Assembly: GCA_020425125.1 (NCBI GenBank)
Contig: JAGQRV010000017.1
Coordinates: forward strand, 1 to 43,643
Source of the DNA: Paracoccaceae bacterium
GTDB lineage: Bacteria > Pseudomonadota > Alphaproteobacteria > Rhodobacterales > Rhodobacteraceae
DNA length: 43,643 bases
Reading direction: 5' to 3'
The notes beneath the pieces were generated by a model. It was not told the origin of the DNA, searched no databases, and saw only the letters and a list, made by a program, of their open reading frames with translations. The position numbers and the translations under genes are program-made. Of the stretch, positions 1-43,643 are shown in pieces. Numbering within the stretch: the stretch's first letter is position 1; each line of letters opens with the position of its first letter.

Positions 1-222
1 CCAAGACTGAAACTGGAACACCCCACTGGAGCAGGCCACGGGGCCGATGACGTATCGGAACAGGTCTTCGTCAGGCCGACGATCCGGAGTGAGATCGCAG
101 CTGATACGAATCTGTTGGCAGGCCATGCAGAAAAGTATAGTGCCTACCGCGCCGCGTATAGTCAGATGCTGCCGCTGCGGCAAGCGTCCCGGCCCTTACT
201 CTCGCAGATCGGATCCGCCTGA
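1..222 (+). CDS. 3' end of an unidentified gene, possibly an FGGY-type sugar kinase
   Basis: Frame 1 is open from the first base to a TGA at 220-222, giving the last 73 residues of a protein whose start lies outside the window. The tail contains a KYSAYRAAY stretch followed by PL, which resembles the C-terminal helix of FGGY sugar kinases such as xylulokinase. That would suit a neighbour of a pentitol operon, but the resemblance is weak and too short to name a function. A hairpin begins right after the stop, which supports a real gene end here. The open frame could still be chance in GC-rich DNA. Confidence 0.4.
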   Translation, partial: PRLKLEHPTGAGHGADDVSEQVFVRPTIRSEIAADTNLLAGHAEKYSAYRAAYSQMLPLRQASRPLLSQIGSA

Positions 223-254
223 AGTCCTTGATTTTCTGCAGAGCAGAAAGGACT
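223..254 (+). terminator. Hairpin just after the first stop codon
   Basis: The arms AGTCC/GGACT and TTTCTGC/GCAGAAA pair around an AGA loop, with a five-base bulge on the left side. The hairpin starts one base after the TGA of the partial gene. There is no clear T run after it, so it may be a weak terminator or an RNA-stability element. The rest of the stretch to 458 shows no gene and probably holds the promoter of the AraC gene. Confidence 0.4.
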
Positions 255-458
255 CTTCTGGTCGCGCCAAGTCTGTTCCGCCAATAGGAACCGGACGTCT
301 GTCGGGCCTACCGCGCGACAAAAGTCAAAAACGTATCACCACAAGCTCTCTGGCGTCGTGGCTCGGGCCAAGGTCGGGTGATATAAAGGAATCATCGCCG
401 ATAGGAGGGTCGACGCCGTCAAGCCACGGATCGACTTCGGCGAAACCGGGAGGATGAA

Positions 459-1343
459 ATGCAACTCGACCTTGAGCTGGTCCATATTAGAGATGGCGAA
501 TCCTTCGCTGCCTGGCGGCACGGATATCCGTTTCGCACGGTGCGCTGGCACTACCATCCCGAGTACGAGATTCATCTTGTGGTCGAGACGCATGGCAAAT
601 TCTACATCGGCGACCATGTGGGAGAGTTCTCTCCTGGCCAGTTGATCATGACCGGACCGAACCTGCCGCAAAACTGGATCAGCGACATCGGCGACGCCGA
701 AACCGTGCCTAGGCGAACCGAGGTGATTCAGTTCCACCAGAGCTTCGTGGACAGGATCCTTCAGGAGTTCCCGGAAACAGCGGCAGCGCAGGCCTTGTTC
801 GAGCGCAGCAAGCGCGGCATCCTGTTCGACTACGAGACCGGTGAGGCCGTGCGCCCGCTCATGCGGCGGCTCATCGATGCCCGTGGTGTCCTGCGCCTGG
901 CGCTGTTCTTCGAGATCCTTGACCAGCTTCTGAACGCATCCGCGACGCAGACGCTGTCCAGCCTGAACTTCATGCTGAGCATGGAAAAGGCCGAGGAATC
1001 GGACATGAACCGGGTGATCGCCCATCTGCGTGAGAACCTGACCGAACCAGTCAGCGAAAGCGAGTTGGCCGTAATGACCGGGCAGAGCCAGAGCGCGTTT
1101 TCCCGATCCTTCAAGCGGCACACCGGCGAAACGCTTGTCAGGTTCCGCAACCAGCTTCGGATCGATCTGGCCTGCCAGATGCTTGTCGCCGATCCGGGGG
1201 CCAAGGTGTCGGACATCTGCTTCGATGTCGGGTTTTCGAACCTGTCCAACTTCAATCGCCATTTTCTGCGGCTGAAAGGCATGTCGCCGTCTGAATTCCG
1301 ACAGACCGTCGCCGAGAACCAGGCGGTGCGCGCGCCCGTCTAA
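459..1343 (+). CDS. AraC-family transcriptional regulator
   Basis: A 294-residue cytoplasmic DNA-binding protein. Residues about 1-150 look like a cupin-type sensor domain: HYHPEYEIH near residue 31 is the usual His/Glu strand of AraC arms. Residues about 185-285 hold the two helix-turn-helix motifs, ending in the family signature VGFSNLSNFNRHF and then KGMSPSEFR. The start is chosen because GGGAGG lies five bases upstream of this ATG, while the ATG at 454 opens a different, short frame. It reads in the same direction as the transport and catabolic genes that follow, so it is probably their activator and senses a pentitol or pentulose. The family assignment is firm; the ligand is inferred from context. 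Confidence 0.92.
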   Translation: MQLDLELVHIRDGESFAAWRHGYPFRTVRWHYHPEYEIHLVVETHGKFYIGDHVGEFSPGQLIMTGPNLPQNWISDIGDAETVPRRTEVIQFHQSFVDRILQEFPETAAAQALFERSKRGILFDYETGEAVRPLMRRLIDARGVLRLALFFEILDQLLNASATQTLSSLNFMLSMEKAEESDMNRVIAHLRENLTEPVSESELAVMTGQSQSAFSRSFKRHTGETLVRFRNQLRIDLACQMLVADPGAKVSDICFDVGFSNLSNFNRHFLRLKGMSPSEFRQTVAENQAVRAPV

Positions 1344-1355
1344 CCACCGAGATCC

Positions 1356-1404
1356 CTCCCCGAGACAAAACGAGCTGCGAGCGTGTCGTTCGCAGAACGG
1401 GGAG
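1356..1404 (+). promoter_or_regulatory. Nested inverted repeat ahead of the ABC transporter operon
   Basis: An outer pair CTCCCCG (1356-1362) and CGGGGAG (1398-1404) encloses an inner pair CTGCGA (1375-1380) and TCGCAG (1390-1395). It lies between the araC stop and the substrate-binding protein start at 1434. It could end the araC transcript, form a leader hairpin, or include an operator. The outer right arm is purine-rich but is not the ribosome site, which is the GGGAGG just before 1434. Confidence 0.45.
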
Positions 1405-1433
1405 GACTTGTCTTTCAACCAAGGGAGGATCCC

Positions 1434-2351
1434 ATGAAGACCCTACTGAAATCCGTCTCCGTCGCGGCGCTCGGTCTGACCGCTTCGGTCGGCATCGCAA
1501 CCGCACAGGACGACCAGTTGAAGATCGGCATGACGTTCCAGGAGATGAACAATCCCTATTTCGTCAGCATGCAGGAAGCGCTGGTGCAAGCGGCGGACAC
1601 AATCGGCGCAAAGGTCATCGTGACCGACGCCGGGCATGACGTCGCCAAGCAGATCTCGGACGTCGAGGACATGCTCCAGCAAGACATCGATATCCTGCTG
1701 CTGAACCCGACCGACAGCGCAGGTATCGAGGCCGCGGTGCGCATGGCGAAGGATGCCGGCGTGATCGTCGTCGCAGTTGATGCCAATGCCAATGGTCCGG
1801 TCGATACCTTCGTCGGCTCCAAGAACCGCGATGCCGGATACTTGTCCTGCCAGTACCTTGCCGAGGCGATGGGCGGTGAGGGCGAAGTCGCGATCCTCGA
1901 CGGCATTCCAGTGGTTCCGATCCTCCAGCGCGTCGAAGGCTGCAAGGCTGCCCTTGAAGAGGCACCGGGTATCACCCTGGTCGATGTCCAGAACGGCCGC
2001 CAGGACCGTTCGATCGCGCTCGGCGTGGTCGAAAACATGATCCAGGCGCATCCCAATCTCGGCGGAGTCTTCTCGGTCAACGATGGCGGCGCCATGGGCG
2101 CGCTGACCGCGATTCAGGGGGCGGGCAAGGATATCCTTTTGACCTCGGTCGACGGCGCCCCAGAGGCTGTCGCAGCCATCGCGCAAGGCACGCCCTTCAT
2201 CGAGACCACCGCTCAGTTCCCGCGCGACCAGGTGCGCGTCGGACTCGGCATGGCGCTTGCGCAGTACTGGGGAGCGCGGGTTGTTCCGTCCGAAGTGCCG
2301 ATCGACGTGCGCGTCGTGGATGCGGACAACGCCGGGGGGTTCTCCTGGTAA
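1434..2351 (+). CDS. Periplasmic sugar/pentitol-binding protein of an ABC importer (RbsB-like)
   Basis: A 305-residue exported protein of the periplasmic-binding-protein type 1 family. Residues 1 to about 24 form a signal peptide ending ATA-Q. The mature part opens with [14 protein letters not shown], typical of RbsB-like proteins, and continues with [17 protein letters not shown] and a late [10 protein letters not shown] loop. It should capture the substrate and deliver it to the permease encoded downstream. The start at 1434 is preferred over an upstream in-frame ATG because AAGGGAGG precedes it and the signal peptide then begins directly. The neighbouring ribitol dehydrogenase and ribulokinase suggest ribitol or another pentitol as ligand; the protein alone does not show this. 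Confidence 0.92.
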
Positions 2352-2412
2352 GCGTCTGACATTGGCCGCGTCCGGACCTGTCCGGGCGCGGCATCCAGCG
2401 GGAGGAGACGAC

Positions 2413-3915
2413 ATGCTCGAGATGAGTGGAATACGAAAGGCGTTCGGCCCGGTGAAGGTTCTTCACGGCGTGGACCTTGAGGTGCGCGCCGGCGAGGTAC
2501 ACGCCCTGCTGGGCGAAAATGGCGCCGGCAAGTCCACCATGATGAAGATCCTGTGCGGGATCTTGCAGGCGGATGAAGGCACGATCCGCATCGACGGCAA
2601 GGAACGCCACTTCGCGCACTATGACGAGGCCATCGCCGCTGGCGTCGGCATCGTTTTCCAGGAATTCAGCCTCATTCCCTATCTGACGGCGGTCGAGAAC
2701 ATCTTCCTCGCGCGCGAGATCCGGACACGTTTCGGGCTGTTGAACCGCAAGGTCATGCGCGCTCGCGCCAAGGAGGTGCTGGACAAGCTTGGGGTGAACG
2801 TGCCCCTCGACGTGCCGGTTGCCGACCTGAGCGTTGCCGAACAGCAATTTGTTGAAATTGCCAAGGCGCTATCGCTGGATGCGCGCGTGCTCGTCCTCGA
2901 CGAACCCACGGCGACGCTGACACCGGGCGAAGTCGAGTACCTTTTCCGCGTGATGCGCGACCTGCGCACCCATGGTGTCGCCATCGTATTCATTTCGCAC
3001 CATCTCGAGGAAATCTTCGAGATTTGCGACCGCATCACCGTGCTTCGCGATGGCGGGTATGTCGGAACCCGCGCGGTGGCAGAGATCGACACGGACGGAC
3101 TTGTCGAGATGATGGTGGGCCGCCGGATCGAGAGCAATTTCCCGCCCAAGCCGGCCTCGCACCCCCAGGCCCGCGTCGTCATCGATGCCGAGCAAATCCA
3201 GCTCCACAAGAACGGACCTGTCAGCGCCTTCCAGCTCCGTCAGGGCGAGGTTCTGGGCTTTGCAGGTCTTGTCGGCTCGGGGCGCACGGAAACGGCGCTT
3301 TCGATCATGGGGGCTTATCCGGCGTTTCGTGTGAAGGTCGAGATCAACGGTGATCCTGTGCCCCCAAAGAACCCCAGCGAGGCGCTGGCCCGTGGCATTG
3401 GTCTGCTGCCGGAAAGCCGCAAGGAACAGGGCCTGATCACCGCTTTCCCGATCATGCAGAACATCTCGATCAACAACTACGGCAAGTACCGGCGCCTTGG
3501 TGTCTTCCTCGACCTCGCGGCAGAGCGACGCCATACGGTAAACGCCATGCAGGAAGTGCGCGTCAAGGCGCCCGGCCCTGACGTTCCCTGCGATACGCTT
3601 TCTGGTGGCAATCAGCAGAAGGTCGTGATCGCGCGGTGGCTGAACCACCATACACCGATCCTGATCTTCGACGAGCCGACCCGCGGCATCGATGTCGGCG
3701 CAAAGGCCGAAATCTATCAACTCATGCGGAAGCTCACAGAGGATGGCTACTCGATCATCATGATCTCGTCCGAACTGCCGGAGATCACGGGGCTGTCCGA
3801 CCGGGTTTGCGTGTTCCGCAGTGGCGCCATCGTGGCGACGCTGGAAGGGGACGCGATCACATCCGAAGAAATCATGAAACACGCCACAACGGGGAAGCTC
3901 AGATATGTCGCATGA
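2413..3915 (+). CDS. Sugar ABC transporter ATPase with two nucleotide-binding domains (RbsA-like)
   Basis: A 500-residue cytoplasmic ATPase with two fused ABC domains, the usual form for ribose-class importers. The first domain has Walker A GENGAGKS at residues 34-41, the atypical signature LSVAEQQ and Walker [12 protein letters not shown]. The second has a degenerate P-loop (GLVGSGRTE), a full LSGGNQQ signature and [14 protein letters not shown]. Such asymmetry is normal in RbsA. The ATG at 2413 follows GGGAGGAG; the longer open frame upstream overlaps the binding-protein gene and is not credible. It powers uptake together with the binding protein and the permease, whose start overlaps this gene's end by 11 bases. 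Confidence 0.94.
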
Positions 3916-4882
3916 CGTTGCCGCTCAATTGTCGCCATCGGTCCTGCAATCGGTGGCGGCGCGCCTCAAGCGATCACCCCTTCTGCTGCCGCTGGTCGGG
4001 CTGATTGTCGTCTCGACTGTCATGGCTTTCGCCAGCGACAACTTCTTCAGTATCGACAACATCGTCAACGTGCTGCGGCAGCAGTCCATCATCGGAATTC
4101 TTGCCATCGGCATGACCTTCGTGATCCTGACCGGTGGCATCGACCTCTCCGTCGGAGCCGTCATGGCGCTTTGCGGGACGCTTGGCGCGGGGGTCATGGT
4201 GAATATGGGGCTACCCGGTGGGGTCGGCCTTCTCGCGATGATCGTCGTGGGCATCCTTTTCGGTCTCTTCAACGGTCTGCTGGTCGCGTGGGGCAAGATG
4301 CCTGCCATCATCGTGACACTGGCGACGATGCTGATCGCGCGCGGCCTGGGCCTGGTGTACTCTGGCGGCTACCCGGTGAGCGGTTTGCCCGGCTGGATCT
4401 CGTGGTTCGGAATCGGCCGGATCGGTGGCATCCCCGCGCCCATCATCATCATGGTGATCCTCTACGCACTGGCCTGGATCCTATTGCAGCGCACGTCCTT
4501 CGGCCGCCATGTCTACGCGATCGGCGGCAACGAGACCGCCGCCAACCTGTCGGGTGTGAACACGAAACGGATCAAGCTGATCGTGTTCATGATCTCGGGC
4601 TTCGCCTCGGCCATGGCCGCCATCATCCTGACCGGGCGCCTGATGAGCGGTCAGCCGGGCGCCGGCGTCGCCTTCGAACTCGACGCGATCGCGATGGTGG
4701 TGCTCGGCGGCACCGCGATTGCCGGCGGACGCGGGCTGATCCTGGGCACGCTGATCGGGGCGGTGCTATTGGGGATCATCAACAACGGCCTGAATCTGAT
4801 GGGTATCAACCCGTATCTTCAGGACGTGATCAAGGGCTTCATCATTCTTTTGGCCATCTACATCGGTCGCGAATGGCGGTGA
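3905..4882 (+). CDS. Sugar ABC transporter permease (RbsC-like)
   Basis: A 325-residue inner-membrane protein with about eight to ten hydrophobic segments, of the ribose/xylose permease family. The motif [21 protein letters not shown] near residue 75 and the coupling region [15 protein letters not shown] near 210 are hallmarks of RbsC-type permeases. The late GTAIAGGRG segment is also typical. The start lies inside the end of the ATPase gene with GGGGAAG upstream, which implies translational coupling. It forms the channel of the importer. Substrate selectivity cannot be read from the sequence. Confidence 0.93.
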
Positions 4883-4966
4883 GCGAAGCCCGCGGGCCCG
4901 GCGGTTTCTCCCGCCATCCGGGTCCGCATTGAACTCCCCAATGTCCCCTGAACAGGAACTGAGGCG

Positions 4967-6598
4967 ATGACGGATCAATTTATCGGCGTGGACGTCGGAA
5001 CCGGGTCGGCGCGGGCCGGCGTCTTCGACCAGGCGGGCACGCTCCTTTCAACCGCAAAACACGACATAGCCATGCACAAGGACAGCGGCGGTATTGTGGA
5101 GCAATCGAGCACGCAGATCTGGGACGCGGTCTGTCACGCGACGCGCAAGGCCGTGACGGAGGCAAAGATCGACCCTGCCCACATCCGGGGCATCGGCTTC
5201 GACGCCACCTGTTCGATGGTTGTGCGCGGTCGCGACGGAGCGCCGCTGCCGGTCGGCGACCCGGCCCATCCAGAGCGCGACGTCGTCGTCTGGATGGACC
5301 ACCGTGCCATCGAGCAAGCCGCGCGCATCAACGTCGAGGATCACGCGGTTCTGAAATATGTCGGCGGCGCGATATCGCCCGAGATGCAGACCCCGAAGCT
5401 GCTCTGGCTGAAGGAAAACCGCCCGGAAACCTATCAGGCCGCCGGTCATTTCTTCGATCTGACCGACTTCCTCGGCTGGATGGCCACGGACAGCCTCGCG
5501 CGGTCATCTTGCACCGTGACCTGCAAATGGACCTACCTCGCGCACGAGTGCCGCTGGGACCCCGAATATTTCCGGGCCATCGCGCTGGGCGACATCGCGG
5601 ACGACGCGTTCGCTCGGATCGGCACGATGATTGTCGAACCGGGGACGGCCTTGGGGTCCGGCCTAACTGCGAAGGCTGCGGAGCAACTGGGACTCGTTCC
5701 CGGCACCGCGGTCGCTGCGGGGCTGATTGACGCCCATGCCGGTGGCGTCGGGACGGTTGGCGCAGGCGGAGGGGCCGAGGATCCGACCTCGTGCCTTGCC
5801 TACGTGTTCGGCACCTCGTCCTGCACCATGACGACGACCCGCGATCCGGCCTTCGTGCCCGGCGTATGGGGCCCATATTTCTCCGCGATGGTTCCCGGCG
5901 CTTGGCTGAGCGAGGGGGGGCAGTCCGCCGCCGGTGCCGCCATCGACCATCTCGTGTCGATGCACCCCGCCTGGACCGAGGCACGGCAGCGGGCACAGGC
6001 GGCCGGTCAACCCTTGCCCGTCTGGCTGGCCAATACGGCGCTCGAGGCGAGCGAGTCGGCTTCGGATGCGGTCTTTCTGGCGCGTGATCTCCATGTCGTG
6101 CCGGAATTCCTCGGCAACCGGGCTCCGTTTGCCGATCCGCACGCCCGCGCCGTGGTCATGGGGCAAGGCATGGACACCGGCACCGAATCCCTTGTTGCGC
6201 TTTATGTCGCCGGGATCTGCGGACTGGGCTATGGGCTGCGCCAGATCGTCGAAATCCAGGCTGCGCATGGTGCTCCTGTTGGTACCATCGCAATCAGTGG
6301 CGGCGCCGGCCAGCACCCGTTGATCCGCCAGCTGCTTGCCGATGCGACCGGGTTGCCGGTCGAGACCACAACATGTCCGGAGCCGGTTCTGCTGGGCTCC
6401 GCCATCCTCGGCGCCGTCGCGGCGGGCCGCTTCCCGGACATCCGATCCGCGATGCCAGCCATGTCGCGTGTCGCCCAGGTCTTCCAGCCATCCGGCAACA
6501 CTGTCCGCGGCGTCCACGACCGGCGCTTCGATGCCTTTCTCAAACTCCAGTCGACCGCGCGCGACATCCGCCGCGTCACACGACAGGTCACACAATGA
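4967..6598 (+). CDS. FGGY-family pentulose kinase, probable D-ribulokinase
   Basis: A 543-residue cytoplasmic kinase of the FGGY family. The N-terminal phosphate-binding strand is FIGVDVGTGSARAGVF (residues 5-20). GFDATCSMVV (77-86) is characteristic of the pentulose-kinase branch that includes D-ribulokinases. A C-terminal AISGGAGQHPLIRQL segment matches the second FGGY signature and binds the nucleotide. Expected reaction: ATP plus D-ribulose to D-ribulose 5-phosphate. This fits a downstream ribitol 2-dehydrogenase, whose product is D-ribulose. GAGG lies just before the ATG. The stop TGA overlaps the ATG of the transketolase gene. The family is firm; the exact ketopentose is inferred. Confidence 0.88.
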   Translation: MTDQFIGVDVGTGSARAGVFDQAGTLLSTAKHDIAMHKDSGGIVEQSSTQIWDAVCHATRKAVTEAKIDPAHIRGIGFDATCSMVVRGRDGAPLPVGDPAHPERDVVVWMDHRAIEQAARINVEDHAVLKYVGGAISPEMQTPKLLWLKENRPETYQAAGHFFDLTDFLGWMATDSLARSSCTVTCKWTYLAHECRWDPEYFRAIALGDIADDAFARIGTMIVEPGTALGSGLTAKAAEQLGLVPGTAVAAGLIDAHAGGVGTVGAGGGAEDPTSCLAYVFGTSSCTMTTTRDPAFVPGVWGPYFSAMVPGAWLSEGGQSAAGAAIDHLVSMHPAWTEARQRAQAAGQPLPVWLANTALEASESASDAVFLARDLHVVPEFLGNRAPFADPHARAVVMGQGMDTGTESLVALYVAGICGLGYGLRQIVEIQAAHGAPVGTIAISGGAGQHPLIRQLLADATGLPVETTTCPEPVLLGSAILGAVAAGRFPDIRSAMPAMSRVAQVFQPSGNTVRGVHDRRFDAFLKLQSTARDIRRVTRQVTQ

Positions 6599-8598
6599 CC
6601 GAGATTTCCCGCGCGCTGGCAAGTGCTTCCCGAAGGGCACACTATTTCGCCGTGGCCACCTGCATCCGCGCGCTCGCGATGGATAAGGTCGAGGCGGCGC
6701 GATCAGGCCACCCCCACGCACCTAGGGGCATGACCGATGCGGCCACCGCGCTCTGGACACGGTACATGACATTCGACGCAGCCTGCCCGGACTGGCCTGA
6801 CAGGGACCGGTCAGTGCTGTCAGACGGCCACGCGTCCATGATGCCATATGCGCTGCTGCATCTGACCGGGCTCGAGGACAGGACCCTGGATCAGCGCAAG
6901 GAATTTCGCCGATGGGGCGCAATTACCGCCGGGCATCCGGAATACGGTCACGCCGCGGGCGTCGAAATGACGCCCGGCCCGCTCGGACAGGGTCTTGCCG
7001 GCGCGGTCGGCATGGCGATAGCAGGGCGGTCGCTGGCGGCCCGATTTGGTGACGATCTCGTTGACCATCGCACCTGGATTTTCTGCGGTGATAGCTGCCT
7101 GATGGAAGGTATCAGCCAGGAAACGATCTCGCTCGCAGGTCACTTGCAGCTCGACAAGCTGACGGTGACGTACGACGACAACGGCATTTCCATCCATGGC
7201 AGCACCGACAAGACCTTTACCGAAGGTGTCGGCAAGTGCTTCGAGGCCGACGATTGGCAGGTGATCGTCTGCAACGGACACGATCCCGACCCGTTTGATC
7301 GGACGATGACCGCAGTGAGGGCCGAGACTGGCAAGCCAACACTGGTCATGATGAAGACGGTGATCGGCCTCGGTGCGCCCAATCGCGCCAACCAGGAGAG
7401 CGTGCATGGCCCGCCGCTCGGGGCCGGCGATAGGGCGTTGGCGCGCCATGCGTTGGGCCTGGTTGATGCAGATCTTGCCTTTCCAGACGATACGCTGGCT
7501 GAGTGGCCGACTTTAGGTGGTCGAGGGGCTGCGCCATGGAAGGACCGGGAAGACCGGCGGGCATCTGCGCCCACTGATCCGCAGGCCGATTTGCCTGACG
7601 CCCTGGAACTGGCCGTCGGGCGAGTCCGCGACGCTCGGTTCGAAGCGCTGCAAGCCGTCGCGACGCGAAAGGCAAGCGCCACCTGGCTTGCCTCGCTCAC
7701 GGAGGCCATGCCAGAGATTATCGGCGGATCCGTGGACCTGACCCATTCGAACCTGACGTGTGTGCCCGCCGTCGACACCGATTTCCAGCCCAACAATATC
7801 GAAGGGCGGAACGTCTCATGCGGGGGGCGGCAATTCGGTATGGCGGCGGCGACGAATGGCATGGCTGTCGATGGCGGGATCATCCCCCATGGCGGCGCGT
7901 TCCTCGTCATTTCCGACTATGCCCGGAGCGCTATTCGCTTGGCAGCGCTGATGAAGGTCGGCTCCATCTTCATGATGACCCATGATTCGATCGTTCTGGG
8001 GGAGGGCGGCCCGACCCACCAGCCGGTCGAACGTCTTGCTAGCCTCCGCGCGATCCCTGGTCTGACCGCGTTTCGGCCCGCCGACGCGGGCGAGACCCTT
8101 GAATGCTGGGACCTGGCCGTACACAGCCGGAAAGCGCCCTGGCTGTTGGCTCTGTCTCGTCAGACCGTGCCGCAGCTGCGTGGCCTTGGCCGCGAGAACC
8201 TGTCGGCACTCGGGGTCTATGTCCTCAAGTCCTTCGGCAGCCGGCGCGATGTCACGCTGGCGGCCACCGGCACCGAAGTCTCGCTTGCGGTTCGGGCGCC
8301 CGAGCGGCTTCACGAACAAGGGGTCGCAACGACGGCTGTGTCGATGTGGTGCTGGGAACTATTCGATGCCCAGCAGGCCGGCTACCGCGCCGACGTTCTG
8401 GGTGGCGCGCCACGCGTCGCCTTCGAGGCGGGCAGTCGCTTCGGCTGGACGCGATACGTCGCCTCCGAAGAGGACGTAATTGGGCTCGGCGGATTCGGCG
8501 TCTCGGCACGGCGGAGGGGCTCTACCAGAAACTCGGCATCACCGAAGAAGCCATCGTGGTCCGCGCGCGTCCTGCCCGCGGACAGTTCGGCGTCATGA
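6595..8598 (+). CDS. tkt: Transketolase with altered catalytic residues and a probable frameshift at the 3' end
   Basis: A 667-residue thiamine-diphosphate enzyme, transketolase by overall layout: SGHP near 37, DGHASM near 78, GHPEYGH near 113, YDDNGISI near 193, TRKAS near 357, THDSI and GPTHQP near 462-477, then LSRQ. It would move two-carbon units between pentose phosphates, using ribulose 5-phosphate made by the kinase. Compared with E. coli TktA as I recall it, the cofactor motif GDG reads GDS (S167), the glutamate that activates the cofactor (E411 in VREFGM) is Q413, and D469 of GEDGPTH is G471. After about base 8508 the normal C-terminus (TAEGLYQKLGITEEA) continues in another frame, as if one base were missing. 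Activity is therefore doubtful. The ATG overlaps the kinase stop. Confidence 0.85.
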   Translation: MTEISRALASASRRAHYFAVATCIRALAMDKVEAARSGHPHAPRGMTDAATALWTRYMTFDAACPDWPDRDRSVLSDGHASMMPYALLHLTGLEDRTLDQRKEFRRWGAITAGHPEYGHAAGVEMTPGPLGQGLAGAVGMAIAGRSLAARFGDDLVDHRTWIFCGDSCLMEGISQETISLAGHLQLDKLTVTYDDNGISIHGSTDKTFTEGVGKCFEADDWQVIVCNGHDPDPFDRTMTAVRAETGKPTLVMMKTVIGLGAPNRANQESVHGPPLGAGDRALARHALGLVDADLAFPDDTLAEWPTLGGRGAAPWKDREDRRASAPTDPQADLPDALELAVGRVRDARFEALQAVATRKASATWLASLTEAMPEIIGGSVDLTHSNLTCVPAVDTDFQPNNIEGRNVSCGGRQFGMAAATNGMAVDGGIIPHGGAFLVISDYARSAIRLAALMKVGSIFMMTHDSIVLGEGGPTHQPVERLASLRAIPGLTAFRPADAGETLECWDLAVHSRKAPWLLALSRQTVPQLRGLGRENLSALGVYVLKSFGSRRDVTLAATGTEVSLAVRAPERLHEQGVATTAVSMWCWELFDAQQAGYRADVLGGAPRVAFEAGSRFGWTRYVASEEDVIGLGGFGVSARRRGSTRNSASPKKPSWSARVLPADSSAS

Positions 8599-8728
8599 GA
8601 ACTGCCTGCGCCATCACGGTTGCCAACGGCCGACCACCTGGCACGGCGCAATTTCACCCGGTTCCCCGCCAGACGGTCTGTTCGAAGGAAACCGGGTGCC
8701 ACAGGGCCAGGAAACAGAAAGGGAGCGC

Positions 8729-9457
8729 ATGACTCAGTTTTCCGGAAAGTCCATCATCATCACAGGTGCCGGAAAGGGCATCGGCCGCGCCGCCTCTGAA
8801 CTTCTGGCGCAGCGTGGTGCAGAGATCGTGGCCGTCAGTCGAACACGCTCGGACCTTGACAGTCTGCGCGCAAGGATCGGCGGCCGCAGCATCGTTGTCG
8901 ATTTGTCGTCATCCGCGGGAGCAAGACAGGCGATGGCTGAGGCCGGTCCCTGCGACATGCTTGTCAACTGCGCTGGCACGAACGTCCTCGAAAGCGTGCT
9001 CGACATGACAGAGGCAGGATACGAAACGGTCATGGGCATCAACCTAAAAAGCCCGCTGATCTGCGCGCAGGAGTTCGCCCGATTGCGCATCGACGCAGGC
9101 GGGGGCGGCGTGATCGTCAACGTGACATCCATCGCTGGTCATCGCGGCTTTGAGGATCATGTTAGCTACGCCGCATCCAAGGCCGGCCTCGAAGGCGCGA
9201 CCCGGGTCATGGCGCGGGAACTCGGCCGGCACGGCATCCGCGTTCTGGCGCTGGCCCCCACGGTCACCATGACGGAGCTTGCCGCAGAAGCTTGGAGCGA
9301 TCCCGCCAAGAGCGAACCGATGATGGCCCGACACCCGGCCGGACGATTTGCGCAGGCGGAAGACGTCGCGCGGGCGATCGCCCTGCTGCTGTCGGAAGAT
9401 GCCAGCATGATGACCGGATCGGTCCTGCCAGTGGATGGCGGGTTCCTGTCGGTCTGA
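8729..9457 (+). CDS. Short-chain dehydrogenase resembling L-xylulose reductase (DCXR)
   Basis: A 242-residue cytoplasmic SDR. The nucleotide motif TGAGKGIG is at residues 12-19, SRTR at 37-40 favours NADP(H), and the catalytic residues S134, Y147 and K151 are all present. The segment PTVTMT, then WSDP and finally TGSVLPVDGGF closely follows the L-xylulose reductase/carbonyl reductase branch. It may interconvert L-xylulose and xylitol or another ketose and polyol, which would widen the substrate range of the operon. The start at 8729 is chosen because AAAGGGAG lies upstream and the Rossmann fold begins at once. If the transketolase frame is restored, its stop overlaps this ATG. The SDR family is certain; the substrate is not. 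Confidence 0.87.
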   Translation: MTQFSGKSIIITGAGKGIGRAASELLAQRGAEIVAVSRTRSDLDSLRARIGGRSIVVDLSSSAGARQAMAEAGPCDMLVNCAGTNVLESVLDMTEAGYETVMGINLKSPLICAQEFARLRIDAGGGGVIVNVTSIAGHRGFEDHVSYAASKAGLEGATRVMARELGRHGIRVLALAPTVTMTELAAEAWSDPAKSEPMMARHPAGRFAQAEDVARAIALLLSEDASMMTGSVLPVDGGFLSV

Positions 9458-9560
9458 TCGCGGAAAACAGGGCGCACAGTCGGATCAGGTTCTGGCGCCC
9501 GAAGCGGAGTCCCCGGACATGGCACAAAGAGACGGCCGCCGGAAGAAAGGGAGCATGAAC

Positions 9561-10289
9561 ATGGGTGAAGTATTGGAAGGCAAGATTGCCGCCGTCACGG
9601 GCGCAGCCTCGGGGATCGGGTTGTCGATCACGAAAGCGCTGCTGGCGGAGGGTGTGAAGGTCGTAATGGTGGACCGCGATGCCGCGGCCCTGGCGAAGCT
9701 CGCCGACGAGCTTGGCGGTTCTGCCATACCGCAAGTGACCGACCTTCTAAATCCGGAAAGCTGCGACGGCATGGTGCCGGAAATCCTCGAAAAGGTGGGC
9801 CGGATCGACATTCTTCTGTGCAATGCGGGCAGCTATATAGGCGGTGATCTCGTGGACACGAATTCCGCGGCGATCGATCGGATGGTGAACCTGAATGTCA
9901 ATTCGGTCATCAAGAACGTGCGTGCCGTCGCCCCGCACATGATTGAGTGCGGTGCCGGCGACATATTAGTGACGTGCTCCATCGCCGGCCACGCGGCCAT
10001 CCACGTGGAACCGGTCTATTCCGCTTCTAAATGGGCAATCACGAGTTTCGTTCAGACGATGCGCCGACAGTTGATGCAGCATGGCATCCGCGTCGGTCAG
10101 GTCTCTCCTGGCCCGGTGATTTCTGCTCTCTTGTCGGATTGGGAACCCGACCGGTTGCAGCGCATGAAAGAGGCCGGTGCCTTGATGGAGACGCAAGAGG
10201 TATCGGACGCCATGATGTACATGCTGACCCGCCCCCGCAATGTGACCATTCGTGACATGATCGTGCTGCCGTCCAATTTCGATGTTTGA
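9561..10289 (+). CDS. rbtD: Ribitol 2-dehydrogenase (NAD-dependent SDR)
   Basis: A 242-residue SDR, close to the roughly 249 residues of Klebsiella ribitol dehydrogenase. It shares NAG-YIGG, EPVYSASKWA, MRRQLMQHGIRVG, PGPVISALLSDW and the ending TRPRNVTIRDMIVLP with that enzyme as I recall it. The Rossmann motif TGAASGIG is at 13-20, D38 suggests NAD, and S140, Y153 and K157 form the catalytic set. Expected reaction: ribitol plus NAD to D-ribulose. An ATG two codons earlier (9555) is possible, but GGGAG lies seven bases before 9561 and only one base before 9555. It is the last gene of the operon and gives the best clue to its substrate. Confidence 0.87.
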   Translation: MGEVLEGKIAAVTGAASGIGLSITKALLAEGVKVVMVDRDAAALAKLADELGGSAIPQVTDLLNPESCDGMVPEILEKVGRIDILLCNAGSYIGGDLVDTNSAAIDRMVNLNVNSVIKNVRAVAPHMIECGAGDILVTCSIAGHAAIHVEPVYSASKWAITSFVQTMRRQLMQHGIRVGQVSPGPVISALLSDWEPDRLQRMKEAGALMETQEVSDAMMYMLTRPRNVTIRDMIVLPSNFDV

Positions 10290-10330
10290 CCTATCGGTTG
10301 CATCGCCGGAGCGGGAAGATTGTCAGGCTT

Positions 10331-10366
10331 TCTTGGAGGGTCGGTGCCATACTAAATCCTCCAAGA
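10331..10366 (+). terminator. Inverted repeat downstream of the ribitol operon
   Basis: TCTTGGAGG (10331-10339) and CCTCCAAGA (10358-10366) are exact reverse complements with an 18-base loop, 41 bases after the dehydrogenase stop. There is no T run, so this is a candidate terminator or RNA-stabilising end only. The bases from there to 10515 show no gene I can recognise. Confidence 0.4.
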
Positions 10367-10515
10367 CCTTCCAAGATCAGCCTGTTATTGGCCTGCCCCA
10401 ACAAAAGTGGTCCTCCTTGAAGTAGGCATTCAAGCCACATGCTCCGCTCCCCAATCCTTGATCTCCGCCGGCTGGATATTTCCGGCGCTGATCACCGTGA
10501 CGGGCTGGCTACACC

Positions 10516-11125
10516 TGTCAATCGCGAACCAAAATGGGGCCATTGCCCGGCGTGATACTGGGCCATTGCCGGGGGGCTGACCTGCGCCTTGGCACGCGTG
10601 GCCGCCAGATGCCGGTCGCGTGCCAAGGCGCACTGGCCGAAAGCCAGCTAACAGGTGCCGGAGTGGCTTGCGTTCAGGATCTGGCCTTGCGGCTTTGACG
10701 GAGCCTGAAGCTCTCGCCGTTCATTTCGAGGATATGGACGTGATGGGGAGGCGGTCGAGGAAGGCGCCCGTGAGGCGCCCCGATCCGAAGACCTCCGTCC
10801 AGTCATCGAAGGGCAGGTTCGAGGTGATGTTGATCGATCCGCGCTCATAGCGCTGGGAGATGACCTCGAAGAGCAGCTCGGCACTGGATTTGGCGCGAGC
10901 GGAACGAAGCCGAGTTCGTTGATGATCAGCAATTCATGGGCGGCGAGGGTCTTCTGCAAGCGCTGGAGGCGACGCTCTTCGGCAGCTTCGATGAGCTCAT
11001 GGGCGAGAGCCGCGGCGGTGCTGAAGCAGACCTTGCGCCCGTTCCGGCAGGCGCCCGGGCCAGCGGGGTTGCCCAGAGCTTGATTGCGCGAAAAGCACTT
11101 TCGGGACATGACTGGTAGCGGACAG
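10516..11125 (-). mobile_element. Truncated IS21-family element
   Basis: The left boundary is a TGTCAATCGCGAACC end, typical of IS21-family termini, followed by spacer and a decayed istB gene read on the minus strand. No istA and no second terminus are present before the methyltransferase gene at 11170, so over half of the element is missing. The right limit is approximate, where similarity to istB stops. Confidence 0.6.
10648..11125 (-). pseudogene. istB: Decayed istB, the IS21 helper ATPase
   Basis: Minus-strand translation gives CRNGRKVCFSTAAALAHELIEA, EERRLQRLQKTLAAHELLIINELGFVPLA and, after a frame change, LLFEVISQRYERG and LTGAFLDRL, all recognisable IstB segments. IstB is the AAA+ partner of the IstA transposase. 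The Walker A region is lost by a deletion near 11060, where only a GNPAGPGACR remnant is left. The frame breaks again near 10890. LIIDELG has become LIINELG, so the Walker B aspartate is gone as well. It cannot be functional. Confidence 0.7.
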
Positions 11126-11169
11126 GCCGCATTGCGTCTGCTGCTTGGGGTAGTGTTGGAGAGTGCTGA

Positions 11170-12255
11170 ATGACGGTTACCACCGGCATGGTTGGCCATG
11201 GCTTCTACGACGAAAACTCCGCGCCGCAATGGTCTGCAACGGAGACGGTGTTGCCGTGGCTCGAGGACGCGGCGGCCAGCATCGCCGATGCGGGTCAATC
11301 TCAGCCGATCGGAATCGCCGATTTCGGCTGCTCTGAAGGCGCGAATTCGATCCGTGTGATCGAGCGCGCCGTCTCAACGCTGCGATCGCACACAGTCGCA
11401 CCGATCCTGACCGTGCAAAGCGATCTCCCCACGAATGACTTTTCGAATCTGATCAAGAGCCTCAGACCGGAGGAGATGTCGGTCTTTGGCGAGCAGGTTT
11501 ATTCCGCACTCGTGGGTGGATCGATGTTCGGGCAACTCCTCCCGCCGCGGTCAATCCATCTCGCCACGACATTCAACGCGATCGGCTTCCTGAGTCGCCG
11601 CCCGGTTGACCGCTTGCCAGGGTATATATTGCCCAACGGGCCGTCCAAACAAAACGGCGTCGGGAAAGTGGTGGACGCAGAACGGAAGGCGTTCGCGGAG
11701 CAGGCGGCTCACGATCTTGAGACCTTTCTGCGCGTTCGCGCCGCCGAACTCGTGCCCGGCGGAAAGCTCCTGGTGCAGGTCTTCGGCGCAAGCGAGGAAG
11801 CGCGCACCTGCGACGGCATTTATGACGTGCTGAACGATGCCGTTCTCGAAGCTGTAGCTGACGGCGTGATCGACCGCGCGGAGTACGCGACCTATTACCA
11901 GCCGGTCTACTTTCGCACGGTGGAGGACCTGACCGCCCCTGTTGTTGGCGCATCCGCGCCGCTTTCGGGGCTATTCGTTCTGGACAGGGCAATGCACTAC
12001 GAGACGCCTGTTTCCTTCGTCGAGGCGTTTCGTAGCGATCACGATGCCGGGGCCTATGCCAAACGCTACACGGATTTCTTCCGTGCGTTCACCGAAGCCG
12101 TGCTTTGCCTTGCATTTCCCTCGAAGGATCCGAAGCCGTTTGCCGACGATATCTACGCCCGAGCAGAACGACTCGTCCGCCGCCATCCAGAGCGCTACCC
12201 GTTTCGCTATATCAGCGTGGCCATGCTCCTGACGCGCAGCGCAGCCTCATCCTGA
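11170..12255 (+). CDS. SABATH-family SAM-dependent carboxyl methyltransferase
   Basis: A 361-residue cytoplasmic protein of the family best known from plant salicylate, jasmonate and benzoate methyltransferases. The SAM-binding loop IADFGCSEGANS (49-60) matches the family's DLGCSSGPNT form. It is followed by QSDLPTNDFSNL, by GSMFGQLLPPRSIHLATTFNAI and by RVRAAELVPGGKLLV, in the family order. The expected reaction is transfer of methyl from SAM to a carboxylate of a small molecule, giving a methyl ester. The acceptor is unknown. GGAGAG precedes the ATG by seven bases. It stands alone between an IS21 remnant and an IS3 element, with no biosynthetic partner nearby, which suggests transfer as a single gene. 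Confidence 0.82.
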   Translation: MTVTTGMVGHGFYDENSAPQWSATETVLPWLEDAAASIADAGQSQPIGIADFGCSEGANSIRVIERAVSTLRSHTVAPILTVQSDLPTNDFSNLIKSLRPEEMSVFGEQVYSALVGGSMFGQLLPPRSIHLATTFNAIGFLSRRPVDRLPGYILPNGPSKQNGVGKVVDAERKAFAEQAAHDLETFLRVRAAELVPGGKLLVQVFGASEEARTCDGIYDVLNDAVLEAVADGVIDRAEYATYYQPVYFRTVEDLTAPVVGASAPLSGLFVLDRAMHYETPVSFVEAFRSDHDAGAYAKRYTDFFRAFTEAVLCLAFPSKDPKPFADDIYARAERLVRRHPERYPFRYISVAMLLTRSAASS

Positions 12256-12554
12256 CACACGGTGGTTCTGGGAGAACTGTACCTTGGCGGGGCAGGGTAC
12301 TCGAATCGTGGCATCCGAGGACCAGGCCCAGCCCGAGTATTTCAGTTCCAGGCCGGGGATCATCGACACGGTGGCAAAGACGAACGTCCAATTCTCTCTC
12401 TCCCTCAGCAATGGCGGAACCGGGCTGTGAGCGCCGCATCGAGATCGGCCGCGAACTGGTGCGTTTCTGGAGGCAAAGGTGCGGAGCGGTTTGGAGTTGT
12501 TTCGGAAGAGTTCCGGGTTCTTGAGAGCATGATGTGTGATCACGGAGACGGACA

Positions 12555-12998
12555 ATGGCCGGGAAACTGGCAGAAGCGTTCAAGCGGGGGTGGGTGCGGC
12601 TCGCGCCGGCCAGCGGGCTGCCGCGCAAGCAGGTAGCGGCGGACCTAGGTGTGGGGCTGTCGACGCTGAACAAGTGGGGGAAGCTCCATGGAGACACCGG
12701 CACGGTGCCGCAGAAGGAAGCGGACCTTGTGACGGAGATCGAACGCCTGCGCCGCGAACTGCGCGTCGTGACGGAGGAGAGGGAGACGCCAGAAAAGGCG
12801 ACGGCCTTTTTCGCAGGCCAAAGGCGACGAGGGTCGCGTTCATTGATCGGTATCGCGGCCCGCTGTCCCGGCCGCGTCTGTGCGCCCCGTTTGACGTTTC
12901 AGGCCGGGGACCGCGCGCCTGGCGGACGCGCCCGCCCAGCCGGCGGCAGCGCGCGGATATGGTCCTTCTTGCGCATAGCCGGCAGCAGCGGCGGCTGA
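12555..12998 (+). CDS. IS3-family transposase OrfA
   Basis: The first 90 or so residues are a typical IS3 OrfA. A helix-turn-helix reads [20 protein letters not shown] (residues about 23-42). A heptad-like stretch follows ([21 protein letters not shown]) and then KATAFFA. Such proteins bind the element ends and, by programmed frameshifting at the 3' part, are fused to OrfB. After about residue 92 the frame runs on into out-of-frame OrfB sequence, so the true OrfA end is unclear. [10 protein letters not shown] replaces the more usual EILKKATAFF. Confidence 0.7.
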
Positions 12999-13682
12999 GC
13001 CCGGGCAGCTACGGTCGCCCGCGCATGACGGCCGAGTTGAAGCAACTGGGCCTGGCTGTCGGCGAGCGCCGTGTTGGCCGCCTGATGAAGGCCACCGGGA
13101 TTCATGTCGTGAGAACACATACGTACAGGCGAACGACCGACAGGCCCATGATTTCAACGTCGCGCCGAACCTGCTCGATCAAGATTTCTCTGCAGATGCC
13201 CCGAACCAGAAATGGGCCGGCGACATCAGCTATTTCCGGACAGGGGAAGGCTGGCTCTACCTGGCCGTCATTCTCGACCTGCATTCGAGGCGCGTGAGCG
13301 GCCGGGCGGTCAGCGACCGCATGAAACGGGACTTGCGATCCGCGCGTTGCAGATCGCCGTCACCCTGCGCCTGCCGCCGCCCGGCTGCATTCACCGCACC
13401 GATCGCGGCTCGCAGTATTGCTCTCACGACCACCAGAAGATCCCGCGCCGCCAAGGCTTCGAGGTGTCGATGAGCGGCAAGGGCACCTGCTACGGCAATT
13501 CCGCCGTTGAGACCTTTTTCAAGACGCTGAAGGCCGAGCTGATCTGCCGCCACCGGCGGGCAACAAGGCGGCAGGCGGAAATCGCCGTGTTCGAATACAT
13601 AAACGGGTTCCACAATCCTCGCTGCAGGCATTCAGCCCTCGGCGGCAAGAGTCCTGTCGCCTTCGAGAGCAAGGCTGCCTGA
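12826..13682 (+). pseudogene. IS3-family transposase OrfB, frameshifted
   Basis: OrfB similarity is spread over three frames. It starts with [18 protein letters not shown] and [18 protein letters not shown], then switches near 13150 to [22 protein letters not shown] and [14 protein letters not shown], and near 13330 to [14 protein letters not shown] and NSAVETFFKTLKAELI. The three acidic residues of the DDE integrase core are recognisable (GDISYF, HRTDRG, ETFFK). At least two frame changes separate them, so no complete transposase can be made. Confidence 0.72.
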
Positions 13683-13931
13683 CAGAGCGACAAACCCGGC
13701 ACCTTTCCGAAACAAGTCCAGCCCGGCGACGCGGCGCGTCGAAGCCGACCTTCACTTGCTGCTTGGCGTGAGTTGTGTCCTCAACGCATGCCGTCAAGAG
13801 CTTTCACCACGACGGCCGCGACCGCCTTCCGCACGCGCCTTCCGGGGTTCATGGCCGCCGACAACGTCGTTCGCAGGCTCAAGACCCTCAGCGGCCAGAT
13901 GCCCGACGAAGATGTCTTCAAGGTCCGGACT

Positions 13932-14885
13932 TCAGACAGGGGCAGGTTCATCTTCGATCCGCTCCATCAGATGTTGGGACGGAACGCCTACCCCCCGAAA
14001 CTCCGCGTCGAACACGACCTGGGCCCAGTCAAGGAAGACGTCGAGCCGACGTGACGTGCGGCGACTGCCGGCGTAGATCGCGTTCAGCGGGATCGGGTCG
14101 GGCGGTGTCTCGGGCAGGACCTCGACCAGCTTGCCCGCCGCCAGATGCGGCGCGAAGCGGTAGCGCGGCGCCTGGATCAGGCCGAGCCCGTTCAGCGCAA
14201 GCTCGGCCGCCGTGTCCGAATTGTCGGTCTCGACCCGGGATGGCAGCGCCCGGGTTTCCAGCCGCCCGTCGCGGCGGAATTCCAGCGGTATCACCTCGCC
14301 GGTGCGCGACGAGACGAAGCCCACCATCTGGTGCCCCGCTAGTGCGTCGATGCCCTGCGGCATGCCATGCGCGGCCAGATAGGCGGGGCTGGCGCAGGTG
14401 ACCTCGGGCAGGTCGGCGAGGTGGCGCATCGTCAGGCTGCTGTCGTCGGACGTGCCTGAGCGCAACGCGCAATCGACCCCGTCGCGCACCAGATCGACGA
14501 AATGGTCCGACTGGCCGAAACGGACGGAAATCTCGGGGTAGCGCGCGAGGAAGTCGGGCAGACGCGGCACCAGGAAGCTGCGGGTCAACTGCCCGACCGC
14601 CTCGATCCGCAATTGCCCGCTTGGCGGCGCGCCGCGGAAGCTCTCGAACGCGTCCTCGACATCATCGAGGATCGCGCGCGCCCGCCGGAAGAAGGCCTCG
14701 CCCTCCACCGTCGCCCCGACATGGCGCGTCGTGCGCACCAGCAGCAGAGTTCCGGTCTCGCGCTCCAACTGTTTCACCGCGTCGGTGGCAGACGAGCGCG
14801 CCACGCCCAGTTCCTGCGCTGCCTGGGCAAAGCTGCCGCATTCGACGATGCGGGCGAAAAGCTTCATGCGGTCAATCCGGTCCAT
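13932..14885 (-). CDS. LysR-family transcriptional regulator
   Basis: A 317-residue protein. Residues 1-60 form the winged helix-turn-helix (MKLFARIVECGSFAQAAQELGVARSSATDAVKQLE), and about 90-300 are a periplasmic-binding-protein-like effector domain. It belongs to the DsdC/CrgA-like LysR group that often sits divergently beside oxidoreductase genes. It is transcribed away from the SDR gene at 14990, with 104 bases between the starts, so it probably controls that SDR-SDR-tautomerase unit. The intergenic region has two AATTAT direct repeats that could belong to its binding site. The 211 bases between the IS3 end and this gene's stop show nothing recognisable. Confidence 0.92.
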   Translation of the reverse strand: MDRIDRMKLFARIVECGSFAQAAQELGVARSSATDAVKQLERETGTLLLVRTTRHVGATVEGEAFFRRARAILDDVEDAFESFRGAPPSGQLRIEAVGQLTRSFLVPRLPDFLARYPEISVRFGQSDHFVDLVRDGVDCALRSGTSDDSSLTMRHLADLPEVTCASPAYLAAHGMPQGIDALAGHQMVGFVSSRTGEVIPLEFRRDGRLETRALPSRVETDNSDTAAELALNGLGLIQAPRYRFAPHLAAGKLVEVLPETPPDPIPLNAIYAGSRRTSRRLDVFLDWAQVVFDAEFRGVGVPSQHLMERIEDEPAPV

Positions 14886-14989
14886 GGCAATTATTAGCGT
14901 GAGCCGAATTATGATGTCAAATCTCAGGTAATTGTTATCCCATGCCGCATTGCCACCTTCTGTCCAGCACCCAGACAGAGGTTTCTCCC

Positions 14990-15730
14990 ATGCCCGACAC
15001 GCCCCCCAGAACCGCCCTCGTCACCGGCGCCTCCCGCGGCATCGGCGCCCGCATCGCCGAAGATCTGGCCGCGGACGGCGTGGCCGTGGCGGTCAATTAC
15101 GCCGCCAGCCCCGACCAGGCCGACGCCGTCGTCGGCCGGATCACGGCGGAGGGCGGAAGGGCCGTCGCGCTCCATGCCGATCTGGCGCAGCCGGAGGCCG
15201 CACGGGCGCTTTACGACGCCGCCGAGTCCGCCCTCGGGCGGGTCGGCATCCTGGTCAACAACGTCGGGATCATGAAGCTCGCCCCGCTCGCCGGGACAAA
15301 TGACGCGATGCTCGACCGGCATCTCGCGCTGAACCTCTCCGCCCCCTTCCGGCTGATGCGCGAGGCCGCGACCCGGCTACCGGCCGGCGGGCGGATCATC
15401 AACTTCTCCTCACGCGTCGTGAGCCTCTGGCAGCCGGGCTATGCCGCCTGTGCCGCCGCCAAGGCGGCGGTGGAGGCGGTGACGCATATCCTCGCCAAGG
15501 AGCTTGGCCCCCGCAAGATCACCGTCAACGCGGTGGCGCCCGGCCCGGTCGCGACCGAGCTGTTCCTCGCGGACAAGAGCCCCGAACTGGTGGAGCGGAT
15601 CAAGGCGATGAACCCCTTCGGCCGGCTCGGCGAGCCTGAGGACATCGCCCACATCGTCTGCTTCCTCGCCGGCCCCGACAGCGGCTGGATCAGCGGCCAG
15701 GTCATCCGCGCCAATGGCGGCGTGGTCTGA
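14990..15730 (+). CDS. Short-chain dehydrogenase with the catalytic tyrosine replaced by cysteine
   Basis: A 246-residue SDR of the 3-oxoacyl-ACP-reductase-like group. TGASRGIG is at 12-19, NNVG at 90-93, the catalytic serine at 140 or 141, and the ending GWISGQVIRANGG is canonical. The active-site Tyr of YxxxK should stand four residues before K158, but position 154 is Cys (codon TGT; TAT would give Tyr). Tyr151, seven residues before the lysine, is not in the right place. The protein may be inactive or may have a non-redox role. Start at 14990 leaves the glycine motif at the normal distance. It is ten bases upstream of the next SDR gene and shares its operon. Confidence 0.88.
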   Translation: MPDTPPRTALVTGASRGIGARIAEDLAADGVAVAVNYAASPDQADAVVGRITAEGGRAVALHADLAQPEAARALYDAAESALGRVGILVNNVGIMKLAPLAGTNDAMLDRHLALNLSAPFRLMREAATRLPAGGRIINFSSRVVSLWQPGYAACAAAKAAVEAVTHILAKELGPRKITVNAVAPGPVATELFLADKSPELVERIKAMNPFGRLGEPEDIAHIVCFLAGPDSGWISGQVIRANGGVV

Positions 15731-15740
15731 GGGGGCAGAT

Positions 15741-16635
15741 ATGCAGAAGATCGCCCTCGTCACCGGCGCCTCCAGCGGCTTCGGCCGGATGATCGCCACC
15801 GACCTCGCCCGCGCGGGGCACATCGCCTATGCCTCAATGCGGGACATTGCCGGACGCAACGCCGGGGCCGCCGCCGAGACGCGGGCGCGGGCCAAGGCGG
15901 ACCGGATCGACCTGCGCCCGATCGAAATGGACGTGCAGGAGGTGGCCGGTATCGAGGCGACCGTGGCGCAGATCATCGCCACACATGGCCGGCTCGACGT
16001 GCTTGTCCAAAAATGCTGGCCACATGGTCTGGGGCCCCTTGGAGGCGTTCACGCCCGAGGACCTCGCCGCGCTCTACGATGTCAATGTGCTGGGCACCCA
16101 GCGGGTGAACCGCGCGGTGCCGCCGCATATGCGCGGGGCCCGCGACGGCCTGATCGTCTGGATCTCGTCGAGCAGCGTCGCCGGTGGCATCCCGCCGCTG
16201 CTCGGCCCCTATTTCGCCGCCAAGGCGGGCATGGACCAGTTGGCGGTGAGCTATGCGCGCGAGCTTGCCCCGCTCGGGATCGAGACCGCCCTCGTGGTCC
16301 CGGGCGCCTTTGCCAAGGGCACCAATCACTTCGCACATGCCGGCGCGCCAGCGGATGCGGCGCGGACGGCGGACTATGCCCGCGCCTGGCCCCCGGGGTT
16401 TTCCGACGCGCTGCAAAAGGCGCTGGCCGCGACCGATCCGCCCGGGTCAGCCCCCGGTGAGGTCGGCCGCACCGTGGCCGCAATCGTCGGCACGCCAAAG
16501 GGAGAGCGCTCGTCCCGCACCGTGATCGACCCGGCCGACGATGGCTCGGCCGTGTCCTTCGCCGTCATCGACCGCCTGCGCGGTCAGTTCCTGCACCGGA
16601 TCGGCTTTGCCGAGCTCCTCCACCCCGCCCCCTGA
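15741..16635 (+). pseudogene. Short-chain dehydrogenase, frameshifted in an A run
   Basis: The first part (MQKIALVTGASSGFGRMIA to RLDVLV) reads from 15741. At about 16009-16014 the run CAAAAATGC shifts the frame. The expected continuation NAGHMVWGPLEAF through YFAAKAGMD (Tyr and Lys present) to the stop at 16633-16635 lies in the next frame, as if one A were inserted. Restored, it would be a roughly 297-residue SDR with an intact active site. The lesion sits in a homopolymer, so a sequencing or assembly error is as likely as a true mutation. It follows the previous SDR by ten bases and precedes a tautomerase gene. Confidence 0.78.
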
Positions 16636-16666
16636 CGACCAACCCCAGAGAGAGAAGGAAGACCTC

Positions 16667-16879
16667 ATGCCTTTCGTCAACATCAAGACCCCCGAAGCCG
16701 CGCTGAACAAGGCCCAGAAGACCGAGATCGGCCATCGCATCACCGATCTTCTGGCCGAGTATTTCTCGGAAGCCGCGCGGCCGCACACGGTGGTTCTGAT
16801 CGAGGAGGTCAAGGACGGCGGCTATTACCGCGCCGACGAGCTCTTCGTCCTGCCGGAGGCCTATCGCGCGGCAGGCTAA
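16667..16879 (+). CDS. Small tautomerase of the 4-oxalocrotonate tautomerase superfamily
   Basis: A 70-residue protein that starts MPFVNIKT, so removal of Met exposes the N-terminal proline that acts as general base in this superfamily. Its length suits a 4-OT-type monomer that assembles into a hexamer. The middle KAQKTEIGHRITDLLAEYF is the usual amphipathic helix, and VVLIEEV is the following strand. GAGAGAAGGAAG lies upstream of the ATG. It closes the SDR-SDR operon. Such enzymes isomerise unsaturated keto acids, but here the substrate is unknown. Confidence 0.85.
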   Translation: MPFVNIKTPEAALNKAQKTEIGHRITDLLAEYFSEAARPHTVVLIEEVKDGGYYRADELFVLPEAYRAAG

Positions 16880-16895
16880 CCTCAACTTGCCAATG

Positions 16896-16927
16896 CCGCC
16901 GGCCCGTCCCGAGCCTTGGGCCGGCGG
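16896..16927 (+). terminator. Strong hairpin after the tautomerase gene
   Basis: CCGCCGGCCC (16896-16905) and GGGCCGGCGG (16918-16927) are perfect ten-base reverse complements with a 12-base loop, 16 bases after the tautomerase stop. No T run follows. The position and stability suggest the end of the SDR-tautomerase transcript. Confidence 0.6.
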
Positions 16928-17297
16928 TTCGACATGCCGGGCGTTGGTCTTGACCTGCAGCCCCACCATCTCGACGCACGGCATGAACGCCGCGCCATGA
17001 TTCCGCCTCTGCAGAACCCCGAGCAATGACAGGCGGTCACAGCCGCGGTTGCTCCGTTGTTCATGGCGTTGTGCAGGCTCTTGAGCTCGGTCGCGGCTGG
17101 GACCGCCTCGGTCACCGCCCCGAACACCTCGTCGCAACCTCGGCGAAGACATCAGTGTTCTTCGAGGTTTCAACAAAGCAGCCACTTAGGTCGTTTGCAG
17201 CGAATGACCGGGAGAAGTGGCTCTCGAAATCTGAACGGGGTCGTTGGGTGGATTGTCCGCGCGACATCGGCATGATTGCCGCGCGCGAGGAGAGATC
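16928..17297 (+). other. Gene-free stretch before the IS fragments
   Basis: About 370 bases with no reading frame I can assign on either strand. Short open frames exist, but none shows a domain, a credible ribosome site or any recognisable motif. Its position between an operon terminator and IS fragments suggests debris from earlier insertions and deletions. Confidence 0.5.
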
Positions 17298-17411
17298 ATG
17301 ACCAGACGACCGCGCCGGAACCCCAGCCCGGCATTCAAGGCCAAGGTGGCGCCGGCAGCCATCCGGGGCGAGAAGACGCTGGCTGACCTGGCCGAGCAGG
17401 TCGATGTTCAT
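17298..17411 (+). pseudogene. N-terminal fragment of an IS3-family OrfA
   Basis: The ATG at 17298 follows GAGGAGAG and starts MTRRPRRNPSPAFKAKVA, then GEKTLADLAEQVDVH. This is the beginning of a common IS3-family OrfA of a different subgroup from the element at 12492. After 38 residues it is cut off exactly where the inverted end of the other IS3 element begins. That junction is what an insertion into this orfA would leave. Confidence 0.75.
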
Positions 17412-17525
17412 TGGACTTGTTTTGGAAAGGTGCCGGGTTCTTCGCTCTATCAGGCAGCCTTGCTCTCGAAGGCCACAAGACTCTTGCCGCCGAGGGTTGA
17501 ACGCCTGCGGCGAGGATTGTAGAAC
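17412..17525 (-). mobile_element. Isolated end of an IS3 element, inverted relative to the copy at 12492-13720
   Basis: The stretch begins TGGACTTGTTTTGGAAAGG and continues as a near copy of the reverse complement of 13607-13720, covering the right terminal repeat and the last 30 or so codons of orfB. It is cut at 17525 by the IS5-family element. The rest of this copy is absent. It shows that an identical or nearly identical IS3 once lay here in the opposite orientation. Confidence 0.8.
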
Positions 17526-18612
17526 GGCTCTGTTGCGCAAATCCAGTGAGGGATTCATCTCGTGAATCCAGCGTGGTAGCTGGATGACATGAGCAGACCC
17601 ACGCCCCCCACCTGCAAGACCACGAAATGGCCGGCCTATAACGAAGCGCTCAAGCGCCGAGGCTCGCTGACGATCTGGATTGATCCCGAGATGAGGTGGG
17701 ATGCCGCGCCGACAGGCAGGCGTGGCCGACAGCAGACCTACAGCGATACCGCCATCCAGACCCGTCTCACGATGAAGGTGTTGTTCGGCATGGCGCTCCG
17801 GCAGACGACCGGCTTTGTCGGGAGCCTGCTGCGGCTGACCGGTTTGGACTGGGCGGTGCCCGACTTCAGCACCCTCAGCCGTCGCCAGAAGACCTTGAAG
17901 GTCAACATCCCCTATCGCGGCTCGCAGGGGCCGCTCCACCTGCTGATCGACAATGAGGCATCGGCCGCCATCGGTCCGAGGACGATGCCGAATGGCATCA
18001 AGGTCGAGGGCGAAGGCGAGTGGTACGCCCGTAAGCATGGAGGAACGAACCGCCGCATCTGGCGCAAGATCCACATCGGGATTGATGAGAAGACATTGGA
18101 GATCCGGGCTGCAGAGTTCACCACCAGTGACATTGGCGATGCCCCGATGTTGCCAGAGCTCCTTGACCAGATCCCGCCTGACCAGGAAATCGCCAGCGTC
18201 ACCGCCGACGGCGCTTTCGACACCCGCAAATGTCATGACGCCATCGCCGCCCGCGGCGCTGCCGCAATCATTCCGCCCCGCAAGAACGCCAAGCCCTGGA
18301 AGCCCGACACGCCGGGAGCGATCGCACGAAACGAAGCCCTTCGCGCCTGAAGGCGCCTCGGGCGAACCATCTGGCGACGATGGAGCGGGTATCACCGCCG
18401 GAGCCGAGCTGAGACCAAGATGCTCTGCGTCAAGCTCTTGGGCCAACGTCTCGCATCTCGCGACTTCGACCGTTAGGTCGCAGAGTTCCAGGTCCGGGTC
18501 GCCGTGCTGAACGGATTTTCCGCGCTCGGCATACCCGTCACCGTACCCGTGGCATAACTCCCTCAGGGGAACGGGCAGCCTCGGCTCTCAGCCGAGTTGC
18601 GCAACAGAGTCC
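17526..18612 (+). mobile_element. IS5-family insertion sequence, inactive
   Basis: The ends GGCTCTGTTGCGCAA (17526-17540) and TTGCGCAACAGAGTCC (from 18597) are inverted repeats differing at the tip, and they enclose one transposase gene. The roughly 1.09 kb length fits IS5-family elements of the IS903/IS427 type. It interrupts the IS3 end at 17525. The transposase is broken in three ways, described in the next entry, so the copy cannot move by itself. Confidence 0.82.
17589..18556 (+). pseudogene. IS5-family DDE transposase with insertion, frameshift and stop
   Basis: The protein opens SRPTPPTCKTTKWPAYNEAL and keeps IWIDPEMRWDAAPTG, YSDTAIQTRLTMKVLFGMAL and VTADGAFDTRKCHDAI, as in IS5-family transposases. 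Normal homologues read LIDSTGIKVEGEGEW; here about 11 extra residues separate LLID from GIKVEGEGEW, right behind the first catalytic Asp. The frame ends at 18350. The usual continuation (TIWRRWSGYHRRS, ETKMLCVKLLGQRL, then VAEFQVRVAVLNGF) follows in other frames and includes a TAG after DFDR. It is a dead transposase. Confidence 0.8.
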
Positions 18613-18755
18613 CTTGACACCCTTCAGGGGCAGGAGCGAGTGCTGCGCGGTCGTCATGTCTTTCTCCGTCGGGAGGAGGGTGGATAGGTGGGCTTGCCGG
18701 ATTGGGCGTCAGGGAGAAGCGGACCGATCCTGGTGTGGGGCCGGTCCGGGGTTCT

Positions 18756-20327
18756 CTATTCGCCGGGACTGGCAGGCTGTTTCACCACGAGGTGATGCCG
18801 ACTCTCTTCCGTGCTGAAGTCCTCATTCATCCAGCGCAGGAGCGAGATGCACAGGATCGCGAGGACCGGGATCAGCGGCAGCGCCACGACGATCGTCGAG
18901 GTCTGAACCGGCTTCAGCCCGCCCAACTGGATCAGCACGACACCGATCGCGGCAAGGATCAGTGCCCAACTCACCCGGATCGACTGCTTGGGTCCCTGGT
19001 AGCCCGACAGCTTGCGCGACGTGACCGAGGCCAGGACATAGGCCGCCGAGTCGAGCGTCGTGGCAAGGAAGATGAAGCACAACAGGATGAAGACGATCGT
19101 CACCAGGCCGGACCTTGGCATCGTGCCAAGGATCGCCTGAACGGTCGCCGGGAAGCCATCGCTCGACAGGATGGCCGCGACATCCAGCGTGCCGGACAGT
19201 TGGAGGTTCATCGCGTAGCCGCCCCAGATCGCAAAGAACACCCAGCAGCCGAGCGAACCCCAGACCAGTTCCGCGACGATAAGTTCGCCGATTGTCCGCC
19301 CGCGCGAGATGCGCGCCACGAACAGGCCCATCATCGGCGCATCGGCGATCCACCAGGCCCAGTAGAAGACGGTCCCGTCCTTCCAGAACGTCGCCCCCCC
19401 GACCGGATCGGTCCAGGTGCTCATGTGGATGAAGTTCGCCGTCATCTGGCCAAGGCTGTTCACCCAGCCATTCACGATGAAAAGCTTGGGGCCGACGATG
19501 AAGGTGAAAGCCAGCAGCAGGATGGCAAGGATGACGTTGGCGTCCGACAGGATCTTGATGCCCTTGGACAGACCGAACCAGACAGAGCCACCAAAGAGCG
19601 CTGTCCAGGCGGCCAGGATGGCGGGATTTAGGCCCAGCGACGGCTCTATCCCGAACTGCCCGCCGACGAGCTTGGACACCAAGGGAACAGCAAGGCCCAA
19701 CGAGGTTCCGACGCCGCCGACCACGCCGAAGACGACGACGGAGTCGAGCAGGACGCCGGCCCGGCTGTCGACATGCCGGCCCAGCACGCCGCCCGCGGCG
19801 ACCGAAAGCCGGACACCCGGGTTTCGGCGGACGAACATCGGATAGGCGATCGGAATAGAGGGTAGGCAATAGAACGCCCAAGGCGTCACGCCCCAGTGGA
19901 ACTGGCCATAGGTCAGCGCCCATTCGGCTGCTTCGTGGGACATCGGCTCGACATCGAAGGGTGGGCCTTGCAGGTACTAGATCGGCTCGACCCAGGCCCA
20001 GTTCACGATGGCGATACCGATGCCCGCGCAAAGGATCATGGCAACCCAGCCAAAATAGCTGAATTCCAGGGCGTCATCTGGTCCACCAAGACGGACATTG
20101 CCAAAACGGCTGACGGCAAGACCGATCAGAAAGACGACGGCGGCGATCCCCGCGGCAAGATAGAGCCAACCGAACTTGCCCGTCGCAAAGGCGAAGGCCG
20201 CGTTGACGGCCGCGGGCCCCGCTTCGGGAAACAGCAGCAGGGGCGCCACTACCGCGGTGATCACCGCGAGTGATGGGAAGAAGACGCGACGGTCTAGCCG
20301 GTCGCCGCCGGGTATGGTGTGGTGCAT
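18756..20327 (-). pseudogene. BCCT-family transporter interrupted by an amber codon
   Basis: Read through, this is a 523-residue inner-membrane carrier of the betaine/choline/carnitine transporter family. The substrate-site region FYWAWWIADAPMMGLFVARIS and the following RGRTIGEL are diagnostic. About twelve hydrophobic segments are visible. Codon 117 (19977-19979) is TAG where the family has Tyr in EPIYYLQGPP, and the frame resumes unchanged behind it, so one base change explains the lesion. An ATG 11 codons later could restart translation but would lack the first membrane segments. It lies downstream of the GMC dehydrogenase and should import that enzyme's quaternary-ammonium-type substrate. 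Confidence 0.85.
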
Positions 20328-20383
20328 GGTTTTCCTCCTTGGAGACCCGCCCTGTTCTCTCTCCCGGCGGGTACGACTGACGG

Positions 20384-20407
20384 GCTGGTCCCTGATCGGG
20401 AACCAGC
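20384..20407 (-). terminator. Hairpin between the GMC dehydrogenase and transporter genes
   Basis: GCTGGTCCC and GGGAACCAGC pair around TGATC with one bulged base. The hairpin sits in the 99-base gap between the stop of the GMC gene and the start of the transporter gene on the minus strand. Without a T run it may lower, rather than end, transcription into the transporter gene, or protect the upstream mRNA. Confidence 0.4.
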
Positions 20408-20426
20408 GCGAAACCGGACGGGCGCT

Positions 20427-22088
20427 TCAGACGCCCGCTTGAATCCAGCGCGCCGCCTTCTCTGCGATCATGAGCGTGGGGGCATTGGTATTGCCGCTGG
20501 TGATTTCGGGCATGACGCTGGCATCGACGACGCGCAGCCCCTGGATGCCGCGCACGCGCAGATGGGTGTCGACGACCGCGTCGGGGTCGTCATCGCGCCC
20601 CATCTTGGCCGTCCCGGCGGGATGGAAGATCGTGTTGGCGATGTCACCGGCCAGCTTGGCCAAGTCCTCGTCGGACTGGAACTGGACGCCGGGCTTCCAT
20701 TCGACCGGCCTGTACTTCTGCATCGCCGGTTTTTCCATGATCTCGCGCACCTGCCGCAGGCTTTGGGCCGCGATGAGGCGGTCTTCTTCGGTCGCCAGGT
20801 AATTGGGCTGGATTTCCGGGGCGTCGTCCGGATGCTTGGACTTGATCCGCACATGGCCTCGCGACGACGGGTTGAGGTTGCACACGCTCGCCGTCATGGC
20901 CGGGAACGGGTGCAGAGCCTCGCCGAAGGCGTCGAGGCTGAGCGGCTGGACATGGTATTCCAGGTTGGCGTGGGGACGGCTGGGGTCGGACCGGGTGAAG
21001 GCGCCCAACTGGCTGGGCGACATGCTCATCGGTCCCGAGCGCGTCAACACGTATTCCAGACCGATCCTTGCCTTGCCGAAGAGCGAGTTCGCCAGGGTAT
21101 TCATGGTTTTGGCATTCTCGATCTTGTAGACCGCGCGGATCTGCAGGTGATCCTGCAGGTTCTCGCCGACTCCAGTCATGTCCTTGATGACATCGATGCC
21201 ATGCGACTTCAGCAGTTCCGCAGGACCGACACCCGACAGTTGAAGGATCTGCGGCGACCCGATCGCACCGGCGGACAAGATCACCTCGCCCCGCGCCCGG
21301 ACCGTGACGGAATCGCCGCCGCGGCGGACGATGACGCCGACGCAGCGCGTGGCTCCGTTGCCGGTGGCCTCGAACACCAGCCGCTCGACGTGGCTTTCGG
21401 TCCAGACCGTCAGGTTCTTGCGGCCCTTGATTGGGCGCAGGAAGGCCTTGGAGCTGTTCCAGCGCCAGCCCGATTTCTGCGTCACCTCGAAATAGCCGAC
21501 CCCGGCATTGTCGCCGCTGTTGAAATCGTCGGTGCTTTCGATGCCGGCCTCGTTCGCGGCCTTGGCGAAGGCTTCCAGCACGTCCCAGCGTAGGCGCTGC
21601 TTTTCGATCCGCAGTTCGCCGTCGCCGCCGTGCATGTCGGAAAAGCGGCCGTTGTCACCGGTTTTCGGGTTGGCGCCATTGTCGAGCTTGTAGTGATCCT
21701 CGTGCGCCTTGAAGTCGGGCAGCGACCTCTCCCAGGACCAGTCTTCGTCGCCGGTCAGCTCGGCCCAGTTGTCATAGTCGCGGGCCTGACCGCGCATGTA
21801 GATCATGCCGTTGATCGACGAGCATCCGCCCAGCGTCTTGCCGCGCGGATAGCGCAGCGACCGGCCGTTGAGTCCCGGCGTGGCTTCGGTTTGGAACATC
21901 CAATCCGTGCGCGGATTGCCGATGCAGTACAGGTACCCCACCGGGACGTGGATCCAGATGTAGTTGTCTTTCTTGCCGGCCTCGAGCAGCAGAACCCGTT
22001 TCGTGGGATCGACGCTGAGCCGGTTGGCGAGCAGGCAGCCGGCAGTACCGGCCCCCACGACGATGTAATCGAACGGATTGTTGGGCAT
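20427..22088 (-). CDS. GMC-family FAD-dependent alcohol dehydrogenase, choline-dehydrogenase-like
   Basis: A 553-residue flavoenzyme. The dinucleotide motif VVGAGTAGCLLANRL starts at residue 10, GKTLGGCSSINGMIYMRG near 83 is the GMC signature, and the active site has His in FHPAGTAKMG and Asn in GNTNAPTLMIAEKAA, as in choline dehydrogenases and oxidases. It oxidises an alcohol to an aldehyde. The neighbouring aldehyde dehydrogenase and BCCT transporter suggest a quaternary-ammonium or zwitterionic alcohol, but choline itself is only one option. No betaine-aldehyde-dehydrogenase-type betB or betI regulator is present. It begins 15 bases after the aldehyde dehydrogenase stop, so the two genes form one operon. 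Confidence 0.92.
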   Translation of the reverse strand: MPNNPFDYIVVGAGTAGCLLANRLSVDPTKRVLLLEAGKKDNYIWIHVPVGYLYCIGNPRTDWMFQTEATPGLNGRSLRYPRGKTLGGCSSINGMIYMRGQARDYDNWAELTGDEDWSWERSLPDFKAHEDHYKLDNGANPKTGDNGRFSDMHGGDGELRIEKQRLRWDVLEAFAKAANEAGIESTDDFNSGDNAGVGYFEVTQKSGWRWNSSKAFLRPIKGRKNLTVWTESHVERLVFEATGNGATRCVGVIVRRGGDSVTVRARGEVILSAGAIGSPQILQLSGVGPAELLKSHGIDVIKDMTGVGENLQDHLQIRAVYKIENAKTMNTLANSLFGKARIGLEYVLTRSGPMSMSPSQLGAFTRSDPSRPHANLEYHVQPLSLDAFGEALHPFPAMTASVCNLNPSSRGHVRIKSKHPDDAPEIQPNYLATEEDRLIAAQSLRQVREIMEKPAMQKYRPVEWKPGVQFQSDEDLAKLAGDIANTIFHPAGTAKMGRDDDPDAVVDTHLRVRGIQGLRVVDASVMPEITSGNTNAPTLMIAEKAARWIQAGV

Positions 22089-22103
22089 GGTCCCGGCTCC
22101 AGG

Positions 22104-23603
22104 TCAGCGGGCCACGGGCATGGCGAACTCGGCACCCTTCGGGATGCTTTCGGGCCAGCGCTGCATGATGGATTTCTGCTTGGTGTAGAAACGCACGCCT
22201 TCTTCGCCGTAGGCGTGCATGTCGCCGAACAAGCTCTTTTTCCAGCCACCGAATCCGTGCCAGGCCATCGGAACGGGAAGAGGAACGTTGACGCCGACCC
22301 TGCCGACCTGGATCTTGCGACCGAACTCACGGGCCGCATTGCCGTCGCGGGTGAAAGGACTGACGCCGTTGCCGAATTCGTGGGCGTTGATCAACTCGAC
22401 ACCCTCGGCAAAGTCCCTCACGCGGACGCAGGACAGGACCGGCCCGAAGATCTCTTCGCGGTAGGTCGTCATGTCAGGCGTGACATGATCGAACAGCGTG
22501 CCGCCGAGCCAGAAGCCCGCATTCTGGCCGGAAACGGAGTGCCCGTGGCCATCGACGACAAGTTCGGCGCCCTCGGCGATCCCCTTGTCGATATAGCCCG
22601 TGATCCGGTCGCGCGCCGCGGAGGTCACGATCGGACCCATTTCGGCATCCATCTCGAGGCCGTTCATGATGACGAGATTGCGTGCACGTTCGGCCAGCAT
22701 CGGCACGATCCTGTCGCCCACATCGCCAACAAGCGTTGCCACGGAGATCGCCATGCAGCGCTCGCCCGCCGAGCCATAGGCAGCCCCGACCAGTGCATCG
22801 ACCGCCTTTTCGAGGTCGGCATCCGGCATGACCAGCATGTGGTTCTTGGCCCCGCCGAGCGCCTGCACGCGTTTGCCGTGCCGCGCGCCGGTTTCGTAGA
22901 TGTAGTTGGCGATCGGCGTCGAGCCGACGAACGAGATCGCGCGGACATCCGGGTGCTCCAGAAGCGCATCCACCGCGACCTTGTCGCCTTGCACGACGTT
23001 GAACACACCGTCCGGGAAACCGGCCTCTTTCACCAGGTCGGCATACATCAGCGACGGCGTCGGATCGGTCGGCGACGGCTTCAGCACGAAGGTGTTGCCG
23101 GCGGCGATGGCGACCGGGAACATCCACATCGGCACCATGACCGGAAAGTTGAACGGCGTGATGCCCGCGACGACGCCGAGCGGCTGGCGCAGCGTCCAGT
23201 TGTCCATGCCGGTGGACACCTGATCGGTGAAATCGCCCTTCAAGAGTTGCGTGATGCCGCAGGCGAACTCGACGATATCCATCCCGCGCTCGGCTTCGCC
23301 GCGGGCGTCGGTGAACACCTTGCCATGTTCGGCGGTGATCGCGCGGGCCAGCTCGTCCTTGTGCTCGTTGAGAAGGTTGAGGAAGCGGGTCATCAACCGC
23401 GCACGCCGGATCGGGGGCATGTCGGCCCAAGCCGGAAAGGCCGACTGCGCGGCGGCAATGGCTACGGCGGCTTCGGCCTGCTCGGCCAGGGCAACGCGCC
23501 CCGTCACGGCGCCCGTTGCAGGGTTGTAGACGTCTTGCGTGCGGCCCGACTGCCCGCCAACGCGCTGGCCGGCGACGTAGTGTCCAATCCCGGTGATCGT
23601 CAT
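22104..23603 (-). CDS. mmsA: CoA-acylating methylmalonate-semialdehyde dehydrogenase type aldehyde dehydrogenase
   Basis: A 499-residue aldehyde dehydrogenase. [17 protein letters not shown] near 140 and the catalytic cysteine in [11 protein letters not shown] are diagnostic of the MmsA branch, which converts a semialdehyde and CoA to acyl-CoA with [19 protein letters not shown] is also typical. In this operon it may instead take the aldehyde made by the GMC enzyme. The start at 23603 ([12 protein letters not shown]) is preferred over an ATG 26 codons upstream because GGGAGG lies just before it and the longer form would overlap the LysR operator region. It is the first gene of the minus-strand operon. 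Confidence 0.92.
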
Positions 23604-23665
23604 GTCTATCCTCCCGATGCTCTCTCGGGCCAGATACCGGCGGTGTAACGCTTTTTTCCAATGAC

Positions 23666-23683
23666 TAATGCGGTGGCGCATTA
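23666..23683 (+). promoter_or_regulatory. Palindromic LysR-type operator candidate
   Basis: TAATGCG and CGCATTA are perfect reverse complements separated by GTGG. They lie in the 94-base gap between the divergent starts of the mmsA-type gene and the LysR gene. The position and dyad are what is expected for a LysR-regulator binding site controlling both promoters. Confidence 0.6.
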
Positions 23684-23697
23684 TAAGCGGAATTTAT

Positions 23698-24627
23698 ATG
23701 GAGCGCCCCGTCGACGTTCGGACTTTGCAGTCCTTCGTGACCGTTGCGCGCGAGGGCAACGTCTCGCGCGCGGCTGACGTGCTATGCCTGACCCAGCCGG
23801 CGATCAGCCTGCAAATGAAGCGCCTTTCCGAAAGTACCGGATTGACGCTTTTCGCCCGCACGGCGAAGGGAGTCGATCTGACGCAGGATGGGGCGGCGCT
23901 GCTTGTAAAGGCGGAACAGGTCCTCGGGGCGCTGGAAGATTTCCGTCAGACCGCGCGGCGGATGAAGGGCACCGTCCGCGGCACCCTTCGCCTTGGCACC
24001 GTGATCGACCCGGACTTCATCCGCCTGGGCCAGTTCCTGCACGCCGTTATCGCCGCGGCACCTGAACTCCGGACCCAGTTGACGCATGGGATGAGTGGGG
24101 ACGTGCCTGTGCGACTTCTGCGCGGCGAGATCGATGTCGGCTATTTCCTGGGAGATCCGACGGATGGCACCTGGGCCGTCGGACAAGACCAGGAGCGCAC
24201 CGAGTCCGTCTTTGACCACGCGGTGCTGACCAGGTTCAAGTATCGCGTCGTCGCGCCCGCGGGCTGGAAGAACCGCACGGCAGGGCTTGACTGGAAGGAA
24301 CTTGCAGCCTTGCCCTGGATAGGCACACCCACGGCCTCGGTGCACAGGCGCCTGCTTGATCGCCAGTTCGCGGCGCTTGGCGTCAAACAGAACGAGGTCG
24401 CGGTCGTGGATCAGGAGGCCTCGATGCTGGCCATGGTGCGCTCCGGGGTGGGATTGTGCCTGTGCCGGGAATCGATGGCCTTGTATGAGGAGCAGGTCCA
24501 CGGTCTGGTCGTGGTGGATCGGGCCTCGGTGGAGACGACGCTTGGCTTCCTGTCGCTGGCGAACCGCCAGGTCGAACCGAGAATTGAATTGGCTTTCGAT
24601 CTGGTCGCGAAGATCTGGAACCTGTGA
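23698..24627 (+). CDS. LysR-family transcriptional regulator of the BCCT-GMC-aldehyde dehydrogenase genes
   Basis: A 309-residue regulator. The N-terminal helix-turn-helix reads DVRTLQSFVTVAREGNVSRAAD and then LTQPAISLQMKRL; the effector-binding domain follows from about residue 95. It is divergent from the dehydrogenase operon and shares the palindrome at 23666-23683 with it, so it is the probable regulator. An in-frame ATG ten codons earlier would overlap that palindrome, so the start at 23698 is more likely. The ribosome site is weak (GCGGAA). The inducer is presumably the imported amine or its oxidation product. Confidence 0.92.
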   Translation: MERPVDVRTLQSFVTVAREGNVSRAADVLCLTQPAISLQMKRLSESTGLTLFARTAKGVDLTQDGAALLVKAEQVLGALEDFRQTARRMKGTVRGTLRLGTVIDPDFIRLGQFLHAVIAAAPELRTQLTHGMSGDVPVRLLRGEIDVGYFLGDPTDGTWAVGQDQERTESVFDHAVLTRFKYRVVAPAGWKNRTAGLDWKELAALPWIGTPTASVHRRLLDRQFAALGVKQNEVAVVDQEASMLAMVRSGVGLCLCRESMALYEEQVHGLVVVDRASVETTLGFLSLANRQVEPRIELAFDLVAKIWNL

Positions 24628-24714
24628 AAGGCCGGTTGCGGAAGGGCGGTCGTCACTGAAGGCGCCGGAGATGGGGTGGATGCCGCACTCCCCTCGCAGC
24701 CTCGCAATGTGTCC

Positions 24715-25501
24715 TGTCAGAGCAACGCGGCTTGAGGCGGGGCAGGGCGGTCGCCCGCGTCTAAACATGACCAAGCGCCCACCTTTCAAGTACTTCAAGA
24801 CGTCGCCCGAAATCATCCGTCTGGCAGTGATGATGTACGTCCGGTTTCCGCTCTCGCTGCGGAATGTCGAGGACTTGGCTCGCACGAGCGCGGCGTCGAG
24901 ATCAGCCACGAGACGGTGCGGTTTTGGTGGCAGCGGTTCGGGACGATGTTCGCGGCGGAGATCCGCAAGCGGCGCGTCGAGGGCATGCGGTCGAGCCACT
25001 GGCGCTGGCACCTGGATGAGTTGTTCGTGAAGATCAACGGCGAGCGGTCGATCACGAGGGCGAGGTCCTGGAGAGTTTCGTGACGAAGACGCGGGACAAG
25101 ACGGCAGCGCTGAAATTCCTCAGGAAGACCCTGAAGCGGCACGGCCGGGCGCATCGCTTCGTCACGGATTGCCTGCGGTCCTACGGGGCCGCCCTGAAGG
25201 AGATCGGTGCCGCCGACCGGCAGCAGACGGGACGCTGGGAAAGCAACCGGGCGGAGAACGGGCACCTGGCGTTTCGACGACGCGAGCGGGCGATGGAGCG
25301 GTTCCGGCGCGTGCGAAGTTTGCAGATGTTCGCCTCCGTCCACGCCTCGGTCTGCAACCATTTCAACTCGGAGCGCAGCCTTTCCTCCAGAGCCACCTTC
25401 AAGCAGAACCGCGCCGCCGCTGTGGCCGAGTGGCGTGAACTCGGATCGGCATGGGGACAGCATCGTTGTCCCAGTTGAGACTGGTTTGAACTTGTCTGAC
25501 A
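24715..25501 (+). mobile_element. IS6-family element, inactive
   Basis: The left end TGTCAGAGCAACGCGGC and the right end, which closes as TTGTCTGACA, are imperfect inverted repeats about 790 bases apart, the standard size of IS6-family elements. The single gene inside is a broken transposase. The same left end occurs twice more, at 31743 and, more divergently, at 31839. Confidence 0.68.
24767..25478 (+). pseudogene. IS6-family transposase, frameshifted and with a core deletion
   Basis: It starts MTKRPPFKYFKTSPEIIRL and keeps FPLSLRNVEDL, then slips frame near 24880. HETVRFWWQRFGTMFAAEIRK and SSHWRWHLDELFVKINGE follow in a second frame. About 12 bases are missing where homologues read HYLWRAVDHEGEVLE, and VLESFVTKTRDKTAALKFLRK then runs in a third register to the stop at 25478. 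The last part includes VTDCLRSYGAALKEIG and RWESNRAENGHLAFRRRE. The enzyme family is clear but the gene cannot give an intact protein. Confidence 0.78.
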
Positions 25502-25645
25502 CCCCCATTTCCCTCAGCGCGAACCGGAAGTATCGGCAGGCGGCATGTTGAACGATCGCCGATGGGAACCGGCGGCGGGCGTAGGAGACTTGGCGGACGC
25601 AGGCCCATATAGTCAGACGTTCGCGATCACCAAACGGTTGACGTG

Positions 25646-25996
25646 ACACTGCCCTTCGATCTCTTCGTCGATACCGGCAACTTGAGTTGGGAGAAGTCCG
25701 TCGCCAAGGTGGTCGAGGACCGCGACGTGCTGCTGGGCTCCTACGATTTTCCCGCCGAGCACTGGAAACACATCCGAACGTTGAACCCGATCGAGAGCAC
25801 CTTTGCCACCGTCCGGCACCACACCCGACGCACCAAGGTCAGCCTCGACCGCAAGACCGGGCTTGCCATAGCCTTCTGCCTGATGAAGTCGGCGCAGAAG
25901 ATATGGCGCAAGCTCGACGGCCGGAACCGCCTGCCGGAGGTCATCGAAGGGGTTGAGTTCCGCGACGGCCGCCGCCACCTTCAAACCGCCGCCTGA
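25646..25996 (+). pseudogene. C-terminal fragment of an IS256-family transposase
   Basis: Translation gives PFDLFVDTGNLSWEKSVAKVVEDRD and then FPAEHWKHIRTLNPIESTFATVRHH, the highly conserved C-terminal block of IS256-type (mutator-like) transposases that contains the last catalytic Glu in NPIEST. It continues to IWRKLDGRNRLPEVIEGV. The N-terminal two thirds, including the DD residues, are absent. The 144 bases before it and the 272 bases after it show no recognisable gene. Confidence 0.8.
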
Positions 25997-26268
25997 ACAC
26001 GCGTAACCAACTTTCGCGCACAGGTCGCTCAAGGTTGATCCAATCGAGCCCGTCGACCTACAGGCGCTCGCCGATCGGATGCTGTGGCTCATCGAGCGTA
26101 CAGCGGGTGCGGCCTGGCTCAGCGCCGCCGCGGACACTTGCCGGGCTCGGGCTCACGCGACGGAAATGACAGGCAGAATACGTCCGAAGGCAAGGCCCGC
26201 GGACCCGCCGGGGCGCCGACCCTGACCGCCCAGACGTTCCCCAAGGTCGCGCCGGAACGCCCGCCAGC

Positions 26269-27255
26269 CTAGCCCTTGTCGTCGTCGAACGCCGCGCAGC
26301 TCTCCAGCTTCACGTTGATCCGGCGCAGGGTGATGGTGACACCGGTCTTGGTACCGGCCTCGTCGCCGCCGGTATCGCCCACGAAGACCAGCGCCTGCAC
26401 CGGATTGCTGCCGCCATAGCTGAACACGTCGTCGGAATGATCGGTGTCGATGTAGGACTCGCGCATGCTGTTGGCGACGTCGTAGCTGAGGATGCGGCTG
26501 CCCGGCGGCGCCGAGAACAGGATGGAATCGCGCTGCTCCTCGGCTGCGGTGTAGTCGTTTTGCGGCGAGTCGAAGGCGCCCGAGCATTCGTAGGCATGCA
26601 TGTAATAGCTGGCCAGGAGTGTCGTCGCCGCGTCCTGGGTCCGCAGGTCCAGCGAGAACTTCACGCAGGGCCCGTGCCCGTCGTATTCGGAATCGCCGCG
26701 GGTGTGCTTGGGCACGAACAGGATCTGCTGCGAGGGGATGGTCTCGGTGACCGCCGGGCAGTGGGCGGCACCGGTCACCCGCTCGGTATGCAGCGCCTCG
26801 ACGCCCCCGGGATCGGGATTCGCGGCGCTGTAGACCGCCACCACCTCAAGCTCGGCGCTACCCTCGATGGTGGCAAAGCCCTTGCAGAAGCCCTGCGGGC
26901 ACAGGCCGCGCGCCTGCTCGATGATGTCGTCGCAGTCGATCTCGTAGGCCTCGCCCGGCCCCAGCTTGTTGGCGTCAAGAAACCCGGTCTTGCCCCCGGC
27001 CATCTCGCCGGGCAACGCCACCGAGAACTCCTTGCGCACCTGCACCGGATCGGCATTGGGGTCCTCGTTCGGATTGAGGATGTTGATCGCCGTGGTATAG
27101 GCCCCGGGCGCCAGGATCGACCCGTCCGCCTTGCCGCAAATGAACTTTACCGGATAAAGCCGCTTTGTCTCCTGGGCCCAGGCGGTTGCCGCGCCCAGTC
27201 CGGCCAGCGCGACGCCAAGAACGACAAGACGGGCCAAGCTGAAAAATCGCGTCAT
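26269..27255 (-). CDS. Exported eight-cysteine protein, paralogue of the C-terminal domain of the neighbouring beta-propeller protein
   Basis: A 328-residue protein of no family I recognise. Residues 1-28 are a signal peptide ending AWA-Q. The mature part has cysteines at 40, 108, 119, 124, 166, 197, 224 and 320, probably four disulfides. It also has the blocks CGK, AYTTAINILN, LPGE-AGG, DCDDI, LCPQGFCKGF, AVYSAANP, GDSEYDGHGPC, AYECSG, DTDHSDD and GDTGGDEAGTKTG. All of these recur with nearly the same spacing in residues 762-1057 of the protein encoded 31 bases upstream. AAGGA precedes the start. A soluble or surface-bound periplasmic or extracellular role is likely; acidic loops might bind calcium. 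Nothing enzymatic is evident. Confidence 0.88.
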   Translation of the reverse strand: MTRFFSLARLVVLGVALAGLGAATAWAQETKRLYPVKFICGKADGSILAPGAYTTAINILNPNEDPNADPVQVRKEFSVALPGEMAGGKTGFLDANKLGPGEAYEIDCDDIIEQARGLCPQGFCKGFATIEGSAELEVVAVYSAANPDPGGVEALHTERVTGAAHCPAVTETIPSQQILFVPKHTRGDSEYDGHGPCVKFSLDLRTQDAATTLLASYYMHAYECSGAFDSPQNDYTAAEEQRDSILFSAPPGSRILSYDVANSMRESYIDTDHSDDVFSYGGSNPVQALVFVGDTGGDEAGTKTGVTITLRRINVKLESCAAFDDDKG

Positions 27256-27286
27256 GGCCTTTCCTTTCTGTACCTCAAACGTTCAG

Positions 27287-30200
27287 TCAGCCTGCATTGC
27301 TGGGCAGGGAACAGGTCTGTAGCCGCACGTCCTGCGCGCGGAAGGTGATGAAGGCGCCGGTCCTGCTGCCGGCCTCGTCGCCCGAGGTGTCGCCGGTCAG
27401 GCGCACCGTCGAAATCAGCTCTGGATCGGCAAAATTCAGCGTGGCGTCGGCATGGTCGGTGTCGATGACCTCGATGGTCTGGCTCGACTTCAGCGTATGG
27501 CTGACGATCCGCCCGCCCGGCCCGGCCAGCGCCACGATCTGCGACCGGCCTCCGCGCGCGGCGGTGAAATCGGCCCGCGGCGCGGTGAAACTGCCCGAGC
27601 ACTCGTAGGCGTTCAGGTCGTAGTCCAGCGCCAACGCCGAGCCGTCGTCGACATCGTGCAGGTTGACCGTCAGCCGCATGCAGGGGCCGTGGCCGCCAAA
27701 GTCGGAATCGCCCTGGGTATGCGGCGGCACCAGCAGTTCCTGATGTTCGGGCACCTTCAGGACCGTCTCGGTGCATTGCAGGCCGGGCGTCGGCTGGCGC
27801 GTCAGGGTCAGATCGGCCACCGCGGCCCGCTCCGGGTTCTCGCTACTGTATACGGCGACGATATCCAGCGGCGCGGGACTGTCGATCTGCACGAAGCCCT
27901 TGCACAGGGTTCCCGGGCACAGCCGCCCGGCCTCGGCCAGGATATCGTCACAGTCCAGTTCCGCCGCCTCGCCGGGTGCCAGCGTCGCACCGTTCTGCAG
28001 GGGCGCGGTCCCGCCCGCCGCCTCGCCCGGAAGGCCCACGGTGAACTGCCGGCGATAGGTCGAGGGCGCCGCCCCCTCAGCATCGCGGTTCAGGATATTG
28101 ATCGCGGTGGTGTAGGTTCCCGCGGCCAGAACCCTGTCGTCGCCCTTGCCGCAGACGAACTTCATGTTGAACGCCATCGGCCGCGGTCGCGCCGGCGCAC
28201 AGCTCCAGGCGCCTCGGCCCAGGGTCCCGGCAACCAGCACCTCGTCGGCCTCGTCGTATTCCAGATCCGTGACCGGCGCGTTCGGGATCCCCGAACAGGG
28301 AACCGACCAAGCGGCAAGCGGCAGGGCGTCGGCCCAGAACACCCCGCGGTCGGTCCCCACCACAACGGCGTGGAGATCGGCGACCGAGATCACGTCGACC
28401 GAGCGCAACTGACCAGGGCGGAACGAGGTAAAGAGGTCGCCCGTCACATTGGTCCAGGTCGCCCCGGCATCCAGCGTCTGAAACACGTTCGAAGTGTCGA
28501 CCACATAGGCGGTCTGCGACGCGCCGGGGTCGATCGCCACGTCGACGACCCGGTTGGCACCGGGATAGGTGGCCGAGGCTGTCAGCGTGGCGCCGGGGCT
28601 GGCGCCGTTGCGCACGAAGACCTGGTTGACCGATCCGACGTAAAGCATGTCCACGTTGTCCGCGGCGCCATAGCCGATGGACTCGCCGCGGATCGAGGAA
28701 TTCGCCGCGATGCCGGGCCCGATCGCGGTCACGGTCTGCCCGGCGTCGAGCGACTCGTAAACCGCGTTGCCGGCCCCGACGATCAGACGGGTGCCGTCGG
28801 CGTTGTTGACCACGACGGGCGTGTAGAATTGCGCGGTAATGGCGGGGCCGCCGGCCAGCACGGTAAGGGGCGCGGTCGTCTGCGAGATCAGGGCATTGTC
28901 CTCGTCATAGGTGCGCACGCTCAGCGTGTTTGCCTGGCCGTTCAGCCGTTGCGAGCTGAAGAACCGCGTCGATTGGCCGGGCGTGCTGATGTCGTCGACA
29001 GCCACGGAACTGCCGTCGCCACCGCGGATATCGCGATGCGGCGCCTGCTCGACCTCCAGCTGCTCGGGCGTTCCGTTATCCTGCGCGCCGCCCAGGATCC
29101 GGTTCGACACCGCGTCCCAGGCAATCGAATGGAACTCGGTCGTCTGCAGATCGCCGTTCGCCGACACCCAGTCGCCGCGGCTGGTCTGCGGCAACGTGCG
29201 GCGGTACACCCCACCGTCATTCCCCTCGATCAGGTTGCCGTTGGCGTCGACGGCCATGACCCGTGAATCGGGATGCGGCGAGGTGCCGGTCAGCGTGCCG
29301 CCGCCGGCGGGACCTTGCGAATTGGAATGGGTCAGGTGCACGAATTGCTGCCCGGCCGGCTGGCTGGAATCGCCCCGGAACAGGCGCGCCGAAAACCGGT
29401 TGGCACCGATGGAATTGGGAAACGGCCCGGGCTGCGCGTCGCCGCCGATATAGACGATGGTGCCGTTGGCCGAGAACGGATCGGCCGCCAGCGACAGGTT
29501 GGGGTTGGCCTGGCCGCCGGGATGGATGCCGATCAAACCCGCCGCGCCCTCGTTGGTCTGGGGCAGATCCATCTGGGCCCAGTTGGTGCCGGAATCGCCG
29601 CTGCGAAAGACTGCTGTCAGCGCCGCTTGACCCGCCGGCGGTGCAGGCAGCGGCTGCGCGATGGCCACGAAGACCACGGTGCCGGAGGGCGCCGAGATGC
29701 GCAGGTTCGACACTGGCGCCAGCGCGTTCATCGCCGCGTTGCTGATTAGCCTCCAGGTCGCCCCGGTATCGGTGCTGATGAAGACGCCGTTGTTGCCGGC
29801 GTTGGTGTAAAGCGTCCCCGGCGTCCCCGGCACGCCGGCCAGATCTAGCGATCCGCCAGTGGGCAGGCCCGATCCCGCCAGACCGGAAATGCGCGTCCAA
29901 TTGGCCCCGGTATCCGTGCTGCGCCAGATGCCGCGGTTGGTGTCGGCCACCACGATGGTGCTGCCGCGCGGCGCGACGCCCGAGATGTTGGTGCCGGCCA
30001 GCGCCGCCTGACCCAGCGCCGTCCAGGTCGCCCCGCCATCGGAGGTGCGCAGCACGCCCGCGCCCGTACCGCCAGCGCGCTGGATGTTCGAGAACCGCCC
30101 GATCCCGGCCACCAGCGTCTGGTTGCGGCGGTCGGTCGGGTCGAATTCCAGCGCCCCGATCGACAGCGTGTCCTGGGTGTCGGTCAGCGGCCGCCAGGTC

Positions 30201-30460
30201 GGATGTTCGGCCAGCGCGTCGTCAGTCCGCCACACGCCGCCGTTCACGGCGCCGATGAACAACACGTTGCCGTTTGCCGGATCAGGCGCCAGCGCCTGCA
30301 CGGCGCCGACCTGCTCGTTGTCCTCGATATTCTCGACGTTGTTGCCCTGGCGGATCGGTGCCGGGCCTTCGGCGCGCCAGATCCCGACCTCGGCAAGCGC
30401 CGGCCACGACAGCAGGACGGCAAGGCCGACGACAAGGGCGGAGCGTCGAAGAAGGGCCAT
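27287..30460 (-). CDS. Large exported Asp-box beta-propeller protein with a C-terminal eight-cysteine domain
   Basis: A 1057-residue protein with a signal peptide (residues 1-23, ALA-E). Residues about 25-755 look like a sialidase/sortilin-type propeller: Asp-boxes occur at 139-146 (TSDGGATW), 181-188 (STDTGANW), 229-236 (STDTGATW), 287-294 (SGDSGTNW) and 662-669 (TLDAGATW), with GGVW, GIWRS and GVYRR strand ends. No set of sialidase catalytic residues is obvious, so binding or scaffolding is more likely than hydrolysis. Residues 762-1057 are the eight-cysteine domain (770, 837, 848, 853, 896, 927, 954, 1050). GGAG lies six bases before the ATG. It is the middle gene of three, 49 bases after the first and 31 before the third. 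Function unknown. Confidence 0.9.
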   Translation of the reverse strand: MALLRRSALVVGLAVLLSWPALAEVGIWRAEGPAPIRQGNNVENIEDNEQVGAVQALAPDPANGNVLFIGAVNGGVWRTDDALAEHPTWRPLTDTQDTLSIGALEFDPTDRRNQTLVAGIGRFSNIQRAGGTGAGVLRTSDGGATWTALGQAALAGTNISGVAPRGSTIVVADTNRGIWRSTDTGANWTRISGLAGSGLPTGGSLDLAGVPGTPGTLYTNAGNNGVFISTDTGATWRLISNAAMNALAPVSNLRISAPSGTVVFVAIAQPLPAPPAGQAALTAVFRSGDSGTNWAQMDLPQTNEGAAGLIGIHPGGQANPNLSLAADPFSANGTIVYIGGDAQPGPFPNSIGANRFSARLFRGDSSQPAGQQFVHLTHSNSQGPAGGGTLTGTSPHPDSRVMAVDANGNLIEGNDGGVYRRTLPQTSRGDWVSANGDLQTTEFHSIAWDAVSNRILGGAQDNGTPEQLEVEQAPHRDIRGGDGSSVAVDDISTPGQSTRFFSSQRLNGQANTLSVRTYDEDNALISQTTAPLTVLAGGPAITAQFYTPVVVNNADGTRLIVGAGNAVYESLDAGQTVTAIGPGIAANSSIRGESIGYGAADNVDMLYVGSVNQVFVRNGASPGATLTASATYPGANRVVDVAIDPGASQTAYVVDTSNVFQTLDAGATWTNVTGDLFTSFRPGQLRSVDVISVADLHAVVVGTDRGVFWADALPLAAWSVPCSGIPNAPVTDLEYDEADEVLVAGTLGRGAWSCAPARPRPMAFNMKFVCGKGDDRVLAAGTYTTAINILNRDAEGAAPSTYRRQFTVGLPGEAAGGTAPLQNGATLAPGEAAELDCDDILAEAGRLCPGTLCKGFVQIDSPAPLDIVAVYSSENPERAAVADLTLTRQPTPGLQCTETVLKVPEHQELLVPPHTQGDSDFGGHGPCMRLTVNLHDVDDGSALALDYDLNAYECSGSFTAPRADFTAARGGRSQIVALAGPGGRIVSHTLKSSQTIEVIDTDHADATLNFADPELISTVRLTGDTSGDEAGSRTGAFITFRAQDVRLQTCSLPSNAG

Positions 30461-30509
30461 GGTCTACTCCATGCCTGATCGAATGTCGGGGACGGATGTC
30501 CCCCGCCCA

Positions 30510-31484
30510 TCACTCGGGCGTCGGTCCCGAATATGCGGTGTCGCGCAGCGCCTGGGCCCAGAGCTGATCTCCGCTGCCAAGGTCGAAGGCCCGCAGGGAT
30601 GGCGGCGTCGCGATCATCTGATCATCCTGGCGTCGCTCGTAGGCGGACGAGGTCTGCAACAGCACGCCGCCCACCACGGCGAACGGTGCCAGGCGCTGAA
30701 AATCCCGGATCTGCCCGATCGGCTGATCTCGCGCGATATCCCAGATGGTCCATTGGTATTTCTGCCAGGTCCGGTTATCGGCAATCTGTGTGCTTGTCAT
30801 TGCATATCCCGAATTGGCAGACCGGAATTGGGGTTGCGGCGCCTTCGCCATCCTTTCGCCTTCGCCCAGATCGGGCGGAAGGTTTGCAATCAGATAGGAT
30901 CCGGCATCCTTGTCGATGACCGATGCGGTTCCGGCGACAAGATCGACGCGCACGACGCCGGAAAGGATTTCCGGTTTCGGGTTCTCGCCGCCTGCCAGCT
31001 CAGCCCCGCTTATCTCGACAAGTCTCTGTTCCCAATTGACGATGATCAGTTCGCCGATTTCCGCCGCCCGCACGGAAAACGTCCGGCCCAGTGTGTCGTC
31101 CACCGAAGCGACGGTCCCGGGCGGCAAGGGCACTTCGATCTTCCTTGCCGTCGCCCCCTGCGCGGCCACATCCAGGACCACCAACAACAGTAACGGGCGC
31201 GGGCTGTCAGCCTGCGCCAGAAGAAGAGTATCCTTTATGATCAATGGCCTGTCGGCGTCACCCGATCGCCACAGCACATTGCCTTCGCCAAGGGCCACGG
31301 CTTCCAGCCCCTGTTCCGGTCGCATCAGAACGGCAAGCTTGCCCGTCGGATCGACGACGACGCCCGGTTCGAGTCCAAACCCGACCTCGGCCCTTGCGGC
31401 CGGGGCGCCAAGGCCAAGCGCGATCGCCGTCACGCAGGCCTGCACCCATTTCGCCAACGACAGATCCCGAAAGAGAAAACGCAC
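30510..31484 (-). CDS. Exported protein with PQQ-propeller-like strand motifs
   Basis: A 324-residue protein. Residues 1 to about 32 look like a signal peptide ending ARA-E. NVLWRSGDADRPLIIKDTLLLA near 70-90 and, close to the end, LRAFDLGSGDQLWAQALRD resemble strands of PQQ-type beta-propellers (the pattern L-A-D-x-G-x-x-L-W). The middle repeats are weak, so a propeller fold is an inference. The best start is a GTG at 31484, with AGGAG only two bases upstream; no ATG lies near. It is the first of three genes on this strand that all encode exported proteins, which suggests a shared surface or periplasmic role. No function can be named. Confidence 0.75.
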   Translation of the reverse strand: MRFLFRDLSLAKWVQACVTAIALGLGAPAARAEVGFGLEPGVVVDPTGKLAVLMRPEQGLEAVALGEGNVLWRSGDADRPLIIKDTLLLAQADSPRPLLLLVVLDVAAQGATARKIEVPLPPGTVASVDDTLGRTFSVRAAEIGELIIVNWEQRLVEISGAELAGGENPKPEILSGVVRVDLVAGTASVIDKDAGSYLIANLPPDLGEGERMAKAPQPQFRSANSGYAMTSTQIADNRTWQKYQWTIWDIARDQPIGQIRDFQRLAPFAVVGGVLLQTSSAYERRQDDQMIATPPSLRAFDLGSGDQLWAQALRDTAYSGPTPE

Positions 31485-31742
31485 TTCTCCTGTCCCCCTG
31501 AAGAATGGAGAAGGGACAATAGTTCAACCGTCAAAAACAAAAATGCAGTCCATATGCCTTACAACCTGCAGAGTCACACGATCCGCCATGATTGTCAATT
31601 TCCGGGTCGAATTCCTTAATGGTCATGCGGCAAAAGAATAGATTCCGACCGGCCCCGCTGCGACCTAGCAACCGCCAGTCGCCGCCCGAACGCCGAGTCG
31701 CCCCGGCGGGCAAGCGCCGGGTGGCACTCCTCCGGGCGGCAT

Positions 31743-31835
31743 TGTCAGAGCAAATCGGCTTGAGGTGGGGCGGGAGGCTGCATAGCGTTTGGCCATGACC
31801 CAGCGCTCGCCCTTCCGTTACTTCAAGCCCAGCGG
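31743..31835 (+). mobile_element. Left end of an IS6-family element, truncated
   Basis: TGTCAGAGCAAATCGGCTTG matches the left end of the IS6-family copy at 24715. It is followed by the start of its transposase (ATG at 31795, MTQRSPFRYFKPS), which breaks off after about 13 codons at the next IS6 end. The 258 bases between the exported-protein operon and this end hold no gene I can recognise; they must contain the promoter of that operon. Confidence 0.65.
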
Positions 31836-31838
31836 CAG

Positions 31839-32127
31839 TGTCAGGGGAACTCGGCTTAAGGAGGGCAGAGCGCTCGGATAGAAGGCCCCGATGATCAAGC
31901 GCAGTCCGTTCAAGTATTTCGAGACCAGTCCGGAGATCACCCGGCTGGCGGTGATGCTGGACACCGTATTCCCGCTCTCGCTTCGGAACGTCCACGACCG
32001 GCTCCGCGAACTCGGCATCGAACTCGGCCACGAGACGGTGCGCGTCTGGTGGCAACGGGTCGGGACGATAGTCGTGGCGGAGATCCGCGACCCGACAAGG
32101 GACTTTCGTAAAGTCCGTCAGTCCTGA
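31839..32127 (+). mobile_element. Second IS6-family left part, joined to the first
   Basis: TGTCAGGGGAACTCGGCTTAAGG begins only four bases after the previous fragment ends. A transposase start follows at 31891 (MIKRSPFKYFETSPEI, then FPLSLRNVHDRLRELGIELG and HETVRVWWQRVGT). Similarity stops near 32090, before the catalytic core, and the open frame ends at 32127 inside the end of the cupin gene. The arrangement suggests that one IS6-type element inserted into another and both then lost their right parts. Confidence 0.65.
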
Positions 32128-32459
32128 ATCCAGTCGATGACGAAGCGGTCGGCAGCGTGGATACAGACTGCGACCAACCGGTCATCGCCGATCGCAGTGA
32201 AGCGGTGTGGCGTCTCGGGCCCGATGACGACGATGTCCCCCGGACCGGCAACAACCGCTTGCCCGTCGATCGTCATCGCGGCCCGGCCCGAGTGGATGAT
32301 GCAGGTTTCGGGATAGGGGTGCGTGTGCGGTCGCGGGCCCTTCCCAGGCTCGAGGTTCCCGTGGAAGAAGGAAACCCCGGCGCCGTGGGGTTCGCCCTCG
32401 AACTCCACGGCGGCGATCGCGCCCCTTCGTTGCTCGTTGGGGTGGAGGATCCGGAACAT
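32118..32459 (-). CDS. Small cupin-domain protein
   Basis: A 113-residue single-domain cupin. The metal-site motif is PHTHPYPETCIIHSGRAAM (two His, one Glu) and the second motif is GPGDIVVIGPETPHRF (His). GGAGAG lies upstream of the ATG at 32459. Such proteins may be isomerases, dioxygenases or ligand sensors; the sequence does not decide. It is the second gene of a two-cupin operon, 71 bases after the first, with a very stable hairpin in the gap. Its last codons overlap the open frame of the IS6 remnant, so an IS break lies directly at its end. Confidence 0.85.
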   Translation of the reverse strand: MFRILHPNEQRRGAIAAVEFEGEPHGAGVSFFHGNLEPGKGPRPHTHPYPETCIIHSGRAAMTIDGQAVVAGPGDIVVIGPETPHRFTAIGDDRLVAVCIHAADRFVIDWIQD

Positions 32460-32492
32460 CTGACTCTCCTCGTCGGGGCTCGGGGCTCGGGG

Positions 32493-32526
32493 CCCGGGTG
32501 CGCGCACACCACGGCGCGCACCCGGG
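32493..32526 (-). other. Thirteen-base-pair perfect hairpin between two cupin genes
   Basis: CCCGGGTGCGCGC and GCGCGCACCCGGG are exact reverse complements around an eight-base loop. The hairpin fills most of the 71-base gap between the two cupin genes. There is no T run on either side. It could act as an attenuator or as a block to exonucleases that sets different expression of the two genes. Confidence 0.6.
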
Positions 32527-32530
32527 ATCG

Positions 32531-33043
32531 CTACTGGGGCCGCGCCGGCGTGAGGCCATGGCGCTGCATGATTTCCATCATCTTCGCCGGGTCGGGAGGA
32601 CCGCCCGCCGCGGCATTGATGACCTCGGCGGATTCGCGGAAGAACTGCGGGCCGATCGCAGCCGGAGAGATGACGCAGAGCACCTTCGCATCCTCGCTCC
32701 CATTGTTGTCGAAGCGATGCACCGCGCCGCGCGGGATGCACAGGGCCTGTCCGGGCCCGACGTTGAAGCTCTGTCCGTCGACGGTCCAGGTCAGGACGCC
32801 CTCGATTCCGAAGATCGTCTCTTCGTAGGCATCGTGGCTGTGCGCGGGAGCAGCCAAACGCGAGGCCTTGGGGACACTGCATTCAAAGATCGCGACGCTC
32901 CCCCCTGAGTCCCCTTCGGCAACCAGGAAGCGAATCGCGAGCGGCCCGATCCAGATGGTTTCGTCCGAAGGGTTGACGACCAGCCGTGAGGTTCCGGCGA
33001 CCGAGGACATGGTCGTCGATAGTCGTGAAGTCGTGTCTTCCAT
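32531..33043 (-). CDS. Cupin-domain protein, larger of the pair
   Basis: A 170-residue protein with one cupin barrel. The first motif is AHSHDAYEETIFGIEGVLTWTV (two His, Glu) and the second is PGQALCIPRGAVHRFDN (His). The C-terminal 35 residues (FFRESAEVINAAAGGPPDPAKMMEIM) resemble quercetin-dioxygenase-like cupins with a helical tail. GGAGAG lies before the ATG at 33043. It is divergent from a LysR gene and is probably controlled by it. The substrate is unknown. Confidence 0.87.
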   Translation of the reverse strand: MEDTTSRLSTTMSSVAGTSRLVVNPSDETIWIGPLAIRFLVAEGDSGGSVAIFECSVPKASRLAAPAHSHDAYEETIFGIEGVLTWTVDGQSFNVGPGQALCIPRGAVHRFDNNGSEDAKVLCVISPAAIGPQFFRESAEVINAAAGGPPDPAKMMEIMQRHGLTPARPQ

Positions 33044-33066
33044 ATCCGTTACTCTCCGAAAAGTGC

Positions 33067-33083
33067 GTCGATTGAGGATCGAC
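33067..33083 (+). promoter_or_regulatory. Palindrome between the cupin operon and the LysR gene
   Basis: GTCGAT and ATCGAC pair around TGAGG in the 125-base gap between the divergent starts. It is a candidate LysR-type operator by position and symmetry. No clear promoter boxes can be assigned. Confidence 0.45.
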
Positions 33084-33168
33084 AACCGTGTACCGTTAGT
33101 AGCCTCGGGCGGGCGTGTGGATAAGCAACGAGTTTGTCCGGCCCCTCGACGAAAGTGTTGAACCCGCG

Positions 33169-34065
33169 ATGTTTGACTGGGACGACCTGCGCTTCCTTCT
33201 GGCGGTCGCTCGCCACGGCAGCACGCTTTCGGCAGCAAGGGCTCTAGGCGTCAGCCAGCCGACGGTGCAGCGGCGGTTGACCGCTCTCGAGGAGCGCATC
33301 GGCGCCACGCTTGTCGAGCGTCATCCGACCGGCTACCGGCTTTCCGAGCTGGGCCGGACGATGCTGCCCTTTGCTGAGGACATCGAGCGATCGTTCCTGG
33401 CCTTCGAGCGGAAGTTGATGTCCGGGGGAGAGGAGTTGAGCGGCACGCTTCGGGTGACCTGTCCCGAGGGGACGGCCTCGCGACTGCTTGCGCCGCTGAT
33501 CGAATCCTTCAGGGCAAGATACCCGGAGCTGGGCGTTGAGCTGATCATGACCGACCGGAGGCTCGATCTCGCGAGGGGAGAGGCGGAGGTTGCCGTGCGA
33601 ATGTACGAGCCGGGCGAGGACTCCCTCGTCGCGCGCAAGATCGCAGACTCGCGGTGGATGATCTATGCAAGTCGATCCTACATCGAGCGACGCGGGGAAC
33701 CGCAGCAACTCGCGGATCTCGACTGCCATTCGGTCGTGGAGTTCGGCGGCGAGCTGGCGGATAGTCACGCGGCCCGATGGCTCCGGCGCGTGGCGCCCGA
33801 GGCGATTGTCGCCGCCCGCGGAAATTCCATGCTCGGCGTTCTGGCGGCCGTGAAATCGGGTGTCGGGCTTGCCCCTCTGCCGATTCTCCTCGGGGGTTCC
33901 GAGGCGGATCTCCGGCCGATGCTCGAACCTGTTCCGGACCTCGACACCAGGATCTATCTCGTCATGCATCCGGATCTGCGGCGTACCGCGCGCGTCAGGG
34001 CCTTTTGCGATTTCGTCGCCGCAGAAATCGGCCGCTTCCGCCCGCTCTTGATAGGAGGCGATTAG
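33169..34065 (+). CDS. LysR-family transcriptional regulator next to the cupin genes
   Basis: A 298-residue regulator. FDWDDLRFLLAVARHGSTLSAARALGVSQPTVQRRL is the N-terminal DNA-binding domain. The effector domain starts near LSGTLRVTCPEGTASRLLAPLI. The start at 33169 (MFDWDD) places the helix-turn-helix at the usual distance; an in-frame ATG 18 codons earlier would add an atypical extension. It is divergent from the two cupin genes and likely regulates them. Confidence 0.9.
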   Translation: MFDWDDLRFLLAVARHGSTLSAARALGVSQPTVQRRLTALEERIGATLVERHPTGYRLSELGRTMLPFAEDIERSFLAFERKLMSGGEELSGTLRVTCPEGTASRLLAPLIESFRARYPELGVELIMTDRRLDLARGEAEVAVRMYEPGEDSLVARKIADSRWMIYASRSYIERRGEPQQLADLDCHSVVEFGGELADSHAARWLRRVAPEAIVAARGNSMLGVLAAVKSGVGLAPLPILLGGSEADLRPMLEPVPDLDTRIYLVMHPDLRRTARVRAFCDFVAAEIGRFRPLLIGGD

Positions 34066-34424
34066 TCGGGTGAGCCAGACCCCATGATCGCGGTGTGCCG
34101 TCAGGCAACACGCCGGTATAGTTGGATCCCTGTTCCATTCGATGCGCCTGGGATTCGAATCTAAATAATTCTAGATAATATCAGTAAGTTATGGGGCGGA
34201 GAGTGTTGGATCCCAGTCGCGTCCGCTCGGGTGGAACAGAAGTCGAGCTTTTTGGCCACTCCCGTTTGATTTCAGCGTATCAAGCGTCTGCACAGCAGAA
34301 CGCGCTATTGTCGGAGTATGAAGGCGGAAATCGGACTTGCGGCGATACCGCATGGCAGCTGCAGCGAGAGTGACAGAGCGGATACTAACGGCCAAGCCCA
34401 TAGCTTAGCCGGCCAAGAGGCCGC
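34066..34424 (+). other. Intergenic stretch with an AT-rich patch, between convergent genes
   Basis: About 360 bases lie between the convergent LysR and Crp/Fnr genes. Bases 34161-34195 are clearly AT-rich against the GC-rich surroundings. No coding frame with recognisable content, tRNA or clear terminator was found. The patch could mark a junction between two acquired segments. Confidence 0.5.
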
Positions 34425-35129
34425 TTATCTCGTGCCGCGTGCCAACGCTGTCTCCATCACATGTGCCAGACGCACGGGATTGAAAGTGATCATGCCGTAG
34501 ACTTCACGCGAGACCAGGCCATCGCGCTCCAGCTCCCTCAGGGCAGGGCCGGCACTGTTGCGGGAAAGGCCGGCCATCTCGCCCAGTTCATGTTGCGAGC
34601 ACGGGACCGAAATGTCCGCGTCGTAGGTCATTTCGGGCCCGGCCAGCCGAACGAGCGTGCTGGATACCTTTGTCTTGGCGTCTCCCTTGACCAGCGCAGA
34701 AGCATACATCAGCGCGTTGTCCAGGTGCAGCACGGTCAGTTGCCCAAGAGCGCGCCACAGGCGCGGAAAGCGCGGCTCAAGTTCCTCAAGGTCCTTCAGC
34801 GAGACGTAGCAGACCAGCAGATCCGTGCGAGCGCGCACCTCGACCCGGCGCGGGGAGCCCGTGACGGCGGCCGCCTCTCCGACCCACCAGCCGGGGCGGG
34901 CGATATGGCCCAGAACGGGCGGCAGGTAGCCCGACGCAACCATGACATCTGCGAACCCTTCGGCTATGCCGAAGATCCCACCTGGCGGATCTCCCAGGGA
35001 GTAGAGCCGCTCGCCCCGCGGGACCTTGCGAAACTCGGAGATTCCGATCCATGCGCAGCGGAAGGCTTCGGGCTGGGCGGCCAACCATCCCCAGCGGTGA
35101 AAGATCTCTCCCGGATCGCCATGCTTCAT
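34425..35129 (-). CDS. Crp/Fnr-family transcriptional regulator divergent from a sulfatase gene
   Basis: A 234-residue regulator. A cyclic-nucleotide-binding-like beta-barrel covers about residues 25-140 (LYSLGDPPGGIFGIAEG, GWWVGEAAAVTGSPRR). The C-terminal helix-turn-helix is CSQHELGEMAGLSRNSAGPALRELERDGLV. There are no N-terminal cysteine clusters, so it is not an oxygen-sensing Fnr. The start at 35129 is preferred over an ATG eight codons earlier: GGA lies at the right distance, and the paralogous pseudogene at 38004-38687 begins at the same distance from the shared GWLA motif. It is divergent from the sulfatase gene at 35287 and probably controls it. Confidence 0.88.
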   Translation of the reverse strand: MKHGDPGEIFHRWGWLAAQPEAFRCAWIGISEFRKVPRGERLYSLGDPPGGIFGIAEGFADVMVASGYLPPVLGHIARPGWWVGEAAAVTGSPRRVEVRARTDLLVCYVSLKDLEELEPRFPRLWRALGQLTVLHLDNALMYASALVKGDAKTKVSSTLVRLAGPEMTYDADISVPCSQHELGEMAGLSRNSAGPALRELERDGLVSREVYGMITFNPVRLAHVMETALARGTR

Positions 35130-35286
35130 CCGAAAATTCCAGTGGATGCACATTCCTGTGCAGGTTAACCCCGGCCATCGTGCTAATCAATTGAAGTGAG
35201 ACGGGGCTGAACCGTTTCGGCGATCTTACCCGACATCCGGAAATATCGGACTTCTGTTGCAGACCGCTAAGAAAGAAGGTGCTGAT

Positions 35287-37620
35287 ATGAGAGGATTCGT
35301 TGCGGCATTGGCCGCGCTGTTCCTTGCGACCCAGGGTCAGTGCCAGGAATGGCCGGATCGAAACCATCTTCCGATCCCCCTTGCCCCGTTCGAAGGCAAG
35401 ATCGGCCAGACCTACCAGGACTCGGAACCCGACTGGCAGGAGCCGGTGGCCGCACCCGAGGGCGCGCCAAATGTGATCGTTATCCTGCTCGACGACGTGG
35501 GCTTTGGCCAGACCTCAACCTTCGGAGGACTTATCCCGACCCCGGCGCTGGACAAACTCGCCGAGGAGGGACTGAGCTACACGCGTTTTCACACCACGGC
35601 AATCTGCGGGCCATCGCGCGCTGCGCTGCTCACCGGTCGGAACCATCATACCAGCGGCAACGGCTTCCTGATGGAATGGGCCACGGGGTTCCCGAGCTAC
35701 TCCACGATGCTTCAGCGTGACACGGCGACCATAGGCGAGATCCTCAAGGACAACGGCTATTCCACGTGGTGGTTCGGCAAGAACCACAACACGCCCGACT
35801 GGGAGCAGACCGTCACCGGACCCTTCGACCGCTGGCCCACGGGGATGGGGTTCGACTATTTCTACGGCTTCAACTCTGGCGAGACCCACCAATTCTACCC
35901 GGTGCTCTTTGAAAACACGACGCCGGTCGAACCCGACAAGACCCCGGCAGAGGGGTACCACTTCATGACCGACATGACCGACCGCGCCATCGCGCGCATG
36001 AAGTTTGCCAAGTCGGTCGCGCCCAACAAGCCGTTCTTCATGTATTTCGCGCCGGGTGCCATGCACGCCCCGCACCACGTCACCGCCGAATGGCGCGAGA
36101 AGTTCGACGGTGCTTTCGACATGGGTTGGGAGGCTTACCGCGAGCAAGTCTTCGCACGGCAAAAGGAGATGGGGATCGTTCCACCCGACACCAAACTCAC
36201 GCCTCGCCCCGACTGGGTCCCAGCTTGGGACACGCTGAGCGAAGTGCAGAAGGAGGTCTATGATGACCTCATGGAGAACTTCGCCGGCTACTTCGCCTTC
36301 ACCGATCATGAGGTCGGCCGCCTGCTGGACGCAGTGAAGGAACTGCCGGACGCCGAGAACACGATGGTGATCTACATTGTCGGCGACAACGGCGCCTCCT
36401 CCGAGGGCGGGCCGGACGGGACACTGAACGAGATCATGAACCTCAACGGCATCCCGTCCAACCTCGAGGACATCAAGGCCAACCTCGACAAGCTCGGCGG
36501 GCCGGAGTCCGAGCCGCATTACCCTGTGGGTTGGGCCTGGGCCGGCAATACGCCGTTCCAGTGGGTCAAGCAGGTTGCTTCGCACCTGGGCGGTACGCGC
36601 AACCCGATGGTGATCAGCTGGCCGGCGCAGATCCACCATGACGCCGCGCCGCGCACCGCCTTCCTGCACCTCGTCGACGTGGTACCGACAATCCTCGAAG
36701 CCGCGCATATCCCGATGCCAGAGACGGTGAACGGGGTGGCGCAGAAGCCGCTGGAGGGCGAGAGCTTCCTGGCCAGCTTCACTGATCCCGAGTTCAAGGG
36801 CCGCACGCAGCAATATTTCGAGGTGTTCTCCAACCGCTCGATGTATGCCGACGGTTGGAAGGCCGATGCTCAGCACACTTTCCCCTGGCGGCAGGACTAT
36901 GCGCCGGGCAACTGGGGCAAGGACAAGTGGGAACTCTATAACCTCGACGAGGATTTCTCCGAGGCCAATGACCTCGCTGCCGAGAACCCCGAGAAGCTCG
37001 AAGAGCTGAAGGCGATGCTGGACGAGGCCTTCGAGAAATACGGCGTCCTGCCGCTCGACGACCGCGGATCGGCACGCCTCGCGATTGCGAAGCCGCCGGT
37101 GCCAGGGGCCGAAGAAGGTGCGACCAACTTCACTTATCACGAAGGCGCCATCCGGATTGCCGAACCGGCGGCACCGCCGATGAAGAATCGCTCCTGGACG
37201 CTTACGGCGAAGGTTGCGACCGACGGGGCCGGTACCGAGGGCGTCATCATGGGCTTCGGCGGTATCGCAGCGGGACTCGTGCTTTACCTCGACGCCGGCG
37301 TGCCGATCTTCGACTACAACTTTTTCGAGGAGCACACAGTGGTGAGGGGCACCGAACCGCTGCCTGCCGGCGATGCCGAGATCACGCTCGACTTTGCCTA
37401 TCAGGGCGCAGAGGGCGAGGTGGGCAAGGGCGCCGTGATCACGCTCTCGGTCAACGGAATTGACGTGGCGTCGGGGTCGATGGGCTCAACGGTTGCCGGG
37501 CGCTTCGGCATCGACACCTTCGGTATCGGCGAGGACAGCGGCCAGCCCGTCACCGCGGCCTACGAGCCACCCTTCGCGTTCACCGGTGGGATCGACAGCG
37601 TCGTGGTCGATGTGCGTTGA
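35287..37620 (+). CDS. Exported arylsulfatase with a C-terminal accessory domain
   Basis: A 777-residue type I sulfatase. A signal peptide covers residues 1 to about 19. Metal ligands DD are at 69-70 in [11 protein letters not shown]. The formylglycine site [13 protein letters not shown] has Cys107 in CxPSR form. GKNHNTP supplies the Lys-x-His pair, and [11 protein letters not shown] supplies further metal ligands. About residues 610-777 form an extra beta-rich domain ([28 protein letters not shown]) that may bind a glycan or sulfated ligand. It hydrolyses a sulfate ester in the periplasm or outside; the substrate is unknown. GAAGG precedes the ATG. It has a paralogue at 38949 with the same layout. 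No formylglycine-generating enzyme gene is in the window. Confidence 0.92.
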
Positions 37621-37650
37621 CGCACTCACGATGAAAAACGTCGTTCGCCA

Positions 37651-37670
37651 CCGGAACACCGTCGTTCCGG
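37651..37670 (+). terminator. Hairpin downstream of the first sulfatase gene
   Basis: CCGGAAC and GTTCCGG are perfect reverse complements around a six-base loop, 30 bases after the sulfatase stop. It is a candidate terminator, without a T run. Confidence 0.5.
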
Positions 37671-38003
37671 ATGGCAGCAAACACCAACAGAATTGGGGCG
37701 TACAATTGTGGCCGATGCCGCAAATGGCCGGAATGTTCGCTGCGTGCCCGTTTGAGGCCGCTTCAATGAAGGACGCCGGCTCTTGGATGCGGTCGCTCCG
37801 ATTGTTCGCAGAGATCGGCAACTTCGAGTCTCATCGCGGAACGCCATCGCCCGCCGGATGACCAAGTATATTACCGCGCAGCATCCGATGCGGTCCCCGG
37901 CGAACGGCAATCTCCATCGTGGGAGGTAGCAAAGTGCAGCCGCGACGGAACCGTCTCGCACCCGATTCTCGATGTCTGGAGAGCCGCAGCGCGTGTGGTC
38001 TCC
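37671..38003 (+). other. Gene-free stretch after the first sulfatase module
   Basis: About 330 bases without a credible coding frame on either strand. No repeats or RNA structure were recognised beyond the hairpin just upstream. Confidence 0.5.
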
Positions 38004-38687
38004 TCAATCGCAATTCCACGCCAGTGCCAGCCGGATGGGATTGTACGCAAGGCGCATGTATCGGACATCGATGGGGCATTCCCCCGCGAGCTGTTTGAGC
38101 ACCGGCCCGACGCTGTTTCGCGTGAGACCCGCCAGTTTGGCCAACTCGCGCTGGGTACAAGGGACTTCGATCTCTTCGTGGAGGTCGGCCCACTCTGCCG
38201 CAAGCCGGACCAACGTCGCGAGGATTCGGGTCCGCACATTTGTTCCGCTGACGATCGCGGCCAATTAGAGGGCGTTGCCCATATGAGCAGTAGTGATCCC
38301 GCAAAGGCGCCGCCATGCGATCGGCCCGTCCCTGCCCAGACCTTCAAGTGCGGCAGATGGCAGGTGGAGCAGCGTGACGCGGGTCCTTGCAATCACCCCC
38401 GCCGGCCGCGGCCCGCGCGTCGCCGCGGCGGCCTCGCCAGCCCACCAGCCCGACCGCGCGATGTGCGCCAGTCTGGTAGGGAAGGGACCGGGCGCGATGA
38501 AGACATCCGGAAAACCCTCCACCATGCAAATGATTCCGCCTGGAGGATCGGCAAGTCAGAATGCCCAATCACCCTTTGACAGGCGACGCAGTTCGCATCG
38601 GCCGAGGAGACTGTTGCGAAACTCGGAGGGGTGTCGCGCCAACCATCCAAATCCACCGGCTGCGAGCCGAGCTTGAACCAGGTTCAT
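38004..38687 (-). pseudogene. Crp/Fnr-family regulator with two in-frame stop codons
   Basis: From an ATG at 38685-38687 the frame runs 228 codons to 38004 without any shift, but it holds a TGA near 38565 (after KGDWAF) and a TAA at 38265-38267 (after HMGNAL). The translated parts match the intact regulator at 34425: FGWLARHPSEFRN, LADPPGGIICMVEGFPDVF, GWWAGEAAAATRGPR and PCTQRELAKLAGLTRNSVGPVL. It is divergent from the second sulfatase gene, just as the intact copy is from the first. Two nonsense changes without frameshifts point to recent loss, or to sequence error. Confidence 0.85.
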
Positions 38688-38948
38688 GGAAATTTCTGCC
38701 AAATGCCCAAGGCTGGGCATCTTTGTGGGGGGAACTGGACTAATAATGAAGGACTACGGGACGGACATCGTCGCTGCCCCGACAGTCTTGTGCATCTCTC
38801 TCCGACTACTCAGGTCGATTGTCGCAGCCTTCAGGAGATGACACTTCAAGCCTCTTCGGTCACCTCGAGTTCCGACGAACCGGCCATGACTTGCAGCAAG
38901 TAACACCGGCGAATTTAGTTGCCTTCACCTGAATCAGGGAGACATCTG

Positions 38949-41327
38949 ATGAACAGATATGGACGACCAGCGCGCCTGCTTCTGCTGGCGCTATTCGTTG
39001 CAAGTTTCGTGACCTCAGCCAGGGCTCAGGCGTCCGACACACCGCTCGGCGCAAGGAACGGGCAGGTCACGCTGCCTTATGCCGAGCAGAAGTTCGGTGG
39101 CAATGTGGGTACGACATATCTCAACTCCGATCCGCCGCAGTTTCCGGCGCCGATTGCGGCCCCCGAGGGAGCGCCGAACGTGCTGCTGATCCTGCTGGAT
39201 GACGTGGGCTTTGGACAGTTCGACCTGACCGGCGGCGGCGTGCCTTCGCCGGCGATGGACGCGCTGGCAGATGAGGGGCTGCTTTATACCCGCTTTCACA
39301 CCACTGCCCTTTGCTCGCCGACGCGTGCCGCGCTTTTGACCGGGCGCAACCACAACGTCTCCGGGACGGGTGTGATTACAGAACTCGCGACGGGCTACGA
39401 TGGCTATACCGGAATCATTCCGAAGGACACGGCAACCGTTGCCGAGATTCTGCGCCAGAACGGCTATGTTACCGCCTGGTTCGGCAAGAACCACAACACG
39501 CCAATCTACGAGACGAGCGCCGTGGGGCCCTACGATCACTGGCCGAACGGCCTGGGTTTTGACTATTTCTATGGCTTCATGGCTGGCGATACCAACCAGC
39601 TCCGGCCGTACCTCTATGAGAACCAGACCCCGATTGGAACGCCCGAGGCAGCGGACTATTACGTCAGCGTCGATCTTGCCGATCACACCATCGACTGGCT
39701 GAAGCGGATTGAAGCAATCCAGCCCGACAAGCCCTGGTTCGCCTATCTCGCACCGGCCGCGACCCACGCGCCGCACCAGGCACCAAAGGAACTGATCGAC
39801 CAGTTCAAGGGCAAGTTCGACATGGGCTGGGACGCCTATCGGGAGCAGACATTCGAGAGGCAGAAAGAGCTTGGGATCGTGCCGCAGGAAGCGGTGCTGA
39901 CGCAGCGGCCCGCGAGCCTGCCGGCGTGGGACAGTCTGAACGACGACCAGAAGCGGCTCTATACCCGCATGATGGAGGTATTCGCCGCCTATGGTCTTCA
40001 GGTGGACCAGGAGGTCGGGCGCGTACTCGACTACGTCGCATCGCTGCCGGACGCAGACAACACGATGATCCTCTATGTCATCGGCGACAACGGCGCCTCG
40101 GCAGAGGGTGGCTTCGATGGAACCCTGAACGAGAACGCATTCTTCAATGCCTACCTGATGACCAAGGAGGACATGCTGGATCGGATCGACGAGATCGGCA
40201 CCGAGTTGCACTTCAACCACTTCCCGGCCGGCTGGGCTTGGGCGATGGATGCGCCGTTCCAGTGGACCAAGCAGGTCGCCAGCCATCTTGGCGGCGTCCG
40301 TAATCCGATGATCGTCAGATGGCCCGCGCGCTATGGCGAGGGTGGCCAGACGCGGACGCAGTTCCTTCATGTCATTGACATCGCCCCGACGATCCTCGAC
40401 GCGGCGGGCATCATCGAGCCCCGTAGCGTCAACGGAACCGCTCAGACCCCGATCCAGGGCAAGAGCTTCCTCAGCACGCTGGACAACGCGGGAGCCGACG
40501 AGGTCCGCACCAGTCAATACTTCGAGATGTTCGTGAACCGGGGCATGTACAAGGACGGATGGTGGGCCGCATCGCTGGCCTTCGAGCCATGGGACCCAGT
40601 GCGGGGCGAATTCGACCCGATCACTGCGGAATGGGAACTCTACAACCTCGACGAGGACTTCACGCAAGCCAATAACGTCGCCGCGGAGAATCCCGACAAG
40701 CTGGCCGAGATGGAGGCGTTGTGGTGGGCGGAAGCGTCGGCCAACAAGGCGCTGCCGCTCGACTGGCGTGGTGCAGAGCGGTTCAGCGGAGAGCTGACGG
40801 GCAAGCCCAACCTCGCCGGCGACCGCACGACGTTCACCTATCCGGGCGTCATGGCCGGACTGCCCGAGGCGTCGGCCCCGGATCTCAAGAACAAGTCCTT
40901 CTCCATCACTGCCATGGTGGATATTGACGACAATGCAAACGGCGTGATCTTCACTCAGGGTGGCAACACCGGGGGCTGGGCTTTCTATCTCAAGGAAGGG
41001 AAACTCAAGGTTGCCCACAACTACATCGATGTCGACGTTTACCTGGTCGAGAGCGAGATCCCCGTTCCAGCAGGCGCGCACGAACTGACAATGAACTTTA
41101 CTTACGAGGGCGGCGACGAGTTTGGAAAGGGCGGCACGGTTACCCTCTCGGTGGACGGAGCTGAAGTCGCCAGCGGCTCGATTGAGAAGACGACGCCATT
41201 CAAGTATTCGTTGTCGGAAAATCAAGATATCGGCACCGACACCGGAACGCCGGTGACGTACGACTACATGCCGCCGTTCGATTTCCAGGGCCAGCTGGAA
41301 CAGGTGGTCGTGGCCCTCAAGAAGTAG
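38949..41327 (+). CDS. Exported arylsulfatase, paralogue of the upstream sulfatase
   Basis: A 792-residue type I sulfatase with a signal peptide (residues 1-26, ARA-Q). The metal ligands DD are at 84-85 and the formylglycine site [13 protein letters not shown] has Cys122 in CxPTR form. GKNHNTP, FDYFYGF and IGDNGASAEGG are shared with the first sulfatase. The C-terminal beta-rich domain (SFSITAMVDI, GKGGTVTLSVDGAEVASGS) is also shared. It should hydrolyse sulfate esters outside the cytoplasm after maturation by a formylglycine-generating enzyme encoded elsewhere. AGGGAGAC precedes the ATG; an earlier in-frame ATG lacks such a site. The 261 bases upstream hold its promoter and the start of the dead regulator. 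Confidence 0.92.
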   Translation: MNRYGRPARLLLLALFVASFVTSARAQASDTPLGARNGQVTLPYAEQKFGGNVGTTYLNSDPPQFPAPIAAPEGAPNVLLILLDDVGFGQFDLTGGGVPSPAMDALADEGLLYTRFHTTALCSPTRAALLTGRNHNVSGTGVITELATGYDGYTGIIPKDTATVAEILRQNGYVTAWFGKNHNTPIYETSAVGPYDHWPNGLGFDYFYGFMAGDTNQLRPYLYENQTPIGTPEAADYYVSVDLADHTIDWLKRIEAIQPDKPWFAYLAPAATHAPHQAPKELIDQFKGKFDMGWDAYREQTFERQKELGIVPQEAVLTQRPASLPAWDSLNDDQKRLYTRMMEVFAAYGLQVDQEVGRVLDYVASLPDADNTMILYVIGDNGASAEGGFDGTLNENAFFNAYLMTKEDMLDRIDEIGTELHFNHFPAGWAWAMDAPFQWTKQVASHLGGVRNPMIVRWPARYGEGGQTRTQFLHVIDIAPTILDAAGIIEPRSVNGTAQTPIQGKSFLSTLDNAGADEVRTSQYFEMFVNRGMYKDGWWAASLAFEPWDPVRGEFDPITAEWELYNLDEDFTQANNVAAENPDKLAEMEALWWAEASANKALPLDWRGAERFSGELTGKPNLAGDRTTFTYPGVMAGLPEASAPDLKNKSFSITAMVDIDDNANGVIFTQGGNTGGWAFYLKEGKLKVAHNYIDVDVYLVESEIPVPAGAHELTMNFTYEGGDEFGKGGTVTLSVDGAEVASGSIEKTTPFKYSLSENQDIGTDTGTPVTYDYMPPFDFQGQLEQVVVALKK

Positions 41328-41333
41328 CGCAAC

Positions 41334-41369
41334 GGTTGGGCGCAGGGTAGTCGAGCCTAGCGCCCGACC
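41334..41369 (+). terminator. Hairpin after the second sulfatase gene
   Basis: GGTTGGGCGC (41334-41343) and GCGCCCGACC (41360-41369) pair over ten positions with one U-G wobble. The hairpin begins seven bases after the stop. No T run follows, but the position suggests the transcript end. Confidence 0.55.
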
Positions 41370-41731
41370 GGACGCCACAACTGCGGACCGACATGCACGT
41401 CCCCCAGCCAAAAGATGCATTCCCAAATCCTAGGAGGCGTCGAGGGCAGTGCTTACTGCGAGCGGCAGCAAGGTCCCGGGATGCCGTCGTGCGTGAGGTA
41501 GAAATGCTGCGCAGTTCACAATTGGACGCAGGATGAATGCTGCGGTACAGCGTTGATTGGCCGAGCTCAGGTCGGCTTAGGGCTGCCAACCGAAGTGGGT
41601 GACCTGCTCCTCCCACGCTACCGGAAACGGCTCCATCGACCGCGCCAGTGTGACCTTCGGTCCTTGTCGCCCGTCCCCGATAACCTCGACCATGCCCCGC
41701 CAAAACGGGGAGGATTACCGCCCCACTCCGT
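41370..41731 (+). other. Gene-free stretch before the recombinase remnant
   Basis: About 360 bases. Nothing coding could be supported on either strand. Short open frames here lack motifs and ribosome sites. Confidence 0.45.
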
Positions 41732-42113
41732 CGACATGCCTCGCGGCCAACGACTTCATCGTCGGCATCATGGCCCTCGTCGCGCAACAGGGGCGAGAGG
41801 CAATCTTCCGCAGCACGAAGGAGCCACTCGCTGCCGCGAAGGCCCGCGGGGTGAAGCTCGGCGAACCCCAACGGCGCCGCCGCCGTCTGACGGGCAGGGA
41901 AGGGCGGCGTGGCGCTCCGGAAGACTGTCAGTCGCAACTCAGAGACTCACGCCGCAGCGCTGGCGCCGGTCATCGCCGACCTTTAGGCGGCAGGCCGAAC
42001 CTCGTTGCGCCCCCTCGCTACCGAACCTAATGCCCGAGGCGTGCCGACCCGCCGGGGGGGCGGACGCGGGCATGTCTCTAGCGTGCGGAACCTGTTGAGG
42101 CGGTTGGAGCGCG
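41732..42113 (+). pseudogene. C-terminal remnant of a serine recombinase
   Basis: Translation gives ANDFIVGIMALVAQQGREAIFR and STKEPLAAAKARGVKLGEP, the long-helix region of resolvase/invertase-type serine recombinases. After a frame change come GKGGVALRKTVSRNSE, LAPVIADL, TSLRAIATE and ARGVPTRRGG, the C-terminal recombinase domain. The catalytic N-terminal domain is missing and at least two stop codons interrupt the rest. It marks a former mobile element next to the sulfatase modules. Confidence 0.7.
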
Positions 42114-42150
42114 ATCAACGGCGCCGGGAAATTCTGAAAGCGTGATCCAG

Positions 42151-42167
42151 GGGCGGCCGCCCTTTTT
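42151..42167 (+). terminator. Short GC palindrome followed by T5
   Basis: GGGCGGCCGCCC followed by TTTTT. Because the palindrome has no spacer, only a four-base stem with a GGCC loop can form. It is a weak terminator candidate for plus-strand transcripts from the recombinase remnant, just outside the stop of the minus-strand gene at 42175. Confidence 0.3.
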
Positions 42168-42174
42168 CCGGATC

Positions 42175-42444
42175 CTACTCGAGAAGTTCAAGGCATTTTC
42201 CAGCCGCTTCTCCCGCTGCGCGGCCGTCAACGGGTGAAAGCTTGCCGTCCCTGATCATGGCCTCAACCTGCGCGACGATGATTTCGCGCGCAGTGTCCTT
42301 CGTCGGCTTCTGGGCAAGGGTTGCCGAATAGATCTCCCTCGCGGGAGCCGAAAGCTGACTTTCGCACGTTGCGGCCGATTCCGCCTCCGCCGTCGCGGCA
42401 AGCGCAAAGACCGTGATCGGCAAGGACCGAAGAAGTGCGCGCAT
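42175..42444 (-). CDS. Small exported protein of unknown function
   Basis: An 89-residue protein. Residues 1-20 are a signal peptide (MRALLRSLPITVFALAATAEA). The mature part has two cysteines, in ATCESQL and GKCLELL near the two ends, likely one disulfide, with a predicted helical core between (DTAREIIVAQVEAMIRDGKL). AAGAGAAA lies upstream of the chosen ATG; a longer frame upstream has no signal peptide. I do not recognise the family beyond being a short periplasmic hypothetical protein. It stands alone. Confidence 0.7.
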   Translation of the reverse strand: MRALLRSLPITVFALAATAEAESAATCESQLSAPAREIYSATLAQKPTKDTAREIIVAQVEAMIRDGKLSPVDGRAAGEAAGKCLELLE

Positions 42445-42803
42445 GGGATTTCTCTTGCGGTGACCGTGTCGCAGAACAGCGACTGGCCATGTGTACGAGC
42501 CCGCGCACATTTCGGCAACGGTGACGCCTGAGGAGGCGGGCAGTGGGAAGGGGTGGGAAGCGGCACGTTTCGAGGGTGCCAAACACACCGAGGCGGCTGG
42601 ATTGATCCCGGCATCTGCCTGGCGCCAGGCGGGTCCGGCATCGGGGTGTCCTCGATCCTACTTCGGCCTCGCGGTTCACCCGCCAGGGTCCGAGCCTTGC
42701 GGCTGCGGCATGGCGGCGTGTCGCAGATGGCCATTCTGCGGCGCAGCATTCGGCCTTATGTCTCGATTGCGCTGCGAGATCGCCCGCAGACCGGACCCGA
42801 AGG

Positions 42804-42956
42804 ATGACGACGATGACGAACGCCTGGACGACCTACCGCACCTACCGGCACACGCTCTCCGAACTCCGGGCGCTGTCCGAAGGCCGCCTGCGCGACCTGA
42901 ATCTCGACCGCGCCGAGCTTGCGGCCATCGCCCGCCGCGCCGTTTACGGCCGCTGA
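42804..42956 (+). CDS. DUF1127-family small protein
   Basis: A 50-residue protein starting MTTMTNAWTTYRTYRHTLSELRAL, with the DUF1127-like ending LRDLNLDRAELAAIARRAVYG. Members of this family are short, basic, alpha-proteobacterial proteins; some are reported to affect RNA turnover or stress and phosphate responses, but no role can be assigned here. An ATG three codons later is an alternative start. A second member follows 67 bases downstream with the same ending. Confidence 0.75.
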   Translation: MTTMTNAWTTYRTYRHTLSELRALSEGRLRDLNLDRAELAAIARRAVYGR

Positions 42957-43023
42957 GCGCGGCAGAGCGGCGCCGATCGGGCGCCTCTGCTCCGGCAGCC
43001 CACCGAACCGAAAGGAGCCAGTC

Positions 43024-43233
43024 ATGGCACATGCTCTGAATTTCGGCGACTACGCCGGCCCATCCGCCGAGCCGGGTGTCTTCGCCCGTCTGCGGCAGGC
43101 CATCGCCGACTTCCGTGCCTATCGTGCGCTCCACGACGAACTCGACGCGCTCACCGACCGCGAGCTTGCCGATCTCGGCCTGTCGTGCCTGAACGTCCGC
43201 GACATCGCCCGCGCCGCCGTTTACGGCAACTGA
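43024..43233 (+). CDS. DUF1127-family small protein, second copy
   Basis: A 69-residue protein. Residues about 18-69 carry the DUF1127 core: FARLRQAIADFRAYRALHDEL, then LTDRELADLGLSCLNVRDIARAAVYGN. AAAGGAG lies before the ATG. It shares the IAR-AVYG ending with the gene just upstream, so the two are probably diverged tandem duplicates expressed together. Confidence 0.85.
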   Translation: MAHALNFGDYAGPSAEPGVFARLRQAIADFRAYRALHDELDALTDRELADLGLSCLNVRDIARAAVYGN

Positions 43234-43609
43234 ACCATGCGAAATCGAGGTGGCTCAGGCGCTTGGGAGAGGCCTCTCCGCATGCGATGACGGTTGCACA
43301 CGTGTACGGGCCTGTCCGTTCACGGCTCGGCCAAGAGGTGCAGCGTCAGATTCGCGTCGCATGGCGCTCATCCCGAGCCGCTCCGGCGCAGCAGCTGTGA
43401 CCGCGGCCCGATCCGGGCTCGCCAAGCTGCCGAAGACATGCCGCGTGCCCTGCCGCGCATCCGCAAAGAGAGCGGCCCGACATCGGCCACCATTCCGTGA
43501 TGAGAGACCTTCAATCCGCCGCGCCAGTGCTGTGGAGAATTCGCCGCACAAGCGCGAACAATGGTGCTGTGGCGGTGCAGACTGCCTCGAAAGCATGGAG
43601 GATGAAGGA
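43234..43609 (+). other. Gene-free stretch before the window end
   Basis: About 375 bases without a supportable gene on either strand. The last part must contain the terminus of the IS3-family element whose first gene starts at 43610, but I could not fix that terminus from one end alone. Confidence 0.45.
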
Positions 43610-43643
43610 ATGCCCCAAAAGAAGCACAAGCCGGAGGAGATCG
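43610..43643 (+). CDS. Start of an IS3-family transposase OrfA, cut by the window edge
   Basis: After GGAGGATGAAGGA comes ATG and eleven codons reading MPQKKHKPEEI, the usual beginning of IS3-family OrfA proteins of the IS407 type. The rest is outside the window. Confidence 0.65.
   Translation, partial: MPQKKHKPEEI

Follow-up and report, generated by a model that had tools for sequence, protein, structure and literature searches.

The three-gene set considered here may itself be one-off; it leads to module A, an accessory module found repeatedly in secreted proteins of several bacterial phyla, which has no Pfam model and is carried by protease-like and propeller proteins. The third gene of the set, ORF3, is a free paralogue of the two-module tail of the propeller protein ORF2. 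The data show an accessory module that is widespread and undescribed, here in an arrangement seen only once so far. With a probability of roughly 40%, the propeller is attached through its tail to a ligand, probably a glycan, in the envelope or matrix, and ORF3 pairs with the tail or competes for the same sites. If the predicted fold, which is like that of ASRT (Anabaena sensory rhodopsin transducer), means ligand binding, a set of "hypothetical" secreted proteins would be united by one docking function, for which the free-plus-fused ORF3/ORF2 pair is a small and directly testable case.

The locus and the shared tail

The window (the whole stretch of 43,643 nucleotides that was analysed) corresponds to contig 97 in a genome of 4.0 Mb. 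The features considered are the following:

30510..31484, minus strand: ORF1, 324 aa, exported, GTG start behind AGGAG, without a detected relative
27287..30460, minus strand: ORF2, 1057 aa, with a signal peptide, an Asp-box propeller region and then modules A and B
30392..30460, minus strand: signal-peptide-like segment of ORF2, residues 1-23 (by eye)
28205..30391, minus strand: propeller region of ORF2, residues 24-752, with five strict Asp-boxes
27794..28174, minus strand: module A of ORF2
27299..27790, minus strand: module B of ORF2
26269..27255, minus strand: ORF3, 328 aa, with a signal peptide and a free copy of modules A and B
27175..27255, minus strand: signal-peptide-like segment of ORF3, residues 1-27 (by eye)
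26785..27165, minus strand: module A of ORF3, structure modelled
26287..26769, minus strand: module B of ORF3

The coordinates of the three adjacent minus-strand ORFs, which are separated by 49 and 31 bases, reproduce exactly those of a preliminary description of this DNA, and the signal peptides that it assigned to ORF1, ORF2 and ORF3 agree with N-termini that are signal-peptide-like and ordinary-looking when judged by eye. Ribosome-binding-like sequences precede all three (AGGAG upstream of the GTG of ORF1, GGAG upstream of ORF2 and AAGGAAAGG upstream of ORF3), and the start sites are good. Using a codon-usage model trained on seven neighbouring genes, the given frame is the best one for ORF1, ORF2 and ORF3 (0.24, 0.38 and 0.44 bits per codon, respectively), with the codon score and GC3 of ORF1 below those of the other two. 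The longest open frame, that of ORF2, measures 1058 against at most 668 in 200 simulated regions, while 324 to 328 aa is the chance expectation for the longest frame here (simulated mean 328). Length alone therefore backs ORF2 only; ORF1 and ORF3 are backed instead by their codon usage and start sites, and ORF3 by homology as well. There are no tRNA genes in the window, and PADLOC gives no match up to E 0.01 that would link the locus to defence.

The end of ORF2 and the body of ORF3 had been described as one eight-cysteine domain. Eight cysteines do align between the two proteins at 43% identity (40, 108, 119, 124, 166, 197, 224 and 320 of ORF3 with 770, 837, 848, 853, 896, 927, 954 and 1050 of ORF2), but the tail consists of two undescribed modules, not one domain. 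The division, which comes from profile searches, gives module A (ORF3 residues 31-157) and module B (ORF3 residues 163-323); the two have no similarity to each other, and neither finds anything below E 0.28 among PDB sequences. Among relatives, two of the four cysteines of module A (18 of 18 rows) and one of the four of module B (3 of 3 rows) are kept, and the two invariant cysteines of module A probably pair with each other. The genome itself has two copies of module A, both at this locus, and they are sisters in the tree (support 100/99). Such a sister relation of the free and the fused copy suits the earlier idea that the free domain competes with or caps the fused one.

Module A among secreted proteins

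Relatives were searched for in genome samples that overlap. With the whole-tail profile, the 385 genomes of the class give the genome's own tail and one module-A protein (without B), and the 295 genomes of the family give the own tail, four module-A proteins and one module-B protein; with the module A profile, the 398 genomes of the phylum give the own module and two others. A contig scan with module-A patterns, based on three of these proteins, returns 40 stretches with 10 related loci, two of which were already known, and a scan with tail patterns returns 70 stretches with no related locus; each of these scans uses two peptide patterns only, and distant trios could escape it. The total is 16 module-A proteins on 15 contigs beyond the window, or 18 rows including ORF2 and ORF3. 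The hosts include Litchfieldella, Mesorhizobium, an uncultured Roseobacter, Roseovarius, a Rhizobiaceae MAG, two Alphaproteobacteria MAGs, a Symploca MAG, a Rhodothermaceae MAG (two copies) and a Myxococcales MAG. The module A of locus L005 has no match among plasmid records.

Pfam (E up to 0.01) lists nothing over module A itself in any of the 16 proteins. Elsewhere in these proteins, propeller repeats score above the Pfam cut-off in four (NHL, DUF5122 twice, PD40), CARDB in seven, DUF11 in five, M23 in one and VWA in one; BNR is found below the cut-off in L035 and in the frame preceding the module-A frame of L012. The motif HE..H..[GK]..H is present in five of the 16 (K once), with Pfam reprolysin-type models under the cut-off. 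Two proteins have no Pfam family whatever (L030 and L042), and L042 is little besides module A.

The position of module A in these chains brings in another explanation, in which module A is a C-terminal structural spacer or an oligomerisation or stability cap, CARDB/DUF11-like, and ORF3 is what remains of a duplication. In the 16 relatives, module A is followed by just 3 to about 200 residues; CARDB or DUF11 is present in 10 of them (two have both) and stands behind module A, above the cut-off, in nine; and the N-terminal parts are unrelated, pointing to a generic role. We nevertheless regard such a passive part as somewhat unlikely. Four of the 16 copies, including the solitary L042, sit no more than about 31 residues from the end of the frame and nothing follows them, and Tyr53, Thr55 and Asn58 on strand 2 are invariant in all 18 rows, which would be needless for a mere spacer.

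Three of the loci deserve separate mention. The stand-alone module A of L042 (1478-1990, Myxococcales MAG, about 147 aa) is without an evident signal peptide when judged by eye, and is possibly an intracellular form. In the Rhodothermaceae MAG, two adjoining and closely related module-A proteins (L033, 2-1345 and 1712-4894) both carry DUF11, module A and CARDB; one has the metzincin-like motif, and one is truncated by the contig end. In L009 (2470-2472, genome G492), a single TAG divides a BNR-propeller frame from a module-A and CARDB frame in the same reading frame, which may reflect two genes, a broken gene or an assembly error.

Module B is found without module A in one case, the 197-aa protein L024, whose N-terminus is signal-peptide-like, and the alignment of the three rows has 27 invariant columns. 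Among 398 genomes, module B is found in the own genome only, and among 71 relatives of the L024 genome (itself counted) in that genome only; plasmids, phages and viral contigs give no match. Matches at E 0.002 and 0.009 were also obtained but rejected, one protein being porin-like and the other MutS-like when judged by eye. A structure model of the whole tail built from two rows was discarded as well, because most of module B fell below pLDDT 40.

Predicted fold and possible role of the tail

The model of the ORF3 module A (pLDDT 87.6, pTM 0.80) is a beta-sandwich, predicted to have the fold of ASRT/TM1070. The ASRT, or ASRAH, superfamily (Pfam PF07100) is one of small-molecule binding, proposed to be sugar binding (De Souza, Iyer and Aravind 2009, PMC2739507). 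The hhalign comparison of module A with PF07100/ASRT gives E 0.029 and 0.018, equalled by one of 200 shuffles. PF07100 itself has no match on the ORF3 module A up to E 10, the 61 related genomes contain one PF07100 gene, outside this genome, and a BFVD search with module A returns nothing at E 0.001.

In addition to the predicted TM1070-type sandwich, module A shares with the superfamily the nearly invariant Asn that ends strand 2 (Asn in 15 of 18 rows, Ser in two, His in one; the register of this column is taken from hhalign and strand E21-30 of the model). The differences are several. The strand-1 Trp of the superfamily is absent in all 18 rows, where the aromatic column has Tyr in 17 and Phe in one; Y.T..N stands in place of the SHE..C signature; and two cysteines are invariant (18 of 18 rows). 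While the secreted ASRT/ASRAH versions occur as dyads or tetrads per chain on amidases and actinobacterial lipoproteins, module A occurs as one copy per frame (profile search, fetched loci) on propellers, metzincin-motif proteins and others.

Concerning ligand, location and pairing, we infer that module A would dock its carrier protein to the cell envelope or the extracellular matrix, where its ligand is most likely a glycan. In this reading the ORF2 propeller would be a non-enzymatic recognition or scaffold part that is retained at the docking site, and ORF3, exported free, would either complete a multimer with the ORF2 tail or take up the same sites. The multimer option is suggested by analogy with the solo Thermotoga ASRT protein, a tetramer in which the dimer interface forms part of the cleft wall (PMC2739507). 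The preliminary description had proposed an undescribed surface system with a binding or display role. An exported set with no obvious enzyme or regulator agrees with that proposal, and the binding role would fit because the predicted fold of module A is that of a proposed sugar-binding superfamily, but "undescribed surface system" is too strong a term.

A more ambitious combination, which we consider doubtful as a whole, is that module A forms a fourth branch of the ASRT (ASRAH) superfamily, secreted and so far undescribed, that it docks to glycans and that ORF3 and ORF2 form mixed multimers. At least four phyla would then use module A interchangeably, docking proteases and propellers to an envelope or matrix glycan. 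The module would have been fused to the new module B here and then duplicated, and diffusible ORF3 would form mixed multimers with the propeller-bound tail, setting the amount of propeller displayed. In the open literature searched, PMC2739507, PMC2716378 and PMC8245568 included, we found no description of module A or of the trio.

The propeller, ORF1 and the genome context

The Asp-box propeller previously noticed in ORF2 is borne out by its five strict Asp-boxes; at least five occur in none of 1000 shuffles. Pfam Sortilin-Vps10 (PF15902) is above its cut-off (38 against 33 bits, best stretch residues 136-239), and the best PDB relatives are GH74-kind xyloglucanases (E 1e-6), which are tandem seven-bladed Asp-box propellers according to PMC2716378. 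The ORF2 propeller is thus of an already known kind (Sortilin-Vps10 / GH74-like), sharing with both the Asp-box repeats over ~730 aa and differing from both in the modules A and B behind the propeller. Unlike in Sortilin/Vps10, no 10CC / Sortilin_C follows the propeller (Sortilin_C is unlisted up to E 1).

The xyloglucanase relatives, together with a match of the NCBIfam glycosylhydrolase F510_1955 (NF045728, E 3e-14), raise the idea that ORF2 is catalytically active as a GH74- or sialidase-like glycosidase whose tail is a carbohydrate-binding module. We find it very improbable: the NCBIfam score of 52.9 bits is far under the cut-off of 175, the alignments cover chiefly the Asp-box repeats, and the Asp of the GH74 RTDIGG segment, which we take to be catalytic, is not kept and stands opposite Val72 in the HMMER alignment.

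Of 72,556 plasmid records searched by tblastn with the propeller, 13 have a match, and in three of these a single place covers at least 80% of it. The propeller relatives of Microvirga terrae (WP_173945860.1) and Rhodococcus oxybenzonivorans (WP_109335901.1), with 25-26% identity over ORF2 residues 15-752 and 52-752, respectively, stop near residue 752, where the ORF2 tail starts, and module A has no match in either. The tail of ORF2 therefore appears to be added. No ORF1- or ORF3-like genes are found beside these propellers in the fetched 14 and 12 kb. On the Microvirga terrae plasmid, a gene for a matrixin-family metalloprotease (L018, 347-1927) lies upstream of the tail-less propeller gene; a hypothetical gene and an IS5 transposase separate the two.

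ORF1 had been called PQQ-propeller-like, and we could not confirm this. It matches no Pfam family up to E 10 and no NCBIfam family up to E 1, and only two short G..LW-type segments resemble the PQQ motif. It is found in the own genome only, both among 61 related genomes and among 249 genomes of the phylum; in the latter, three marginal matches (E 8.6e-4 to 0.0086) were rejected as chance, two being frames antisense to longer genes and the third a Maf-like gene (labels by eye). There is no relative of ORF1 near module A, module B or the two propeller relatives (loci L001-L042, fetched stretches), and no match in plasmids. ORF1 may be part of the same unit, with its position and export as the sole grounds.

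ORF3 as a whole is likewise found in the own genome only among the 61 related genomes, with no match in plasmids and viral contigs; the 60 relatives without ORF1 and ORF3 include six congeners. Recurrence of the trio in the same order, expected of a conserved system, was not found in the genomes examined, and homologues were found only singly: the propeller without the tail, module A without B or ORF1, and module B alone. This is largely the outcome that the preliminary description had named as refuting its proposal. About 0.8 kb downstream of ORF3 there is an IS240/IS6-type transposase remnant (25080-25475, Pfam DDE_Tnp_IS240), and a neighbouring sulfatase has matches of 42-49% in three of the six congeners and none in the other three.

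Is the trio then a unit at all? A chance ORF1 could lie ahead of a propeller gene with a duplicated tail, in a variable region with IS remnants, and the absences, the remnant, the patchy sulfatase and the low codon score and GC3 of ORF1 are in line with this. The close spacing on a single strand, the three signal-peptide-like starts, the good start sites and the intact reading frames argue for the opposite, and we hold the accidental grouping to be unlikely. The trio is an accessory set that is not conserved within the genus, and the absent relatives, the sister copies of module A and the IS240 remnant favour a set that is recently assembled or imported.

Two minor observations concern the surroundings. 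Also downstream of ORF3, the segment 25643-25993 is presumably a fragment resembling the end of an IS256-type transposase, without a Pfam match. Two sulfatase genes (35257-37617 and 38919-41324, Pfam Sulfatase and SGSH_C) are 49% alike over most of their length and have two more relatives in the same genome, on contigs 33 and 95.
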